From an uncultured Oscillospiraceae bacterium (lineage in GTDB: Bacteria; Bacillota; Clostridia; Oscillospirales; Oscillospiraceae), in assembly GCA_944382965.1 (NCBI GenBank), contig CALWOA010000001.1, forward strand, positions 1 through 64,000: DNA of 64,000 nt, read 5' to 3'. The notes below the pieces were generated by a model. That model saw only the letters and a list, made by a program, of their open reading frames with translations. It did no database searches and had not been told where the DNA came from. Position 1 is the stretch's first letter. Each line of letters begins with the position of its first letter. This document shows, piece by piece, positions 1 through 64,000 of this stretch. The position numbers and the translations under genes were made by a program.

Positions 1-29
1 CCGGGGTTTTTGACCACTTTTGATAAAGT

Positions 30-434
30 TTAGCGCTTGCTGAACTGCGGAGCGCGACGGGCAGCCTTGAGGCCGTACTTCTTTCTTTCCTTCATTCTGG
101 GATCACGAGTCATGAAGCCGGCAGCCTTCAGAGCGGCACGGTTTTCGGGATTCAGAGTGACCAGAGCGCGGGCAACACCGTGACGGATTGCGCCGGCCTG
201 ACCGGAAACGCCGCCGCCGGCGACAGTGACAACGATGTCAACCTTGCCCAGCATGTCGGTGGTGACCAGGGGCTGACGCACGATCAGCTTCAGGGTCTCC
301 AGACCGAAGTAGTCGTCGATATCACGGCCGTTGATGATGATGGAGCCGGTGCCGTTCTCGTAAACGCGAACACGGGCAACGGAGGACTTACGACGGCCGG
401 TGCCGTAAAAATACTTCTTCTTGCTTTCGTACAT
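30..434 (-). CDS. rpsI: 30S ribosomal protein S9
   Basis: S9 (uS9) is a small-subunit head protein whose C-terminal tail reaches the P-site tRNA. The 134-residue product has the family core [13 protein letters not shown] near residues 11-23, the [14 protein letters not shown] segment in the middle, and ends in the typical basic tail finishing SKR. The length matches bacterial S9. The start is set by a GGAGGT ribosome-binding site just upstream. It lies 17 bases downstream of rplM on the same strand, the usual L13-S9 operon order, so it is probably co-transcribed from the rplM promoter. Confidence 0.98.
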
Positions 435-451
435 TCTAAGTTACCTCCAAA

Positions 452-883
452 TTAGTCCAGGGTCCAGGCTTCGGGCTTCTGGGCAGCGTGGGGGTGCTCA
501 GCGCCCTTGTACAGATGCAGACGGGTCAGAGCGTGCTTGCCCAGAGTGTTCTTGGGCAGCATGCCCTTCACAGCCAGCTCCATGGCATAGTCGGAACGGG
601 TGTTCATCATGTCGCGGGCCTTGGTTTCCTTCAGGCCGCCGATCCAACCGGACACGCGGTAGTACTTCTTCTGATCCAGCTTCTTGCCGGTCAGAATGGC
701 CTTGTCGGTGTTGATGACGATTACGAAATCGCCGCAGTCAACATTGGGGGTGAAGTCGGCCTTGTGCTTGCCACGCAGCAGGTTAGCGGCAACAACGGCG
801 GTACGGCCCAGGGGCTTGCCGGCGGCGTCGATAACATACCACTTGCGCTCCAGGGTCTCCTTCTTCAGCAGAGTAGTGGACAT
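452..883 (-). CDS. rplM: 50S ribosomal protein L13
   Basis: L13 (uL13) is an early-assembling large-subunit protein. The product is 143 residues from MSTTLLKKETLERKW, the normal length. It contains WYVIDAAGKPLGR and the GMLPKNTLGKHALTRLHLY segment typical of the family. The open frame runs 22 codons further upstream, but the internal ATG at 881-883 has a GGAGGA site at the right distance and gives the family N-terminus, so it was chosen. First gene of the L13-S9 operon; a strong promoter and a structured leader precede it. Confidence 0.98.
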   Translation of the reverse strand: MSTTLLKKETLERKWYVIDAAGKPLGRTAVVAANLLRGKHKADFTPNVDCGDFVIVINTDKAILTGKKLDQKKYYRVSGWIGGLKETKARDMMNTRSDYAMELAVKGMLPKNTLGKHALTRLHLYKGAEHPHAAQKPEAWTLD

Positions 884-989
884 TATGGTTTCCTCCAATT
901 TGGATAAAATATTTTGACAATTCAGGGCGCTTGCAGTACAATACTCCAAGACGCTTGAATTTTATACCATATAAAAAATCAAATGTCAA
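884..989 (-). promoter_or_regulatory. rplM promoter and structured leader
   Basis: On the minus strand TTGACA (989-984) and TATAAA (966-961) are 17 bases apart. The transcript would begin near 954 and carry about 70 bases of leader before rplM. The first part of the leader can fold (GCG, bulge, CTTG pairing with CAAG, CGC at 954-926). Firmicutes L13 mRNAs are known to carry an autoregulatory leader (L13 leader family). The position and a hairpin at the 5' end fit that, but I could not match the consensus base by base. Confidence 0.6.
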
Positions 990-1107
990 CACTCATTTTG
1001 ATGAAAATTGTGAAAACCGGAATTAACTCTTGAAAGCTTTAAAATGCTCTTGAATGCTCCTGTTTTCTCACATGCTATTTTTGATGATTTCAGGAGGAAT
1101 TGCAACC

Positions 1108-1845
1108 ATGCAAAAGCTAATGGGTCTGGTCCGCCGGTGTGTGGACGATTACCATATGATAGAATCCGGGGACAAAATCGCAGTAGGCGTTTCCGGAGGT
1201 AAAGACTCCCTGGTGCTGCTTCAGCTGCTGGCGGGGCTGCGGGAATACTTCGATAAGCCCTTTGAACTGGAAGCCATTACCATCGACATGGGCCTGGGGA
1301 TGGACTATACCGCCATTGAGCAGCTGTGCCGGCAGATGCAGGTACCCTATACAATAATTAAAACAGAAATCGGGCCGATTATTTTCGATTACCGGAAGGA
1401 GAAGAACCCCTGCTCTATGTGCGCCAAAATGCGCCGGGGAGCGCTGAACCAGGCCATTGTGGAACGGGGCTTTAACAAGCTGGCGCTGGGACACCATTAT
1501 GACGATGCGGTGGAAACCTTCGTGATGTCGCTGCTGTTTGAAGGAAGAATCAGCTGCTTCCAGCCCGTGACCAACCTGGATAGAACCGGTATTATCCAGA
1601 TTCGTCCCATGCTGTACATTCACGAAAAGACCATCGATAACTTTGCTTCCCGTCAAAATCTTCCGGTACTGACCAACCGTTGTCCCGTGGACAAAACCAC
1701 CAAGCGGGAGGAAGTCAAGCAGCTGATTTTCCAGCTGAGCCAGACTTACCCGGATTTGAAGGAACGGATTTTCGGCGCCATGCAGCGCTATCCCTTGCCA
1801 GAGTGGGAGCCCAAAGGACGGTACAAGCGTCCTAAGGAGCAATGA
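1108..1845 (+). CDS. TtcA-like tRNA 2-thiolation protein (PP-loop ATPase)
   Basis: Predicted cytosolic PP-loop enzyme of the TtcA/TilS group, which activates a tRNA base with ATP for thiolation. Residues 29-34 are the PP-loop SGGKDS. C102 and C105 form the CxxC in NPCSMCAK, and C192 in NRCPVDK is the third conserved cysteine; TtcA proteins use three such cysteines for a 4Fe-4S cluster. GHHYDDAVET at 128-137 is the conserved central motif. The frame opens earlier, at 1054, but the ATG at 1108 has AGGAGG ahead of it and gives 245 residues, normal for the family. The tRNA substrate position is inferred from the family only. Confidence 0.85.
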   Translation: MQKLMGLVRRCVDDYHMIESGDKIAVGVSGGKDSLVLLQLLAGLREYFDKPFELEAITIDMGLGMDYTAIEQLCRQMQVPYTIIKTEIGPIIFDYRKEKNPCSMCAKMRRGALNQAIVERGFNKLALGHHYDDAVETFVMSLLFEGRISCFQPVTNLDRTGIIQIRPMLYIHEKTIDNFASRQNLPVLTNRCPVDKTTKREEVKQLIFQLSQTYPDLKERIFGAMQRYPLPEWEPKGRYKRPKEQ

Positions 1846-1878
1846 CAGCGGCTTTTCGGAAAAAGTCCAAATTCCCCC

Positions 1879-1907
1879 TTTACAGAATTGGAAACTTTCG
1901 CTATAAT
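1879..1907 (+). promoter_or_regulatory. prfB promoter
   Basis: TTTACA (1879-1884) and TATAAT (1902-1907) with a 17-base spacer, 42 bases before the prfB start codon. Confidence 0.7.
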
Positions 1908-1948
1908 AAAGCCAAATATGCAATTTTACGAAATGAGAGACGTTTGGT

Positions 1949-3076
1949 ATGAATATTGAATTTGACGTTTATAAGCAGAAGCTGAACGATTGCCGCCCCG
2001 CTTTGGAAGGCCTGGCAGATTCCCTGAATCTGGATGGACTGCGCAACGAACTGGAGCGGCTCCACGCCATGCAGGAAGCCCCTGGTTTCTGGGATGACCC
2101 GGAGAAGAGCCAGAAAATCGTGGTAAAGTCCAAGCAGACCGAAGCCAAGATCCAGCGTTATGAAAAGATGCTGGCAACTTGGGACGACCTGATGACGATT
2201 TGCGAAATGGCAGCGGAAGAAGACGACGACTCCATGCTGGAGGAGCTGAAGGAAGGGTACGAGACTCTGGCGGAGAATATGGAGACCTGCCGCCTGGAAA
2301 CCCTGCTGACCGGCCATTATGACAAGAACAATGCCTTGATGAGCTTCCATGCTGGTGCCGGCGGTACCGAGGCCCAGGACTGGTGCCAGATGCTCTACCG
2401 GATGTATACCCGCTGGGCGGAGCGTCACGGCTTTACCTACAAGATTATGGACTATCAGGAAGGCGACGAAGCGGGCCTCAAGTCTGCGGATATCCTGATC
2501 GAAGGTGAAAACGCCTACGGCTTCCTGAAGGGAGAGAACGGCGTTCATCGTCTGGTTCGGGTGTCTCCCTTTGATGCCAATGCCCGTCGGCAGACTTCTT
2601 TCTCTGCCATTGAAGTCATTCCCGATATTGAAGATGACAGCCAGGATGTGGAGATTCGTCCGGAAGATTACGAAATGCAGGTCTTCCGTTCCTCCGGTGC
2701 TGGCGGTCAGCATATCAACAAAACTTCTTCCGCTGTTCGTCTGATCCACAAGGCTACGGGCATTGTGGTATCCTGCCAGACCGAGCGCAGCCAGTTCCAG
2801 AACAAGGAAACCTGTCTGCGGATGCTGCGCAGCAAGCTGGTGGAAATCAAGGAACGGGAGCACCTGGACAAGATTTCCGACATCAAGGGCGTGCAGCAGA
2901 AGATCGAATGGGGCAGCCAGATCCGCAACTATGTGTTCATGCCCTATACCCTGGTCAAGGATACCCGTACCGGCTGTGAGACGTCCAATGTCAACGCCGT
3001 AATGGACGGCGCGTTGGACCCCTTTATTGAGAGCTATCTGAACTGCCTGGCTACCGGAAACTGGGTACAGAAATAA
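1949..3076 (+). CDS. prfB: Peptide chain release factor 2
   Basis: RF2 recognises UGA and UAA stop codons and triggers peptide release on the ribosome. The 375-residue product carries the stop-codon recognition tripeptide SPF at 206-208 and the catalytic GGQ at 252-254 in SSGAGGQHINKTSSAV. The whole protein is read from one continuous frame: there is no in-frame UGA and no frameshift site near codon 25, where many bacterial prfB genes have one. The homologous stretch here reads DSLNLDG. It has its own promoter and stands alone between the TtcA-like gene and secG. Confidence 0.97.
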   Translation: MNIEFDVYKQKLNDCRPALEGLADSLNLDGLRNELERLHAMQEAPGFWDDPEKSQKIVVKSKQTEAKIQRYEKMLATWDDLMTICEMAAEEDDDSMLEELKEGYETLAENMETCRLETLLTGHYDKNNALMSFHAGAGGTEAQDWCQMLYRMYTRWAERHGFTYKIMDYQEGDEAGLKSADILIEGENAYGFLKGENGVHRLVRVSPFDANARRQTSFSAIEVIPDIEDDSQDVEIRPEDYEMQVFRSSGAGGQHINKTSSAVRLIHKATGIVVSCQTERSQFQNKETCLRMLRSKLVEIKEREHLDKISDIKGVQQKIEWGSQIRNYVFMPYTLVKDTRTGCETSNVNAVMDGALDPFIESYLNCLATGNWVQK

Positions 3077-3116
3077 GGTGACTGGGGAGAAAGCTGGGAA
3101 AAATATCGTTTTCCCC

Positions 3117-3145
3117 TTGAAATTTGGGAAAGCCTGTGCTATACT
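3117..3145 (+). promoter_or_regulatory. secG promoter
   Basis: TTGAAA (3117-3122), a 17-base spacer and TATACT (3140-3145), 85 bases upstream of the secG start. Confidence 0.65.
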
Positions 3146-3230
3146 ATACGGGCTATTGTGAAGCTCCAGCTTTTCTGTGAGCCATTTACCATTCGCTTTG
3201 GGCGAATCTGGCGGAGGGAGGTTACATTTC

Positions 3231-3467
3231 ATGGGCGTTTTAGAGACCATTCTCATCGTTCTGGAGGCTATTTGCAGCGTTGCGCTGATCGTTGTTGTTC
3301 TGATGCAGTCCGGTAAGGAGGCTGGTTTGTCCGGCGCGCTGACCGGCGCTTCCGAGTCTTACCTGAGCAAGAACAAGAAGGGCGGCCTGGATCAGGTTCT
3401 GGCTTCTTCCACCAAGTGGATTGCCATTGTCTGGGTTCTGCTGACCCTGGCACTGAGCCTGGTGTAA
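3231..3467 (+). CDS. secG: Preprotein translocase subunit SecG
   Basis: SecG is the small accessory membrane subunit of the SecYEG channel. The product is 78 residues with two membrane segments (about 4-24 and 56-76) and the typical loop VLMQSGKEAGLSGALTG followed by SKNKKGGLDQVLA. The start at 3231 follows a GGGAGGT site. The longer reading from 3177 adds no family sequence and was not used. The gene is monocistronic, with its own promoter and a strong terminator. Confidence 0.95.
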   Translation: MGVLETILIVLEAICSVALIVVVLMQSGKEAGLSGALTGASESYLSKNKKGGLDQVLASSTKWIAIVWVLLTLALSLV

Positions 3468-3481
3468 TTGTGCATGCCAAG

Positions 3482-3510
3482 AGGCCACGGATTTGTCCGT
3501 GGCCTTTTTT
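3482..3510 (+). terminator. secG terminator
   Basis: Perfect 10-bp stem AGGCCACGGA / TCCGTGGCCT with a TTTG loop, followed by a run of T. Confidence 0.9.
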
Positions 3511-3673
3511 GTGTATAATTTGTAAAGATTTTACTTTGAAATCGGTAATAACTCAATTTTTTGGGCAGGATTTACCGAAGACCCCGGGGTAATTTGCCTT
3601 GACTTTGGGTAGATTTTTTCTGGGAAGCGTGGTAGAATATCCCAGAACAATCTATGAAGAAGGAGTGTCTGCT

Positions 3674-5116
3674 ATGGAAACCAAAAGACTGGCAGGTTTG
3701 GAACCGGTATCTGTATTTGATTATTTTGAGCAAATTTGTGCCATCCCACACGGCTCACGGAATACCAAAATGATTTCCGATTATCTGGTGTCTTTTGCGA
3801 AGGAACATGGCCTTGAATATATTCAGGATGAGGCGAACAACGTCATCCTTTTTGCCGATGGTACCTGCGGTATGGAGGACCATCTGCCGGTAATGCTTCA
3901 GGGCCATATGGATATGGTCTGTGAGAAGGATGCCGACTGTGACATTGACATGGCCACGCAGGGCCTGGATATTACCCACGATGACAAGATGGTGTTTGCC
4001 AAGGGTACAACCCTGGGAGCCGATAATGGTATTGCGGTGGCGATGGCTCTGGCGGTGCTGGCCGATCCTACCATTCCTCACCCTCCGCTGGAAGTGATTA
4101 TTACCACCGATGAGGAAATCGGCTTGCTGGGAGCAAATGCAATCGACTTGTCCTCCCTCAGCGGTCGTCGACTGGTGAATATGGACTCGGAAGGAGAAGG
4201 CGTCTTCACCGTCTCCTGTGCTGGCGGCGCGACTGCCGCTATTTCTCTGCCGGTGGAACGGCGGGCAGTTTACGGCCCCTGTATCCGGCTGGTGGTGGAC
4301 GGCCTGCGTGGCGGTCATTCCGGTACGGAAATTGACAAGAACCTGGCCAATGCCAACAAGGTTATGGGCGAATTTATGTCCCGGATTCAGAAACTCATGC
4401 CTCTGTGTCTGACAACCCTGGCTGGCGGCGCTAAAGACAATGCCATTCCCCGTTCTTGCCAGGCAACCCTGGTGGCTATGGGCATGCATCTGGAGCGGAT
4501 CAACGCGGTAGCAGAAGAACTGCAGGCAGAAATCCGGGAGAAGTACGACGAGCCGGATGCGGTGATTCAGGCCTATGATGTGGATGCTTTGGGTGGAAAC
4601 GCACTGTCCACCGAGTCCACAGCCAAGATTATCAGCCTGCTGTGCTCCCATCCCAATGGTGTGCAGTCCATGAGCCAGGACATCCCCGGCTTGGTGCAGA
4701 CCAGCCTGAATCTGGGCATTGTGAAGCTGGGTGAGCGCTTTACTGCTACCAGTGCGGTACGCAGCAGTGTCAACGCCGAGAAGGTGGAACTGCTGGAGCA
4801 GCTGAAGTCTTTGGCAGACATGTTTGATGGCAGTTACAGCCAGTCCGGAGAGTATCCGGCCTGGGAATTCCGGAAGGAATCCAATCTGCGTGATACCATG
4901 GTGCGGGTGTATAAGGAGCTGTTTGGCACCGAGCCTCAGGTCATTGCTCTGCATGCTGGACTGGAATGCGGCTTGCTGAGCCAGAAGCTGCCGGATCTGG
5001 ACTGTGTCAGCATCGGACCGCAGATGTATGATGTGCACACCAGCCGGGAAAGACTGGAAATCGGCTCTGTGGAACGCACCTGGAAGTTCCTGCTGGCTGT
5101 GCTGAAAGCGCTGTAA
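3674..5116 (+). CDS. pepD: Aminoacyl-histidine dipeptidase (M20C, PepD)
   Basis: Cytosolic di-zinc dipeptidase of the M20 family, releasing the N-terminal residue from Xaa-His and similar dipeptides. The 480-residue product shows the metal ligands in order: H78 in QGHMDM with the catalytic-site D80, D117 in LGADNG, E147/E148 in TTDEEIG (E147 the catalytic base), D171 in NMDSEGE, and the C-terminal histidine in YDVHTSRE. Length and motif order match PepD. The start at 3674 has AAGGAG ahead of it; the upstream extension to 3599 is non-coding. It converges on the glucosidase gene, with a hairpin between them. Confidence 0.93.
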   Translation: METKRLAGLEPVSVFDYFEQICAIPHGSRNTKMISDYLVSFAKEHGLEYIQDEANNVILFADGTCGMEDHLPVMLQGHMDMVCEKDADCDIDMATQGLDITHDDKMVFAKGTTLGADNGIAVAMALAVLADPTIPHPPLEVIITTDEEIGLLGANAIDLSSLSGRRLVNMDSEGEGVFTVSCAGGATAAISLPVERRAVYGPCIRLVVDGLRGGHSGTEIDKNLANANKVMGEFMSRIQKLMPLCLTTLAGGAKDNAIPRSCQATLVAMGMHLERINAVAEELQAEIREKYDEPDAVIQAYDVDALGGNALSTESTAKIISLLCSHPNGVQSMSQDIPGLVQTSLNLGIVKLGERFTATSAVRSSVNAEKVELLEQLKSLADMFDGSYSQSGEYPAWEFRKESNLRDTMVRVYKELFGTEPQVIALHAGLECGLLSQKLPDLDCVSIGPQMYDVHTSRERLEIGSVERTWKFLLAVLKAL

Positions 5117-5151
5117 AGCTCACGGACGGGGCCGCAAAGAAAGATACAAAG

Positions 5152-5184
5152 AAGGGCATCCAAAGTTTTGGATGCCCTTTTGTT
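5152..5184. terminator. Bidirectional terminator between pepD and GH13 gene
   Basis: Ten-base stem AAGGGCATCC / GGATGCCCTT, loop 5162-5169, with T-rich flanks on both strands, between two converging genes. Confidence 0.8.
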
Positions 5185-5200
5185 ATTGCAGAAACGAATT

Positions 5201-6757
5201 TTACACTTCCCAGACGAAAACAGCGGTTTGCCCAGGGATGGTGAGCATGCCTGCTTTCTGTTTCAGCGCTCCGCCGTTCTGGTACAGTACGTCCCCCAGC
5301 TTGCCTTCGTAGGGGAAGGAAACTTCCCGGGAAGCGGGGTTCAGCACCACAAGGATGCTTGCGCTGGTGTCTGTCCGGCGGTAGGCCAGGGGATAGGCGT
5401 TTTCTTCGCAATAGACAAATTCGACCTTAGCCTCACTTTGCAGCACCGGGTTTGCCTGACGAATGGCAATGAGCTTTTTGACCTCGTGGTATAGAGACTG
5501 GGGATCTTCCATTTGCTCCTGAACATTCGGCCGGTTTTTGTCCGGGTCAATGGGGATATACAGATCTTCCGGTTTCGCTGCGGAGAAGCCTGCGTTCAGT
5601 CCACGGTTCCACTGCATGGGGCTGCGGGTGCCGGTGCGTATATATCCGCCCTCTACGGAGGTAAGACCATGCAGATACCGCATGCCGATTTCATCACCAT
5701 AGTACAGGAAAGGCGCCCCGGGCAGAGACAACAGGAAGGCGAACACAATTTTTGCTTCTTCTGCGTCCAGCCAGTTGGTCATGCGCTCCATGTCATGGTT
5801 GCCAGAAGGCATGCAGATCATGCCTTTGCCATTGGTGGGCTCGTAGCATTTGCGGTAGTAATCCACAAATTCCTTTGCATTTCCCTTGCCCTCCCGGGAG
5901 AAATAGGGGTGATCCCCATGATACAGATCGGTGTAATGGCTGGGGCCAAAGTGCAGCATGAAGTCCATGTGGAAGCCGCTTTCCAGACTGCGGTCAGGCT
6001 GGCTCCATTCAGAAACCATGGCCGCCTCCGGGTACTCAGCGTCCAGAAATTCCCGGAAGTTCTGCCACAGAGCGATGGTTCCTTTCTGCTCCGGGTCATT
6101 TTTCACCAGAGAACCGGCCATGTCCACCCGGAAACCGTCACAACCCATATCCAGCCAGAACCGCATCACATCCTTGATGGCTTCCCGGGTTGCCACAGCG
6201 TCGGGATGATCCGCAGGTACCTGGTAGGCAGGGTCGGTGATTTCATAGAAACCATAGTTCAGGCTGGGCTGATTGCTGTAGAAGTTTACAGCCACACAGC
6301 CGTTGCGCTGGCTGATACCCCGCAGAGAGCCCGCGATGCTGCCCACACCGTCAAAACCCTTCCAGGCGTCATCGGTCCAGATGTAGCGGCCGGAAAATGC
6401 ATTTTTCTCGGGCTTCATGGATTCTCGGAACCAGGGGTGATCCCAGGAGGTATGTCCGGGAACCAAATCCAGCAATATGTGCATACCCCTCTTGTGAATT
6501 TCATCAAACAGCCGTTTCAGATCCGCGTTGGTACCATAGCGGGGCGCAGCCTTGCGATAGTCCGCTACATCGTAGCCGGCATCGTGAAAAGGAGAATCAA
6601 AACAGGGATTCATCCAGATTGCGTTGCAGCCAAGATCTTGAATGTAGTCCAGATGTTCAATAATGCCCTGAAAATCGCCAATACCGTCTGCGTTGCTATC
6701 GGCAAAACTCTGAGGGTAGATTTCGTAAAATATTGCATTTTTCAGCCATTGGATCAT
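5201..6757 (-). CDS. GH13 alpha-glucosidase / oligosaccharide hydrolase
   Basis: Glycoside hydrolase family 13 enzyme with a (beta/alpha)8 barrel, acting on alpha-glucosidic bonds. In the 518-residue product the catalytic set is nucleophile D212 in GFRVDMAG, acid/base E250 in MVSEWSQ, and D322 in PSGNHDME. YEIYPQSFADSN at the start and a small C-terminal beta domain are typical. There is no signal peptide, so it should act inside the cell on imported oligosaccharide. The start at 6757 has a GGAGGA site and gives the family N-terminus; the frame extends 58 codons upstream without support. It is divergent from the ABC permease operon at 7.0 kb, which suggests a linked sugar substrate. The exact substrate cannot be read from sequence. 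Confidence 0.9.
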   Translation of the reverse strand: MIQWLKNAIFYEIYPQSFADSNADGIGDFQGIIEHLDYIQDLGCNAIWMNPCFDSPFHDAGYDVADYRKAAPRYGTNADLKRLFDEIHKRGMHILLDLVPGHTSWDHPWFRESMKPEKNAFSGRYIWTDDAWKGFDGVGSIAGSLRGISQRNGCVAVNFYSNQPSLNYGFYEITDPAYQVPADHPDAVATREAIKDVMRFWLDMGCDGFRVDMAGSLVKNDPEQKGTIALWQNFREFLDAEYPEAAMVSEWSQPDRSLESGFHMDFMLHFGPSHYTDLYHGDHPYFSREGKGNAKEFVDYYRKCYEPTNGKGMICMPSGNHDMERMTNWLDAEEAKIVFAFLLSLPGAPFLYYGDEIGMRYLHGLTSVEGGYIRTGTRSPMQWNRGLNAGFSAAKPEDLYIPIDPDKNRPNVQEQMEDPQSLYHEVKKLIAIRQANPVLQSEAKVEFVYCEENAYPLAYRRTDTSASILVVLNPASREVSFPYEGKLGDVLYQNGGALKQKAGMLTIPGQTAVFVWEV

Positions 6758-6833
6758 GGTTATCTTCCTCCGTTTCCAGTTGAGAAAAGCAGCAGACCAG
6801 CCTTTCGGCACGGTCCGCGTACCTTGTAAGTCC

Positions 6834-6862
6834 ATTATAACACGGTTTTTTGAAAATGTAAA
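6834..6862 (-). promoter_or_regulatory. Promoter of GH13 gene
   Basis: On the minus strand TTTACA (6862-6857), a 17-base spacer and TATAAT (6839-6834), 77 bases ahead of the start codon. Confidence 0.7.
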
Positions 6863-6938
6863 ATTGTTTGTCGTTTTAAAATGCCATTTTCCGGCATTGC
6901 ATATGGATTCCTTCGCACAGATCCTTTCCACACCTTTT

Positions 6939-6971
6939 TTAGAGACTGCTTAGAGCCAACCAAGATACACT
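6939..6971 (+). promoter_or_regulatory. Phased direct repeat and -10 box ahead of the permease operon
   Basis: TTAGAG at 6939-6944 and again at 6950-6955 (11 bases apart, about one helical turn), then TACACT at 6966-6971, 16 bases after the start of the second copy. The same element with identical spacing lies upstream of the lipoprotein gene at 13326-13358. Direct repeats with helical phasing that overlap the -35 region are typical of OmpR-family activators, and such a regulator is encoded in this operon at 11382. The link to that regulator is inference. Confidence 0.6.
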
Positions 6972-7001
6972 GATTGGAAGGACAAAATAGGAGGAAAAAG
7001 T

Positions 7002-7868
7002 GTGGAGAAAGAAAAACAACGGCGTGGAGGATTTGCAAAAATCTGGATTTTCTGGGTCTTTCTCCTGCCGGATTTGTTGGGAGCGCTGATCTTTGCGTTG
7101 GTGCCCATGCTCCGGGTGCTGCTTGGCTCTTTCCAAAGTGCGGTAGGGAGCCGATGGGTTGGATTTCAGAATTACGCTACCGTACTGTGCAACGGGGCGT
7201 TTCATCTAGCACTCGGCAATACCGCACGGTTTACCCTGATATGCATACCCATTCTACTGGTGCTTTCTCTGGGACTGGCTCTTGGGCTGCGGGCACTCCC
7301 TGGTATTGGCAGCACGTTGCGCAGCGCATTTCTCATGCCCATGGCGGTTCCTGCGGCTTCCGTGGTACTGGTATGGAAGGTGCTGTTTCACAAACAGGGG
7401 CTGCTGAATGGAATCCTGCTATCCATATTCGGCACCAGGATTGATTGGATGAACTCCGATGCCTCCTTTTGGATGCTGGTGATTAGCTATTTGTGGCGGA
7501 ATCTGGGGTATACCACAGTTTTGTGGACGGCGGGGCTGGCCGCAATTCCCGAGGGCATTTATGAAGCAGCTAAGGTGGATGGTGCCGCGGGCTGGCAGGT
7601 ACTGCGCTACATCACCCTTCCTAGTCTCAAAGGTACTGGGTATACCATTGCCGTATTGTCCTTGCTCAATTCCTTCAAGGTCTTTCGGGAAGCCTGGCTG
7701 GTGGCGGGGGATTACCCTCAGCAGAGCATGTATCTGATGCAGCATCTTTACAACAACTGGTTCCGGGAGCTGGATTTTGACAAAATCGCCGCTGCTTCGG
7801 TGATGACTTCCGTGGTGGTGTTTGTGCTCATTGCCCTTCTGGGAAAAGCCTGGGACAAAAAGGAGTAG
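7002..7868 (+). CDS. Sugar-type ABC transporter permease (MalF/UgpA class)
   Basis: Integral-membrane subunit of a carbohydrate-uptake (CUT1-type) importer. The 288-residue product has about six membrane segments. The cytoplasmic EAA loop reads EAAKVDGAAGWQVLRY, the docking site for the ATPase. Translation probably starts at GTG 7002, behind GGAGGA. It is the first gene of a tightly packed operon; the second permease follows after 3 bases. No ATPase gene is present in the operon, so it would need one encoded elsewhere, as MsmX-type shared ATPases do in Firmicutes. Confidence 0.88.
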   Translation: MEKEKQRRGGFAKIWIFWVFLLPDLLGALIFALVPMLRVLLGSFQSAVGSRWVGFQNYATVLCNGAFHLALGNTARFTLICIPILLVLSLGLALGLRALPGIGSTLRSAFLMPMAVPAASVVLVWKVLFHKQGLLNGILLSIFGTRIDWMNSDASFWMLVISYLWRNLGYTTVLWTAGLAAIPEGIYEAAKVDGAAGWQVLRYITLPSLKGTGYTIAVLSLLNSFKVFREAWLVAGDYPQQSMYLMQHLYNNWFRELDFDKIAAASVMTSVVVFVLIALLGKAWDKKE

Positions 7869-7871
7869 CAT

Positions 7872-8720
7872 ATGAACAAAGTGCAGAAAATTCTGTTGGG
7901 TGCCGTTTTGGTCGGGCTGGCTCTGATGCTGTGCTTTCCCATCTGGTTCGGGATCACCGGGGCGTTCTCGTCCCAATGGGAGTTGGAGGCAAATCTGGCC
8001 CCGGTGTTCACCGTAGGAGAGAAAATGGCTGCCTGGTCCTTCTTGCCCCAGGCGCCGACCCTGGAGCATTTGGTGCAGGTTTTGATGGACGCTCCGGAAT
8101 TTTTTACCATGTTCTGGAATTCCGTGATCATCACACTGGGGATTCTGATTGGGCAGCTGCTGCTTGGTGTACCTGCTGCCTGGGCATTGGCCAGACTTCC
8201 TTTCCCGGGAAAGGGGAAAATCCTCAGTGGCTACATTGTGCTGATGCTGATGCCCTTTCAGGTATTGATGTATCCGCAGTATCTGGTGCTGCGGGATTTT
8301 GGGCTGCTGGATACCTTGGGAGCAGTGATTCTCCCGGCGGTGTTTTCTACCTTCCCGGTATTCCTGCTTCACCGCTTTTTCTTGGCCATTCCCGGAGAAA
8401 TTCTGGAAGCAGCCCGGATAGATGGGGCGGGAGAATTGCGGATTTTCTGGCAAATTGGGATGCCTTTGGGGTCACCGGGAATTATGGCAGTAGGAATTTT
8501 ATCGTTCCTGGATTCCTGGAATTTGATTGAGCAGCCTATGACGTACTTAAAAACCAAGTCCCTGTGGCCGCTGTCGCTGTTCCTTCCGCAGATTCAGCTG
8601 GAAGATATCGGCATGGGATTTGCGGCGGCATTGTTGATGCTGATTCCGGCGCTTTTGCTGTTTATCAGTGGTCAGGAATACCTGGAACAGGGAATTGCGT
8701 TGTCGGGAGGAAAAGACTGA
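7872..8720 (+). CDS. Sugar-type ABC transporter permease (MalG/UgpE class)
   Basis: Partner permease, 282 residues with about six membrane segments. The EAA loop is EAARIDGAGELRIFWQ. The segment LMLMPFQVLMYPQYLVL is closely matched by a decayed copy at 34.7-35.1 kb. It starts 3 bases after the first permease and ends one base before the adaptor gene, which implies a single transcript. The substrate is unknown; the divergent GH13 enzyme makes an alpha-glucoside plausible. Confidence 0.88.
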   Translation: MNKVQKILLGAVLVGLALMLCFPIWFGITGAFSSQWELEANLAPVFTVGEKMAAWSFLPQAPTLEHLVQVLMDAPEFFTMFWNSVIITLGILIGQLLLGVPAAWALARLPFPGKGKILSGYIVLMLMPFQVLMYPQYLVLRDFGLLDTLGAVILPAVFSTFPVFLLHRFFLAIPGEILEAARIDGAGELRIFWQIGMPLGSPGIMAVGILSFLDSWNLIEQPMTYLKTKSLWPLSLFLPQIQLEDIGMGFAAALLMLIPALLLFISGQEYLEQGIALSGGKD

Positions 8721-8721
8721 T

Positions 8722-10386
8722 ATGGATTGGAAAATAGGAAAACAAAGAATTTGGAAGCTGGCGGGGGCATTCTTTGCCGCAATGGTGGTCTTTACTATTT
8801 TGTCCCGGGCGGCCTATCAACATGGAATTGCCGTGGTTACGACCCAGGCACCAGCTGGCGGAACCATTTCCCATCAGGTGATCCTGAACGGAAAAACGGT
8901 GCAGAACCAGGAGCAGGCGGTAACCACCGAAGCGGGATTACGGATTGCTGGGGTTTCTATTAACGAAGGCCAGCAGGTCAAGAAGGGGGAGGTGCTGTTT
9001 ACCTTGGACTTGGAGTATCTGGAAGAGGAAATTCTGAACCAGAAACAGGAGATGCAGAAACAGCAGCTGTCCATTCAGGACGCTTGGAGTCAAGAAGCAG
9101 CCAGCCGGGAACAGCGGGAGAACCAACAGGCCCAGGCGGAGGAAAACTACAACAGTGCTGTCTCCAAAGCCCAGAGCGATTTTGACCGGGCGGGAGAGGA
9201 ACTGTCCCAGGCGGAGCAGGCATTGGAGGATTACTACAACGGAACCGGAGCAGATCAGGATCAGGAAGAGAAACTGACTGCCGCCTGTGAGCAGGCCCAG
9301 GCAGATTACGAAGCGGCCCAAAACGCTGTGGAGCAGCTTCAGCAGGAGATGACCGAACGGATTCAGCAGGCACTGGATCAGGCAGCTGCCCAACCTCCCG
9401 ACCCTACGGAAGAAGACCAGAGCAGCGGCCTGACCCCGGAGGAAATCCAAACCATCACCCAGCAGATTCAGGCAGAGTATACCCCAAAACTATCCCAGGC
9501 CCAGCTACAGGTATCCCAGGCAAAACAAATCTGGGATACAGCGAAGGCGGAGCTGGATGCGTTTCTTCAAAATGGGGGTACGGACGAAGGTGAGATTACG
9601 GAACAGGAACTGCTGGAAGCCGTAGAGCGTGCCCAAGCGGCCTATGATGAAGCTCTGGCAGCGCTGGAAGATGCCGAGCGGGTTTATGGCCAAGCCATCA
9701 ATACCGCCAAACTCCCCACTGCTGTCAGCCATACTGCTCAGATTGGTCAGATTTCCTACGACCAGATGGCCCGAAAGTTGGAAAAGTTGGAAGCGCTGCG
9801 GGAAGCGGAGGGGAAAATCTGCGCTCCGGTGGATGGCATTGTCACGGAAAGCCGGGTCCAGACGGGAGAAAAAACCACCGATACCACGGCGGTTCTGTTG
9901 GCGGATCTGAGCCAGGGGTGCAAATTCTCCGGAACCATCACCCAGGAACAGAGCAAGTACATTGGCGTGGGAGATAAGGTCATACTCCGGGCAAGCAGCT
10001 CGGGGAAGGTATACAAAGACCTGCCGGTGACCACCCTTTCCATGGAGGAGGAAACCGGGCAACTGACGGTACAGCTGCCGGCGGGAACCCTGCCTTTGGG
10101 GGCCAGCGCAGAGATGAATTTTACCCGGAAGTCCCAGCCCTATTCCTGCTGTGTGCCCCTGTCGGCGCTGCATCTGGACGAGCGGAATATGCCCTATGTG
10201 CTGGTGGTGGAGCCGGTGGAAACGGTACTGGGTACCCAAATGCAGGCAAGAAAAGTCTCGGTAACAGTGCTGGAACAGAATGAGACCACTGCGGCCCTGG
10301 CAGAGGGAGCGGTACATAGGGAACAAAAAATCATTGTGGGTGCCGACCGGGCAGTGGACGACGGAAGCCGGGTTCGGGTGGGCTGA
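8722..10386 (+). CDS. HlyD/MacA-like membrane-fusion adaptor protein
   Basis: The 554-residue product has an N-terminal membrane anchor (about 11-28), a lipoyl-like half motif (AGVSINEGQQVKKGEVLF), a very long Gln/Glu/Ala-rich coiled coil (roughly residues 95-340), the second lipoyl half (ICAPVDGIVTESRVQTGEK) and a beta-barrel region. This is the architecture of the adaptors that work with MacB-like or RND exporters. In a Gram-positive cell it would project from the membrane into the wall. The start at 8722 has GGGAGGA ahead of it; the reading from 8668 overlaps the permease and was rejected. The next gene begins 1 base later and encodes a small MacB-like membrane protein, the likely partner. 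Confidence 0.8.
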   Translation: MDWKIGKQRIWKLAGAFFAAMVVFTILSRAAYQHGIAVVTTQAPAGGTISHQVILNGKTVQNQEQAVTTEAGLRIAGVSINEGQQVKKGEVLFTLDLEYLEEEILNQKQEMQKQQLSIQDAWSQEAASREQRENQQAQAEENYNSAVSKAQSDFDRAGEELSQAEQALEDYYNGTGADQDQEEKLTAACEQAQADYEAAQNAVEQLQQEMTERIQQALDQAAAQPPDPTEEDQSSGLTPEEIQTITQQIQAEYTPKLSQAQLQVSQAKQIWDTAKAELDAFLQNGGTDEGEITEQELLEAVERAQAAYDEALAALEDAERVYGQAINTAKLPTAVSHTAQIGQISYDQMARKLEKLEALREAEGKICAPVDGIVTESRVQTGEKTTDTTAVLLADLSQGCKFSGTITQEQSKYIGVGDKVILRASSSGKVYKDLPVTTLSMEEETGQLTVQLPAGTLPLGASAEMNFTRKSQPYSCCVPLSALHLDERNMPYVLVVEPVETVLGTQMQARKVSVTVLEQNETTAALAEGAVHREQKIIVGADRAVDDGSRVRVG

Positions 10387-10387
10387 T

Positions 10388-11401
10388 ATGGACCGGAAAA
10401 AGAAAATTCGACTGGCGGTTTTGGCAGCGGCGGCGCTGCTGTATCTGGGAAGTTTCTGGGCCTGGAAAAAGACGCAGCCTTTTGAAAATCGGGTGCCCTT
10501 GGTACTGTCCAAACCGGTAAACGCTGACGAGGCGCAACGGATCTGGGATGCAGAACGGGAGGAAGAAGCGCCGGTGGGCTTCTGCTTCTGGGGAGAAGTC
10601 GGGGAGCAGATGGTTTCCTGCCGGGAAACCGGCGCTTCCGCTCGGGTGAACCGGATTGCCCTTTGGGGGAATCCGGAACTATTGGGGGCGGGAAGCCTGG
10701 CCTGGCGGGACGGATGCCTGATAGACCGGGAGACGGCCCAGACGTTATTCGGCACCGACCGCTGTGAAAATCAGACTTTGACTGCCGGGGAGAAGCGCTT
10801 GCCTGTGGTGGGAATCCGCTCGGACATTCGCCCTGCCATGGTATCCCGGGCGGAAGGAAACCAAGATCATCTGAACCGATGTGTTCTGGCAGTTCCCTCA
10901 GCCCAGGGAAAGGTGCAGGGGGAGGCGTTTCTGATGCGCTGGGGATTGGAGGGAACGGTGCTGGACTTTTATCCCTTTCAGGCCTTGTGCCGGAATCTTC
11001 TGCTGCTGTTTCCAGGGGTACTGCTGGGGAGTCTGGGACTTTCCTTAGAAAAAGAGAGAAAGAATCTGACCTTGGAAGGCATTCGCTCCCGGAAACAGCT
11101 GCGGTTACTGGGCAAATCTCTCCTGGGTATCGCTATTTTGCTGGGAAGTCTTTGGCTGCTGGGCAGACAGGTGACAGTGCCCGGGGATATGATTCCCTCC
11201 CGGTGGTCGGACTTTTCCTTCTGGAGCCGGTGGTGGGAAGCACAGCGGGAAAACTTCCAGCGGATTCTGGCCACCTCCTTGGGAAGCGAGTGGTTGCAAA
11301 TGCAGGCAAATATGGTAAAATCAATGGTGTGTTCCACAGCGTCAGCCATGCTGGCCCTGTGGGCGGTGAGGAGGGAAAACCATGCGGATACTGCTGATTG
11401 A
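10388..11401 (+). CDS. Small MacB/FtsX-like membrane protein with extracellular domain
   Basis: The 337-residue product has a membrane segment at about 8-25 and an extracytoplasmic domain to about residue 195. The run GAGSLAWRDGCLIDRETAQ, then LFG and LPVVGI, resembles the periplasmic core of MacB permeases. Three more hydrophobic segments follow, near 203-222, 236-257 and 303-325. That is the topology of an FtsX-type permease, but it is shorter than usual and no adjacent ATPase exists. The last 20 bases overlap the response-regulator gene, so the two are translationally coupled. It may be a signalling or non-canonical transport component rather than an exporter. Family assignment is moderate. 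Confidence 0.55.
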   Translation: MDRKKKIRLAVLAAAALLYLGSFWAWKKTQPFENRVPLVLSKPVNADEAQRIWDAEREEEAPVGFCFWGEVGEQMVSCRETGASARVNRIALWGNPELLGAGSLAWRDGCLIDRETAQTLFGTDRCENQTLTAGEKRLPVVGIRSDIRPAMVSRAEGNQDHLNRCVLAVPSAQGKVQGEAFLMRWGLEGTVLDFYPFQALCRNLLLLFPGVLLGSLGLSLEKERKNLTLEGIRSRKQLRLLGKSLLGIAILLGSLWLLGRQVTVPGDMIPSRWSDFSFWSRWWEAQRENFQRILATSLGSEWLQMQANMVKSMVCSTASAMLALWAVRRENHADTAD

Positions 11402-12062
11402 GGATGACGAAAGCTTAGGGCAGACCCTGTCCTATCAGCTGCAGCAGGCAGGTTTCGCAGTTGACGTGAGCCGGGATGGAGAAGAAGGCCTGATGTTTGC
11501 CCGGGAGGGACTGCATGACCTGATCCTCCTGGACCGGATGCTGCCGGGACTGGATGGCATGGAGGTTCTGGAAAAGCTGCGCCGGGAGGGAATTTCCACG
11601 CCGGTGATCTTCCTGACGGCTCTGGGGCAGGTTTCGGACCGAACCCAGGGTCTCAACAATGGTGCAGATGACTACCTGGTCAAGCCCTTCGCCTTTGAGG
11701 AACTGCTGGCCCGGATTCGCTGCGTACTTCGTCGTCCGGCGGTGCTGCAACAGGAGCAGATTCTGCGCTATGGAGATGTTGCCTATGACCCCCGATCCCT
11801 GACTTTGAGCCGGGGAGAGAACAGCACCGCTTTATCCAAGCGCTTGGGGGATTTGTTGGAACTGTTCCTGCGAAATCCCGGCCAGACCTTGCCCCGAGAG
11901 ACCATCCTCCTGCGGGTATGGGGCATGGACTCCGATGTGGAGGATGGCAATTTGGACAACTATACCTATTTTCTCCGCCGCAGTCTGCGTAAGGTGGGCA
12001 GCCGCTTACAGCTGGCGACGGTCCGGGGGGTAGGGTATCGATTGGAGGATCGCCATGATTAA
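11382..12062 (+). CDS. OmpR-family response regulator
   Basis: The 226-residue DNA-binding regulator has a receiver domain at 1-115 with acidic residues DD at 8-9, phospho-acceptor D51 in LILLDRMLPG, the conserved threonine in FLTALG and lysine in LVKPFAF. A winged-helix output domain follows, ending in TVRGVGYRLE. It overlaps the preceding gene by 20 bases and the kinase gene by 8, a standard two-component pair inside the operon. Candidate binding sites are the TTAGAG direct repeats at 6939 and 13326. Confidence 0.95.
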   Translation: MRILLIEDDESLGQTLSYQLQQAGFAVDVSRDGEEGLMFAREGLHDLILLDRMLPGLDGMEVLEKLRREGISTPVIFLTALGQVSDRTQGLNNGADDYLVKPFAFEELLARIRCVLRRPAVLQQEQILRYGDVAYDPRSLTLSRGENSTALSKRLGDLLELFLRNPGQTLPRETILLRVWGMDSDVEDGNLDNYTYFLRRSLRKVGSRLQLATVRGVGYRLEDRHD

Positions 12063-13329
12063 CCATCTTCGTTGGAAACTGACGGCGTTCAACACCTTCA
12101 TTACCGGGGCTATTTTGGTGGGATTGACTTTGCTGTGCCTGTTTGTTTCGGAGAAGGACACCCGGAATCAGGCTTTTCAGAATTTTACCGGCACCCTGGG
12201 AACGGCTTCTGCCTATCTGGGGAGCCAAAACCAAATTTCTGTCACCTGGCTGCGGCAGATGGAAAGTACGGGGCGGGTCTGCATTTCCATTCGGGATGGA
12301 GACACGCCCCTGTTTTCCATGGGGTTGTCTGAGAAAGGGCAGCGGTTGGAGGCAGATTACCAACTGGCCAGGGAGCGTGCCCAGACGGACTACCGCTTGA
12401 GCACCCGCACCGGAGGCAGCTGTACATTTTCCATGGAAGGTAAGGCAGGGCAGCATTATTTTGCCGGTGTAGCGCTGATTTCCAAGGGAGACCGGGCGCT
12501 GGAACTGATTTTCCTGTACCCACTGGCGGATCTGGAGCAAGGAATCCTTCGCCAGCGGATGGTGGTGGGCATTGGCTTAGGGGTAGGGATGGTGCTGCTG
12601 TGGGTATTTTCCTGGTGCTTTACGGGCAAAATGCTTCGCCCCATTCAGGAAAGCCAGCAGCGGCAGACAAGATTCACCGCAGCCGCATCCCACGAATTGC
12701 GAACGCCTTTGGCGGCGATTTTGTCGGCGGCCTCTGCTATGGAGGGAGCCGACCCCACCCAGCAGGCTCGGTTTTCGGACATGATACGCCGGGAAGGCCA
12801 GCGGATGACCCGGCTGATCGGGGATATGCTGACCCTGACCAGTGCCGACAACCAGAACTGGGACATCCGCCCGGAGCCGGTGGAGCCGGATATGCTTTTG
12901 CTGGAAGTATACGAAACCTATCTGCCATTGTCTAAGGAAAGAGGGCTGAAACTGTCCCTGTCTTTGCCGGAGGAATTGGGGCAGAAGGGCAGCTGGGATC
13001 GGCAGCGGATTGTGCAGGTACTGTCCATTTTGCTGGACAATGCCATGAGCTATACCCCTGCGCCCGGGGATATCCGGGTGGAACTGCTCTGGGGACGGGG
13101 ATGTGCCCGGATTCGGGTCAGCGATACCGGTCCCGGTGTTCCTGACCAGGAAAAGGCCCGGATTTTTCAGCGTTTCCACCGGGGAGAGAAAGCCCGCTCC
13201 GACCGGGGGCATTTTGGCTTGGGGTTGAGCATCGCCTGGGAAATTGTGAAGTGCCATCGGGGGAAACTCTGGGTGGAGGATGCCCCGGGGGGCGGGGCGG
13301 CATTTGTGCTGGAACTTCCTGTCAGTTAG
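12055..13329 (+). CDS. Sensor histidine kinase
   Basis: The 424-residue membrane kinase has membrane segments at about 11-32 and 169-189 that flank a roughly 135-residue extracellular sensor region. The H-box is ASHELRTPLAAI with phospho-acceptor H213. The ATPase domain contains the N-box LLDNAMSYTP, DTGPGVP and the glycine-rich HFGLGLSIAWE. It overlaps the regulator gene by 8 bases. Its stop codon (13327-13329) lies within the TTAGAG repeat that precedes the lipoprotein gene, so kinase coding and the next promoter share sequence. The signal is unknown; the extracellular lipoprotein downstream is a candidate partner. Confidence 0.94.
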   Translation: MINHLRWKLTAFNTFITGAILVGLTLLCLFVSEKDTRNQAFQNFTGTLGTASAYLGSQNQISVTWLRQMESTGRVCISIRDGDTPLFSMGLSEKGQRLEADYQLARERAQTDYRLSTRTGGSCTFSMEGKAGQHYFAGVALISKGDRALELIFLYPLADLEQGILRQRMVVGIGLGVGMVLLWVFSWCFTGKMLRPIQESQQRQTRFTAAASHELRTPLAAILSAASAMEGADPTQQARFSDMIRREGQRMTRLIGDMLTLTSADNQNWDIRPEPVEPDMLLLEVYETYLPLSKERGLKLSLSLPEELGQKGSWDRQRIVQVLSILLDNAMSYTPAPGDIRVELLWGRGCARIRVSDTGPGVPDQEKARIFQRFHRGEKARSDRGHFGLGLSIAWEIVKCHRGKLWVEDAPGGGAAFVLELPVS

Positions 13330-13358
13330 AGACCTTTTAGAGATTGAGGGAGTATACT
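13326..13358 (+). promoter_or_regulatory. Phased direct repeat and -10 box ahead of the lipoprotein gene
   Basis: TTAGAG at 13326-13331 and 13337-13342, 11 bases apart, then TATACT at 13353-13358, 16 bases after the start of the second copy. The repeat, its AC-starting 5-base spacer and the distance to the -10 box all match the element at 6939-6971. The -10 is near consensus and no -35 box is present, as expected for an activator-dependent promoter. Confidence 0.65.
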
Positions 13359-13389
13359 CCAGTCATCTTCACAAAGGAGTGATTGTTTT

Positions 13390-15705
13390 ATGAAGCAATA
13401 TAAACGCTGGATTGCCCTGGCGCTGTCCCTTTTTGGGGTGCTGGGCTGTCTTGCCGGCTGCGGAGCCGGAGATTCCACCATCACCCAGGCCACCCCGGGA
13501 ACGGACGCCGGGCAGACCGAATCTGCGCCCAATGGCGGCGAAACCACTGCCGCAGCCATGGGCCGGTATGTGGAGCAGACGGTGCAGCTGCCGGAGTGCA
13601 GTTATCCAATCGATATGGTGATGCTCTCCACCGGGCAGCTCCGGGTGGCAGTGAAAGACAACAATTATGAGGCGCTGATCTGCACTGCCGGGGAAACCCT
13701 GGGGCAGTGGCAGAGCGTGGAGAACCTGCCCGAGGACATTACTGCCAGCGGACGTGTGGAATCTTTGGCATTGTCTGCTGACGGCAGCATCTTCTGCTCC
13801 ACCGTACAGGAAATGGAAGATGGCACCTACCAGTACCACTTCTGGATTGCAGATCCTGCGGGAACCTGTCGGGAGATTCCCATTACCTATCCGGATCTGG
13901 ACAATACTGCGGGATTGTTGGTGTCATCCTGTGATTTTACGGCCAGCGGACGGCTGTTTGTGGATCTCAATATCCGGGACGTGCGAGAAATCAATCTGGA
14001 AACCGGAGAACTCAGTGAAAACCTCAATGACGCAGGCGTCTCTACCATGGCTTTGGAGTGCGCCGGAGAGAATCTTTACCTGTTGGGATGGAGTGGAGCT
14101 TACGTTTGGAACGAGGACAATGGGCTGCAGCCGCTGTCCGGCGTTCTGGAAGAGCAGGTTGCCGCTTCTCTGAAAGCCACGGAAGGCTATTCCCCCAAGG
14201 TGACCTTCTGGGAAAATTCCCAAGGCTACCTGATGTTTACCACCCATGAGGGGCTTTATAGCTATGTTCCCGACGGCAGCGTTACCGAGGAACTGGTGAG
14301 CGGCACCGGAACTTCCCTGGCAGACCCGGTCTTTTTCCCCACAGCCATGACTGGGGGAACGGATGACAGTTTCTATGTGCTGGGAAGGCAGAACGGACAG
14401 CCTGCCTTGTACCATTATGTATACGACCCCAATGTACCCACCGAGCCCAGTACCCATCTGACGGTGTACAGCCTGTATCCCCAGGAGACCCTAATGCAGC
14501 TGATTTCTCAGTATCAGAAAGCCCATCCGGAAACCGCTGTAACCCTGGAAGTGGGCCTGACGGGAGAGGACGGCGTGACCGAATCCGATGCCATCCGCAC
14601 CCTGAACACCCAAATTCTGGCAGGAGACGGCCCGGACCTGATCTGCCTGGATGGATTCAACCTGAATACCTATCAGGAAAAGGGCCTGCTGGCGGATCTG
14701 ACCCAGATTCTGGATCAGGGCGAGAAAACGTTGGAGCAGGTAACCAAGTGCTATGCTGATGAGGGCAAAGTATACATGGTGCCCACAGCCTTTGCCATTC
14801 CGGTGGTGTATGGCCCCGGAGAGATTGTCTCCCAGATTCAGGATCTGGATTCCCTGGTGACGGCGGCTGGCCTGGCAAAGGACGCCAATCCCGAATCCAA
14901 CACTGTATTCAGTGGATTCATCCCCACTTATTTGGCGGATAAATTTTATGATTGCTGCTCTGCATCCTGGTTCCGGGAAGATGGAACCTTGGATGGGCAG
15001 AAACTAGAGCAGTTCTACGCTGCTATGCAGGAGCTCTATGCCATGGACAGCGAGTTCCGGCAGAACTTGCAGCAGATGATGGAGAGTGAAGGACGCTCTC
15101 TGGAGGATGTGGAATATATTCCCGGCGAGTATACCGGATTGGGCGGTGCCATCACGATTTTCTCCACCAATTCCTGCCTGGATGCGGGAACTTTGGAGAG
15201 TATGGATAATTGGTCCTATGCCCTGGTCGGGGACGAGAGTTTTGAAGCGTATCAAGTTTTGCCCCTCAACGTCCAGGCATCCAATGTGTTTTTGCCCCGG
15301 CGGGTTATGGGCATTCTGAACAGCAGCACCCAGCAGGAGGCGGCAGCGCAGTTCCTGAGCTTCCTTTTGAGTGAGGAAGCCCAGAGCAGCGCCCAGGGCT
15401 TCGGATTCCCGGTAAATCAGGCGGCCTTTGATCGACAAATCACCCAGGACCGTACCTTGGATACGTCGCTTGCCATGAGTGATGAAGACGGAAATATGGA
15501 TACATTCTATCTTCGCTACCCCGACGCAGAACTGCGGCAGCAGTTTAAGACCTGGGTCGACCAGCTGACCACCCCTGCCTCCACCGACCGGATCATCCGC
15601 AGCATGGTCGTCGAGCAGGCGGCTGCCTGCCTCAATGGAGAGCTTACCCCCCAGCAGGCGTCTGATGCAGCGTTGCAGGCACTGAACCTGTACCTGACGG
15701 AGTAA
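13390..15705 (+). CDS. Two-part lipoprotein: N-terminal propeller-like domain and C-terminal solute-binding domain
   Basis: The 771-residue exported lipoprotein has a signal peptide ending at the lipobox LAGC (C24). After a low-complexity linker, residues about 55-350 contain repeated beta-strand segments with alternating hydrophobics (SLALSADGSIFCS, TMALECAGENLYLL, TGGTDDSFYVLGR), reading like a beta-propeller. From about 355 onward (LTVYSLYPQETLMQLISQYQ) it matches family 1 extracellular sugar-binding proteins, with DLICLDG and a C-terminal FLLSEEAQ. Ordinary binding proteins lack the first half. It has its own repeat-bearing promoter and is followed after 4 bases by the carboxypeptidase. 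It probably delivers substrate to the 7.0 kb permeases, informs the kinase, or does both. Confidence 0.75.
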   Translation: MKQYKRWIALALSLFGVLGCLAGCGAGDSTITQATPGTDAGQTESAPNGGETTAAAMGRYVEQTVQLPECSYPIDMVMLSTGQLRVAVKDNNYEALICTAGETLGQWQSVENLPEDITASGRVESLALSADGSIFCSTVQEMEDGTYQYHFWIADPAGTCREIPITYPDLDNTAGLLVSSCDFTASGRLFVDLNIRDVREINLETGELSENLNDAGVSTMALECAGENLYLLGWSGAYVWNEDNGLQPLSGVLEEQVAASLKATEGYSPKVTFWENSQGYLMFTTHEGLYSYVPDGSVTEELVSGTGTSLADPVFFPTAMTGGTDDSFYVLGRQNGQPALYHYVYDPNVPTEPSTHLTVYSLYPQETLMQLISQYQKAHPETAVTLEVGLTGEDGVTESDAIRTLNTQILAGDGPDLICLDGFNLNTYQEKGLLADLTQILDQGEKTLEQVTKCYADEGKVYMVPTAFAIPVVYGPGEIVSQIQDLDSLVTAAGLAKDANPESNTVFSGFIPTYLADKFYDCCSASWFREDGTLDGQKLEQFYAAMQELYAMDSEFRQNLQQMMESEGRSLEDVEYIPGEYTGLGGAITIFSTNSCLDAGTLESMDNWSYALVGDESFEAYQVLPLNVQASNVFLPRRVMGILNSSTQQEAAAQFLSFLLSEEAQSSAQGFGFPVNQAAFDRQITQDRTLDTSLAMSDEDGNMDTFYLRYPDAELRQQFKTWVDQLTTPASTDRIIRSMVVEQAAACLNGELTPQQASDAALQALNLYLTE

Positions 15706-15709
15706 GGCT

Positions 15710-16456
15710 ATGGACGTTTCCCGGGAATACGAAACCGGGGCAGAGGTTTTCATACCATCTCTTGCGGAAAAGTATGCCGTAAAACAGCGCAAAAGAAGAA
15801 AGCGGGCCTTTTCCAGGAAAATCCTACCGATACTTGTGGCCATTTGTATTCTTTTGGCACTGGGCCTGAGCGGCTTGCTTTCCGGTTTCCAGCACACTGC
15901 CTCGTTGGATCGGGGATGGAATCTGATCCTGGTGAACTATGAATATCGGCTGCCCCGGAACTATACGGTAGAACTGACACAGCTATATAACGGTGAACGG
16001 GTGGACAGCCGGATGTATCCGGCGCTTCAGGAAATGTTCGACGACATGCGTGCTGAGGGGGTATATCCCATTGTGGCCTCCGGCTACCGTTCGGAGGAGG
16101 AACAGCAGATGCTGCTGGAAGAAAAGATACAGCAGTATCGTGACCAGGGGTATTCCCTTAAAAAGGCCAGGGAAGCGGCGCTGCTCCGGGTGGCAGAGCC
16201 GGGAACCAGCGAACATCAGCTGGGACTGGCTGTGGATATTAACCAGGAGGGCACTCGCTCCACAGCCAGCCAGGTATATACCTGGCTGGAGGAACACGCC
16301 TGGGAATACGGCTTTATCCTCCGGTATCCGGAAGAAAAATCCCACATCACCGGCATCACCAACGAACCTTGGCACTACCGCTATGTGGGACAGACTGCCG
16401 CGGAAGAAATCAACCAGCGGGGCATTACCCTGGAAGAATACCTGGATGCAGCATAA
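15710..16456 (+). CDS. VanY-like D-alanyl-D-alanine carboxypeptidase (M15B)
   Basis: Zinc carboxypeptidase that trims the terminal D-Ala from peptidoglycan stem peptides. The 248-residue product has a basic N-terminus and one membrane anchor (about 38-60), and its domain lies outside the cell. Zinc ligands are visible as H169 and D176 in TSEHQLGLAVDI, and H222 in EPWHYRYVG; SGYRSEEEQ at 124-132 is the family's substrate-side motif. It starts 4 bases after the lipoprotein gene and ends the operon at a hairpin. Its place next to a two-component system recalls van-type clusters, but no vanH/A/X homologue is present. Confidence 0.9.
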   Translation: MDVSREYETGAEVFIPSLAEKYAVKQRKRRKRAFSRKILPILVAICILLALGLSGLLSGFQHTASLDRGWNLILVNYEYRLPRNYTVELTQLYNGERVDSRMYPALQEMFDDMRAEGVYPIVASGYRSEEEQQMLLEEKIQQYRDQGYSLKKAREAALLRVAEPGTSEHQLGLAVDINQEGTRSTASQVYTWLEEHAWEYGFILRYPEEKSHITGITNEPWHYRYVGQTAAEEINQRGITLEEYLDAA

Positions 16457-16463
16457 AAACACC

Positions 16464-16494
16464 AAAGCGCCTGTTCTTTAAGAACAGGCGCTTT
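16464..16494. terminator. Terminator between converging operons
   Basis: Fourteen-base perfect stem AAAGCGCCTGTTCT / AGAACAGGCGCTTT with a 3-base loop. The T run is better on the minus strand (end of the DUF4956 operon), but the hairpin sits at the end of both operons. Confidence 0.8.
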
Positions 16495-16535
16495 GATCAT
16501 CTCATTGCAGAGACTGCGGTGTCGCATAAACTTGA

Positions 16536-17210
16536 TCAGAACGTCACTTCTCCATCGTGAGCCAAAAGTGACGCAGACAATATTCCAGACTGTGACATAA
16601 TTTCTCGAATCAAGGGAGCACCCTTATCCGTACGCAGCTCAATTACCAAGTCCAATGTGTCAGAAGTCATGTTTCGGGACTTCACACGATAACTCCGGGC
16701 ATATTTGGAAACAATCCCGCACAACATGTCCTCTGCATCCAAATTCGCAGCATTTATCACCAGAATCATCGGTGCTCTCGCCACCGGAAGATGATTCAAA
16801 ACCAAAATTCCGATTGTCAGAATCACGGATAAAATTACTGCTGTTTCTGCCAATCCGGCGCCGCAGATAATGCCAACACTAATGGACCAGAAGAGGAACA
16901 TGAGGTCAATAGGGTCTTTGATTGCGGTCCGGAATCGGACAATGGATAGTGCGCCAACCATACCCAGTGACAATACCACGCTGGATTGCATTGTCAAAAT
17001 CAAAGCTGCCGTGATGACTGTCATTCCTGCGAGAGAGATATTAAAATTCTTGGAGTAGAAAGTTTTGCGGGTAATCACCCGGTACACCAGGAAGATATAC
17101 AGTGCCAGCACACAAGCGATAGCCAACGCAACTACCACCGTTACCGTGGTGATGGGTGCAGTTGCGTAACCTTCTAAAAAGGAATTTTTAAATATGTCAC
17201 GAAAAGTCAT
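16536..17210 (-). CDS. DUF4956-family membrane protein
   Basis: The 224-residue protein has four to five membrane segments in its first 150 residues (for example 22-42 and 62-90), including the conserved MVGALSIVRFRTAIKDP, then a soluble C-terminal domain of about 75 residues. The sequence pattern fits the DUF4956 family, whose members occur beside VTC-type polyphosphate polymerases. It is the last gene of the CotH-VTC-DUF4956 operon, 12 bases after the polymerase gene. A role in handling or exporting the polymer is inferred from neighbourhood only. Confidence 0.82.
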   Translation of the reverse strand: MTFRDIFKNSFLEGYATAPITTVTVVVALAIACVLALYIFLVYRVITRKTFYSKNFNISLAGMTVITAALILTMQSSVVLSLGMVGALSIVRFRTAIKDPIDLMFLFWSISVGIICGAGLAETAVILSVILTIGILVLNHLPVARAPMILVINAANLDAEDMLCGIVSKYARSYRVKSRNMTSDTLDLVIELRTDKGAPLIREIMSQSGILSASLLAHDGEVTF

Positions 17211-17222
17211 GGTAATTTCCTC

Positions 17223-17918
17223 TCATCTCATTATTTTCCTGCATATGTAGTATTTTGAAAAAGCGGTCTGTCTTAGATTTTCCAGTTGGAGACTTCGATA
17301 AATGAAGTCGGGCAAATACGCATCATACTTCACTTCCAAAAGCTGCTGTCCCAAGGGCATCACCGGACGTTTGAGAATGCTCGGATTCAGAAAGCTCTGT
17401 ATGTCATCGCAGGCGGATATTTGGGTATCTAACGTGATGCGTACATTCCCGTTTTTGTAAACATAAGGTATCCTGTAGTACTCCACAATGACAACAGGAC
17501 GCATCCGGGACAGCAACATCTCTCGCGTCAGTTTCTGCAGTACAGCAGGCTGGCATTCCATATGGGGCAGTACCTTCCCCGCCATCAACTGCTGTGTTTG
17601 CTCCAAAGTCAAGGGGCAGGATGATTTCAGGGTTTTTCCCCGTTCCTTTCGCTTGCATTCCAGTCGAATACGATCGGTGCTGCCATTGTAAATCCGAATG
17701 CGGAATTTTTCTCGGGGATCCGTCCCATTTTCATTTTCCCAGTAGCAGCGATTGTCGTAGTTGTCAAAATACAAGCTGCGGATCGTGTACCCGCCGGACG
17801 GCGATACATTCTTGTCCAGAGGTATTAAATGCTCCAGGCGGCTGCGCAGCAGCGGAACATGAACGGATTGGATCAGGTACTTCAGTTCGTGGCGGAAATT
17901 GGGTGCAGTATCCGTCAT
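17223..17918 (-). CDS. VTC-domain polyphosphate polymerase
   Basis: The 231-residue VTC (CYTH-like triphosphate tunnel) domain is expected to make polyphosphate from nucleoside triphosphate. Basic and acidic tunnel motifs appear in order: RHELKYLI at the N-terminus, TIRSLYFDN, EKFRIRIYNG, IRLECKRKERGKTLKSSC, VVIVEYYRIPYV and LLEVKYDAYLPDF. There is no SPX domain and no membrane segment, as in other bacterial members. It sits between CotH and DUF4956 genes on one transcript. The activity is known for the family; the coupling to CotH is not established. Confidence 0.88.
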   Translation of the reverse strand: MTDTAPNFRHELKYLIQSVHVPLLRSRLEHLIPLDKNVSPSGGYTIRSLYFDNYDNRCYWENENGTDPREKFRIRIYNGSTDRIRLECKRKERGKTLKSSCPLTLEQTQQLMAGKVLPHMECQPAVLQKLTREMLLSRMRPVVIVEYYRIPYVYKNGNVRITLDTQISACDDIQSFLNPSILKRPVMPLGQQLLEVKYDAYLPDFIYRSLQLENLRQTAFSKYYICRKIMR

Positions 17919-17980
17919 AAATTCACCCCGCCTTTCTGTAAACGATCATATATTGGCTATCCTGGCAGTGGATTCCTTTC

Positions 17981-19714
17981 TTAGTCTGCAGCCGCAGAAA
18001 GGGTCTTCAGGTATATTGTGACATCCTCATAAATTGGCTGCGTAATGTCATAGGGAGTATCGGTGTCCACCCGATACCATTTCCGCGTTTCCGTTTCTTT
18101 GGATGGGAGAGGCGGAAGAACCTGACCTGGTTTAACGGCATAGCTGACAACAGCACCAGTATCCCCCAGGGTGTTCACAACACAATATACCTGCCCCTCC
18201 AGCCATAAGCTGTCAAGAAAATCCAGCCTTTCTTTCATAAAAGAAACTAATCTGGTAACACTTTCATCGTAAGTCTCTCGCAGTGTGCTCTCCCAACGGA
18301 TTTGATTCATCATTGCTGCGGCTTCAATGAAGTTGGTATACGTCTCTACTCGGTTTTCAAATAGCTCCGTCAGCTGCGGACGGAATTCCTCTTTATATAG
18401 CTGCTTGACGTTTGCGGCAAAGGTGGGATCTTGATATAGATGATAATACAAAGAGACATCTGTTTGAGAAAGAAAGTAAGGGCGAAGTGCGTGAAATTGT
18501 TCCGGATATGTTAGTCCGGGATTAACTGGGTTTCCCATGGTGATATCGTAGTCCCATATTGGCCCGGCCACAATCCCCCGTGAAGGATCAGAACCGTCGA
18601 AATAGAAAAACTGACTAACAGCGCCAGCGTCCGCATTCCCGAAAATCTCTTCGATCAGGAACTTTCTGGCAAAGGAATCCTCATCGATTAATTCCCGCCA
18701 GTGTTTCCCTGTGACAGGATCTACTCCGTCTGATGCCATGATCGCAGCTTCCGCGGCCCTCCAAATTTCATGCAGCTGATCGTCCGGAAGAGAGCAGTAG
18801 CGAATACGCAATGCCAATCCACATGGAGTGTAAAAGAAATCCCTGCCGTATTCCTTCAATCGCCAGCCTAAATCGGAAGACACCAGAAAACTGTTGTCCT
18901 CTTGAATATTCAGCCGGTTGGAACCTACTTCATTACGCTCACACAGAAGATACAGCCCGGCATATTTCCCATTGAGGTACAGATTAACCCATTGGCATTC
19001 CGGTGAATAAACGGTACACACTTGACCTGCAAAATCGTACACAATTTTATTGCGTAAATTAGAGGCATCAAAACCATTTGCCAGCAAAATCCATTCGTCA
19101 GCATTACCCATACCAAGCAGATCCGCCTGGTCCATGAGAGTTAGACTATAGGGCTTTTTGTCCAGATCTCTCCAGGTGGCATTTCCACGGCCCTTGATTT
19201 CTTCTAAGTTTCCCTGGTATGCCAGAGTGCCGTCGGCCAAATACAGGCGCATATTACCAGCTTCTCCATTACCCTTCTCCATATGGATATAGTCCATATC
19301 CCCAGAGGCTGTGTCCAAAAAGATGGAAGGAATATTGTTGGAAGCCACAAAGGTAATGGTGCTGCGAGTTTCCTTATGAGAATTCAGCACAGTCAGTGCG
19401 TAAGGTGTGTTCAGTGCAAGTCCTTCGCAGAGCTGATCACGCTGCAAAGTAGTTCCATCCACAGATACTTGAGTTCCCCAAGGTATCTGTATCTGCGCTT
19501 GAGATAAGCTTTCATCATCTGGCAGAAAGACGAAATACTCGCCTGTCTCTTTCTGCCAACTATAGACAGACTCGTAATTGTTTCCCAAAGATAGTTTAAG
19601 GGAAAGCAATGGCTGCTCTGCCTGGATTTTAAGCATTTCTGACTTTCCCACTCGTAAGGCGCCGGCGATCAACAATATGGTAACTATCCAAACTGAGATT
19701 CTTCCCCACTTCAC
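17981..19714 (-). CDS. CotH-type protein kinase, membrane-anchored or secreted
   Basis: The 577-residue protein begins with a GTG codon behind GAGGTG and a single N-terminal membrane segment (7-20 or so). A beta-rich region follows, then a CotH kinase domain with IKGRGNATW, KKPYSLTL, LLANGFDASNLRNK, a segment ending YLLCERNEV, and the metal-binding GPIWDYDITMGN. CotH proteins are atypical kinases first described in spore coats. Here the protein is exported and grouped with a polyphosphate polymerase, so its target is probably at the cell surface. A small beta-type domain ends the protein. First gene of the three-gene operon. Confidence 0.85.
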   Translation of the reverse strand: MKWGRISVWIVTILLIAGALRVGKSEMLKIQAEQPLLSLKLSLGNNYESVYSWQKETGEYFVFLPDDESLSQAQIQIPWGTQVSVDGTTLQRDQLCEGLALNTPYALTVLNSHKETRSTITFVASNNIPSIFLDTASGDMDYIHMEKGNGEAGNMRLYLADGTLAYQGNLEEIKGRGNATWRDLDKKPYSLTLMDQADLLGMGNADEWILLANGFDASNLRNKIVYDFAGQVCTVYSPECQWVNLYLNGKYAGLYLLCERNEVGSNRLNIQEDNSFLVSSDLGWRLKEYGRDFFYTPCGLALRIRYCSLPDDQLHEIWRAAEAAIMASDGVDPVTGKHWRELIDEDSFARKFLIEEIFGNADAGAVSQFFYFDGSDPSRGIVAGPIWDYDITMGNPVNPGLTYPEQFHALRPYFLSQTDVSLYYHLYQDPTFAANVKQLYKEEFRPQLTELFENRVETYTNFIEAAAMMNQIRWESTLRETYDESVTRLVSFMKERLDFLDSLWLEGQVYCVVNTLGDTGAVVSYAVKPGQVLPPLPSKETETRKWYRVDTDTPYDITQPIYEDVTIYLKTLSAAAD

Positions 19715-20222
19715 AATCTTTCACCTCGTTTACCAAGTTGCTTCTGAGAATGATTCCGCAGGCGCCGATGTTGCACAAAAGGCAGCAAATAATACCACAA
19801 AAGAAAGGTTGGGTATTGTCCAGGCGAGGAAACAGTACGAACACCAAAACAAATAGTACAAATAATTTGGCCAAGCTCCGAAGGACAAGTTGCAAACTAC
19901 TACAATAAGCTGGATTCCTTCTTTATGTGTTGACTGTGTCTGGTGTTCTGCCTTGGATGAACAAGCACTTGTTTTTTTGCGTCAGGCATTTTCTTTTTAC
20001 AATTTATATTAATGAATATTATTCCGTCGAATATTGTATCATACCCCTGAAAGGTTGTCTAGGAAAATTTCATTTACCAATTTCCACTTTTGTGTGGAAG
20101 CGGAGAAGCTACATTGTATTCAGCGGAAAACAAATCGGCTGGACAGAGGCGTATCCTTGCCCAGCTGATATTTTTGGCGCTCTATTTCCGTTCGGTTTCA
20201 ATTTGTAGCAGAAAATTGGGGG
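19715..20222 (-). promoter_or_regulatory. Non-coding stretch with CotH operon promoter and long leader
   Basis: No supported gene lies in these 508 bases. On the minus strand TAGACA (20061-20056), a 17-base spacer and TACAAT (20038-20033) form a good promoter. It would give a leader of about 310 bases before the CotH start at 19714. The leader is AT-rich, and I could not assign it to a known riboswitch class. The other 160 bases, toward the regulator gene, show nothing recognisable. Confidence 0.5.
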
Positions 20223-20966
20223 CTATTGCCGGAATCGCCGTCGGAATTCTGTAGGGGAGATGCCGATGATCTGGGTAAAAACCCGGGAAAAGTAGTTGGG
20301 ATCACTGAAACCCACCCGGGAGGCAATTTCCGCAATGCTGTCGTGGGACAGCAGCAGGCTATTTTTTGCCTGCTCCACCCGTACTTTGTTAACGTATACA
20401 TTAATATTGACTCCGGTGCGTCGCTTGAAAATTCGGCTTAGGTAGGATTCACTGCAATGGCAGAAGGCTGCCAGGTCGGCAACCGCAATCCGGTTTGTGG
20501 TGTTGCGGCGGATGTATTCCATGGCGTGAGAAAGGATGGTGTCCTCGCTGGAAGTGTAGTAGCGCACGGTGTTTTCCGATGCGGCGTGGGTGCGCTGGAG
20601 GATTTGGTAGGTTTGTCCCAGGTATTCTGCCACCAGTTCCAATCCCGGAAGCAGATCTTCCGGGTCAATGCTGGGGGTGCGGATACAGGAGTTGTAAAGT
20701 TTTTTGGCTTCCTCTGGATCCAAAGCCGGCTCCTTGGCACAGCTGCGGCAAATGCGGCGCTCTACTTTGCCGGCACTGACGGGAAAGAATCCGGCGTTGA
20801 CTGAACCCAGAAGGAAATCCTCACTATAAATGGGTATCACATATTCTCCAAGGCCGCCGTGACAGACCCCAAAGTAGGTCTTCTTTGTCCGTTCCAGCTT
20901 GTCAAACATCCCACGGATCATGGAAAGACACTGCCACCAGTGAGCCTGGTTGGACTTCATGTACAT
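20223..20966 (-). pseudogene. AraC-family regulator with PocR-like sensor, 5' end missing
   Basis: The C-terminal about 100 residues are an intact AraC double helix-turn-helix (IAVADLAAFCHCSESYLSRI and SIAEIASRVGFSDPNYFS, ending PTEFRRRFR). The first about 100 residues match the later part of a PocR sensory domain (FGVCHGGLGEYVIPI, then a GSVNAGFFPVSAG segment). The start of that domain is absent: the frame stays open upstream as PYCMYMKSN to about 20976 and then meets the divergent oxidoreductase gene, with no promoter or ribosome-binding site between them. The internal ATG at 20966 could express a shortened protein, but a normal copy would be roughly 70-100 residues longer. Regulators of this type usually control the adjacent sugar-uptake genes. 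Confidence 0.65.
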
Positions 20967-20990
20967 GCAGTAGGGATACCCTGGAATGGG
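20967..20990. other. Deletion junction joining two divergent truncated genes
   Basis: On the minus strand the PocR/AraC reading frame is recognisable up to about 20976. On the plus strand the oxidoreductase family sequence (LEWVGSIPGKRESRR) is recognisable from about 20981. The two genes are divergent, so both normally start with their N-termini facing each other across a promoter region. That region, the 5' part of the regulator and about the first 300 codons of the oxidoreductase are missing at one point. Confidence 0.6.
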
Positions 20991-22336
20991 TGGGCAGCAT
21001 CCCTGGCAAACGGGAAAGCCGCCGGATGGAGACGGCTTATCTTTTGACGGAAGAAGATATCCGCACCGGAAGACACTTCTCCGACGGTGCCTTCTACGGC
21101 GGATGGTACATGGATAACCACCCCGCTGGCGGAATGCACGATACCAAGGAAGAAAACTGCGTCCAGATTCCCGTCAATGTTTATCAGATTCCCCTGGGAT
21201 GTCTGTACCAGAACCGGGTGCCCAACCTGTTGTTTGCAGGTCGGAACATTGGCACCCAGCGTCAGGCTTTTGTATCCAGCCGGGTGATGAATACCTGCGC
21301 TTTGGCTGGTCAGGCGGCCGGGGAACTGGCCTGTACCATGGTTTGCACAGGGAAATACCCAGGGCAGCTGGAAAGAGAGGACATCCAACAGATTCAGCGC
21401 AAACTGCTGTGCGGCGATATGTTTATCCCCGGAACGGACATTGCAGACCCCGAGGATCTGAGCAGCCAGGCCAAGACTTTTGCCAGTAGCAGCCACGATG
21501 GGTTCTGGGGGAAGCCCCAAGGAAAGATGCCAATTACGGAAGGCAGCTTCCTGACTTTCCCGGGACTGGAAGGAAAACAGCTGAAGCTGATGGTGGAAGC
21601 AGAGCGCCCGTGCACCATGCATGGCACCTGGCATATCAGTTCTCTGCCCAACCGGTTCTGTTTGGGGCAGGAAGCGGGCCGCTGGCAGGCGGAGATTGCC
21701 CCGGGCAGAAATGAACTTTCTCTGCCGGTGCCAACCGGAGGAGGAAATCGATTCTGCACCCTGGCCTTGGAAGCCTGTGAAGGTGTGGCTATCCTGTGTG
21801 TAGAACCGGAGCGGGAAGGATTCCTATGCGGACACAAGGACAGCCCGGTGTATTTGGAGCCTATGCTGGCCTATCCGGAGGAAACGCCTCTGTACAAACC
21901 GGAACAGGTGCTGGAATTCCCCAATCGCCCCTGGAACGCCCCTAATCAGTGGAAGGCAGCCCGGGAGGATCGGAAGCCGTGGCTGGAACTTCACTGGCAG
22001 AAGTCGATTCCGATTCGCCAGATCCAGCTGTTCCTGGACCCAAGCCTGAACGAAGAACTTCCCAGCAGCCGGGCCAAGTGCTGGCAGGAAAGCCATCACT
22101 TTGTCCCCCGCACCGCCATGCCGCAATCGCTGATCCGCAATGCTGCGGTACTGGCATTGGGAGAGGATGGTGTCTGGAAAGAAATCGGACACCTTCGGGA
22201 CAACTGCCAGCGCCTGGTGGTGCTGAAGCTGCCGGAGCCGGTGGTAACTCTGGCGATTCGCCTTCAGGTGGAGCAGACCTGGGGCGGCGCCCCTGCCGTG
22301 TATCACATCGGCGTATATTCGGAAAACAACGGTTGA
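20975..22336 (+). pseudogene. FAD-dependent oxidoreductase, N-terminal half missing
   Basis: The readable protein begins near LEWVGSIPGKRESRR and continues through LLTEEDIRTGRHFSDGAF, VPNLLFAGRNI and RVMNTCALAGQAAGELA. These are the C-terminal FAD-contact motifs of FAD_oxidored-type proteins. An approximately 280-residue beta-rich C-terminal region follows. The N-terminal Rossmann fold with its GxGxxG dinucleotide site is absent, so the product cannot bind FAD normally. No ribosome-binding site precedes any in-frame start. It lies directly upstream of the carbohydrate ABC transporter genes and was probably the first gene of that operon. Confidence 0.7.
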
Positions 22337-22383
22337 AAAAGCCGTGTTTTATTGGAAACTAACATGAAAGGAAAGGAAACACT

Positions 22384-23706
22384 ATGAAACTGAAGAAAGC
22401 ATTGGGTATCGTTCTGGCTCTGGCAATGGTTCTGACTCTGGCTGCCTGTGGCGCTGCCCCTGCCCAGGAAACCCAGGCTCCCGAAACCGCAGCCCCCGCT
22501 GCCAACGCCGAAACCACGGCTGCTGCGGCAGAACCTGTCAACATCGTCTGGGCTGGCTGGTCCGGAGAAGAAGAGGCATCCAAGGATATCTTTGGCCGGA
22601 TGATGGATACCTACCGGGAACAGACCGGCAACGACGTGACCTGGGTAGGCTGGACTTGGGCCGACACCGCTCAGCAGCTGCTAATCCGGACCCAGGGCGG
22701 CGAACAGCTGGACATCGCCCAGGTGGATATCGGTATCTTCAACACAGTTGCCGCTGCCGGCGTTCTGGCTGACTGGAACGAAGTGGTGGGCGCTGACTAC
22801 ATGAGCCAGGCCTTTGAGCAGTCCGCTCTGGACGTGGGCAACATTGACGGTCAGCAGCTGGGCATGCCCTGGTCCATGGCCTCCATCACCATGGTTTATA
22901 ACCCCGAAATCCTGGCTGCTGCCGGTTGGGACAAGGTGCCGGTAACCATCGAAGAGTTTGAAGCCTGCATGGCAGACATCAAATCTTACAACCCCGAAAT
23001 CGTTCCCTACGCCGTTTCCACCAAGGACGCCACCTGCGCTGGCGACTTCATGCCCTGGCTGTGGACCTTCGGCGGCGCCATCTTCAATGATGACGGTTCC
23101 GTTGCCATCAACTCCGAGAATGCAGTCAAGTGCGTCCAGTGGTACCAGGGCCTGATGGAAAAGGGCTACATTGCCATGGATACCGGTCGTGGCGAGGCTC
23201 GTCAGCTGTTTGCCCAGGGCAAGGTTGCCTTCTATGACGATGCTGTGGTTGCCAAGGGCCAGGCTGTAAATAACGGCGTGGCTCCGGAAGATGTGGTCAA
23301 GGTTTGTTCCGCCATGGAGCGTCCTGTGCTGAAGGAAGGCGACGCTCCCCAGTCCACCATGTGGGGCCATATGCTGGTCTGCTTCAAGGACTCTGAGTAC
23401 AAAGAGCAGGCTGCCGAACTGGCTAAGGTGCTGGTGAGCAACGAAGTGGCTCTGGACTACTTCACCAACAACGGTATGCCCCCTGTCACCAAGGAAGCTG
23501 CCGCACTGGAAGAAGTGACCAGTGACGCTTACCTCAGCGGCTTCATGGACTCCACCGCCACTGCCCGGCTGGAGGAGACTGCCCGTATGACCAACGCCAA
23601 CGAGGTCAAGACCGTAATTACCGAGGAACTGCAGTACGCTCTGCTGGGTCAGAAGACCGCGGAGCAGGCAGTTGCCGACATGGCTGCCCGTCTGGAAGCT
23701 CTTTAA
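22384..23706 (+). CDS. Carbohydrate ABC transporter solute-binding lipoprotein
   Basis: The 440-residue lipoprotein has a signal peptide with lipobox LAAC (C22), then an Ala/Thr/Pro-rich linker to about residue 50. The family 1 extracellular solute-binding fold follows (VNIVWAGWSGEE, MPWSMASITMVYNPEI, FMPWLWTFGGAIFNDDG). GAAAGGAAA precedes the start. Two permease genes follow, separated by two hairpins that may favour a high level of the binding protein over the membrane subunits. There is no ATPase in the operon. The substrate is unknown; family members bind oligosaccharides. Confidence 0.9.
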   Translation: MKLKKALGIVLALAMVLTLAACGAAPAQETQAPETAAPAANAETTAAAAEPVNIVWAGWSGEEEASKDIFGRMMDTYREQTGNDVTWVGWTWADTAQQLLIRTQGGEQLDIAQVDIGIFNTVAAAGVLADWNEVVGADYMSQAFEQSALDVGNIDGQQLGMPWSMASITMVYNPEILAAAGWDKVPVTIEEFEACMADIKSYNPEIVPYAVSTKDATCAGDFMPWLWTFGGAIFNDDGSVAINSENAVKCVQWYQGLMEKGYIAMDTGRGEARQLFAQGKVAFYDDAVVAKGQAVNNGVAPEDVVKVCSAMERPVLKEGDAPQSTMWGHMLVCFKDSEYKEQAAELAKVLVSNEVALDYFTNNGMPPVTKEAAALEEVTSDAYLSGFMDSTATARLEETARMTNANEVKTVITEELQYALLGQKTAEQAVADMAARLEAL

Positions 23707-23728
23707 AAGTAACATTCGCAGAACGATG

Positions 23729-23817
23729 GGGGCACGGCCCAGTGCCGTGCCCCTTCCCCAAAGGACATGGATTGCCCTTAGTCTACAGGGTGACAGACCC
23801 CTGTCTTTTTGTAGACT
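23729..23817 (+). promoter_or_regulatory. Two hairpins between binding-protein and permease genes
   Basis: Stem GGGGCACGGC / GCCGTGCCCC (23729-23738 with 23744-23753) lacks a T run, so it is more likely an mRNA-stabilising or attenuating hairpin than a full terminator. A second structure pairs AGTCTAC (23780-23786) with GTAGACT (23811-23817), with an inner stem and an internal T run (23806-23810). Confidence 0.6.
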
Positions 23818-23843
23818 GAGGGTAAGAAAGTGGGAGGTAACCT

Positions 23844-24734
23844 ATGGACACGATTCGAAACGGACGGCTGTCTGACAAGCAGGTCGGCGTGCTGCTGATT
23901 CTGCCGGGACTGGCGATCTTTGCGGCCATTATTCTGTATCCGTTTGTGGATGCAGTGCTGATGAGCTTCACTGACCGTTCCATGATTTATCCCGATTACA
24001 AGTGGGTGCAGTTTGAAAATTATCAGAAGGTTTTCAAGGACCCCTACTTTACCAAAACTCTGACCACCACGGTATTGTTTGTGCTGGGTGCTACGGTGCT
24101 TCCGTATGTGCTGGGCATGTTCTGGGCGGTGGTGCTGAACCAGGGATTCCGTGGCTCGGAATTTCTGCGGGGCGTAACGCTGGTCAACTGGATTATCCCC
24201 GGCACCGCCATCGGCTTTCTGTGGAGTTGGATTTTCAACGGCCAATATGGCATTCTGAACAACGTACTTAAGGCCCTGGGTATTCTGGAAACCGGCGTTC
24301 CCTGGCTGGGGCAGACCAACACGGCGCTGCTGTGCGTGATCATTGCCCGTACCTGGCAGATGCTGCCTTGGTATATGGCCTTCCTGCTGGGCGGACTGCA
24401 AAGCGTTTCTCTGGAACAGGTGGAGGCAGCCCACATTGACGGAGCCAACAACCTGCAGACCTTCTTCCGGGTGATCCTGCCGGGAATGAAGCAGACGGCT
24501 ATGCTGATTTTCGTGCTGGGCCTCATCGGCAACCTGCAGCACTTTGACCTTCCCTGGACCATGGCCCAGGGCGGCCCGGCCCGGGCCACCACCACTTTGT
24601 CCATTGAGGTTTACACCACCGCTTTCAAGAACTGGAACATGGGCAAGGCGGCTACCGTTGGCACCATCTGGGCAGTGATTCTGGCCTGCTTCAGTGCCAT
24701 CTATCTGAAGCTGAACAACGACGAAAACGCCTAA
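23844..24734 (+). CDS. Sugar ABC transporter permease (MalF class)
   Basis: The 296-residue membrane subunit of a CUT1-type importer has six predicted membrane segments. It begins VLLILPGLAIFAAIILYPFV after a short cytoplasmic lead. The cytoplasmic coupling loop, after SLEQVEAAHIDGANN, is the EAA motif. GGGAGG precedes the start. The gap of about 140 bases from the binding-protein gene contains two hairpins; the second permease follows after 12 bases. Confidence 0.92.
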   Translation: MDTIRNGRLSDKQVGVLLILPGLAIFAAIILYPFVDAVLMSFTDRSMIYPDYKWVQFENYQKVFKDPYFTKTLTTTVLFVLGATVLPYVLGMFWAVVLNQGFRGSEFLRGVTLVNWIIPGTAIGFLWSWIFNGQYGILNNVLKALGILETGVPWLGQTNTALLCVIIARTWQMLPWYMAFLLGGLQSVSLEQVEAAHIDGANNLQTFFRVILPGMKQTAMLIFVLGLIGNLQHFDLPWTMAQGGPARATTTLSIEVYTTAFKNWNMGKAATVGTIWAVILACFSAIYLKLNNDENA

Positions 24735-24746
24735 GGAGGGAAGAAG

Positions 24747-25577
24747 ATGTTTCAAAAAACGCTGGCATTCCGGATTTTCTTCTGGGCAAGCCTGCTGCTG
24801 ATTGGAGGATTTGTATTTCTGCCCCTGCTGTGGATGATCAACACTGCTTTGAAACCCACGGATTTGACCTTCAGCAGCTATTTCTTTACCGGACCGCTGA
24901 CCCTGGACAATATTATCCACATCGTCACTGACCCCAAGATTATGACCTACCTGAAAAACAGCCTTTGGGTATCCTTCGGCTCCAGTTTTATGGCCACGCT
25001 GGTGGCGGCACTGGCTGGTTACAGCTTTTCCAAATTCCGCTATCGGGGCAGAAAATTCGTCATGGGCATGTTCATGATGAGTCAGGCTTTTCCCCAGGCC
25101 ATTTTGCTGCTGGCGATTTATGCCATGATGAACAAGGCAGGACTTCTGGGCAGCTATTGGGCGCTGATTATCAGCTATGTGGTGTTCACTCTGCCGGTGG
25201 GCACCTGGACTCTGAAAAGTTACTTTGACCAGATTCCGGACTCCCTGATGGAAAGTGCCAAGCTGGACGGAGCGGGCAACTTCCGAATCATGCTTCAAAT
25301 CATTTTCCCCCTGGCGGTCCCCGGCATGATTTCCATTGCCATTTATGGCTTCGTGTGGAGTTGGAACGATCTGCTCTACTCCATGACTTTGGTGACGGAT
25401 ACCGCCCGCAGGACGCTGGCCTCCGGCTTGGTGATGACTTTCCTGGGCGAAGCTTCCACCAACTGGGGCTACATGATGGCGGCATCTATTGTGGCGGCGA
25501 TTCCGGTTACGGTTATTTTCGTGTTCCTGCAGCGATACTTTATCCAGGGCTTAACCTCTGGCGCGGTAAAAGGATAA
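24747..25577 (+). CDS. Sugar ABC transporter permease (MalG class)
   Basis: The 276-residue partner permease has six membrane segments and the EAA loop MESAKLDGAGNFRIMLQIIF. AAGGAGG precedes the start. Last gene of the operon, followed by a strong terminator. Like the 7.0 kb pair it depends on an ATPase encoded elsewhere. Confidence 0.92.
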   Translation: MFQKTLAFRIFFWASLLLIGGFVFLPLLWMINTALKPTDLTFSSYFFTGPLTLDNIIHIVTDPKIMTYLKNSLWVSFGSSFMATLVAALAGYSFSKFRYRGRKFVMGMFMMSQAFPQAILLLAIYAMMNKAGLLGSYWALIISYVVFTLPVGTWTLKSYFDQIPDSLMESAKLDGAGNFRIMLQIIFPLAVPGMISIAIYGFVWSWNDLLYSMTLVTDTARRTLASGLVMTFLGEASTNWGYMMAASIVAAIPVTVIFVFLQRYFIQGLTSGAVKG

Positions 25578-25581
25578 AGGG

Positions 25582-25620
25582 AAACCACCTGCTTCTTTTG
25601 TTTGGGGCAGGTGGTTTTTG
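25582..25620 (+). terminator. Terminator of the sugar ABC operon
   Basis: Stem AAACCACCTGC / GCAGGTGGTTT followed by a T run. Confidence 0.85.
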
Positions 25621-25970
25621 TATGGAGTCGGTGAAAAAACAGCTTTACGAGAATATATGAAAAATCTGAAACTATTTATGTATAAACAGGGGTTTAAAGA
25701 TTTTTGCGAAAAGCTTTGATGAGCGCATAATACCTGGCTTTTGTCAGGGAAAAAGAATTGCCAGACCATCTCAAATCGTGGAAAATACGTTCTTTTGACG
25801 AAGAATGTGAAGCGGATGTTCTCAAAAGATGAAATGAATAAGATAGCTGCCTTTTGACAGTCCATACGCCATGGAAGCTTCTGATTCCATGGCGTTTTGC
25901 GTAGGTAACCCCAGAAAGATAGTCTCCTATGGTATTGTGATCGCAATCAGTATGAGTACAAAAACAAACA
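25621..25970 (+). other. Gene-free stretch with an orphan terminator
   Basis: No convincing gene. A 20-codon reading frame starts near 25658 but nothing supports it. At 25866-25898 there is a strong hairpin (ACGCCATGGAA / TTCCATGGCGT) followed by TTTT. A terminator with no gene in front of it suggests a lost gene or a small RNA between 25621 and 25865. Confidence 0.45.
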
Positions 25971-25999
25971 TTGAAAATAACCTGGGCATTTTGTATACT
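25971..25999 (+). promoter_or_regulatory. Promoter at the left edge of the accessory region
   Basis: TTGAAA (25971-25976), a 17-base spacer and TATACT (25994-25999), 51 bases ahead of the gene at 26050. Confidence 0.65.
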
Positions 26000-26049
26000 G
26001 GTTTTAAAAGAATTGACTTCCTGTACGGTTATCCAGAAAGGAGGACGCC

Positions 26050-26472
26050 ATGGAATGGAACACGGAAGGGATTCTTGCCGTATTGCTGATTTCCCTGCTC
26101 TATAATCAGTTTATTTTCCGCAGTGCAGTACTTCATATATTCGAGATTGGGAAAAGCAGAACCTTTTTGAAAAAAGAAAAAGCTCGCATTCCGCTGAAAC
26201 GAAAAATCCTGCTGAACGGGTATGTGGAACGATGCAAATACTATGTGCCTACGGCAAGGCGGCTGATGTATGCTTACTGGCTGGGAGATGAAATGATTCT
26301 TTTGTGCCTGCTGTGTTGGATGGCTTCCCGATTCTGGGGGGCGGCAAACCTTGTGCTGCCCTATGTCATGTCTGCCAAGGTTTTTTTGTTTGACATTCCA
26401 ACCCTGGTGTTCCTTTTCGTCATGACGAAACACGGAAAAAATGGCGGGGTAGTCTGGAGATGGGAAAAATAG
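26050..26472 (+). CDS. Membrane protein of unknown function, paralogue of the 33939 gene
   Basis: The 140-residue protein has three likely membrane segments (about 7-25, 77-100 and 113-128). I do not recognise a named family. It is clearly related along its length to the protein at 33939-34361, also 140 residues. Shared signatures are GKSRTFLKK, a GYV then CK pair, a CLLxW stretch, a DIP motif near residue 117 and a C-terminal WRW. AAGGAGG precedes the start. It opens a run of small same-strand genes. Confidence 0.8.
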   Translation: MEWNTEGILAVLLISLLYNQFIFRSAVLHIFEIGKSRTFLKKEKARIPLKRKILLNGYVERCKYYVPTARRLMYAYWLGDEMILLCLLCWMASRFWGAANLVLPYVMSAKVFLFDIPTLVFLFVMTKHGKNGGVVWRWEK

Positions 26473-26496
26473 CACGTAGAAAGGAAGGGAAGATTT

Positions 26497-27042
26497 ATGA
26501 AGAAATGCTATTACTCTCATAAAACCCAGTGGGCGCGTCCCTTAGAGGTTGCACTTGTGATCATTCTAACGCTGCTATGCATTGGCGTCGGTATTGGGAT
26601 ATTCCTGAATTCCCCAGAAGACTGGGGTGCTGTGCTCTTTGTAGGCTTGATTGGAGTTGCCTACTTTATAGTGGGGGTGATTTCAGCATCCTACCTGTTT
26701 GCGACATACACATTGGATTCCGATGGTATCACCGTTTGGTATTTCAATCGATTTCGATTCTTTTATCCCTGGAGCAGCATCACCCAGATTTGCTTGTGTA
26801 CGATAAACAAACACCGCCATGAATATGCGCAAATCGATGTTATTTGGTGCACGGTCGGCGAAATCCGAGGAGGCCCGCTGAAATTGGCCAGCCGATGGAA
26901 CGAATCCGAATACCGTTGTATACGTTCCCGCTCCGTTGTGACAATCGAGTATACGCCGGAGCGATTGACAGAATTCCAGCAATATGTTGACCGGTATATC
27001 CCGGATTACCGCCCGGGTGGTGCGGACGCTGTGGATGACTGA
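26497..27042 (+). CDS. Two-membrane-segment protein with PH-like domain
   Basis: The 181-residue protein has membrane segments at about 19-38 and 47-70, then a soluble beta-rich domain. The domain begins YTLDSDGITVWYFNRF and continues YPWSSITQI, a pattern seen in bacterial PH-like domains (strand, turn at DSDG, then W in the second strand). GAAAGGAAGGG precedes the start. The following gene has the same layout and shares the TLDS and W motifs, so the two are probably diverged duplicates. Function unknown; similar small membrane/PH proteins occur among predicted immunity proteins, which is inference here. Confidence 0.75.
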   Translation: MKKCYYSHKTQWARPLEVALVIILTLLCIGVGIGIFLNSPEDWGAVLFVGLIGVAYFIVGVISASYLFATYTLDSDGITVWYFNRFRFFYPWSSITQICLCTINKHRHEYAQIDVIWCTVGEIRGGPLKLASRWNESEYRCIRSRSVVTIEYTPERLTEFQQYVDRYIPDYRPGGADAVDD

Positions 27043-27091
27043 TTGCTTGTCTTGAACGGATGCTTGATATCTACACTTAAGGAGGGACACC

Positions 27092-27664
27092 ATGAAAATC
27101 GGCCCTTGCAAAGAGACTACTGTGGCAGTTGTGTCTTCGATGTTTCCATTTGCTATATTTGGAATATTTTATAGTGCCTTCGAGATTGGAACCAATTCAG
27201 CCACGCAGGATGCTCTCTTGCTTGCAGTTACAATCGTTGTCTGTGTCCTGTGGGAAGCGGTGAGTGTTAGCGCGATGGTATACTTTGGACGAACCATTAC
27301 TTTGGATTCCGAAGGGTGCTGCTTCTCTTTTCGTGGTTTTGAAAAGAAATACCGTTGGGAAGAATTGGATGTTCAATATTATGAAAACGACCACAGCCAC
27401 AGAACTGGCCGCGAGGCCAGTGGTCCGGGGATCCTCATCAATGTCAAAGGCAGAAAGTATAATCCGAAACGGGCCGCAATGGAGTACTGCTACCGCTTCC
27501 ATCCAATGACCAGTGTGTTTCTGAGTTTTCCGATACCTTGGGATGACCTTGACCCATGGAAACGTTCACCGATGATTCGTGGCTACGTCATCAAGCGGGA
27601 GGAATTGCTTGCCGTTTTGGAAAAACTGGGTCATTGTCCGGAAGTGCCGGATGAAAATAAGTAG
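27092..27664 (+). CDS. Two-membrane-segment protein with PH-like domain, relative of the 26497 gene
   Basis: The 190-residue protein has membrane segments at about 10-28 and 42-65, followed by ITLDSEGCCFSFRGF and KKYRWEELDVQYY. This is the same strand-turn-strand signature as its upstream neighbour. The C-terminal part (RGYVIKREELLAVLEKLG) is helical. AAGGAGGG precedes the start. No named family is recognised with certainty. Confidence 0.75.
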   Translation: MKIGPCKETTVAVVSSMFPFAIFGIFYSAFEIGTNSATQDALLLAVTIVVCVLWEAVSVSAMVYFGRTITLDSEGCCFSFRGFEKKYRWEELDVQYYENDHSHRTGREASGPGILINVKGRKYNPKRAAMEYCYRFHPMTSVFLSFPIPWDDLDPWKRSPMIRGYVIKREELLAVLEKLGHCPEVPDENK

Positions 27665-27797
27665 GGTTTTTCTGCTTGCAAGACGCTGCTTATTCGTGGT
27701 ACTTACGAAAAACATCATGTTTTCAAAAGCAGAGAAAGATGTTCAGATCATCATTTCACAATGAAATCGTTGGAATGTCCCGGGGGAAAAATAATAA

Positions 27798-28385
27798 ATG
27801 GAATTTGATCGCTATGGCAAATTAAATTGGAAAGATTATATCATACCATTCGTGCCCTATGTAGGAGTGATTCTGCTGGGAATCGTACTGATCTTTCTCT
27901 GTGATGAAATCTTTTTGGGGATCGGCGGTATTGTACTCAGTGTAGGGCTTATTTTACAAATCCTCCGCCCATACAGAGAGCATTTTTCTGTAGGTGATCA
28001 TTTGATTCTCGCTCGTGAGGGAAGGCAGAAATATGAGATTCCCATACCACCCAATGTTATTCTCGTCCTTTCGAAAGCAGCCCGTCGTGACATCTGTGTG
28101 CACGCATGCTTCTTAAAGGATAAATATACCGTGTCTATTCTTCACAGTGTTTCGCTGGAAGAAGTGCTGGAAAAGATCCATGAAAGTCGAGGACTGAGAT
28201 ACACAAGTACACATATAAATGACAGTTTTCCTTTTTCTCTCTTATATAGCTTTGTATATCATGAGGATGCTTTCGCACAAATCTTAAAGCAAAGTGAAGC
28301 AATTGTTCTGATTCCAGAATTTCTGGTTGATCGAATTGACCTCTCGGCATTTCAATGTCGTGTATACATAGACAAAAGAGGCTGA
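27798..28385 (+). CDS. Small membrane protein of unknown function
   Basis: The 195-residue protein has two membrane segments (about 13-36 and 38-56) and a C-terminal soluble domain beginning HFSVGDHLILAREGRQ. Its overall plan of two N-terminal segments then a beta-start domain is like the two preceding genes, though sequence likeness is weak. GGGGGAAAA precedes the start. The distal part (residues 125-195) is AT-rich and not recognised. Confidence 0.7.
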   Translation: MEFDRYGKLNWKDYIIPFVPYVGVILLGIVLIFLCDEIFLGIGGIVLSVGLILQILRPYREHFSVGDHLILAREGRQKYEIPIPPNVILVLSKAARRDICVHACFLKDKYTVSILHSVSLEEVLEKIHESRGLRYTSTHINDSFPFSLLYSFVYHEDAFAQILKQSEAIVLIPEFLVDRIDLSAFQCRVYIDKRG

Positions 28386-28411
28386 CTGTGGAGTATGAAG
28401 GAGAAAGACAA

Positions 28412-29386
28412 ATGAAATTGGACATTGAGAAAGTACGAGGCACATATGACATCTTCGCTAATGGGGATGATGTGGTTCTGACTGGGGACAGGTTTCGGTT
28501 GTTCACGCCGGAGGGCAGAGAAACAGCCTGTCGGCGGGACATTCGGAATGCCTGTAAGGCTGTGTTTCTCCCGGAACGCCGGGTGTTGGTTCGGAGGGGA
28601 AACGGCGTATTTCACCTGATTGATCTGCGTGACGGCAGTGATCTTTGGACCGCTCCGGGGCCAAAGCCGGAGTTGAACACCAGTCCCATTACCCTGACGC
28701 CGGATTACGGGTGCGCCTATACATATGATACAATCAAAGGTCAGCTGTGGATCATTCGACTGGATCTGGAATCCCGGGAGACGGACTCTTTTTTGGTTCA
28801 TTACGATGTGGGGGCAACCCAGGACATTCTGTGTGACGAGGAAGGAATCCCCTGCGTCTTGAAAACCCATTTTGAGCAGATTGGGAATCAAACCTACAGC
28901 CAAAACGGCGTGCGGATACAAGACTATGGCATTCTCCATCGGGGCAGTTCTTTTTATTGGAAATGGAAGTGGCAGTTTACGCAGAAGGATCATGCGTCCC
29001 GCTGCTTTTTGGGGCAGCTGGGGAAAATACTTACCACGGATCTCCACGTTTACTGGCCGGACACCGGAGAGATGGAGAACTTGCTGGAAAATGAGAGCCA
29101 GTGGCAGCAGCCTGCAGGCGGACCTATGGAAGGGTGGATTGACCAGACCGGCAGGTACCTGTGCCTGATGTACGAAAAGGGAAACGTGGTGATCGATATG
29201 GAAGAAAAGCACGTGACGGCTCAGTATCGGGCGGAGTATGCCAGGGGATGCCTGGTGGGGAATCAGTATTGGATTTGTCGGGATAAGCAGATTGCACGCC
29301 TTCCATTCCCGGATTATGAACCATGGCCGGAGGACCATTTGATAGGCTTTGAAAGCCTGTACGCCCAGAACCCCCAGTTGTGGTAG
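28412..29386 (+). CDS. Propeller-like protein of unknown function (324 residues)
   Basis: No signal peptide or membrane segment, so probably cytosolic. The sequence is built of short repeated strand segments ending in W, Y or R/L turns (LFTPEGRE, VFHLIDLRDGSDLWTAPG, LWIIRLDLESRE, LCLMYEKGNVVIDM), like a degenerate WD/beta-propeller. AAGGAG precedes ATG 28412; the earlier ATG at 28355 overlaps the previous gene and has no such site. The gene at 31051 encodes a protein of nearly the same length with a comparable pattern, so the two look like distant paralogues. Confidence 0.7.
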   Translation: MKLDIEKVRGTYDIFANGDDVVLTGDRFRLFTPEGRETACRRDIRNACKAVFLPERRVLVRRGNGVFHLIDLRDGSDLWTAPGPKPELNTSPITLTPDYGCAYTYDTIKGQLWIIRLDLESRETDSFLVHYDVGATQDILCDEEGIPCVLKTHFEQIGNQTYSQNGVRIQDYGILHRGSSFYWKWKWQFTQKDHASRCFLGQLGKILTTDLHVYWPDTGEMENLLENESQWQQPAGGPMEGWIDQTGRYLCLMYEKGNVVIDMEEKHVTAQYRAEYARGCLVGNQYWICRDKQIARLPFPDYEPWPEDHLIGFESLYAQNPQLW

Positions 29387-29461
29387 CGGAAACCGGAACA
29401 GGCGCTGATTTCCCATCAAGGGGGAATATATGATATTGCTTGAAAAGGAAGGGGGGATTTT

Positions 29462-29635
29462 ATAAGCCACTACGATATCAATAGCAATCCTGCTTTGGTG
29501 AAGCAAATGCGAGAACAGTATAAAGCAAGTGAAGACAAATTGGGGGAGAATCCTGACAGTGTACTACCGGCTTTTAAGCAAGAACTATTGGATTTGGGAT
29601 TTCAGTCGCTTCCTACGGACAAGACAGATAAATGA
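29462..29635 (+). pseudogene. 57-codon reading frame whose start codon appears lost (ATA)
   Basis: A strong purine-rich site (GGAAGGGGGG, 29447-29456) is followed at normal distance by ATA at 29462, then SHYDINSNPALVKQMREQ and on to a stop at 29635. The stop overlaps the ATG of the next gene. Codon use and the smooth helical sequence look genuine, but no ATG, GTG or TTG lies near the ribosome-binding site. Either ATG has mutated to ATA or the upstream ATG at 29430 is put out of frame by one base in the run of six G. The two pieces (this one and the 73-residue HEAT-like one) may once have been one protein. Confidence 0.45.
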
Positions 29636-29853
29636 TCATTTTGCTTGTTGGAAAATTGAAAGTGGAGGCAGCAATACCCATTTTGATTGATTTGCTGGAA
29701 GAGGAAGATGTGCGATTGCAGGCAATTGTTGCTTTGGGTGATTTCAAGCAGGAATCCTTATGCCCCTATTTTGAACAGTTTGAAAATGCACAGCATTCTG
29801 GCTGGCGGAAGTATGCAAGAATGTGTCTAAAGAAGTTGGATCCACTTAAATGA
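29632..29853 (+). CDS. Short HEAT-repeat-like protein
   Basis: The 73-residue protein has a HEAT-type repeat: VEAAIPILIDLLEEEDVRLQ, then AIVALGDFKQE and a second helix pair to LKKLD. Such a short HEAT protein is unlikely to stand alone. Its ATG overlaps the stop of the preceding frame (ATGA), which suggests translational coupling or an old frameshift within a longer HEAT protein. No ribosome-binding site of its own. Confidence 0.5.
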   Translation: MIILLVGKLKVEAAIPILIDLLEEEDVRLQAIVALGDFKQESLCPYFEQFENAQHSGWRKYARMCLKKLDPLK

Positions 29854-29866
29854 AAGGAAGAAAAAG

Positions 29867-30361
29867 ATGAAGAGAATGAAGCCGATCACAAAAGGAGAAG
29901 CCTGGTTTATTTTGATTGCAGGTCTGATTCTGGGAACTGTTTTTACCGTTGTCATGAGATATGCAAACGTCCCAATTCAGAAGGGGGAAGCAATTCAGGT
30001 GCAGCCCACGTTTTCTGACTATGTTGTACAGGAACGAAATGGACGGGTTCAGGAAGTGCTTCTGCGTTTCACTGATTATGAGCAGCTATCCATTGACGGT
30101 TCCTGTGTAAACGATGCGCTGTTGGAGAAACTCTCCACTATCGCCCCGGGAACCAAGTTGTCCCTGCTGGTACATCCCAATGCGTCTACCATTCTGGATA
30201 TGCAGGTAGGGAATGATCCCTTGCTGAGCTTTGAACAGACGACACAAAAACTTTCCGATGAAGCAAGTGGATTCTTTTTTCTCGGGTTGTTCTGTTATGC
30301 CGGTGCAATCCGGGGACTTGTGGGGCTTCTTGCAAAACAGAAAAAGGGCGGTTTTGAATAA
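29867..30361 (+). CDS. Small membrane protein of unknown function
   Basis: The 164-residue protein has a membrane segment at about 12-31, an external beta-rich domain of about 100 residues (VQPTFSDYVVQERNGRVQEV, LSIDGSCVND, TKLSLLVHPNA) and a second membrane segment at about 136-155. GAAAGGAAG precedes the start. No family recognised. The plan (two segments flanking one extracytoplasmic domain) differs from the PH-like pair to the left. Confidence 0.7.
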   Translation: MKRMKPITKGEAWFILIAGLILGTVFTVVMRYANVPIQKGEAIQVQPTFSDYVVQERNGRVQEVLLRFTDYEQLSIDGSCVNDALLEKLSTIAPGTKLSLLVHPNASTILDMQVGNDPLLSFEQTTQKLSDEASGFFFLGLFCYAGAIRGLVGLLAKQKKGGFE

Positions 30362-30466
30362 GTCTGCACAGAGTTACGCAGAGTTTGCCAGGGGGAGAAA
30401 CGATTCCCTGCGAAAGCAGATAGTGGCTGCTTATCCAATCAAACGATGAATGTGGAGGCCGGCAAT

Positions 30467-30979
30467 ATGACTTTTTTATGGCACAAATACTGTGGGCAAA
30501 TTCTTTGTGATGCCTCGGTATCCGATGCAAAGCAATACCTGCTGAATGGGGTGAAATTAAACGGCTGCACTCCATGCACCGTGACCTTCGAATCGGAAAA
30601 TTCAAACTGCTTTACCCTGAAGCCAAAGCCTCAGAACTTCTTGGCACGAAACGCTTTTGCCCCGGTTATACAGTTGGAATTTCAACAATTGGAGGGAGGA
30701 TGCCGGATCCAGATGGTATTTTCTCTGCCTAAAGCAGTTGCATATTTCTTAAACTGCTATTGTGGCATTTTGCTTGCTGTAAATGTTTACATGTTGGCCT
30801 TGCTGGTTTGTGGAGCGGATGGAGCCCTGCCAGGATTGGTCGTCACAGTAGGGATGCTGTTGCTTGCCGTGCTTCTGGCAAAGGTATCCTATTTTTGGTC
30901 AACAAAACGGATGTTCTGGGAACTTGCTTCCTTGTTCCCACCCGGTGTGATCCGGGCAAGATCCAAAGTTTCTCTGTGA
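30467..30979 (+). CDS. Small membrane protein of unknown function
   Basis: The 170-residue protein has an N-terminal soluble domain of about 90 residues, then two membrane segments (around 95-115 and 120-142) and a short tail. The start at 30467 has GGAGG 8 bases ahead; the ATG at 30446 lies before that site and was rejected. No family is recognised. The order (soluble domain first, membrane hairpin last) is the reverse of the 26.5-28.4 kb proteins. Confidence 0.65.
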   Translation: MTFLWHKYCGQILCDASVSDAKQYLLNGVKLNGCTPCTVTFESENSNCFTLKPKPQNFLARNAFAPVIQLEFQQLEGGCRIQMVFSLPKAVAYFLNCYCGILLAVNVYMLALLVCGADGALPGLVVTVGMLLLAVLLAKVSYFWSTKRMFWELASLFPPGVIRARSKVSL

Positions 30980-31050
30980 CCTGCGTGCTGTACGAAATTT
31001 CGTGGATGCTGCTTGGGCATCTGTAAGGATGGAAAGCATGGTGATTGAGA

Positions 31051-32019
31051 ATGCAAATACTGAATAAGAGGTGGGATTGCAGAACAATTGCCCACAACGC
31101 CCGATATCTTGCCACAATCGGAACGGGTGTAACTATATGGAACCGGGAATCCCTGGAGCAAATCCATCATTTTACGGGTATTCGATGGATTCACGACGGT
31201 GTTTTTGTGAATGAGGATGTGCTGATGATCTATACCGGCGAGCAGAAATTCTATTTTCTCAGCATCCAGGAAAAGCGGATTCTCTGGGCTGCCCCTCGTC
31301 CTAAGGAACTTGCCACATCCGGAGACATGCACTGTTGCCGTATCCCTGGCACGGAGAAAGTTGCCTGTGTTGCCAGAGGAAAAAAATCTTTGAATGATCT
31401 ATTCTTCCTTTGCATCGATTGGATCAACCGAGAAATTTCCTTGCATAGGATACCAGACTGCTACCGTGTGATATCGAGTATTGTTTGGACCCAGGAATTG
31501 GGATTGACTTTTCTATCCTATCAGGCAAAAGGGGATAATATGTCGCATGTTCACCGAATTTTTCAGGTGACAGAAATAGGAACATTTTCCATTCTGCTTG
31601 ATGGCGAAGATTCTCAAATCGTCAGGGCATATTCCGGCAATTATTTATTTATGTCAGACAAAAATGAGTTGGAACCCAAAATGTATGTCTACGCTTTGGA
31701 ACAATCTGCCGATGCAGATCATCTGAAGCTAGGCATTCCAAAACCGCTTCCCCTTCCTACAATCCGGATGAATGGGCCTGTAGGAATCAACAGGCGGCGC
31801 ATTTTACCGTATATTCAGTGGATCGATGAGAAATCCGGCCTGTTGACCATCTGCCATACTGCGGAGTGGATTGGCATCTGTGATTTTCGGAACCAAAAGC
31901 TGATACAAGAATATCCCCATAGCTCTGTGTACTATGGTAAAATTCTGGACGACAACCTGCTTCTGGGCTGCGCTCCCGGTTTCTCGGTGGTTCCTTTGGG
32001 ACTGAAAGCTCCTGAATAG
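31051..32019 (+). CDS. Propeller-like protein of unknown function (322 residues)
   Basis: Soluble, with no signal peptide. Repeated short strand segments (YLATIGTGVTIWNRESLEQI, DVLMIYTGEQKFYFLSIQEK, GLLTICHTAEWIGICDF) give a degenerate propeller pattern. The N-terminal 80 residues follow the same rhythm as the 28412 protein, both ending that section with LWxAPxPK. The ATG at 31051 is preferred; TTG at 31045 would add two residues. A weak AAGGATGG lies upstream. Confidence 0.65.
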   Translation: MQILNKRWDCRTIAHNARYLATIGTGVTIWNRESLEQIHHFTGIRWIHDGVFVNEDVLMIYTGEQKFYFLSIQEKRILWAAPRPKELATSGDMHCCRIPGTEKVACVARGKKSLNDLFFLCIDWINREISLHRIPDCYRVISSIVWTQELGLTFLSYQAKGDNMSHVHRIFQVTEIGTFSILLDGEDSQIVRAYSGNYLFMSDKNELEPKMYVYALEQSADADHLKLGIPKPLPLPTIRMNGPVGINRRRILPYIQWIDEKSGLLTICHTAEWIGICDFRNQKLIQEYPHSSVYYGKILDDNLLLGCAPGFSVVPLGLKAPE

Positions 32020-32258
32020 CAGATGAAAAATAAATGCGTACTTACCAATGACCGATAACACCAAGCCACCAAGGGACGGTTTGTGGCAATGAAGACAGCG
32101 CCCATTATCATCACTTTCCATCCGTGAAAGAACTGCTGGATACTGCTCTTGCACATAGAAGCATACGCCAACTCTGGGATGGTTTGGAAATGTAATCCCA
32201 GATCAGAAGTTCATCGAAAGGCGAACTCCCACTCCGTATAGAAAAGGGAGGAAAACAG
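32020..32258 (+). other. Gap with a short reading frame lacking a start
   Basis: About 240 bases without a supported gene. One frame is open from about 32052 to a stop near 32192 and ends in VKELLDTALAHRS then IRQLWDGLEM, which looks protein-like. It has no start codon or ribosome-binding site and could be the tail of a decayed gene. Confidence 0.35.
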
Positions 32259-32744
32259 ATGTTGATTCCGACGACCTTTGCGTCGAATTTTCAGTGTACA
32301 CAGCAAAAAAACGGCAGCCGGGAAAACACGACTGCAGGAGATTTAATCTGCTGCGGAAAGCAGCGATTTGCACTGGAATATGAGGGAGAAATCAAATACA
32401 ACTTGTGGGGGACAACCTACCTGTTATCCCAAAACGGGCGGGTGGCGCTGACCGCCCGCTGCAAAGAATGCGGCAGGAATATCCTTGTTTTTGACAATGC
32501 ATCTATGGGATATGATCGGCAAAGCGAAACTGCGAAACCGGGCTGTGGAAACCCGATGCGATGTCGTAGATGCGGGGAAAATAACTTTTTTGTTTCGATT
32601 TGCCTGGAATATCCTGACGATCAGGACTTGCAGGACCTTGACACTCCAGACACTGGCAATGCGTTTACCTGGATAAGGGTTACGCTGAAATGCAATAATT
32701 GCGGGAAAAAGCACAGCAAAGTTCTTGATTATGAAACCGGTTAA
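32259..32744 (+). CDS. Small zinc-ribbon-like protein
   Basis: The 161-residue protein has three CxxC pairs in order: CKEC in RCKECGRN (about residues 68-71), CRRC in MRCRRCGENN (about 101-104) and CNNC in LKCNNCGKKH (about 144-147), typical of one or two zinc ribbons. GGGAGGAAAA precedes the start. There is no membrane segment and no named family. Its place among small membrane and propeller-like genes suggests membership in the same accessory set. Confidence 0.7.
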   Translation: MLIPTTFASNFQCTQQKNGSRENTTAGDLICCGKQRFALEYEGEIKYNLWGTTYLLSQNGRVALTARCKECGRNILVFDNASMGYDRQSETAKPGCGNPMRCRRCGENNFFVSICLEYPDDQDLQDLDTPDTGNAFTWIRVTLKCNNCGKKHSKVLDYETG

Positions 32745-32852
32745 AATGAATGCAATACAATGGGGAGAATGAGGTTGAATGGTTCGAATGTTTCTGTCTC
32801 CTCACACTTTCAACAGGTACAATTAGTACCGGAATTTATGAAAGGTTAAGAT

Positions 32853-33359
32853 ATGAGAAAAACTAAGGTTGATTGCTTTCGTTATAAGAGACATTATGAT
32901 GTTTGTGTTAGCAATGTGTCTTTTTCAACGGATGGATTGCTATCGATATTAGATGTTTTTCCAAACAAAAGGATAATTATTCTGATAGAAACAGATGCAA
33001 AATACGTCCAAACATTATCATCAATAGGCAAAAGCATAGGAATGGCAGAGGTAATATCTCATTCTCCTGTGCCAAGATTTTCGGTGGCTTGCAGCAAAAT
33101 GGAGCTGCGTTGTTTGCTGAGCCAAGTGAACATGGATGATTTGGAAGGGATGTTTATAGCCAGTGTAAACAATGACATTATACCAGATGAAGTCATCTGT
33201 TCCTTAGACCATATAGCAAGCTCTATGGTAAAAGATGGGATATCAGATATATCGATCTCTATTCATTTTCCTGAAAATGAAATGGTAATATCTTTGTCTA
33301 AGGAAAAATATGAAGTGATGCCATTTAAAGATAAAATTTGTAGCATTTTTGGGAATTAG
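32853..33359 (+). CDS. Protein of unknown function, AT-rich gene
   Basis: The 168-residue soluble protein has alternating helix and strand predicted by eye (IIILIETDAKYVQTLSSIG, then a FIASVNNDIIP strand and EVICSLDHIASS helix). The gene is distinctly AT-rich compared with flanking housekeeping genes, which points to recent acquisition. GAAAGG precedes the start. A 9-bp inverted repeat (GCAAGTGCC, 33375-33383, with GGCACTTGC, 33398-33406) follows but lacks a T run. Confidence 0.65.
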   Translation: MRKTKVDCFRYKRHYDVCVSNVSFSTDGLLSILDVFPNKRIIILIETDAKYVQTLSSIGKSIGMAEVISHSPVPRFSVACSKMELRCLLSQVNMDDLEGMFIASVNNDIIPDEVICSLDHIASSMVKDGISDISISIHFPENEMVISLSKEKYEVMPFKDKICSIFGN

Positions 33360-33489
33360 AATACCATGAAAACAGCAAGTGCCAGTGATCACCTATCGGC
33401 ACTTGCCGGGAAGATGGGGAAGGCTTGGAAGGAACGTTAATCAAAAAACGATTTGATGTCCTTAAGTGCGCATCAATATGGAGAAGATG

Positions 33490-33942
33490 ATGACAGATTA
33501 TATTTCAATGGAAAAGATTTGGCAGGATGTTTTTTGTTATCAGGTAAAAATCACCTGTGCATCCAGTTGCGTTGTGGCAACGAACGAGTTCTATACATCA
33601 GATGATAGCATTGATGACTTATTTAATGGATTAAATAATTTTATTATAGGTAAGACGAAAGAATTTTTATGGGAAAACGGTGAAAAAGGAGATCATTCCA
33701 CCGCGTGCATAACATTAAAATTTATACACAAAGATAAGTTGGGACATATTTTGATAGAAGTATATATGGAATTGGATGATGGGGGGAGTTACAGTAGTCA
33801 CAATTGCTGTTTTTATCTCAATACGGAGCTAGGATTGCTGGAAGAATTTTGTAAAAAACTCCCAACGCTCAAGCTAGAATTATTAGGAATAGAAGTTGTT
33901 TTAAACGAAAACGTTATTTGTGGAAGGGATCATGACTTATGA
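33490..33942 (+). CDS. Small soluble protein of unknown function, coupled to a membrane protein
   Basis: 150 residues from ATG 33490, which has GGAG 6 bases ahead; further in-frame starts lie at 33466, 33478 and 33487. The sequence has a strand-rich centre (CITLKFIHKDKLGHILIEVY, then MELDDGGSYSSHNC) of the kind seen in small immunity proteins, but no named family can be given. The stop overlaps the ATG of the next gene (ATGA), so the two are translationally coupled, as antagonist/anchor pairs often are. AT-rich. Confidence 0.65.
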   Translation: MTDYISMEKIWQDVFCYQVKITCASSCVVATNEFYTSDDSIDDLFNGLNNFIIGKTKEFLWENGEKGDHSTACITLKFIHKDKLGHILIEVYMELDDGGSYSSHNCCFYLNTELGLLEEFCKKLPTLKLELLGIEVVLNENVICGRDHDL

Positions 33943-34361
33943 ACCCAGTCAGTGACAAAATTGTGTTTTGGCTTTTATGTATTCCATTTTTTTCCTTGTC
34001 CATTCCGCGAATGGCGATCCTGGATATCTATGTACAAGGGAAAAGCAGGACATTTCTAAAAAAGCACAAGCATGATATTTCTTTTGCCAAGAAATTTTTG
34101 CTAATCGGATATGTCAGCCACTGCAAACAATACATCGGCCATGCAAAAGTATTCACATATTACTTCCTATTTGGATTTGCACTTGAAGTACTATGCCTTC
34201 TTTTCTGGCTGATTTCCGGTCCGCTTCCTTCTGTACAACTGGTATTGGAATATTTTGTAAAAATAAAAGCATACTTGTATGATATTCCGATATTCCTAAT
34301 TTTTATGATAACAACCAAATTGGGGAAAGATAAAAAAGTTACTTGGAGATGGCTGGAATGA
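33939..34361 (+). CDS. Membrane protein of unknown function, paralogue of the 26050 gene
   Basis: 140 residues, exactly the length of the 26050 product and similar throughout: GKSRTFLKKHKHDI, LLIGYVSHCKQYI, CLLFWLISG, KAYLYDIP, and C-terminal VTWRW. Three membrane segments. It overlaps the previous gene by 4 bases. The two copies lie 7.9 kb apart at the two ends of the unknown-gene run. Confidence 0.78.
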   Translation: MNPVSDKIVFWLLCIPFFSLSIPRMAILDIYVQGKSRTFLKKHKHDISFAKKFLLIGYVSHCKQYIGHAKVFTYYFLFGFALEVLCLLFWLISGPLPSVQLVLEYFVKIKAYLYDIPIFLIFMITTKLGKDKKVTWRWLE

Positions 34362-34460
34362 ACACTTTCATAAGGCAATCTCCCATAATGCCAACCGATT
34401 TCAGGTCCAGACGGCGGTCAGGATGGAAGATTTCCTGTCAAAGATAGGTTACCCAGGTCG

Positions 34461-34548
34461 AAGAAAAATGCTGGACAGGGCTGCTGCCCTGTCCAGCTGA
34501 TGCATTTTACTCCCAATTCCAGTTTGGGTCAGAATCTGGGTCAAAGAT
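34461..34548 (+). repeat. Intergenic hairpin repeat, copy 1
   Basis: Contains the stem GCTGGACAGGG / CCCTGTCCAGC (34470-34480 with 34487-34497), then a conserved tail CCAATTCCAGTTTGGGTC and AATCTGGGTCAAAG. Copy 2 at 37201-37292 matches most of the 88 bases with the same order. The upstream 100 bases (34362-34460) hold no gene. Confidence 0.7.
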
Positions 34549-34636
34549 TTACCGCAGTCTGTCAATTGACGGGAAATTCGGAAGGGGATAATCCAAAATC
34601 TGTATCACGTTACACAAAGATATACAAAGCCATCAC

Positions 34637-35215
34637 TTGCCTGTCCAGAAACGATTTCATGAACAGCAAGGTCAGTCGGATCACCGCAGGGGCAGTTCCA
34701 AAGAAAAAGCAGTTTCAGCTGCCTGGGCCTTTGACAAGTTTGACTTTCCGGGGAAGAAGGCTTTGTTTGCTGGGTATATGATTCTGATGCTGCTGCCCTT
34801 TCAGGTGACTATGGTGTCCAGCTATCTGGTGCTGGATCAGCTGGGGCTGATGAATACGGTGCTGGCCATCATTTTACCAGGCGCGGTATCTACGTTCCCG
34901 GTGTTTTTAATGACCCGGTTTTTCAGCGCAATCCCCAATGCTTTGACGGAGGCGGCTGCTTTGGATGGTGCGGCTCCGCTGCAAATTTTCCTTCACCTGG
35001 GACTTCCCCTGGGTGCGCCGGGCATCCTTTCAGCGGTGGTGCTGGGCTTTATCGAATACTGGAATGCTTTTGTCTTCGGGAAAACCCGGGAATATGGCAG
35101 TTTCGCCATGGTTTGCGGCAGTGAATGCCGCCTTCGGATTGGGGAAATGGGATTCCTGACATTGGAAGAAGGAAAGCTGCATCGTTTTGATAAAATAACG
35201 GGACAGCGCAAGTAA
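34637..35215 (+). pseudogene. Decayed sugar ABC permease (MalG class)
   Basis: Residues from about 34730 (SAAWAFDKFDFPGKKALFAG) to about 35070 (GFIEYWNAF) match the middle of the permease at 7872-8720, including the membrane segment LMLLPFQVTMVSSYLVL and the EAA loop EAAALDGAAPLQIFLHLGLP. The N-terminal membrane segments are missing and the C-terminus diverges into unrelated sequence. No ribosome-binding site. This is a remnant of a second copy of the 7.0 kb-type permease. Confidence 0.75.
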
Positions 35216-35278
35216 AATGAGATTGAGAACTTTGTGATGAAGGCAAAGAACTTGCTAATATCTAAATATACTAACCGC

Positions 35279-35313
35279 ATCAGACTTTCCGGAAAAGGAA
35301 AGTCTGATTTTGT
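35279..35313 (+). terminator. Terminator after the decayed permease
   Basis: Stem ATCAGACTTTCC / GGAAAGTCTGAT (35279-35290 with 35297-35308) followed by TTTGTTTT. A second, weaker hairpin with T-rich tail is at 35421-35450 (AGGGAAAGA / TCTTTCCCT). The rest of 35216-35594 shows only the sigma-factor promoter. Confidence 0.8.
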
Positions 35314-35469
35314 TTTGGTTAATCAAAGTAACCTCCTGGATAAGCTGGTGGAAAAGAAACGGCTTCTAGCGCGGTGTAAAGTAGTCTCCCACCAACTGAG
35401 GCCGGGACTGAGAGAGAAACAGGGAAAGAGGTTCTTTCCCTTTCATTTTATGAAAAATGTGGATAACAA

Positions 35470-35498
35470 TTGCTAAAAGCCGAAAGCGCTTTTATGAT
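35470..35498 (+). promoter_or_regulatory. Promoter of the ECF sigma operon
   Basis: TTGCTA (35470-35475), a 17-base spacer and TATGAT (35493-35498), about 97 bases ahead of the sigma-factor gene. Confidence 0.5.
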
Positions 35499-35594
35499 AG
35501 AGGAGAAATAGAATAAAATATCGGATTCCATGTCACAAAGCCATGCGAAGCGTGTTTTATTGGTAGAGGGATAAAGGAAGAGAGGAGGGGGAGG

Positions 35595-36086
35595 ATGATC
35601 CAGGAGGAATGGAAAATCATTTATGAAACCTACTACAGGCAGCTTTATTTATATGCGTTATCTCTTGTGGGAAACAGACACGATGCCGAAGATCTGCTGC
35701 AAGAGACATTTGTAAAGGCCTATCTGTCCTACAATGGTACTGGCAGTATCGAATATTGGCTGGTAAAAGTTTTGCGCAATGCGTACCTGAATTTGCAGCG
35801 TAAGCGCCAAAAAGAAGTCTTGGATGATGGGAACCTTTATCTGACGAAGGCGGTTGCACCGGAAGAACCGTTGTCCGATTATATCGAAAAAGAAGATCGC
35901 AGGCGATTGTTTGCAGAAATACAAAAATTGCCCGAACAGATGAAAGCCGTATTGATGGAAAGCGTTTACTTTGAAATGAAAGATGAAGAGATTGGAATAT
36001 TACATGGATTAAGCAGAGAAAATGTACGGAAAATCCGTTCCCGCGCAAAACAGCGGCTGATCAGCCGGATCAAGGAGGAAAACTAG
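35595..36086 (+). CDS. ECF-type RNA polymerase sigma factor
   Basis: The 163-residue protein has sigma region 2 (YYRQLYLYALSLVGNRHDAE, then DLLQETFVKAY) and region 4 (LPEQMKAVLMESVYFEMKDE, then EIGILHGLSRENVRKIRSRA). No region 1 or 3, as in the ECF class. GAGGAGGGGGAGG lies directly ahead of the start. The next gene begins immediately after its stop codon and encodes the likely membrane anti-sigma factor. Confidence 0.93.
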   Translation: MIQEEWKIIYETYYRQLYLYALSLVGNRHDAEDLLQETFVKAYLSYNGTGSIEYWLVKVLRNAYLNLQRKRQKEVLDDGNLYLTKAVAPEEPLSDYIEKEDRRRLFAEIQKLPEQMKAVLMESVYFEMKDEEIGILHGLSRENVRKIRSRAKQRLISRIKEEN

Positions 36087-37061
36087 ATGAACGACTGGAA
36101 TGAAGACAGATTGGATCGAGAGCTGAATGCCATGATGGAAGCGATACCCGAATCTGAAGAGTTGGAAGTAAAAATAATGCGAAGCATTAACAGACGTATC
36201 CGTAAGTCCGTTATGCGTACGTTGGCATTGGTGGCGAGCATTATTCTTGCAGCAGTACTGATTATCAACCCGCTGCTCAATGCGATGTACATAAACCCAT
36301 ACGAATTGAATCAGAAGCCGGAGCAAACTATGCTGCATGTCCTTCGGGATTACTACGAAACCACCCATCCTTATCGAGAACTGATTGGTCTTGAAGTGAA
36401 GAAGAAGGGATTTGCCAGATATGAACTGGGCATGCAGATAGCAGATCTGACGCAGCCTGTTCATATTGGAGGCTCCAATGTCTGGTGTGATATCAATTAT
36501 GGAAAATATGAAAATTTGGTCACTACAGATGTTCCGATTACACATTACGCAAACCGCTTCAGTGATAATTGGGAAAGTCAAGAGGAAATGATTCAAAAAA
36601 TCAGTGAACTTCCCCGGTCTGCGAAAATTTATTTGTCTGTCAGTGATACTGCCCCCAAAAGCGTGGATGAGTTACGAAGTCTCCCGGTTACCGCAAAATG
36701 GATGCAGGTTTATCAGCCGAATGCAGCGTACAATGGGGGAATTGCGCTGGAAATGGCAGCATTGTACACAGATGACGATGAGAGGGAAGATAAAACAGCC
36801 GAGCAGCTGCTGGAAATCTATCTTGGAAATCTGGAGAATCTCCTGAATCATCCTGCTATTTGGACGCAGATGCAGCTGTGCGATGGCCGCAATACCGTAT
36901 ACACGGATCAAATCCTGGTGGAAACATTTGAAGATGCGAAAACCTTATCATCATTGACAAGCAAAAACTATTGTGTGTATGGCCAAAGAGATGATGTACT
37001 TCACTTCCTTCAGGAAAATACCTTGGATGTTGTGTATGTGGAAAATGTTCGCCTTTGGTAA
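36087..37061 (+). CDS. Membrane anti-sigma factor (SigReg-type C-terminal domain)
   Basis: The 324-residue protein has a cytoplasmic N-terminus of about 42 residues, one membrane segment (about 43-63, TLALVASIILAAVLIINPLL) and a large extracellular domain. The pairing with an ECF gene, the single membrane pass and the repeated W/Y segments (KWMQVYQPNAAYNGG) fit Bacillus/Clostridia anti-sigma proteins with a sigma-regulator C-terminal domain. No zinc-binding ZAS motif (HxxxCxxC) is present in the N-terminus. It begins at the base after the sigma-factor stop. Confidence 0.8.
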   Translation: MNDWNEDRLDRELNAMMEAIPESEELEVKIMRSINRRIRKSVMRTLALVASIILAAVLIINPLLNAMYINPYELNQKPEQTMLHVLRDYYETTHPYRELIGLEVKKKGFARYELGMQIADLTQPVHIGGSNVWCDINYGKYENLVTTDVPITHYANRFSDNWESQEEMIQKISELPRSAKIYLSVSDTAPKSVDELRSLPVTAKWMQVYQPNAAYNGGIALEMAALYTDDDEREDKTAEQLLEIYLGNLENLLNHPAIWTQMQLCDGRNTVYTDQILVETFEDAKTLSSLTSKNYCVYGQRDDVLHFLQENTLDVVYVENVRLW

Positions 37062-37200
37062 GCTACAACTGCCCAAAAGAAATATTGGAAAAACGGACAA
37101 ACAGTTGTAGGTTGAGAGAGCTCCACCGAGTGCGGATTTAGCACCCTAGCCATCTACACCCGAGGCACCAACCGTTCTCCTCAGTAGAGGTATATAAATT

Positions 37201-37292
37201 CTGGGTCAAAGAAAAAGGCTGGACAGGGCAGTAAGCCTGTCCAGCCGATGATTTTCAATCCAATTTTCTGTTTGGGTCAAATCTGGGCTAGA
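37201..37292 (+). repeat. Intergenic hairpin repeat, copy 2
   Basis: CTGGGTCAAAGAAAAAGGCT leads into the stem GGCTGGACAGG / CCTGTCCAGCC (37217-37227 with 37236-37246), then CCAATTTTCTGTTTGGGTC and AATCTGGGCTAGAA. The match to copy 1 at 34461-34548 spans the leading AAGAAAAA, the stem and the tail. The motif CTGGGTCAAAGA ends copy 1 and begins copy 2. Confidence 0.7.
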
Positions 37293-37299
37293 ATTTTGA

Positions 37300-37420
37300 G
37301 AGCGTCCGCAGGTGGTGGAATTACAAGGGGACGGACTCGCTCGCGTGGGAGCGAGATGCGCCGGTGGAAACAGTCCGCTGGACTGTTTCCAAGAGCCAGC
37401 TTTCGAATCCGTCCTTTTCA
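37300..37420. repeat. Compound inverted repeats beside the tRNA genes
   Basis: Nested palindromes: CTCGCTC / GAGCGAG (37337-37355 region); a perfect 11-bp hairpin GGAAACAGTCC / GGACTGTTTCC (37365-37389 region); and outer arms GGACGGA (about 37332) and TCCGTCC (about 37408). TTCGAATCCGTCC at 37402-37414 is an exact inverted copy of the T-arm sequence inside tRNA-Tyr (37476-37488). No open reading frame or complete tRNA is present. Confidence 0.55.
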
Positions 37421-37466
37421 AAACCAAAGAAAAACGAGAGTAAATCAAGCGATTTACTCTCGTTTT
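37421..37466 (-). terminator. Terminator of the tRNA operon
   Basis: A 16-bp perfect stem AAAACGAGAGTAAATC / GATTTACTCTCGTTTT (37431-37446 with 37451-37466); on the minus strand it is followed by TTTTCTTTGG. Confidence 0.85.
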
Positions 37467-37550
37467 GGTGGGGGAGGACGGATTCGAACCATCGAAGCGA
37501 AACGCAGCAGATTTACAGTCTGTCCCCTTTGGCCACTCGGGAACTCCCCC
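37466..37550 (-). tRNA. tRNA-Tyr (GTA)
   Basis: Type II tRNA with a long variable arm. Minus-strand acceptor stem GGGGGAG pairs with CTCCCCC, discriminator A and encoded CCA. Anticodon loop CTGTAAA gives GTA. T-loop TTCGAAT. Follows tRNA-Thr by 26 bases on the same transcript. Confidence 0.95.
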
Positions 37551-37576
37551 AGATATGAAATTCTGTTTTGTCTGAA

Positions 37577-37652
37577 TGGAGCCGGTAGACGGACTCGAAC
37601 CCCCGACCTACTGATTACAAATCAGTTGCTCTACCAGCTGAGCTATACCGGC
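37577..37652 (-). tRNA. tRNA-Thr (TGT)
   Basis: 76 bases including encoded CCA. Acceptor GCCGGTA pairs with TACCGGC, anticodon stem CTGAT / ATCAG and loop TTTGTAA give anticodon TGT. T-loop TTCGAGT. First of two tRNA genes. Confidence 0.95.
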
Positions 37653-37672
37653 GGCTCAAACAGAACACGCTT

Positions 37673-37700
37673 ATTATAACACGCAATCGCCATTTGTCAA
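37673..37700 (-). promoter_or_regulatory. tRNA operon promoter
   Basis: Minus-strand TTGACA (37700-37695), 16-base spacer, TATAAT (37678-37673), 20 bases before tRNA-Thr. Confidence 0.8.
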
Positions 37701-37719
37701 GCTTTTTTTGCAGATTTTT

Positions 37720-37756
37720 TGAAAAATTTTCCGGGGTGGAAAAACCACCCCGGAAA
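37720..37756 (-). terminator. ileS terminator
   Basis: Stem TTTCCGGGGTGG / CCACCCCGGAAA with a T-rich tail on the minus strand, 33 bases after the ileS stop. Confidence 0.85.
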
Positions 37757-37788
37757 GGGTAAAAACTGCAAAATTGCGAAGGTAAAAA

Positions 37789-40581
37789 TTAGAATTCTAC
37801 ATCCATTTTTGCGATGACAGATGCGCAGCGGGGACACAGACCATTTTCATCGGCCTCTACGCTGTGCATCCAGCAACGGGGGCACTTAGTTCCCTTGGCT
37901 TCGCTGACGCCGATGGTCAGAGCAGGGAAGTTGTCGCCGCTGCCAACCTCAGCGCCCTCTTCCGGGGCGTCCCAGGTGCAGGTAGATACGATGCACACCT
38001 CAGCCAGGTTCACGCCTTCACAGGCAGCTCTCAGGCTGTCGTCGCTGGTTTCCAGAGTCACATGGGCCTCCAGTGCCTTGCCAATCCGCTTGTCGGCACG
38101 AGCCTTTTCCAGAATGCCGTTGACATCCTGACGCAGCTTCATGACGGTATCCCACTTGGCCATGGTGTCCTGGCTCAGAACATAAGCGTCAAAGTTTTCC
38201 GGCATCTGGTTGAGTAGGATGTTCCGGCTATCATCGCCGCTGCGGTGGGGCATAGCCTGCCAGATTTCATCGCAGGTAAAGGCCAGAATGGGAGCGAACA
38301 GCTTTGCCATGGCATCCAGAATCAGGAACAAGGCACTCTGGGCAGAACGGCGGCGCAGGCCGGTGGCTTCTTCGCAGTACAGACGATCCTTGATGATGTC
38401 CAGATAGAAAGAGGACAGCTCCACCACGCAGAAGTCGTTGATGGCATGGGAAACGGTGTGGAACTCGTAGCCCATGTAGGCCTTCCGGCAAACTGCAACC
38501 AGCTCATTAAGCTTGGTCAGAGCCCAGCGGTCCAGTTCCTCCATATCTTCCGGAGCCACCAGGTTGTCCGGATCAAACTCATTCAGGTTGCCCAGGCAGT
38601 AACGGGCGGTGTTGCGGAATTTCAGATAGCTCTGAGACAGCTGCTTGAAGATCTCCTTGGAGCAGCGCACGTCGGCATGATAGTCAGAAGAACCGGCCCA
38701 CAGTCGGACGATATCGGCACCAAATTCCTTAATCAGGTCGGCGGGGTCAACACCGTTGCCCAGAGACTTGTGCATTGCACGGCCCTGACCGTCCACGGTC
38801 CAGCCGTGGGTCAGGACATCCTTGAAAGGAGCACCATTGCCCAGAGCGCCGACAGAAGTCAGCAGGCTGGACTGGAACCAACCACGGTACTGGTCAGCGC
38901 CTTCCAGGTAAACATCGGCAGGCCACAGCTCGGGGGTGTCGTGCATCAGAGAAGCGTAATGGGTGGAGCCGGAGTCAAACCAGCCGTCCAGAGTATCGGT
39001 TTCCTTCTCAAAGCCGCTGGCGCTGCCGCAGTGGGGGCAGGTCAGACCCTGGGGAATCAGATCAGCAGCTTCCTTCTCGAACCAGATGTTGGAGCCGTAC
39101 TCGTCGAAGAGTTCGGAGATGTGGGCGATGGTTTCGGGGGTGCAGATGGGCTTGCCGCAGTCCTTGCAGTAGAACACGGGGATGGGCAGACCCCAACGGC
39201 GCTGACGGGAGATACACCAGTCGGCACGCTCCCGGATCATGCTGACCATCCGATCGCCGCCCCAGGCGGGCAGCCAGCGGACATTTTCGCAGGCGGCAAC
39301 GGCTTCGTCCTTGAAGGCTTCCACAGAGCAGAACCACTGGGGGGTGGCGCGGAAGATGATGGGGTTCTTGCAGCGCCAGCAGTGGGGGTAGGAGTGGAGA
39401 ATCTCTTCGCTGGCAAACAGGGTGCCGTTTTCCTTCATGTCAGCCAGAATGATGGGGTTGGACTCGTCGGTTTTCAGACCGGCGTACTTGCCGGCGTACT
39501 CGGTGTGACGGCCCTGGTCGTTGACGGGAACCACCAGATCCATGCCATAGCGCATGCAGGTCTGGTAGTCATCGGCACCGAAGCCGGGAGCGGTGTGGAC
39601 ACAGCCGGTACCGGAATCCATGGTGACATACTCCGCGTAGACCAGACGAGAGGTCTTGTCCAGGAAGGGGTGCTGGGCCAGCATATTCTCGAAGAAAGCG
39701 CCGGGATAGGTTGCCAGCACTTCGTAATTGGTAAAGCCGCCGATGGTCATGACCTTATCCATCAAGGCTTCTGCCATGATATAGGTCTCGCCGTTTTCTG
39801 CCTTCACCAGAACATAGCTCTCCCGGGGATGCAGGCAGATGGCCATGTTGCCGGGCAGGGTCCAGATGGTAGTAGTCCAGATGACGAAGAAGGTCTTGCT
39901 CAGGTCAAACTGGCTGAGTTTGCCCAGATCGTCCTTCATGGGGAACTTGACGTAGACAGAGGTACAGGGATCTTCCTGATATTCTATTTCGGCTTCTGCC
40001 AGAGCAGTTTCATCCTTGGGGCACCAGTACACAGGCTTCAAACCCTTGTAGATGTAGCCCTTTTCAAACATTCTGCCAAAGACCTTGACTTCCTGAGCCT
40101 CAAAATGCTTGTCCATGGTGCGGTAGGGATGCTCCCAGTCGCCCACCACGCCCAAGCGCTTGAAACCAGCCATTTGGCGCTGAATATAGGTTTCAGCAAA
40201 TTCGGCGCAGGCGGTGCGGAATTCCGGAACAGGCATGGTCTTGTGGTTGAGCTTGCTCTTTTTGATAATGGCAGACTCAATGGGCATACCGTGGTTGTCC
40301 CAGCCGGGGACATAGGGGGTGTAGTAACCCATCATGGCGTGGCTGCGGACGATGAAATCCTTCAATGTCTTATTCAGGGCGTGACCCATGTGAATGTCAC
40401 CGTTGGAGAAGGGAGGGCCGTCATGCAGTACAAACCGGGGCAGATCCTTGTTCTTTTCCAGCATGGCGCTGTACAGATTCTGCTCTTCCCAGTTTTTCAG
40501 CATACCCGGCTCCCGGGCAGGCAGACCAGCCTTCATGGGGAAGTTGGTTTTTGGGGTAATGATGGTGTTTTTGTATTCCAT
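37789..40581 (-). CDS. ileS: Isoleucyl-tRNA synthetase
   Basis: Class I synthetase that charges tRNA-Ile, with an editing domain. The 930-residue product has the HIGH-type motif HMGH in FSNGDIHMGHALNK, the editing-domain region with TMDSGTGCVHTAPGFGADD, and a KMSKS-position sequence reading AMHKS in GRAMHKSLGNGV. The C-terminus has two zinc cysteine pairs (CPRCW and CPRCAS). The start at 40581 has GGAGGT ahead of it; the frame opens 13 codons earlier. Expression is controlled by the T-box leader immediately upstream. Confidence 0.97.
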   Translation of the reverse strand: MEYKNTIITPKTNFPMKAGLPAREPGMLKNWEEQNLYSAMLEKNKDLPRFVLHDGPPFSNGDIHMGHALNKTLKDFIVRSHAMMGYYTPYVPGWDNHGMPIESAIIKKSKLNHKTMPVPEFRTACAEFAETYIQRQMAGFKRLGVVGDWEHPYRTMDKHFEAQEVKVFGRMFEKGYIYKGLKPVYWCPKDETALAEAEIEYQEDPCTSVYVKFPMKDDLGKLSQFDLSKTFFVIWTTTIWTLPGNMAICLHPRESYVLVKAENGETYIMAEALMDKVMTIGGFTNYEVLATYPGAFFENMLAQHPFLDKTSRLVYAEYVTMDSGTGCVHTAPGFGADDYQTCMRYGMDLVVPVNDQGRHTEYAGKYAGLKTDESNPIILADMKENGTLFASEEILHSYPHCWRCKNPIIFRATPQWFCSVEAFKDEAVAACENVRWLPAWGGDRMVSMIRERADWCISRQRRWGLPIPVFYCKDCGKPICTPETIAHISELFDEYGSNIWFEKEAADLIPQGLTCPHCGSASGFEKETDTLDGWFDSGSTHYASLMHDTPELWPADVYLEGADQYRGWFQSSLLTSVGALGNGAPFKDVLTHGWTVDGQGRAMHKSLGNGVDPADLIKEFGADIVRLWAGSSDYHADVRCSKEIFKQLSQSYLKFRNTARYCLGNLNEFDPDNLVAPEDMEELDRWALTKLNELVAVCRKAYMGYEFHTVSHAINDFCVVELSSFYLDIIKDRLYCEEATGLRRRSAQSALFLILDAMAKLFAPILAFTCDEIWQAMPHRSGDDSRNILLNQMPENFDAYVLSQDTMAKWDTVMKLRQDVNGILEKARADKRIGKALEAHVTLETSDDSLRAACEGVNLAEVCIVSTCTWDAPEEGAEVGSGDNFPALTIGVSEAKGTKCPRCWMHSVEADENGLCPRCASVIAKMDVEF

Positions 40582-40620
40582 TGGAATGTGACCTCCATTT
40601 GAGAATTTGAAAAAACGCAT

Positions 40621-40868
40621 CGCAAAAGAAAAGTGCCTTTGTCTCTAAAGAGACAAAGGCACAAAACCTCTGCGGTACCACTCTTGTTCCGGCGGAAAAC
40701 CGGCACTCATTGGGCGCGATATCGGGCGCAGACCGGCGCAGCCTACAGTTGTTCGGTGCGCTGCTCGGAGGTGATACAAGGGGACGCCTGCCTGCTGTCT
40801 TGCACCAAACGGCAGCTCTCTGATGGCGGTGTGAACGCTTGCGTGTCCTCGTCGTGGCATTATCTATG
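40621..40868 (-). promoter_or_regulatory. T-box leader for ileS (Ile specifier)
   Basis: Minus-strand T-box sequence AGAGTGGTACCGCAGAGG at 40684-40667, followed by a 14-bp terminator stem (40633-40646 with 40649-40662) and a TTTTCTTTT run. Upstream are Stem I elements: the distal AGAGAGCTGCC and TTGGTGCAAG region, and a specifier loop with ATC (Ile) at 40775-40773 followed by A. Uncharged tRNA-Ile should stabilise the antiterminator and allow ileS transcription. Confidence 0.92.
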
Positions 40869-40879
40869 CAAATGAAAAC

Positions 40880-41548
40880 TTACTTGTTCTTAGGATCGTA
40901 GTTACGGCCGAACTGCAGGTTCAGGCTGGCAAACTTGCTGGTGGTGGACTCCATGGCAGTGGGGTGCTTGGGAGCAGCCTTGGGGGCGGTGTCCACGGTG
41001 GTGCCGATCATGGCTTCAATGTTCTGAGCAATTTCGTCAGCCACATCGTCGCTCTTCATTTCGGGTTCGGGGGCAGGTGCGGGAGCCTCAGCAGGGGCAT
41101 TGGCAACCTTGATCCGCTCCAAAGCCTGAATGCAGGTACGCAGCTGCTCCTGCAGTTCATTGATCTTGGCAGCGGCAGTTCTGCGGGCTTCTTCCACACG
41201 GGCATTTTCAGCGGCGAAAGCAGCGTCAGAGGACTTCAGGTTCTCAGCGGCAGTGGTGCTGGCGGAATTGAGCATCTTAGCGCACTTGGCTTCCGCTTCC
41301 ATAACCATCTTGTCGCAAGTTTTCTGGGCGTTGACAACGGCTTCCTTCATGGAAGCTTCGTTCTTACGGTACTCTTCCAGCTTGCCCACCAGTACACGCA
41401 TTTTGCTCTTGAGCAGGGCATTTTCCTTGTACAAGGTGACATAGTCTTCCGTCAGCGGTTCCAGGAACTCATCGACCTGTTGCATATCATAACCGCCGAA
41501 GGTGGATCTGCCGAAAGAAATCTGATCGATTTGCTGCGGTGTAAACAT
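40880..41548 (-). CDS. divIVA: DivIVA-family cell-division protein
   Basis: 222-residue membrane-curvature binding coiled-coil protein. The N-terminal lipid-binding domain carries ISFGRSTFGGYDMQQVDEFL, then a long coiled coil (about 30-150), a Pro/Ala-rich linker and a short C-terminal tail. AAGGGGAA precedes the start. It sits between sepF and ileS, part of the common sepF-divIVA-ileS order of Firmicutes. The ylmG and ylmH genes usually found between sepF and divIVA are absent here. Confidence 0.93.
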   Translation of the reverse strand: MFTPQQIDQISFGRSTFGGYDMQQVDEFLEPLTEDYVTLYKENALLKSKMRVLVGKLEEYRKNEASMKEAVVNAQKTCDKMVMEAEAKCAKMLNSASTTAAENLKSSDAAFAAENARVEEARRTAAAKINELQEQLRTCIQALERIKVANAPAEAPAPAPEPEMKSDDVADEIAQNIEAMIGTTVDTAPKAAPKHPTAMESTTSKFASLNLQFGRNYDPKNK

Positions 41549-41629
41549 AAAATGTTCCCCTTCCTATCTGTATTGGATAACATACGCACTCGACTGTCAG
41601 GCACTGCCCGGCATGGGAGGCATACGGTG

Positions 41630-42178
41630 TTAGATGTAACTCTCTACTTCGGCCTGCAGGGTTTCCAGATCACCCACAATATCCATATTGTGGGGGCAGA
41701 ACAGGTATGCAGACTGGGCAATCTTTTTCACGTCGCCGTCCAGTGCGTAGACACAACCGGACAGGAAATCCACAACCCGGCGGGCCATGGCCTTGTCCAC
41801 ATTTTCCATGTTGACAATGACAGCCTTGCGGTTGCGCAGGTCATCGGCGGCCTTGGAAGTATCGTTGAAGCTGCCAGGACGGAACAGAACAATATCCTGT
41901 TTGGGGGTATTGTTGCTCATGCCAAGCGGAGAACCGGTGAAGCCGGTAGAGGCGACACTGGGAGAAGGCGTGGAAACGGGTACGGGAGTAAAACCGTAAT
42001 CGTCATCTTCTTCCTCGGCAGCGGGAGCCGGTGCGGGGGCACGGCGGGGGCTGCGGCGGGCAGGCTGCTCAGCGGGCTCCTCGTATTCATCCATGTATTC
42101 GTCTTCTTCGTCGTAATCGTCGTATTCGTCATCGGCATAGGGCTGGGCAAATTTCTTCACATTATCCCAAAAGCTCAT
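41630..42178 (-). CDS. sepF: SepF cell-division protein
   Basis: 182-residue FtsZ-anchoring protein. N-terminal amphipathic helix (MSFWDNVKKFAQPY), an acidic and Pro/Ala-rich linker (about 15-95) and the SepF core from about 100 (DIVLFRPGSFNDTSKAADDL, NRKAVIVNMENVD, RRVVDFLSGCVYAL). GGAGGAAA precedes the start. It has its own consensus promoter and is followed by divIVA after about 80 bases. Confidence 0.95.
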   Translation of the reverse strand: MSFWDNVKKFAQPYADDEYDDYDEEDEYMDEYEEPAEQPARRSPRRAPAPAPAAEEEDDDYGFTPVPVSTPSPSVASTGFTGSPLGMSNNTPKQDIVLFRPGSFNDTSKAADDLRNRKAVIVNMENVDKAMARRVVDFLSGCVYALDGDVKKIAQSAYLFCPHNMDIVGDLETLQAEVESYI

Positions 42179-42336
42179 TCTGTATTTCCTCCTAATGTAT
42201 CTTCACATCATCTTGATGAATCTTAGGCATACGCACCGGCAGAGCCAACTGCTCCGGCGGGGATCCTGAATGTCGCCATCTTCATTTATGTGCCACAAAA
42301 AAATAGCATGGTCTTGGGCGAACAGTCCACCTTGAC

Positions 42337-42365
42337 ATTATCGTCTATTTTGTTCTTTCTGTCAA
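42337..42365 (-). promoter_or_regulatory. sepF promoter
   Basis: Minus-strand TTGACA (42365-42360), a 17-base spacer and GATAAT (42342-42337), 158 bases before sepF. The rest of 42179-42533 shows no gene. Confidence 0.75.
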
Positions 42366-42533
42366 CAGTAAATTAGAACTTTTTTTGAAAAAAATTAAGA
42401 TTTTATCAGGAATAATGAGAAATCACAGAAAAAACAGGAAGCTTTTGGTACATATGTTTGAAAATTCCGTCGGAATTTACACCATGTTTTCGAGAAAATT
42501 CGGAAATGTCCGCACAGATGCCTTCTTGCCAAG

Positions 42534-42569
42534 AAAAATGGTGACGGATCGTACTCCGTCACCATTTTT
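42534..42569. terminator. hfq-operon terminator
   Basis: Stem AAATGGTGACGGA / TCCGTCACCATTT with T runs on both strands; on the minus strand it ends the miaB-hfq operon. Confidence 0.85.
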
Positions 42570-42572
42570 GCG

Positions 42573-42803
42573 TTACACGGCAGTTGCTGCAGCCTTCAAC
42601 GGCTTCATGGGGGCAAGGGTGGAGATGGCGTGTTTGTAAATCATCTGCTGTTTTCCATCGGAGACCAGCACCACCACAAAACTGTCGAAGCCGGTGATCA
42701 TTCCCCGGAGCTGGAAACCATTCATCAGGAACAAAGTGACGGGAACTTTGTCCCGGCGTACCTCCTTGAGAATGGCGTCCTGTAAATTTGCTGCTTCTGT
42801 CAT
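42573..42803 (-). CDS. hfq: RNA chaperone Hfq
   Basis: 76-residue Sm-like protein. Sm1 motif region [40 protein letters not shown] and Sm2 [11 protein letters not shown] (KH in the YKHAIS position) are intact. Last gene of the miaB-mutS-mutL-miaA-hfq operon, 45 bases after miaA. Confidence 0.96.
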
Positions 42804-42848
42804 ATGTACAACCTTCTTTCTTTGAGGATGTACCTATGCTAGCACGTT

Positions 42849-43784
42849 CTACTTGTCAAATTCTCGAAAACACTGTCGGGCCTGGGCAAGAATTTCGCTG
42901 CTTTTTTGTTCGGGGGTACGAACGAGCCAGTGAATGGCGGGATTTTGCCGGAACCAGGTCAGCTGACGCTTGGCATAGCGGCGGGAGGACTGCCGTACTT
43001 GGTCGGCAGCTTCCTCTATGGTGCATTTTCCTTCCAGGGCGGCAATGAACTCCTTGTAGCCAATGGCCTGCATGGCAGTGGTTTTTTCTGGAATCCCTGC
43101 ATCCAGCAGGGAGCGGATTTCCTCAATCAGCCCCATCTGAAGCATCAGACCTACACGAAGATCAATCCGGCGGTATAAGTCACTCCTCTGGGCAAAATCC
43201 AGCCCAATCCACAGCGGGGTATACCGGGGCGGGATAGCCTGGGTTTTTCGGTTGTGGGCGGTGATGGTTTCGCCGGTTTCCAGAAATACTTCCAAAGCCC
43301 GGATAATCCGCTTCCGGTCGGACAGGTGCAGCCGGGCGGCAGCTTCCGGATCAATGGATTCCAGCCAATGCAGCATGGCTTCCATGCCTTCGGCATCGGC
43401 CTGGGCTTCCAGCTTTTCCCGGACACCGGTGGAGGGGAAGGGGGCAAAGGCGTTGCCCCGGATGAGAGAGTCCATGTAAAGTCCTGTGCCGCCGGCAATG
43501 ATGGCTACTTTGCCCCGGGCCACAATGTCATCTACAATGGGGGCGGCCATTTCACAGTAGCGGCTGACGGAAAAATCCTCGTCCGGCTCCGCCACAGAAA
43601 GCATATGGTGAGGGATGCCCTCCATTTCTTCTACAGTAGGCTTGGCGGTGCCAATGTCCATGCCTTTGTAAACCTGCATGGAGTCGCAGGAAACCACTTC
43701 GCCGCCAAGTTCCTTTGCCAAGGCCACGGCCAGAGCGGTTTTGCCGGAGGCAGTGGGCCCGGCAATACAGACAATATTGTTCAT
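42849..43784 (-). CDS. miaA: tRNA dimethylallyltransferase
   Basis: Transfers an isopentenyl group to A37 of tRNAs reading UNN codons; MiaB acts after it. The 311-residue product has Walker A GPTASGKTALA, the substrate motif CDSMQVYKGMDIGTAKPT, AGGTGLYMDSLIRG and the C-terminal RRYAKRQLTWFR. It lies between mutL and hfq, with the partner miaB at the head of the operon. Confidence 0.97.
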   Translation of the reverse strand: MNNIVCIAGPTASGKTALAVALAKELGGEVVSCDSMQVYKGMDIGTAKPTVEEMEGIPHHMLSVAEPDEDFSVSRYCEMAAPIVDDIVARGKVAIIAGGTGLYMDSLIRGNAFAPFPSTGVREKLEAQADAEGMEAMLHWLESIDPEAAARLHLSDRKRIIRALEVFLETGETITAHNRKTQAIPPRYTPLWIGLDFAQRSDLYRRIDLRVGLMLQMGLIEEIRSLLDAGIPEKTTAMQAIGYKEFIAALEGKCTIEEAADQVRQSSRRYAKRQLTWFRQNPAIHWLVRTPEQKSSEILAQARQCFREFDK

Positions 43785-43808
43785 GGGTCAGAACCTCCGA
43801 AGAATCGA

Positions 43809-45707
43809 TCAGGTGCGTTTGAATTGCTTTTCCAGCTGCTTTTTACTCAAGGTCACACAGATGGGTCTGCCGTGGGGGCAGTATTTCAGATCTTCCCGGG
43901 ACATAACTGCTTTGGCTACCGCCAGAAGTTCTGCTTCGTCGTTTTTCCATCCGGCTTTAATAGCGGCTTTACAGGCCACGGTGTGCAGCAGCTCGTCCCG
44001 AACGGTGTCGGAGCGTTCCCGGCGGCCGCTCAGCAGATCGCTGGCCAGGGTTTCCAGGGCATCGGCGGCATCTTCCGGACTTAAATCCATGGGAATCTGC
44101 CGCAGAAGCAGGGTGTTTTCTCCAAACTCTTCAATTTCAAAGCCTAATTCATCCAGTGTTTCCTGATTTTCCAGAAGTTCCCCGGTAGCGCTGGGGCTGA
44201 GACGGACGGGGATGGGAGTCAGCAGGCTTTGGGCGCTGATTTTCTCCTGGTTGGCCTTCAGTTTTTCAAACAGAATCCGCTCGTGGGCGGCGTGCTTGTC
44301 AATGAGGAAGGCATCGTCTCCCTGTTCCACCAGAATATAACTGTTGTACAGTTCGCCCACCATCCGCCAGGGAATATCCTTGGGCATTTCCAGCACGGTC
44401 TGTTCCACTTCTTCGACAGGCTCCGGCATAGGCGGCAGGGGAGCGGAAACAACGCTCTGGGCAGGCCTGGGCACAATGACGGATTCCTTCAGGGAAGGAT
44501 CTGCCTCCTGGCGAATCTTTACTGCCGTAGCGCTGGCCGCTGCCGGCGTAGGCTTTGGGCTGTCCTGCATGGCGGCGGAGAAGGTTTTGTATTGCTCCGC
44601 TGTCATGGTCCGGAAGAACGGCTCTTTCCTGGCAGGGGAAGCAGAAGCGGAAACGGGTGCAGCCGAGGGCGGGGCAGGAACCGCCTCTGGCTTTTTCTGA
44701 AACTGAATCTGGGGCCGGTCTGGCTGCTTGTTCAGCGCGCCCAGCACCCCATAATGCACGCAGTCAAAAACGGCCTTTTCCGACAGAAATTTCACCTCGG
44801 TTTTGGCCGGATGCACGTTGACATCCACCGCCCCGGCAGGCAGCGTCAGATGCAGCACACAGGCGGGAAACTTTCCCACCATGATCTGGTTGCGGTAGGC
44901 TTCTTCCAGTGCGGAAACCAGAAGCTTGGATTTGACGGGGCGGTTATTGACAAAGAAGGTCTGTAAGTTTCGGCTGGGACGGGCATCTGTGGGCTTGGCA
45001 ACATAGCCGGTCAGGTGATAGCCTTCCCAGCGGCTGTCTACGCTGACCATCCGGGCGCAGTCCCGACCGTATACGCAGTAGACCGCCGCCTGCAAGCCGC
45101 CGTTTCCCGGAGTGGACAGAACTTGTTTTCCGTCCCGCAGGAACTGGAAGGCAACTTCCGGATGGGCCAGTGCCTGCAGCTGCACAGCGGCAGCTACCCG
45201 CCCGCCTTCTACGGTGTCGGATTTCATGAACTTCATCCGGGCGGGGGTGTTGTAGAACAGGTCCCGGATAATGATGGTGGTGCCTTCCGGGCAGCCCACT
45301 TCCGCTTCTTCCTGAATCTGTCCGGCTTCCAGATGCAGACTGGTTCCCGAAATGGCGCCGGCGGTTTTGGTCATCAGGTCAATGCGGCTGACGGAAGCAA
45401 TGGCAGCCAAGGCTTCTCCACGGAAACCCATGGTGCCGATGGCAGCCAGGTCCTCTGCGGAGCGCAGCTTGGAGGTTGCGTGGCGCAAAAAGGCGGTTCT
45501 GGCATCTTCCGGGGCCATGCCGCAGCCGTTGTCGGTGACCCGCAGAAAGGTCATGCCCCCGTCCCGGATCTCAATGGTGACTTTGGAAGCGCCGGCATCC
45601 ACGGCATTTTCCAGCAGTTCCTTCACCACACTGGCAGGCCGCTCCACCACTTCACCGGCGGCGATGAGGTTGGCAATATGGGGGGATAACTGAATAATTT
45701 TCGGCAT
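43809..45707 (-). CDS. mutL: DNA mismatch repair protein MutL
   Basis: Links mismatch-bound MutS to strand incision. 632 residues from ATG 45707. GHKL ATPase motifs: IAAGEVVERPASVVKELLENA, DNGCGM, TMGFRGEALAAI and the NGGLQAAVY region. The C-terminal endonuclease motif reads DKHAAHERILFEK, with Lys where most family members have Gln, and the CPHGRP motif is present, so it should be a nicking-type MutL. A TTG two codons earlier is possible, but the ATG has GAGGT ahead. Confidence 0.96.
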   Translation of the reverse strand: MPKIIQLSPHIANLIAAGEVVERPASVVKELLENAVDAGASKVTIEIRDGGMTFLRVTDNGCGMAPEDARTAFLRHATSKLRSAEDLAAIGTMGFRGEALAAIASVSRIDLMTKTAGAISGTSLHLEAGQIQEEAEVGCPEGTTIIIRDLFYNTPARMKFMKSDTVEGGRVAAAVQLQALAHPEVAFQFLRDGKQVLSTPGNGGLQAAVYCVYGRDCARMVSVDSRWEGYHLTGYVAKPTDARPSRNLQTFFVNNRPVKSKLLVSALEEAYRNQIMVGKFPACVLHLTLPAGAVDVNVHPAKTEVKFLSEKAVFDCVHYGVLGALNKQPDRPQIQFQKKPEAVPAPPSAAPVSASASPARKEPFFRTMTAEQYKTFSAAMQDSPKPTPAAASATAVKIRQEADPSLKESVIVPRPAQSVVSAPLPPMPEPVEEVEQTVLEMPKDIPWRMVGELYNSYILVEQGDDAFLIDKHAAHERILFEKLKANQEKISAQSLLTPIPVRLSPSATGELLENQETLDELGFEIEEFGENTLLLRQIPMDLSPEDAADALETLASDLLSGRRERSDTVRDELLHTVACKAAIKAGWKNDEAELLAVAKAVMSREDLKYCPHGRPICVTLSKKQLEKQFKRT

Positions 45708-45713
45708 AGGCAA

Positions 45714-46412
45714 TTACCTCAAGGCTTGAAAACTGATAAAGTTGATGGCAGCATGGAGCAAAATGGGGGCAAAAATGGTATCGGCTTTGGTGTAGCACCA
45801 GGCTAGACACACCCCCGCAGGCAGATATTGCAGCAGCGCCATCAGCAATTCCAAAGGGGAGTAGATTCCAATGTAGCCCAAAATATGGATCATAGCAAAG
45901 GCCAGAATAGATACCACATAGCCTGCCCAGGGGGATTTTTCATAGAGGTTGCGGAAAATCAGCCCCCGATAGAAGCACTCTTCCGCAGGGGGGACCAGAA
46001 CCACCGTACCGATTCCCATGAGAAAAGCGTTTCCTTGGCTCATATCCAGAATGGACTGATCGTTGTAATTGGAAAATCCCGGGGCCAGCTGGGAGATGAT
46101 CCAGCCGGTTACCTGAAGACAGGAATAATAGGCCACAAAACCCAAGATTACCGCTTGGCAAAAGTAAGCAGGATGACGCCACACTTGCTCTGCCGCTCTG
46201 CCCAGCAAATTGTGAAAAATCAAAACCACAGCCAGAAAATTAATGAGATAATAAACAAAGTTTAACTGGGCATCATTCATCGGCTGAGAAAGCTGCCCGT
46301 TGAACCAGGTCAAAATTCCCGGCAGAAGCAGAAGATGGAAGGCCAGATAGGCGAATCCGGCGGCAGTTTCCCGACTGTTGGGACAAGAAGAAACGGAATA
46401 ACGTTTACTCAT
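45714..46412 (-). CDS. CPBP-family intramembrane metalloprotease
   Basis: 232 residues with about six membrane segments. The conserved glutamate motif EECFYRG (in VLVPPAEECFYRGLIFRNLY) and the histidine segment (AMIHILGYIGIYSPLEL) form the predicted active site of CPBP/CAAX-type proteases. It lies between mutS and mutL, 3 bases after mutS and 6 bases before mutL, and so is transcribed with the mismatch-repair genes. The substrate is unknown; nothing in the sequence ties it to repair. Confidence 0.88.
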   Translation of the reverse strand: MSKRYSVSSCPNSRETAAGFAYLAFHLLLLPGILTWFNGQLSQPMNDAQLNFVYYLINFLAVVLIFHNLLGRAAEQVWRHPAYFCQAVILGFVAYYSCLQVTGWIISQLAPGFSNYNDQSILDMSQGNAFLMGIGTVVLVPPAEECFYRGLIFRNLYEKSPWAGYVVSILAFAMIHILGYIGIYSPLELLMALLQYLPAGVCLAWCYTKADTIFAPILLHAAINFISFQALR

Positions 46413-46415
46413 AGG

Positions 46416-49019
46416 TTACTGCAATAACTGTTTGAGCTTGTACAGCTCGTTCATGGCTTCAATGGGGGTCAGGGTTTCCACGGAAATGGCGCTGAGGGCG
46501 GAAATAATCTGCTGCCCAGTCAGGTCGATCATGCTGACCTGATCCTCCGGCTCCGCTGCCGCTATGACAGGCTGGGCAGGACCCTGGGCTTCCAGTTCCG
46601 CCAAAATCTCCCGGGCCCGGGTGATGACCGCGTTGGGGATTCCCGCCAGCTTGGCCACCTCAATGCCATAGCTGTCATCGGTGGCGCCGGGGACAATTTT
46701 CCGCAGGAAAATCATCTGATCGCCCCGTTTTTTCACGGCGATGTTGTAGTTCTTTACGTTAGGCAGCTTGTGCTCCAGGCTGCTCAGTTCGTGATAGTGG
46801 GTAGCAAACAGGGTCTTGGCACCCAACCGCTTGGGGTTGGCAGCATATTCCAGAACCGCCCGAGCGATGGCCATGCCGTCGTAGGTGGAGGTGCCCCGGC
46901 CAATTTCGTCCAGAATCAGCAGGCTCCGGGAGGTGGCGTACTTCAGTATAGAAGCAACCTCCGACATTTCTACCATAAAGGTAGACTGTCCCGAAGCCAG
47001 ATCGTCACTGGCGCCGATTCGGGTGAATACCCGGTCAACCAGACCAATGCTGGCGCTGCGGGCGGGGACAAAGGAACCCATCTGGGCCATCAGCACAATC
47101 AGAGCCACCTGACGCATGTAGGTGGATTTACCAGCCATGTTGGGGCCGGTGATAATGGAAACCTGGTGATTATCCGCACCCAGGTGGGTGTCATTGGGTA
47201 CAAACAGGGAATCTTTCAGCATGGCTTCCACCACCGGATGACGGCCATCGGTGATGGAGATTTCCTGCCCCAGAGTGATTTCCGGACGGCAGTAGCCCCG
47301 CTGCACCGCTACGCTGGCCAGGCTGCACAGAGCATCGGCGGCAGCTACCGCGGCGGCAGTCTGCTGCACCCGGGCGGCCTGCTGGGCCAGATGTTCCCGC
47401 AGCTGGGTGAAAATCTGGTATTCCAGGGCGGTCAGCCGGTCTTTTGCAGTGAGTACCTGGGTTTCCAGTTCTTTGAGTTCCTGGGTGATGTAGCGCTCGC
47501 AGTTTGCTAAGGTCTGCTTGCGGATGTAATGCTCCGGCACTTGATCCATGAAGGATTTGGATACTTCAATATAGTAACCAAACACCCGGTTATATCCCAC
47601 TTTCAGGGTGCGGATGCCGGTTTTCTCCCGTTCGGAAGCTTCCACAGCGGCAATGGTACCGCTGCCGCCTTCCATAATATCCCGCAGCCGATCGGCTTCT
47701 TCGCTGGCGCCTTTGCGGATGATACCGCCTTCCCGGACGGTCAAGGGAGGATCGTCCACAATGGTGGACTCAATCAAATCGGCACAGTCTGTCAGAGCAT
47801 CCATGCTCTGCTCCAATTTGCGCAGCAGCGGCGCTTCGGCGCTTTGCAGCTGCCGCTTCACTTCCGGCAGAGCCCGGAATCCCCGGGCCAGTCCCAGCAA
47901 ATCCCGGCAGTTTACCGTCCCGGTGACAATCCGGGTCATCACCCGTTCCAGGTCGGTAACGTCGGTCAATGCTTTTTCCAGTTCCCCCCGGACGATGGTG
48001 TTGTCCGCCAGTTCTTCCACGGCGCTGTGGCGGCGGGTAATCTCCACCGGGTCCAGCAGAGGCTTTTCCAGCCAGGAGCGCAGCAGCCGCCCGCCCATGG
48101 CGGTGTGGGTTTTATCCAGCACCCACAGAAGCGTCCCTTTTTTCTCCTTGGAACGCATGGTTTCTGTCAGTTCCAGATTCCGTCGGGCATCCAGATCCAG
48201 CTCCATAAATTTTCCGGTGGTATAGTATTGCAGCTGGCGGATGTGGGCCAGATCATTTTTCTGCAATGTCAACAGAGTTTGCAGCAGCGCGCCGCTGGCA
48301 ATCACGGCGGCGGGAAGTCCTACCAATCCTAACTGGGATAGGGAAGCCTGGAAATGACTTTCCAGCAGGCTTTCCGCCTGTTCCAGCCGGAACAGTTCCG
48401 CTTTTCCCTCGTCCACACAGCAGTTTAAGCGGCGGAAAATAGCATCGGAAATCGGCTCGCAGTCCACATTCTGACCGTACCGGATCACCTCGCTGGGGGC
48501 AAACCGCCCCAACTCCGACGCAACGCTCTGCCCATCGGAACAAACCGTAGCAAAGAAAGCGCCGGTGGACACATCGCAGAAAGCCAGACCAAACTTGCCG
48601 CTTTCTCCGTAAATACAGCCGATGTAGTTGTTCTTGTTTTCATCCAGCATGCAGCTTTCGGTAACGGTGCCGGGGGTGACAATGCGGGTGATTTCCCGCT
48701 CTACCAGTCCTTTGGCCAGGGCAGGGTCTGTCATCTGCTCACAGATGGCAACCTTGTAGCCCTTCTGCACCAACCGGGCAATGTAGGAATCCACACTGTG
48801 ATAGGGCACGCCGCACATGGGGGTCTGCTCTTCCTTGGGACGGCCCCGGTCCCGGGTAGTCAGAGTCAGGTCCAGTTCCCGGGCAGCCAGCTTGGCGTCT
48901 TCGTTGAACATTTCATAGAAGTCACCCAGACGGAAAAACAGAATGCAGTCCTGGTTTTGCTCCTTAATCTGCTGGTATTGCCGCTGCATGGGGGTCAGTT
49001 CTTTTTCGTTGACGGCCAT
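46416..49019 (-). CDS. mutS: DNA mismatch repair protein MutS
   Basis: Binds base mismatches and recruits MutL. 867 residues with the mismatch-reading FYEMF motif (RLGDFYEMF), Walker A GPNMAGKSTYMRQ, Walker B DEIGRGTSTYDG and the C-terminal dimer helices. It follows miaB by 11 bases and precedes the CPBP gene. Confidence 0.97.
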   Translation of the reverse strand: MAVNEKELTPMQRQYQQIKEQNQDCILFFRLGDFYEMFNEDAKLAARELDLTLTTRDRGRPKEEQTPMCGVPYHSVDSYIARLVQKGYKVAICEQMTDPALAKGLVEREITRIVTPGTVTESCMLDENKNNYIGCIYGESGKFGLAFCDVSTGAFFATVCSDGQSVASELGRFAPSEVIRYGQNVDCEPISDAIFRRLNCCVDEGKAELFRLEQAESLLESHFQASLSQLGLVGLPAAVIASGALLQTLLTLQKNDLAHIRQLQYYTTGKFMELDLDARRNLELTETMRSKEKKGTLLWVLDKTHTAMGGRLLRSWLEKPLLDPVEITRRHSAVEELADNTIVRGELEKALTDVTDLERVMTRIVTGTVNCRDLLGLARGFRALPEVKRQLQSAEAPLLRKLEQSMDALTDCADLIESTIVDDPPLTVREGGIIRKGASEEADRLRDIMEGGSGTIAAVEASEREKTGIRTLKVGYNRVFGYYIEVSKSFMDQVPEHYIRKQTLANCERYITQELKELETQVLTAKDRLTALEYQIFTQLREHLAQQAARVQQTAAAVAAADALCSLASVAVQRGYCRPEITLGQEISITDGRHPVVEAMLKDSLFVPNDTHLGADNHQVSIITGPNMAGKSTYMRQVALIVLMAQMGSFVPARSASIGLVDRVFTRIGASDDLASGQSTFMVEMSEVASILKYATSRSLLILDEIGRGTSTYDGMAIARAVLEYAANPKRLGAKTLFATHYHELSSLEHKLPNVKNYNIAVKKRGDQMIFLRKIVPGATDDSYGIEVAKLAGIPNAVITRAREILAELEAQGPAQPVIAAAEPEDQVSMIDLTGQQIISALSAISVETLTPIEAMNELYKLKQLLQ

Positions 49020-49030
49020 GAAACCCCTCC

Positions 49031-50455
49031 TTATCTGTTGTTTGCGGCTTGCTCGGCCAATTCGCCGGTCAGGCTCCAGGTGGTGGCACCGGTGATGGTC
49101 AGATACTGGTAGCTGCCAATCAGGCTGTCACAGCCATGGAATCGGACCAATCTGCCGCCTTCTGTCCGGGCAGTGAGAAAATCTTTGTCCCTGCCATCTA
49201 CCAGACAGCGCATGGTCTTGCCCACATAGTTCTGGTGAACTTCTTCGGAGATGGCATTTTGCAGGGCACACAGCCGGTCGAAACGGCGGTTTTTCTCTTC
49301 CTTCGGGGTGGGGTCCTCCATAGAAGCCGCAGGGGTTCCAGGACGGGGGGAGAAAATGAAGGTAAACAGGCTGTCATAATGCACCTGCTCAATCAGAGAC
49401 AGAGTCTGGGCAAAATCTTCCTCCGTCTCCCCAGGGAAGCCTACAATGACATCGGAGGTCAGCACCAAAGAGGGCATAACCTGTTTGGCATAGCGAACCT
49501 TTTCCAGGTAGGTTTCCCGGTCATAGTGGCGGTTCATGGCCTTCAAGATTCGGGAAGAGCCGGACTGGAAGGGAAGGTGCAGCTGCTTGGCAATCTTATC
49601 ATACTTAGCCATGGTGTCGAACAGCTTGTTGGAGGCGTCCCGGGGATGGCTGGTCATAAACCGGATCAAAAAGTCGCCGGGAATCTGGGCAATCTGCTCC
49701 AAAAGGTCGGCAAAGTCCACGCCGCAGGACAAATCCTTGCCATAGGAATTCACATTCTGACCCAGCAGGGTGATGTCTTTTACGCCGCTTTCAATCAGGC
49801 TGCGGCACTCGCGCAGAATATCCTCCGGCTGACGGCTGCGTTCCCGCCCCCGGACATAGGGAACGATGCAGTAGGTGCAGAAATTGTTGCAGCCGTACAT
49901 GATGGAGACCCAGGCTTTCAGCTGGGAATCCCGCTGCTGGGGGATGCCTTCGGCGATAGAACCCGGCTCGTCAGTAATATAGAACTGCCGCTTTTTTCCA
50001 TCCAGCACCTTCCACAGGATTTCCGGGAACTGCCACAGATGGTGGGTGGAGAACACCCCATCCACATGGGGGTAGCTGGCTTTGATCCGGCTGGAAACCA
50101 CTTCCTGACCGGCCATGCAGCCGCACAGGAAGATTTTCTGAGCCGGATGACGGCGTTTGGTATGGGTCAGCGCACCCAGGTTGCCGAAAACCCGCTGCTC
50201 AGCGTGTTCCCGAATGGCACAGGTGTTCAGAATCACCACATCTGCGCCTTCCGCTTCCGAGATCATGCGGTAGCCGCTCTGAATCAGATATCCCCGCAGT
50301 TTTTCGGAGTCGGCTTCATTTTGCTGACAGCCGTAGGTTTCCACATAAGCGGTGGGAACCTGTCCGCGGGACTGCCAGTAAGCGGCGATTTTATCACAAT
50401 AGGCGAACTGATGCTCCAGTTCTTCCTGGGAAATAACAGTGGTTTTGGTATTCAT
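49031..50455 (-). CDS. miaB: tRNA-2-methylthio-N6-dimethylallyladenosine synthase
   Basis: Radical-SAM methylthiotransferase that modifies isopentenyl-A37 in tRNA. 474 residues from ATG 50455. N-terminal cluster cysteines in ETYGCQQNEAD, LNTCAIREHA and LCGCMAG; radical-SAM CxxxCxxC in YGCNNFCTYCIVP; a TRAM domain at the C-terminus. Heads the operon, with its own promoter (50492-50520). GGAGG precedes the start; the frame opens 10 codons earlier. Confidence 0.97.
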   Translation of the reverse strand: MNTKTTVISQEELEHQFAYCDKIAAYWQSRGQVPTAYVETYGCQQNEADSEKLRGYLIQSGYRMISEAEGADVVILNTCAIREHAEQRVFGNLGALTHTKRRHPAQKIFLCGCMAGQEVVSSRIKASYPHVDGVFSTHHLWQFPEILWKVLDGKKRQFYITDEPGSIAEGIPQQRDSQLKAWVSIMYGCNNFCTYCIVPYVRGRERSRQPEDILRECRSLIESGVKDITLLGQNVNSYGKDLSCGVDFADLLEQIAQIPGDFLIRFMTSHPRDASNKLFDTMAKYDKIAKQLHLPFQSGSSRILKAMNRHYDRETYLEKVRYAKQVMPSLVLTSDVIVGFPGETEEDFAQTLSLIEQVHYDSLFTFIFSPRPGTPAASMEDPTPKEEKNRRFDRLCALQNAISEEVHQNYVGKTMRCLVDGRDKDFLTARTEGGRLVRFHGCDSLIGSYQYLTITGATTWSLTGELAEQAANNR

Positions 50456-50491
50456 AGGGGAGTCCTCCAGTGGATACAATCTCAACTATAC

Positions 50492-50520
50492 ATGATAACA
50501 GTTTTGCTTCTTCTTTTCAA
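50492..50520 (-). promoter_or_regulatory. miaB operon promoter
   Basis: Minus-strand TTGAAA (50520-50515), a 17-base spacer and TATCAT (50497-50492). Confidence 0.7.
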
Positions 50521-50767
50521 GTGCGGATCGCGAGAAATGATGGAAATGATTGCGGCTCTGGCAATAAAGAAAGTTCCGCAGCGGGATGAAAAACGTCTCT
50601 TGCCCACAGGCTGTGAACGGCGGATATGAAACAGAAAACGTCTTTGCTGGAAGAACATAAATCCGCTGTATATGGGCACATTGCACAGTGCAGTTGTGAA
50701 AAATATGTGAATTTTCCATGACGAAATAGAGAATTGTACAAAAATTTGCAATCCAAAGAAGGAATAC

Positions 50768-50994
50768 TTGCAAAATAACAGTCAATCCGTTATAATACCG
50801 ACAAGTGGTTTTGCTTCATTTAATTGAAGTATTAAAGCAATGATATCCTGCAAATTTTCGATAAAAATCTGGTTTATGTGATTTTTTGATATTCTTAACC
50901 GTTCCTTTGCAAAAGGAAAGTGAAGCGCTGTAAGGCTATTACTTTTGAGAAAAGTAATTGTCATATATTTTTTAAAAGGGAGGATTTTTTCAAA
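50768..50994 (+). promoter_or_regulatory. Promoter and long leader of the DUF3798-type transporter
   Basis: TTGCAA (50768-50773), a 17-base spacer and TATAAT (50791-50796). Transcription would start near 50803, leaving about 190 bases before the lipoprotein start. The leader is AT-rich with small hairpins (CTTCA / TTGAAG near 50816 and TCCTTTGCAAAAGGA near 50904), but I see no match to a known riboswitch class. 50521-50767 holds nothing recognisable. Confidence 0.6.
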
Positions 50995-52134
50995 ATGAAA
51001 AAGTTCAACAAGGTTCTGTGCATGATCCTGGCACTGGTTCTGGTGCTCGGTCTGGCTGCATGCGGTTCCAGCAGTTCCGGCAGCGATTCCGGTTCCGCCG
51101 ACTTCAAGATCGGTATTATTACCGGCACCGTTTCTCAGGGCGAGGAAGAATACCAGGCTGCCCAGAAGATGAAGGAAAAGTACGGCGATATGATCGTCAC
51201 CGCGACCTATCCCGACAACTTCTCCACCGAAACCGAGCAGACCATCGCTACCGTTACCAACATGGCTGCTGACCCGGATGTCAAGGCCATTGTCTTTGTG
51301 CAGGCCGTCCCCGGTGCTACCGCTGCCATCAATAAGGTTAAGGAAACCCGGGATGATGTACTGTTCATCACCGGTGTTTGCGCAGAAGACCCCGCCGTCA
51401 TCGCTGCAGCTGCTGATATCTGCATGCTGGTAGACGAAATCGCCATGGGTACCACTGTCGTTGACCAGGCAGCTTCCATGGGCGCCAAGACCTTCGTTCA
51501 CATTTCCTTCGAGCGGCATCTGGGCTACGCTACCATCTCCGCCCGTCAGGCCGGCTTCAAGGCCCGCTGCGCAGAGCTGGGCATTGAGTATGTAGAAGCT
51601 ACCGCTCCCGATCCCACTGGTGATGCCGGCGTTACCGGCGCTCAGGCCTGGGTTACGGAGAACATCAAGGTTTATGTGGATGAGTACGGCAAGGACACTG
51701 CTTTCTTCTGCACCAACTGCTCCATGCAGACTCCTCTGATTCAGCAGGTTGCCGAGCTGGGCGCTATCTTCCCCCAGCAGTGCTGCCCCTCTCCCTACCA
51801 CGCTTACCCCTCCGCCTTTAACATCTCCACCGAAGGCCACGAAGGCGATGTGCCCTACATGCTGGAGCAGATCAAGGCCAAGGTTGCAGAGTATGGCAAC
51901 ACCGGCCGTATGTCCACCTGGGAAGTTCCCATCAATATGATGATGATCGAAGCCGGTGTGGAATACGCCATCAAGTGGTGCAAGGGTGAGATCACCGACC
52001 GCTGCGACGAAGAAGCTCTGCTGGCTGAGATGAAGAAGATCTCCGGTGAAGAGACCAAGATTTCTCACTACTCTGACGCCAACGGCGAACTGGACAACTT
52101 CTTCATGATTCTGTGCCCCTTCTACACCTTCTAA
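50995..52134 (+). CDS. DUF3798/BMP-like substrate-binding lipoprotein
   Basis: 379 residues with signal peptide and lipobox LAAC (C22). The mature part begins FKIGIITGTVSQGEEEY, then TYPDNFSTETEQTIATV and IVFVQAVPGATAAINK, which I associate with the DUF3798 family of periplasmic-binding-fold proteins. The fold is distantly related to basic membrane protein and sugar-binding lipoproteins. A two-domain ATPase and two permeases follow, so it should be the binding subunit. The substrate is not known. A strong promoter and a hairpin after the gene (52175-52212) suggest the binding protein is made in excess. Confidence 0.8.
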   Translation: MKKFNKVLCMILALVLVLGLAACGSSSSGSDSGSADFKIGIITGTVSQGEEEYQAAQKMKEKYGDMIVTATYPDNFSTETEQTIATVTNMAADPDVKAIVFVQAVPGATAAINKVKETRDDVLFITGVCAEDPAVIAAAADICMLVDEIAMGTTVVDQAASMGAKTFVHISFERHLGYATISARQAGFKARCAELGIEYVEATAPDPTGDAGVTGAQAWVTENIKVYVDEYGKDTAFFCTNCSMQTPLIQQVAELGAIFPQQCCPSPYHAYPSAFNISTEGHEGDVPYMLEQIKAKVAEYGNTGRMSTWEVPINMMMIEAGVEYAIKWCKGEITDRCDEEALLAEMKKISGEETKISHYSDANGELDNFFMILCPFYTF

Positions 52135-52174
52135 ATTCTAGGGCGTACATCGTAACCTGACAGTTTTTTAGATC

Positions 52175-52212
52175 AATGCGCCCATCGGTCTTGATCGATG
52201 GGCGCATTTTTC
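52175..52212 (+). terminator. Attenuator hairpin after the lipoprotein gene
   Basis: Stem AATGCGCCCATCG / CGATGGGCGCATT with a T run. It lies inside the transporter operon, so probably only part of the transcripts continue into the ATPase gene. Confidence 0.75.
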
Positions 52213-52325
52213 TTCGGAAGTATGGCTGCCCTTGCGACGGCCGGCGGACAGACACATGAGTGCTGAACGATTTGCGCATCCCCATATGCACAAATCGTTT
52301 AGCGCTTATCAAAAAGGGGTTAACT

Positions 52326-53930
52326 ATGGATAAGGAATATGTACTGAATATGGAGGACATCAGCAAAGAGTACTTTGGCAATAAGGTGCTCAAAGGTGTC
52401 CAGCTGAAGGTCAGACCCGGAGAAATTCACGCGCTGATGGGCGAGAACGGTGCCGGTAAGTCTACCTTGATGAATATCCTGTTTGGCATGCCGGTGATCC
52501 ACAACACCGGCGGATACGGTGGCAGCATTGAGTTTGACGGGGAGAAGGTCACCATCGACAGCCCCAATAAGGCAATGCAGCTGGGTATCGGCATGGTGCA
52601 TCAGGAGTTTATGCTGATTCCCGGCTTCACGGTGACGGAAAATGTCAAACTGGGCCGGGAGATTACCACGCCTACCGTGGCCAGTTCCCTGCTGGGCAAA
52701 TCGCTGGAACGGCTGGATAAGCCTGCCATGGCAGCCGATACCCGGAAAGCGCTGGATACCATCGGCCTGAACATTGAGGACTATGCCATGGTGGCGGGTA
52801 TGCCGGTAGGCTATATGCAGTTTATCGAAATCGCCCGGGAAATTGACAAAACCGGCATCAAGCTGCTGATTTTTGATGAACCCACCGCGGTGCTGACGGA
52901 ATCGGAAGCAGACCGGCTGCTGGATACCATGCGGGTCATCGCCTCCAAGGGCATTGCCATTATCTTCATTACCCACCGGATCAACGAGGTAATCGCCGTT
53001 ACCAATTCCATGACCGTTCTGCGCGACGGCACCTTTGTCAGCCGCCTGGAAACCAAGGACACCACGGCTGCCAAAATTGCCGAACTGATGATCGGCCGGA
53101 AAGTGGAAAAACTGGTGGACAACATGACCCAGGATAACCGGGGCATTCGTGACGATGATCTATTGCTTACGCTGAAAGACTTCTATGTGGATATGCCTGG
53201 CGAGCGGGTTCGGGGAGTGGATCTGAATCTGCGCCGGGGAGAAATCCTGGGCATCGGCGGCCTGGCAGGTCAGGGCAAGGTTGGCATACCCAACGGCATT
53301 CTGGGCCTGTATCCCTGCAGCGGCGAAGTGGAGTTTGACGGCCAGAAAATTAACCCGTCCAAGCTGGGCGACGCGCTGAAAAAGGGCATCGCTTTTGTAT
53401 CGGAAGACCGCCGGGGCGTGGGTCTGCTTCTGGGAAAATCCATCCAGCAGAACATTATCTTCACAGCCATGCAGATTCAGGGCAAGTTCCTGCGGAAATT
53501 CGGCCCCATTACCCAGTTCAACGGGAAGGCAGCCAAACAGCATGCCCTGGAAATGATCAAAGCTTTGGATATTCGCTGTACAGGGCCGGAGCAGTATGCC
53601 GGACGGCTCTCCGGCGGCAACCAGCAGAAGGTTTGCCTGGCCCGGGCCATTACCATGGAGCCGAAGCTTCTGATTGTTTCCGAGCCCACCCGCGGCATTG
53701 ACATCGGCGCAAAGAAGCTGGTGCTGGAGCTGCTGGCCAAGATGAACCGGGAGCAAGGCATGACCATCATTATGGTCAGTTCGGAGCTGAACGAACTGCG
53801 CAGTCTCTGTGACCGGATTGCCATTGTTTCTGACGGAAAGCTGACCGGTATCTTTGGACCGGACGCTTCCGACGCCGAGTACGGCCTGGCCATGTCCGGC
53901 GTTGTGGAGGGAGGGAAAGACCATGACTAA
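52326..53930 (+). CDS. Two-domain ABC transporter ATPase (RbsA/YufO class)
   Basis: 534 residues with two nucleotide-binding domains. The first has Walker A GENGAGKSTLM and Walker B LLIFDEPTAVL but a degenerate signature (MPVGYMQFIEIARE). The second has a degenerate Walker A (GLAGQGKVGI), signature LSGGNQQKVCLARA and Walker B LLIVSEPTRGID. This split is usual for fused ATPases of the ribose/BMP type. The start at 52326 gives the family N-terminus. Its last codons overlap the first permease gene by 8 bases. Confidence 0.9.
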   Translation: MDKEYVLNMEDISKEYFGNKVLKGVQLKVRPGEIHALMGENGAGKSTLMNILFGMPVIHNTGGYGGSIEFDGEKVTIDSPNKAMQLGIGMVHQEFMLIPGFTVTENVKLGREITTPTVASSLLGKSLERLDKPAMAADTRKALDTIGLNIEDYAMVAGMPVGYMQFIEIAREIDKTGIKLLIFDEPTAVLTESEADRLLDTMRVIASKGIAIIFITHRINEVIAVTNSMTVLRDGTFVSRLETKDTTAAKIAELMIGRKVEKLVDNMTQDNRGIRDDDLLLTLKDFYVDMPGERVRGVDLNLRRGEILGIGGLAGQGKVGIPNGILGLYPCSGEVEFDGQKINPSKLGDALKKGIAFVSEDRRGVGLLLGKSIQQNIIFTAMQIQGKFLRKFGPITQFNGKAAKQHALEMIKALDIRCTGPEQYAGRLSGGNQQKVCLARAITMEPKLLIVSEPTRGIDIGAKKLVLELLAKMNREQGMTIIMVSSELNELRSLCDRIAIVSDGKLTGIFGPDASDAEYGLAMSGVVEGGKDHD

Positions 53931-55011
53931 GGAAAAACTGAAAAAGACCATGGATGCCATTGGCTGGCCCAGACTGATCGTGTTTTTGTTCTTTGCGGCG
54001 ATTGTTCTGACTGCTTACTTCAATGGCATTGACGTAGCCTCCTACTTCTCTTCCACGCTGAAATATTGGGGCATGTGGGGAATTCTGGTGCTGGCCATGG
54101 TTCCGTCCATTAAGTGCGGCATTGGCCCCAACTTTGGCGTCAGCCTGGGTATTGTCTGCGGCCTGCTGGGTACGCTGCTGGCCATTGAGTTTAACATTGC
54201 TCCCCGGGTCAACGCGGCAATGCCCGGTGCAGGCCCCTGGATGGCCATGCTGTTTGCCATTGTCGTTTCCATTGCGGTGGCCTGGCTTGTGGGTATCGGC
54301 TATGGCAAGCTGCTGAACATGGTCAAAGGCAGTGAGATGACCGTTACCACCTATGTTGGCTATTCCGTCATTTACCTGATGTGTATCGTCTGGTTCCGGG
54401 CGCCGTTCAGCAGCGGCGAAATCATCTGGCCCTTGGGCGGCGCCGGTGTGCGTAACCCGGTTTCCCTGGAGTCCAGCTTTGCTTATCTTCTGAATGACTT
54501 CCTGGGCTTCAACCTGGGCCCGGTGTACATCCCCACTGGCATTATCCTGTGCGTGCTGCTGGTGTGCCTGGTGGTGCATTTCTACTTCCGCTCCAAGACC
54601 GGCATCGCCATCACCGCTGCCGGTGCCAATCCCACCTTTGCCAAAGCCAGCGGCATCGATGTGGATAAGATGCGCATCAAAGGCATCACCCTGTCTACCG
54701 TGCTGGGTGCCATGGGCATTGTTGTCTACACCCAGGGCTTCGGCTATCTCCAGGCATATGCGGCTCCGCTTGCCATGGGCTTCCTGTGCGTTGCTTCCGT
54801 TCTCATCGGCGGTGCAACCACCACCAAGGCAACCATCACCCATGTGATTATCGGTACGTTCCTGTATCAGGGTCTGGTCATTTTCACGCCCCCGGTTTCC
54901 AATGAGTTGTTGGCAGGTACGGATATTTCCGATACCATGCGCCAGATCATCCAGAACGGCGTTATCCTGTACGCCCTGGCAAAAGCGAAAGGAGGTTCTT
55001 CCAATGAGTAA
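53923..55011 (+). CDS. ABC transporter permease (BMP/ribose class), subunit 1
   Basis: 362 residues with about eight membrane segments. The segment from SKTGIAITAAGANPTFAKAS to GIDVDKMRIKG is the cytoplasmic coupling loop typical of this permease class (GxNxxxAxxxGI). It overlaps the ATPase gene (ATG within its last codons) and is overlapped by 8 bases by the next permease, so the three are translationally coupled. Confidence 0.88.
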   Translation: MTKEKLKKTMDAIGWPRLIVFLFFAAIVLTAYFNGIDVASYFSSTLKYWGMWGILVLAMVPSIKCGIGPNFGVSLGIVCGLLGTLLAIEFNIAPRVNAAMPGAGPWMAMLFAIVVSIAVAWLVGIGYGKLLNMVKGSEMTVTTYVGYSVIYLMCIVWFRAPFSSGEIIWPLGGAGVRNPVSLESSFAYLLNDFLGFNLGPVYIPTGIILCVLLVCLVVHFYFRSKTGIAITAAGANPTFAKASGIDVDKMRIKGITLSTVLGAMGIVVYTQGFGYLQAYAAPLAMGFLCVASVLIGGATTTKATITHVIIGTFLYQGLVIFTPPVSNELLAGTDISDTMRQIIQNGVILYALAKAKGGSSNE

Positions 55012-56524
55012 CACACCTTTGAACAAGAAAAACTCTCTGGACGGCCTCAAACGGTTTGTGTTTGACAACAAAGTTATCTTGTTGTTTGTCCTTCTGAGCA
55101 TTGTCTGTATTCTGATTGCCGATACCAATGCTTCCTATGTCGCATCCGAGGTCTTTACCCGTTTTGGCCGGAATACCTGTCTGGTGCTGGCGCTGATCAT
55201 TCCCTGCCTGGCGGGTTTGGGCATGAACTTCGGTATCGTCGTTGGCGCTATTGCTGCGCAGCTGTCCATCTTCTGGGTGGTTCACTGGGGCTTTACCGGC
55301 ATCGGGGGACTGCTGCTGTGCGTGCTGATCTGCACCCCTCTGGCGGTTGTCTTCGGCTGGCTGTTGGGCAAGCTGTTTAACAAGACCAAAGGCTCTGAAA
55401 TGATTACCGGCTTGGTGCTGGGCTTCTTTGCCGATGGCCTGTACCGGCTGTTTGTTCTGTATATCATCGGCGGCGTGATTCCCTTCGACGATCCCAATCT
55501 GCTGGAGCGGGGATTCGGTCTGCGCAACGCCTTTGACCTGACCGGAAATCTGAAATACTCCCTGGATGATATCAGCTTCCTGACCACCGTTTCTGTGCTG
55601 AGTGTGGTTTCGATTTTCTCAACTCTGGTGCTGTCTTCCTTTGACAAGAAGATGGGCAGGGAAGTCAATGCCAAGCAGGTTACCGGAAAAGTTGCAGCTT
55701 CGGTTGTGGTGCTGTTGGTGAGCATCGTTGCCAGATTCGTTCCAATTCTGCATGACATGCTGGGCGGCAACCGGCTTCTGATGTCGGATGCGGTTATGCT
55801 GGGAGGCATTGGCCTGCTGGTGTATGCCGCAGTCATGCTGGCCTGGAAGCGGCCGGAAAAGGGAAGCGGAGCTTTCCGCAAACTGGTGAATCTGGCAGTT
55901 TTGGCTCTGGTTTTGCTGGTGTCCAATTTCATCCCGGCTGTCAACAAGCTGTACCGCTCTGTACGGCTGCCTGCCATGACCTACGCAGTCATTTGCTTCT
56001 TTGTGTTCTTCAACAACTGGATTCTCAGCACCCGTCTGGGCCAGAATATGCGCACAGTAGGTCAGAGCCGCAGTGTTGCAACTTCTGCAGGCCTTGATGT
56101 AGACAAAACCCGAATCATTGCCACCTGCATTTCTACCGTCATGGCCGCCTGGGGGCAGTTGATTTTCCTGCAGAACCTGGGTACCTTCAATACGGTGCAG
56201 CAGCAGTCCAACGTGGGCTTGTATGCAGTAGCGGCCATCCTGGTTGGCGGTGCAAATGTGCAGAAGGCCAACAACAAGCAGGCGATTATTGGCGTTTTCC
56301 TGTTCCACACCTTGTTCGTGGTGGCTCCTCTGGCGGCAACCAAGCTGGTGGGCGACTCTGCCATCAGTGAGTATATCCGGATGTTCTTCTCTTACGGTGT
56401 CATCGCGGTTTCTCTGGCAATGCACGCCTGGAAGTCCAGCGGCGGCCGGAAGCCCGGCGCAGAGGGGATGAGCGCTGTGATGATGCAGCCAGTAAACCCC
56501 GCCGCAAATTCCCGTCCCAAGTAA
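55004..56524 (+). CDS. ABC transporter permease (BMP/ribose class), subunit 2, enlarged
   Basis: 506 residues, well above the approximately 310-380 usual for these permeases. The C-terminal half has the coupling loop (GQSRSVATSAGLDVDKTRI) and typical membrane segments. About 130 extra residues lie in the middle (roughly 200-320), including additional hydrophobic segments (a VAASVVVLLVSIVARFVPIL stretch, MLGGIGLLVYAAVMLA). Overlaps the previous gene by 8 bases. Ends with a terminator at 56541. Confidence 0.85.
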   Translation: MSNTPLNKKNSLDGLKRFVFDNKVILLFVLLSIVCILIADTNASYVASEVFTRFGRNTCLVLALIIPCLAGLGMNFGIVVGAIAAQLSIFWVVHWGFTGIGGLLLCVLICTPLAVVFGWLLGKLFNKTKGSEMITGLVLGFFADGLYRLFVLYIIGGVIPFDDPNLLERGFGLRNAFDLTGNLKYSLDDISFLTTVSVLSVVSIFSTLVLSSFDKKMGREVNAKQVTGKVAASVVVLLVSIVARFVPILHDMLGGNRLLMSDAVMLGGIGLLVYAAVMLAWKRPEKGSGAFRKLVNLAVLALVLLVSNFIPAVNKLYRSVRLPAMTYAVICFFVFFNNWILSTRLGQNMRTVGQSRSVATSAGLDVDKTRIIATCISTVMAAWGQLIFLQNLGTFNTVQQQSNVGLYAVAAILVGGANVQKANNKQAIIGVFLFHTLFVVAPLAATKLVGDSAISEYIRMFFSYGVIAVSLAMHAWKSSGGRKPGAEGMSAVMMQPVNPAANSRPK

Positions 56525-56540
56525 ATTCCCAAACAAATAA

Positions 56541-56576
56541 AAACTGCCGCAGGAACTTCCTGGGGCAGTTTTTTGC
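56541..56576 (+). terminator. Terminator of the DUF3798-type transporter operon
   Basis: Stem AAACTGCC / GGCAGTTT with an inner GCAGG / CCTGG pairing, then a TTTTTT run. Confidence 0.85.
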
Positions 56577-56582
56577 GCCGTT

Positions 56583-56957
56583 TTACTTCATCTGCTGGCG
56601 CAGAAGCGCTTCCACTTCGGAAGCCTTCAAAACCTTTCCCATGGCGGCAACGGTTTCGTTAATGACCAGGGCAGGCATGCGCATTGCGCCGTAGGTCATG
56701 ACTTTCTCCATATCGGTGACATACTCCACCTCTACAGAAAGACCCAGATTTGCTGCGGCAGACTTGGCGTTCTCGTACAGCTCGTGGCAGGACTTGCAGC
56801 CGGAACCGAGCACCTTGACGCTGGTGATGCCGTTTGCGCTGCCGCAGCAGCCGCCGCTGCAGACGCAGACCGTTTCTGCAGCTTCCTGGCTCTGGGCGCA
56901 GCTGCAGGAACAAGGCTGAGAAGCTTCCTTTTTCTTACCAAAATGAAACAATGACAT
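56583..56957 (-). CDS. Thioredoxin-like (redox-active disulfide) protein
   Basis: 124 residues. A Cys/Ser-rich N-terminal extension (many C pairs, e.g. CSCSCAQ and CVCSGGCCG) precedes a small thioredoxin-fold domain with active site GCKSCHE and the cis-Pro segment AMRMPALVIN. This matches the thioredoxin-like proteins found beside ArsP-type permeases. The extra cysteines could bind metal. Third gene of the arsR-arsP unit, 45 bases after the permease. Confidence 0.85.
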   Translation of the reverse strand: MSLFHFGKKKEASQPCSCSCAQSQEAAETVCVCSGGCCGSANGITSVKVLGSGCKSCHELYENAKSAAANLGLSVEVEYVTDMEKVMTYGAMRMPALVINETVAAMGKVLKASEVEALLRQQMK

Positions 56958-57002
56958 ACGTTTTCCTCCTAAAGTTATGAAAATTATTGCAAATTTGATG
57001 AT

Positions 57003-58004
57003 TTACACCAAAAGATGGGCAATGGCGTTGAAGAAGTAACCTACGATGATGATACCCAATGTGCAGATGGCGATAAAGACCCCCAACAGCTTGGGCTTGA
57101 CAGCCTTGCGCAGCATAATCATGGAAGGCAGCGACAGTGTGGTGACGCCCATCATGAAAGACAGAACCACACCCAACTGGGCGCCTTTGGCAAGCAAGGC
57201 TTCTGCAATGGGAATGCAGCCAAAGATGTCGGCATACATGGGAATTCCCACCACCGTTGCGATGAGAACGCCCAGAGGATTCCCAGTGCCGAGCACAGCG
57301 GTCACAAAATCCTGAGGAATCCAGTTGTGGATCACAGCACCGATGCCCACACCCACCAGTACATAGGGAAATACCTTTTTGGCGGTGGAGCATACCTGTT
57401 CCCAGGCATAGCGGATGCGGTCCCGGACATGCAGCTGCTCTTGAGGCAGATCTATGGCGCTGGCTCTTCGGATGTAGCTTTCAACCTGATCTTCCAGGTG
57501 CATTTTTTCGATCAGGCTGCCGCCAATGACAGCAATCACAAGACCCAGTACCACATAAACCGCAGCCACTTTCCATCCGAAAATGCTCATCAGCAGTACC
57601 AGTGACCCAAGATCCACCATTGGCGAGGAAATCAAAAAGGAGAAGGTCACCCCCAGCGGAAGCCCTGCACTGGTAAAGCCAATGAACAGCGGGATAGAGG
57701 AGCAGGAGCAAAAGGGCGTCACCGTGCCAAGCAGGGCTGCCAATGCGTTTGCGCCGATGCCGTGGAACCTGCCCAAAATTTTCTTGGTCCTCTCCGGTGG
57801 AAAGTAGCTTTGAATGTAGGAAATGATCAAAATCAGGCATCCCAGCAGGATCATGATCTTGATTACGTCATAAATGAAAAACTGGATACTTCCGGTAACC
57901 GGGCTGCCCAGATCCATACTAAAACCGGATAAAATCCGGCCGATCAACCGGTTCAGCCACTGCATTCCCAGAATTTCCTTCTGAAAAAAATCCCATCCAG
58001 ACAT
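57003..58004 (-). CDS. ArsP-type permease (DUF318 family)
   Basis: 333 residues with about nine membrane segments and the conserved TPFCSCSSIPLFIGF motif of the ArsP/permease family, members of which export organoarsenicals; SPMVDLGSLVLL follows. A 16-bp ArsR-like palindrome lies 24 bases ahead of the start. The thioredoxin-like gene follows. The specific substrate is inferred from the family only. Confidence 0.88.
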   Translation of the reverse strand: MSGWDFFQKEILGMQWLNRLIGRILSGFSMDLGSPVTGSIQFFIYDVIKIMILLGCLILIISYIQSYFPPERTKKILGRFHGIGANALAALLGTVTPFCSCSSIPLFIGFTSAGLPLGVTFSFLISSPMVDLGSLVLLMSIFGWKVAAVYVVLGLVIAVIGGSLIEKMHLEDQVESYIRRASAIDLPQEQLHVRDRIRYAWEQVCSTAKKVFPYVLVGVGIGAVIHNWIPQDFVTAVLGTGNPLGVLIATVVGIPMYADIFGCIPIAEALLAKGAQLGVVLSFMMGVTTLSLPSMIMLRKAVKPKLLGVFIAICTLGIIIVGYFFNAIAHLLV

Positions 58005-58028
58005 ATTTCACCCTCGTTTCTTCGATAT

Positions 58029-58044
58029 ATCAAAAAATTTTGAT
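58029..58044. promoter_or_regulatory. ArsR-type operator ahead of the permease gene
   Basis: Palindrome ATCAAAAAATTTTGAT, matching the two operators at the regulator promoter (58422-58437 and 58480-58495). Confidence 0.7.
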
Positions 58045-58094
58045 GTTTAGGCCAAAGGTATCCCCCATTCCGCAGAATGGGGAAGGACATACAA

Positions 58095-58406
58095 TCAGAT
58101 ATGCTGACAGTCCGGGCATTGCCTGTCTTTCGGCGTGGTGATTTGCCGCAGCAGTGTCAGTGCCAGATCACAGCCGGCGGGGTTGAGGGAATAGTGGGTC
58201 CATTTTCCCTCCTGACGGCTGGTCACCATACCGGATTCACACAATATTTTCATGTGGTAGGACAGTCCGGACTGGGTAAGCTGCAGCTGATCCTGGAGCT
58301 TGCAGGCGCAGCGTTCTCCGCCGCGAAGCAATTCCAAAATTTCCAGACGGTTTGGGTCACAAAACGCCTTGAAAATCCTAGCTTGCTGCTGATATACTGT
58401 CTCCAT
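58095..58406 (-). CDS. ArsR-family transcriptional repressor
   Basis: 103 residues from ATG 58406. A winged helix with the DNA-recognition helix in LQLTQSGLSYHMKILCESG and the wing TSRQEGKWTHYSL. ELLRGGERCACKLQD carries the two cysteines (CAC) in the position of the ArsR metal/metalloid site. CPDC near the C-terminus adds another cysteine pair. The frame extends to 58472, but the ATG at 58406 has a GGGGG site. Two operator palindromes flank its promoter, and a third precedes arsP. Confidence 0.9.
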   Translation of the reverse strand: METVYQQQARIFKAFCDPNRLEILELLRGGERCACKLQDQLQLTQSGLSYHMKILCESGMVTSRQEGKWTHYSLNPAGCDLALTLLRQITTPKDRQCPDCQHI

Positions 58407-58421
58407 CTGGTGCACCCCCAA

Positions 58422-58495
58422 ATCAAAATCTTTTGATGTCATCAGTATACGCAGGTATTGCGAATTTGTCAATAGTCATATCAAAATTATTTGAT
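58422..58495 (-). promoter_or_regulatory. arsR promoter with two flanking operators
   Basis: Minus-strand TTGACA (58472-58467), a 17-base spacer and TATACT (58449-58444). ATCAAAATCTTTTGAT (58422-58437) lies just downstream of the -10 box, and ATCAAAATTATTTGAT (58480-58495) lies just upstream of the -35 box. The repressor should block its own promoter from both sides. Confidence 0.8.
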
Positions 58496-58651
58496 GTGAT
58501 ATTGGATGCAGAGAAGGGAGGAACGTCAGGTTAGGATATTTTCGCCAATTTCTGGAAGGATAAGTTTACATAAATCTTAAGTATTGCCACATTGCTTTTT
58601 TACGATTTCGTAGTATATAATACGGGTATGAGAGGAAAGCGGAGGGGTTCC

Positions 58652-59035
58652 ATGAAACGCTGGTTCACGGTAGGAATTGTGTTGCTGCTGCTGTTGGCAA
58701 GTGCCATTCTGATTTTGCGGCAGGGAGTAGACCCGGAAAATTATCTGGGTGATTGGTACTGCGCAGGTGACGGTACGTTGTACCGGTTCCGGGAGGGAAT
58801 CCTGGAATGCGAAAAATACAGCTATGGGCTGTCTGACGGCAGCGTGTTCAGTGGTGCGTATACCTTCAGCAGAAACTGCGTGGTTGTTTTTCTGGTGGGA
58901 GCAGAGGGGCCGGAAGCTGTGAAAGAGCTGCATCTGGCCCGCAGTCCCCAGGGAAATGTTCTGCGGGAAGGAAAATATGGAGAGGGGAACGTGGTGTTTT
59001 ACCGCAACCGGGAAGCCGCGGTCCAAAACAGATAA
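58652..59035 (+). CDS. Small membrane-anchored hypothetical protein
   Basis: 127 residues. One N-terminal membrane segment (about 4-23) and a soluble extracytoplasmic domain (ENYLGDWYCAGDGTLYRFRE, ECEKYSYGLSDGSVFSGAY). The pattern of short strand segments recalls lipocalin-like or DUF-type small domains, but no family is assigned. GGAGG precedes the start; a promoter (TTGCTT, 18-base spacer, TATAAT at 58616-58621) lies upstream and a terminator follows. Monocistronic. Confidence 0.7.
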   Translation: MKRWFTVGIVLLLLLASAILILRQGVDPENYLGDWYCAGDGTLYRFREGILECEKYSYGLSDGSVFSGAYTFSRNCVVVFLVGAEGPEAVKELHLARSPQGNVLREGKYGEGNVVFYRNREAAVQNR

Positions 59036-59041
59036 AAAATT

Positions 59042-59077
59042 GCCCTCCGGCGTACAATCGCCGGAGGGCTGTTTGTT
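59042..59077 (+). terminator. Terminator after the small membrane protein gene
   Basis: Eleven-base stem GCCCTCCGGCG / CGCCGGAGGGC followed by TGTTTGTT; it also lies at the end of the converging FmdE operon. Confidence 0.8.
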
Positions 59078-59609
59078 ATACATGGAATCGGTCGTAGCTT
59101 TCGTAGCAGTCCAGACAGAGTTTCTTTCCGCCCGCCAGACGAATCCAGTTGGCGCCGGTGGTTTCGCCGCAGCATTCGCAGACGTAGGAGTCGAAGAGCT
59201 TTGCCTTTTCCGGCAGCCGGATGGTGGTCTGCTTCACATCGAACAGTTCCTGAGGCTGGTGGGACTGATAGTAGGCAAAGGATTCTTCCTTGGTCATGGC
59301 AGTATCCCGGGGCTTTAATACCAGCCGGACAGACTTGCCGGTTTTGCGGTTGTAGAAGGAGTAGGCCTGCTTTCCACGCATGTGAAACAGCAGATTGCCC
59401 TTGCCAATGCTGCATCCCAGAATAGCCTGGATGGCATCGACGCTGCAAGCATCATTTTCCGCAATGCACACCACTTGTTCGTCGGCAGAAAAATGCAGAT
59501 CCAGCAGTTCAATGGCATACAGGGCCGCTTTGTAGCCGATGGTCAGACCGCCGCAGACGTGACCATGAAATGCAGCAGCCTTTTCCCACAACATTTTATT
59601 TTCGTCCAT
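59076..59609 (-). CDS. FmdE-family protein
   Basis: 177 residues. N-terminal FmdE domain with FHGHVCGGLTIGYK (His-x-x-Cys pair), ENDACSVDAIQAILGC and the region IGKGNLLF, followed by a C-terminal zinc-ribbon (CECCGETTG, then CLDCYES). FmdE was named for a formylmethanofuran dehydrogenase operon, but most bacterial homologues occur without that enzyme. Here it is the last of five genes with a metal-type ABC importer, so a role in handling the imported metal or cofactor is likely. GGAG precedes the ATG at 59609; a 61-codon extension upstream is unsupported. Confidence 0.85.
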   Translation of the reverse strand: MDENKMLWEKAAAFHGHVCGGLTIGYKAALYAIELLDLHFSADEQVVCIAENDACSVDAIQAILGCSIGKGNLLFHMRGKQAYSFYNRKTGKSVRLVLKPRDTAMTKEESFAYYQSHQPQELFDVKQTTIRLPEKAKLFDSYVCECCGETTGANWIRLAGGKKLCLDCYESYDRFHV

Positions 59610-59628
59610 AGGTAACACTCCATTCTTT

Positions 59629-60432
59629 CTATAATGCCAACCAGTCCATGGTGACGATGGTGGTGGTAATGGTTTCGGTAATGGTTCCGTGCTCAGAGAT
59701 AGTGCGCAGATAGTCGGCAATGACCCTTTCTTCTTCCGGGGTGATGTCCCGGCAGAGTCTTGCCCGGCTGAGGGTCCAGGCAATCTGGGCATCCAGGGTT
59801 TTCACCGGATGCCAGAGTTCTTTGTGGTACTGAATATTGGGTTCATACCCCTTCTCCCACAGATATGCAAAGGCATAGGCAATTGTGGCATCTTTCTGGG
59901 CATTGTCCTGGCGGATGCCGATTTGTGCCAGCGCCTGGGACAAAACCCCGTCGTGCCGCCGGGTATTTGCCCGGAAGAAGCAGGCTTTTCTGGCACAGCG
60001 CACCATTTTGTCGAAGGTATCATAGTCGCTGACTGCCGGTGTCTGATGGGCAAACACCACATCAAACTTTTTTTCCCAGCTTAAGCTTTCCAAGGACTGG
60101 CTGTGCCAGTCCAGGCAGTAGAAGGACGCGTTGGTGATTCCCAGTTCTGCAGCCCGGCTTCTGGCCCCGGCGATCATCTTTTCCGAAAGGTCGCAGCCTA
60201 CCGCCTGTTTGACATAGGGAGCCAGGGCCAAGGTAAGGGTTCCGGCGCCGCAGCCGATATCCAGAACGCAGGCATCTTTTTGAAGGACACCTTTCTGCTG
60301 CATCTGTTTGAGAAAGGAATGTCCCTCTAATGTAGGAATGGGCTTGTTCACATAATCTTGAGCAGCGCTGTCCCACATTTGCCGGTGAATCTCCGGCTGA
60401 AATTCGGTTTTCCAGAGCTCTTTTAAGTCCAT
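59629..60432 (-). CDS. Class I SAM-dependent methyltransferase
   Basis: 267 residues. Motif I VLDIGCGAGTLTLAL at about 56-70, an acidic strand QAVGCDLSEKM and a motif-II-like FDVVFAHQTPAV. No DNA- or RNA-binding domain is seen. It overlaps the ATPase gene by 10 bases and precedes the FmdE gene by 19. Methyltransferases of this kind next to FecBCD-type importers may act on the imported metallophore or corrinoid; that is inference. Confidence 0.88.
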   Translation of the reverse strand: MDLKELWKTEFQPEIHRQMWDSAAQDYVNKPIPTLEGHSFLKQMQQKGVLQKDACVLDIGCGAGTLTLALAPYVKQAVGCDLSEKMIAGARSRAAELGITNASFYCLDWHSQSLESLSWEKKFDVVFAHQTPAVSDYDTFDKMVRCARKACFFRANTRRHDGVLSQALAQIGIRQDNAQKDATIAYAFAYLWEKGYEPNIQYHKELWHPVKTLDAQIAWTLSRARLCRDITPEEERVIADYLRTISEHGTITETITTTIVTMDWLAL

Positions 60433-61199
60433 TCCGCTTTATCCTCCGTATTGACCAGAACCACATGCTGCCCTTCCAGCTGGGCAACTCTGGCATCGAC
60501 ACCGTAAACTTCCCGAAAGGCTGTGGAGTCCAGGATGGAATGGTCGCCGTAACGATATACTTCGCCCTGCCGCAGAAGCAGGAATTTGTCACAGAACCGC
60601 AGAGCCAGAGACAAATCATGAATCACAATAATGGCAGTCAGACCGTCTTTGTGGCACAGCTCCCGGACGATTTCCAATACCTGATATTGGTTGCGGATAT
60701 CCAGGGAGCTGGTAGGCTCGTCCAGAAGCATAACCTTTGGCTGCTGTGCCAGGGCTCTGGCGATCATGACTTTCTGCCGCTCACCGCCGGACAGCTCGTT
60801 GAGAAATCGTCCCCGCAGGGCATCCAGCCCCATTCGGTCCATGGCCTCGTGGACGATGGCGTGGTCTTCTTCTGTAAATCCCCACTTCATGTAGGGCCGA
60901 CGGCCCAGCATTACCACATCGTGGACCGTCATTTGGGTATTGGCAACGGACTGAGAGACAAAAGCCACGCTCCGGGCAATATCCCGGTGGGACATGGTCA
61001 GAAGGTTTTTTCCATCCAGCAGAAATTCTCCGCTGTCCGCCTTCAGAATGTTATTGAAGCATTTGAGCAGGGTGCTTTTTCCCACGCCGTTATTGCCTAA
61101 GATTGCCAGAAACTGTCCCGGCTCCAAATCGAAGCTGACATGCTTGAGAACTTCCGGGCAGCCTTTGTAGTGATAGCAGATGTTGTTTGCCTGAATCAT
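60423..61199 (-). CDS. ABC transporter ATPase, FecE/BtuD class
   Basis: 258 residues with Walker A GNNGVGKSTLL, signature LSGGERQKVMIARAL, Walker B VMLLDEPTSSLD and switch histidine in VIHDLS. Q-loop SQSVANTQMTVHD. It overlaps the permease gene by 4 bases and the methyltransferase gene by 10. Typical ATP supply for a metal-chelate or cobalamin importer. Confidence 0.94.
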   Translation of the reverse strand: MIQANNICYHYKGCPEVLKHVSFDLEPGQFLAILGNNGVGKSTLLKCFNNILKADSGEFLLDGKNLLTMSHRDIARSVAFVSQSVANTQMTVHDVVMLGRRPYMKWGFTEEDHAIVHEAMDRMGLDALRGRFLNELSGGERQKVMIARALAQQPKVMLLDEPTSSLDIRNQYQVLEIVRELCHKDGLTAIIVIHDLSLALRFCDKFLLLRQGEVYRYGDHSILDSTAFREVYGVDARVAQLEGQHVVLVNTEDKAEWT

Positions 61200-62251
61200 T
61201 TGTTTTTTCCTCCTTTGAACAGAAGGTACAAAAACAGAGGCCCGCCCAGGAACGACGTGATGGCGCCGATGGGAAGAATCACCGGGGCAATGGCTACCCG
61301 GGCAAACAGGTCACTGAGCAGCAGCAGCGTTGCCCCTGCCAGAACAGAACCGGGAATGACATACACATGGTTGTTGCCCACCACCATCCGTACAATGTGG
61401 GGAGCCACCAGGCCGATAAAGTTAATCAGGCCGATGTTGGAGACAATCACCGAGCTGGTCAGACAGCACAGAACCATGTTGACCAGGGTCAGCTGCTTGA
61501 CGTTGATACCCAGGCTCAGAGCGGTTTCCTCACCGTTGAGCAGGGCGTTGTAGTCCCAGCGATGGAGAAAACAGTAAACAATCAAAATGGCAACCACCAG
61601 AGCCATCAACCGCATATCTTCCCAGCCGGTGCTGCCCAGATCGCCGAAGGTCCAGAAAACCAGGGTTGCCAGTTCCACTTCGTCGGCAAAGTACTGAATC
61701 AGCGTGGTGGCACCGGAGAGCATGGAGCTGATGGCGACACCTGCCAGCACAATGCCTTCCGGAGAAATTCGACGGAATCGGGACAGACCCAGAATGAGAA
61801 CTGCCACGGCAATGGAGCCGAGGAAGGAAAACAGCGGGATGCCGATGCCCATATTGCTGCCCATGCCCAGAGCCACAATGGCAAAGGCGGCGCCAAAGGT
61901 TGCACCCTGAGATACACCCAAAGTCGAGGCAGAAGCCAGAGGATTTCGCAGAATCGCCTGCAAAATACATCCTGCCAGTCCCAGTCCCGCTCCTGCCAGA
62001 ATGGCGGTACAGATTCGGGGCAGGCGGTTGTTCTGGACCACCAGATTGATTTTCTTGTCTTGGGACAGGCCGAAGATTCCCTTGATGAGTTCTCCGATGG
62101 GGGTATTGTAGGAGCCTGCCCGCAGGGACAGCAAAATGGCAAACAGCAGGATCAGAGTCAGAATCAGCAGAAAGCAGATGCTTCTGGCTCGATTTTTTTG
62201 ATAAGCGTTATCCGGCTGCTTACTGGCCAAGGACGATGGGACGGAATTCAT
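61196..62251 (-). CDS. ABC transporter permease, FecCD/BtuC class
   Basis: 351 residues with about ten membrane segments and the FecCD coupling helix region LGVSQGATFGAAFAIVALG followed by GIVLAGVAISSMLSG. The start at 62251 has AAGGAGG ahead and lies 32 bases inside the binding-protein gene, so translation is coupled. Confidence 0.92.
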   Translation of the reverse strand: MNSVPSSLASKQPDNAYQKNRARSICFLLILTLILLFAILLSLRAGSYNTPIGELIKGIFGLSQDKKINLVVQNNRLPRICTAILAGAGLGLAGCILQAILRNPLASASTLGVSQGATFGAAFAIVALGMGSNMGIGIPLFSFLGSIAVAVLILGLSRFRRISPEGIVLAGVAISSMLSGATTLIQYFADEVELATLVFWTFGDLGSTGWEDMRLMALVVAILIVYCFLHRWDYNALLNGEETALSLGINVKQLTLVNMVLCCLTSSVIVSNIGLINFIGLVAPHIVRMVVGNNHVYVIPGSVLAGATLLLLSDLFARVAIAPVILPIGAITSFLGGPLFLYLLFKGGKNK

Positions 62252-63335
62252 AACCTGCCTCCTTCAGATCTTCATAAGGATTGGCGCCCAGGATCATTTC
62301 GAAGATTTCTCCTGTCTTTTCTTCGACATCCACATCGGAGAATTCTTCCGGGAACAGGACGCTGGCGGCGTAGTAGGCATCTGCCAGAGCGGTTTCCAGG
62401 TTGGTGGCGGAGGAGCGGAAGGAAATCTGGGAATAGACCTTTCCAGATTGAACAGCAGTAAGGGCGTTGTAATAGTCGGGATTTTTGGCATAGTCCTCGT
62501 TAATCAGCTCCATGCCGTTGAAGTCCAGAAAAATCACATCCGGGTCCCAGGTAAGAACCTGCTCCAGGTCAATATCAAACGCACCGCTTTGTCCGGTGGT
62601 GTCCGCCAGATTCTTGGCGCCAATCAGAGCGAAGGGGCCATATCCGGCTTCGGTGCCTTCAAAACCGTGGGCGCCTTTGAAGGAAACACCGGCCACATAA
62701 ACAGAGGGCTTTTCTTCTTCCGGAATGTCCGCAGTGCGCTGGCTCAGGTCATCTTCCAGACCATGCAGATACTCCGTCAGCGCTTCCGCCCGATCTTCCA
62801 TCTGGAACAGCTCTCCCAGAATCCGGATGGTTTCGTAAGCTTTGTCATCCAGCGTGGTGTCGCTGCCGGGCACTACCACCACCGGGGTGCCGGTTTGTGC
62901 AGACAATTCATCCGGATCAACGGAAGCGTAGGCACTCATGACGATGACCTGAGGGGCAACAGTGATGATTTCCTCGGTGTACGGTTCGCCGTTGGCGCCG
63001 ATCACCGGCAAGGACTGGAATTTGTCAAAGTTCACATAGTTATACAGCCGGGACATGCCGGGCTTGGTTTCGTAATCTTCCACGCCCACCACCAGATCGG
63101 CGGCGCCTACATAACAGCTGTAACGCAGCGCACCAACGCCAACGCAGACGATGCTTTCCACCTGTGCGGGAATCTCCACTTCACGACCGCTGCCGTCAAC
63201 AATGGTGCGGGTGGAACTGGTCGTTTGGCTGACGGAGGCCAGAGTTTGCTCCGGCTGCTTGGGGCTTGCGCAGGCTGCCAATGTCAGGGCAAGGGAAGCG
63301 CTGAGAACAAGACTTAAAAATTTGGGTGTACGCAT
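62220..63335 (-). CDS. FecB/BtuF-type substrate-binding lipoprotein
   Basis: 371 residues with signal peptide and lipobox LAAC (C22). The mature part has TRTIVDGSGREVEIPAQVES, then IVCVGVGALRYSCYVGAADLV, typical of the Fe3+-siderophore/cobalamin binding family, and DPDVIFLDFNG later. It is first in the five-gene operon. The substrate (siderophore, haem, cobalamin or another metal complex) cannot be decided from sequence; the FmdE gene downstream makes a molybdenum/tungsten or other cofactor-metal link possible. Confidence 0.9.
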   Translation of the reverse strand: MRTPKFLSLVLSASLALTLAACASPKQPEQTLASVSQTTSSTRTIVDGSGREVEIPAQVESIVCVGVGALRYSCYVGAADLVVGVEDYETKPGMSRLYNYVNFDKFQSLPVIGANGEPYTEEIITVAPQVIVMSAYASVDPDELSAQTGTPVVVVPGSDTTLDDKAYETIRILGELFQMEDRAEALTEYLHGLEDDLSQRTADIPEEEKPSVYVAGVSFKGAHGFEGTEAGYGPFALIGAKNLADTTGQSGAFDIDLEQVLTWDPDVIFLDFNGMELINEDYAKNPDYYNALTAVQSGKVYSQISFRSSATNLETALADAYYAASVLFPEEFSDVDVEEKTGEIFEMILGANPYEDLKEAGYEFRPIVLGQ

Positions 63336-63361
63336 AGCAATGGGTTCCTTTCTATGTTTCA

Positions 63362-63426
63362 GCGGACAAAACGTGTCCGCCTTTGCAATACTCCCATATT
63401 ATACCGATATCTTTTTACCGACACAA
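63362..63426 (-). promoter_or_regulatory. Promoter and palindrome ahead of the FecB-type operon
   Basis: Minus-strand TTGTGT (63426-63421), a 17-base spacer and TATAAT (63403-63398). Downstream of the -10, GCGGACA (63362-63368) and TGTCCGC (63374-63380) form a perfect 7-bp inverted repeat with a 5-base centre, a candidate operator for a metal-responsive repressor, or a leader hairpin. Confidence 0.6.
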
Positions 63427-63474
63427 GCCCCCCGGGGGGTTTCAAAATCAGCTTTCTTCCCATATTTTTTCTGT

Positions 63475-63517
63475 ACAAAAAAGGTGCGGCTCCTATCCGC
63501 TGGAATAGAAGCCGCAC
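63475..63517 (-). terminator. Terminator of the sulfite-reductase-like gene
   Basis: Minus-strand hairpin GTGCGGCT / AGCCGCAC arms (63484-63491 with 63510-63517) with inner pairing, followed by a T run (complement of 63475-63482). Confidence 0.8.
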
Positions 63518-63536
63518 ACATTATTATAGTTAAAGA

Positions 63537-64000
63537 TTAGCAGGTAGCGCCGCCTTTAACCGTCTTGTTCAGGATGGAGCACTTGTCAACGGTTCCGCTG
63601 ATCAGCTTTTCATTGACGTAGTCAAAGCCCAGGCGGGTTACGGTATCGGCAAACCGCTCGCCGGTGATGCCCTCATCCCGGAACAGCAGGATGGCCTTTT
63701 CCACGACCTCAAGCACTTCTTCCTCGCTGGTGAAGAGCTTGGTCAGAGGTACGCCATGGGCAACCTTCTTGCCCCAGCGGCCGCCCAGGTAGATCTTGTA
63801 GCCGTTCTGGTATTCTTCCAGTGCGCCGAAGGGGCACTTGCCCTTGCAGCGTCCGCAGTTGTTGCAGACGTTGGGATCAATCTGGATCTTGCCGTCCACA
63901 ACCTTGGCAACCTTGATGGGGCAGTTGTTCTCCACCTGGCAGTTCTTGCAGCCGCGGCACTTGGCGTAGTTCACCATGGGAACCCGCTGACCCACAATGC
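63537..64000 (-). CDS. 4Fe-4S sulfite/nitrite-reductase-like protein, C-terminal part (runs off the window)
   Basis: The visible C-terminal about 154 residues carry a two-cluster ferredoxin insert (CRGCKNCQVENNCPIKV, then VCNNCGRCKGKCPFGALEE) and the siroheme-type C-terminal segment GGRWGKKVAHGVPLTKLFTS with GITGERFADTVTRLGFDY. The frame is open to the window edge and enters without a start, so the N-terminal catalytic half lies beyond 64000. The family includes anaerobic and assimilatory sulfite reductases; which one cannot be told from this part. Confidence 0.82.
   Translation of the reverse strand, partial: IVGQRVPMVNYAKCRGCKNCQVENNCPIKVAKVVDGKIQIDPNVCNNCGRCKGKCPFGALEEYQNGYKIYLGGRWGKKVAHGVPLTKLFTSEEEVLEVVEKAILLFRDEGITGERFADTVTRLGFDYVNEKLISGTVDKCSILNKTVKGGATC

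Follow-up and report, generated by a model that had tools for sequence, protein, structure and literature searches.

A Conserved Gene Set in Clostridia Combines MalFG-Type Importer Permeases With a MacB-Fold Protein That Lacks an ATPase

Introduction

What is the function of a gene set in which importer permeases, an exporter-type adaptor, a MacB-like membrane protein, a two-component system, a binding lipoprotein, and a peptidoglycan carboxypeptidase stand side by side and no ATPase is encoded? This question is raised by a stretch of 64,000 nucleotides from an uncultured gut bacterium of the Oscillospiraceae (assembly GCA_944382965.1, contig CALWOA010000001.1, positions 1–64,000), which is referred to here as the window. 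An earlier note, made from the sequence alone, considered the set a signalling complex that uses transporter parts, or a cell-wall stress module, rather than a simple importer, and drew part of this view from the missing importer ATPase.

Results

Layout of the Locus

All eight genes of the kinds named in the earlier note are present on the forward strand, as judged from open reading frames (ORFs), Pfam matches, and, for the MacB-like protein, its predicted fold. The set begins with a MalF-like importer permease (P1, 7002–7868; Pfam BPD_transp_1, 5.8e-11) and a MalG-like one (P2, 7872–8720; BPD_transp_1, 4.7e-10), carrying the EAA coupling loops EAAKVDGA and EAARIDGA, respectively. They are followed by an adaptor of the HlyD/MacA type (8722–10386), which matches HlyD_3, stays below the cut-off of RND_mfp, and has one N-terminal membrane helix in a crude count, and by G4 (10388–11401), a membrane protein for which AF2 modelling and fold comparison predict a MacB/YknZ fold, which possesses neither an ATPase nor an ATPase-docking motif and displays RWSDFSFW in an outer loop. 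An OmpR-family response regulator (RR, 11382–12062; Response_reg and Trans_reg_C), a sensor histidine kinase (HK, 12055–13329; Pfam histidine kinase domains), a two-domain binding lipoprotein (SBP, 13390–15705) with SBP_bac_1 at residues 365–665 and a lipobox recognized by eye, and a VanY/M15-type D,D-carboxypeptidase (15710–16456; Pfam VanY, 2.1e-35) complete the set. Six of the seven gene junctions are overlaps or gaps of 1–5 bases, and HK and SBP are separated by 60 bases. A long terminator-like hairpin lies at 16461–16497, between VanY and the facing gene.

The decayed permease pointed out earlier at 34.7 kb is indeed a remnant of a second P2-type gene (34709–35071, forward strand), with 53% identity to P2 residues 100–217; other module genes are not clearly recognizable as relics near it. 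The window also encodes an ordinary MalFG-type permease pair (23844–25577) with 25–28% identity to P1 and P2.

Conservation of the Gene Set

A search with G4 identified 48 loci in named genomes. Counts refer to a core set of 51 distinct G4 loci after removal of copies, with L010–L014 (copies of L018 and L020–L023) and L017 (an ATPase locus) set aside beforehand; L035, in which 2.1 kb of contig precede G4, was placed in the module class by hand. HlyD accompanies G4 in all 51 loci, P2 in 50, P1 in 48, SBP in 43, RR in 37, and HK in 33. Throughout the 80 module loci, core clade and deeper branches alike, HlyD and G4 are encoded on the same strand with gaps of −107 to +134 bases (median 0), a linkage far beyond chance. 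When the gene order is compared between genomes, as the earlier note had proposed, the linkage proves to be conserved in the 51 core loci, but the positions of SBP and of RR-HK vary. Within the genus the order is P1-P2-HlyD-G4-RR-HK-SBP, and in many Lachnospiraceae HK-RR is divergent from SBP-P1-P2-HlyD-G4; the set has thus been reshuffled yet kept together.

The gene set is therefore a real conserved unit. A chance mixture or the decay of unrelated operons, for which the decayed P2 copy might be quoted, can practically be dismissed, as the linkage persists in 80 loci although G4 averages only 20% identity across the 42 of the 51 core sequences covered by alignment A2 (a second alignment, A1, covers 44). 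Among relatives the occurrence of G4 is patchy, with matches in 8 of 99 genomes, its own included. Its closest named relative (81%) comes from an Oscillospiraceae metagenome genome, and an evenly drawn phylum-wide sample of 398 genomes, which includes the earlier ones, yielded four matches at 1e-8, full-length in two, again counting its own.

Gene fusions of the importer with HlyD or G4 were not found among the profile hits. In L101 (7029–12437) the module is duplicated in tandem, the second HlyD having an in-frame stop and its G4 being open. In L020 a permease pair close to P1 and P2 (13116–14889; about 300 bits) is not accompanied by HlyD or G4, which suggests that such permeases are able to function without them.

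ATPase Genes Near the Module

A pattern scan of the module span of the window plus 2 kb detected no ABC ATPase signature, in agreement with the earlier statement that neither an importer nor an exporter ATPase is present. ATPases were detected in other loci by patterns and by a profile built from 25 ORFs of this analysis. By pattern, a complete ABC signature occurs within 1.5 kb of G4 in none of the 51 core loci and an ABC signature within 2 kb of the module span in three (L031, L051, and L060); by profile, an ATPase gene lies within 3.5 kb of G4 in two (L051 and L060). HlyD and the MacB-like protein thus regularly lack an ATPase, a point that the earlier note had proposed to check, and neither of the findings it had named as fatal to its view, i.e., an ATPase regularly adjacent or an unconserved order with the genes in unrelated operons, was encountered. 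In L051 a MalK-type ATPase (TOBE_2) is encoded immediately after P2, and in L060 an exporter half-transporter ABC gene begins 147 bases after G4.

It might be supposed that HlyD and G4, whose folds are those of exporter parts, constitute an outward pump driven by the importer ATPase together with P1 and P2. The binding lipoprotein and the MalFG-type permeases, however, are importer parts, and an exporter-type ATPase is situated beside the module in only one of 51 loci (L060), so that such a role in efflux or detoxification is very improbable.

Directly 3′ of G4 in L060, ABC exporter genes occupy 10462–14152, the first combining ABC_membrane and ABC_tran. By looser labels, ABC-like ORFs are found further out in L031, L035, L057, L063, and L132; the one in L063 has 232 residues, adjoins an 11-helix ORF, and lies beyond an RR-HK pair. 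In L043 (11308–20587), L046 (11424–17632), and L050 (11585–20968), the module is followed by two or three permeases of 1,018–1,086 residues in tandem, with no ATPase between them; one of these (L043, 11308–14382) matches FtsX and, weakly, MacB_PCD.

Beyond the core set, a G4 profile was searched against a class sample of 391 genomes, and 68 stretches were examined (about 69 of about 111 listed places, some 38 weaker places being left out). P1/P2 are present and ATPases absent in 29 of these stretches, and the other 39 lack P1/P2, of which 29 have an ATPase and 10 have neither. P1/P2 and ATPase neighbours are mutually exclusive in the 68 stretches (Fisher p 5e-11, not corrected for kinship). 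As a rule, then, the exporter-type half of the module occurs without an ATPase.

In L125, L137, L151, L156, and L168, an HlyD protein of 800–905 residues adjoins a MacB-like protein of 391–396 residues that has no docking motif, and the examined flanks contain no ATPase or MalFG permeases. These five loci perhaps constitute a second, separate group of ATPase-less MacB proteins.

G4 Has a Predicted MacB Fold and No Docking Motif

G4 itself has no match in Pfam or NCBIfam. AF2 predicts a protein of four helices (pLDDT 93.3), and structure comparison assigns the model to the MacB/YknZ/LolE fold, consisting of TM1, an outer core domain, and TM2–TM4. Full-length TM-scores against MacB structures are low (0.31–0.37 among the top hits listed, normalized to the length of the query), and below the MacB/LolE/YknZ group the search lists many unrelated weak matches. 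MacB_PCD is matched at E 0.01 by 13 of 42 G4 relatives and the FtsX Pfam domain by none of the 42. The label “MacB-like” is upheld by the MacB_PCD matches of the relatives together with the modelled fold.

In MacB-type permeases that are linked to an ATPase, the docking motif of the loop between TM2 and TM3 is found in 29 of 29 cases and a C-terminal motif in 28 of 29, whereas each is absent from all 80 module G4 proteins; permeases with neither P1/P2 nor an ATPase as neighbour show each motif in 6 of 12 cases. The docking pattern follows the MacB/FtsX consensus and was written after two examples had been inspected. A quick tree places the 80 module G4 proteins on one side of one branch, with a support of 93 that is below the starred level and with several long branches. 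The tree together with the loss of the motifs points to a single origin, at which ATPase and docking parts would have been lost together. Without these parts, G4 should be unable to operate as an independent ATP-driven pump.

The docking parts also bear on whether the operon encodes two separate machines, a plain importer alongside a MacAB-type pump relying on an unlinked YknY/MacB-type ATPase. Shared ATPases are common for importers, and MacB-type proteins exist that carry the docking motif and have no ATPase in the examined stretch, two of them in the genome of the window itself (L105 and L106). As both motifs are missing in every module G4 and kept in the ATPase-linked MacB proteins, and as G4 is linked to P1/P2, such a pair of independent machines seems clearly unlikely.

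The RWSDFSFW-type motif of the outer loop is a feature of the core clade, a WSDF motif being absent in 27 of 29 module loci outside it. No RWSDFSFW-like motif occurs in any other ORF of window positions 1–24,000 or of L010–L065. An unusual length of HlyD, which might have indicated a wall-spanning tube, was considered and rejected, as median lengths are alike in 80 module loci (576.5 residues) and 26 ATPase-linked pumps (578.5).

Importer Permeases and a Shared ATPase

Within the core clade, the EAA loop is kept in 47 of 47 P1 and 49 of 50 P2 sequences, the exception being a fragment of 228 residues. In deeper branches it is kept in 27 of 28 P2 but in only 17 of 27 P1 sequences, the other ten reading EVSRLEGA, EAALIDGV, or EVAxLExA, so that the contact with the ATPase may differ there. 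In L102, L103, L129–L132, and L150, which make up one deeper branch, the P1 loop has drifted to the EVAxLExA type and P2 retains its EAA loop.

The genome of the window has 13 places that match P2, itself and the remnant included, which amounts to about ten such permeases, and one ATPase with an OB_MalK domain was found, a number that may be an undercount as the genome is 90.8% complete. This ATPase matches B. subtilis MsmX at 9e-114, and its best solved relative is 7x0q. In the available part of PMC7658222, four residues were tested as a signature of the multitask ATPase MsmX; by hand count on an alignment, three of them (D77, R104, and E110) are kept here and K154 is replaced by Q. Many importers of B. 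subtilis use MsmX, according to the accessible portion of PMC11466899, and an OB_MalK ATPase is encoded in each of 15 chosen carrier genomes.

With EAA loops kept, a MalK-type ATPase encoded in the genome, and MsmX users known from B. subtilis, it is ordinary for an importer to lack an ATPase of its own. Two BPD_transp_1 permeases with EAA loops, an SBP_bac_1 lipoprotein, and a MalK/MsmX-type ATPase in the genome are the traits of MalFG-type (CUT1) importers, and judging from these sequences the genome-encoded ATPase most likely powers uptake through P1 and P2. The missing importer ATPase therefore loses its weight as an argument against an importer, all the more as about ten permeases face one MalK-type ATPase and L051 encodes one after P2. 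It is the MacB half without ATPase that is the new point.

Binding Protein, Two-Component System, and Neighbours

The double-domain lipoprotein of the earlier note is borne out: residues 57–361 of SBP are mostly beta and the remainder is a solute-binding domain. Propeller-like Pfam matches in some relatives (PQQ_2 at E 0.1 in 9 of 39) suggest that the N-terminal domain is perhaps a propeller. The solute-binding part of SBP is nearest in fold to sugar-binding proteins, with CbpC first, and the best 50 matches listed are all binding proteins or fusions thereof.

VanY is found near the module in 3 of 51 loci and is a local passenger; the proposed cell-wall stress module, which leaned on VanY, loses its footing with it. 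When the window HK is compared with 15 chosen carrier genomes, its best match is the module-adjacent kinase in 14 of them; L060, whose examined stretch encodes no kinase, is the one exception. Genome G486, also a carrier, has a second kinase that comes close, with 286 bits against 299 for the kinase of the module. On these matches HK is orthologous across carriers.

Of 112 neighbouring ORFs listed (200 residues or longer, no more than two on each side), 94 were scanned at 1e-5, some of these ORF calls possibly being wrong frames. No common catabolic theme was found among the 94, the commonest Pfam family occurring in five and alpha-amylase in three, and neighbour genes were abandoned as a guide to the substrate. 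This is odd for a sugar importer; it argues against a plain feeding system, in favour of sensing or scavenging.

Accordingly, the chief task of SBP, the permeases, HlyD, and G4 might be to inform the kinase of a wall or glycan signal, in the manner of BceAB and BceS, with transport being secondary or only setting the signal. The orthologous and often linked kinase, the OmpR type of its regulator, and a neighbourhood devoid of a catabolic theme would fit. However, the core clade keeps its EAA loops, and several loci have no RR-HK nearby. Of the 51 core loci, 14 have no recognized RR and 18 no recognized HK, many of these misses being contig ends, but in L031, L043, L046, L050, L051, and L060 the pair was not found despite 8.8–10 kb examined per side, binding-protein genes still occupying the far upstream end of the stretch in L043, L046, L050, and L060. 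On deeper branches, RR and HK are not labelled in the examined stretches of L101–L104, L120–L124, L126, L127, and L129–L132. A mainly sensory complex is thus rather unlikely, and a signalling role alongside import is possible.

Discussion

Each half of the module resembles known systems. MsmX-dependent importers of Firmicutes, such as AraNPQ-MsmX, likewise consist of an SBP_bac_1-type lipoprotein and two MalFG-type permeases with EAA loops and have no ATPase of their own, a MalK-type ATPase being encoded elsewhere in the genome. In comparison, the module adds HlyD, a MacB-fold protein, an extra, mostly beta SBP domain, and an OmpR-type two-component system, and it has no common catabolic genes nearby. 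As in the MacAB-type pumps of Gram-positive bacteria, YknWXYZ and SpMacAB, an adaptor of the HlyD/MacA type adjoins a four-helix permease of predicted MacB fold. Unlike MacAB/YknXYZ systems, the module has, as a rule, no fused or adjacent ATPase gene, lacks the docking motifs in all 80 cases, displays the outer-loop motif in its core clade, and is linked to importer permeases instead; MacB homologues in the accessible part of the review PMC5985334 work with an ATPase. With BceAB-BceRS the module shares a permease of type VII fold beside a two-component system, but BceB comprises ten helices and is served by a dedicated ATPase, BceA (PMC11466899, in the part available), whereas G4 has four helices and no ATPase and is joined by an importer and an adaptor. 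Although both halves are of known kinds, their combination may be new, as a literature search, which covered few subscription papers and gives a weak negative, did not find an earlier description.

The earlier note was thus right in treating the mixture as a unit, which is conserved, mostly accompanied by its own two-component system, and ATPase-less in its exporter half; its case against an importer, drawn from the missing importer ATPase, is not supported. We give about even chances to a composite, MsmX-powered importer that carries a MacA/MacB-derived outer assembly under the control of its own two-component system. P1 and P2 would form a MalFG-type channel, supplied by the two-domain lipoprotein SBP with an oligosaccharide-like substrate and driven inward by the shared MsmX/UgpC-type ATPase of the cell, which is encoded elsewhere. 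HlyD and G4 would form the assembly at the outer face, G4 being seated on the importer in a physical complex, its RWSDFSFW loop serving as the contact point. Via a ring of HlyD, it might collect, gate, or pass on the substrate, or report its state to the kinase, and RR-HK would control the gene set. The lack of a catabolic theme leaves room for sensing within this composite importer. Further points that weigh against the composite are the altered P1 loops of deeper branches, the core loci without RR-HK, the exporter-type ABC gene after G4 in L060, the permease pair of L020, the lack of gene fusions, the replaced K154, the possible undercount of ATPases, and the low TM-scores of G4.

A more specific version, which we put forward only tentatively and consider doubtful as a whole, is that the MalK-driven cycle of the importer also moves the MacA/MacB-derived outer assembly. 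The MacB half would have lost its ATPase once, early in this lineage of Clostridia, and become a passive mechanical or gating subunit that keeps contact via the conserved outer loop.

Carriers with strain names, among them Anaerotruncus massiliensis AT3 and Cuneatibacter sp. NSJ-177, make the module experimentally testable. If the proposed composite importer is real, the MacB fold would be usable without an ATP drive of its own, and pump-type adaptors may serve uptake or sensing in bacteria that have no outer membrane.
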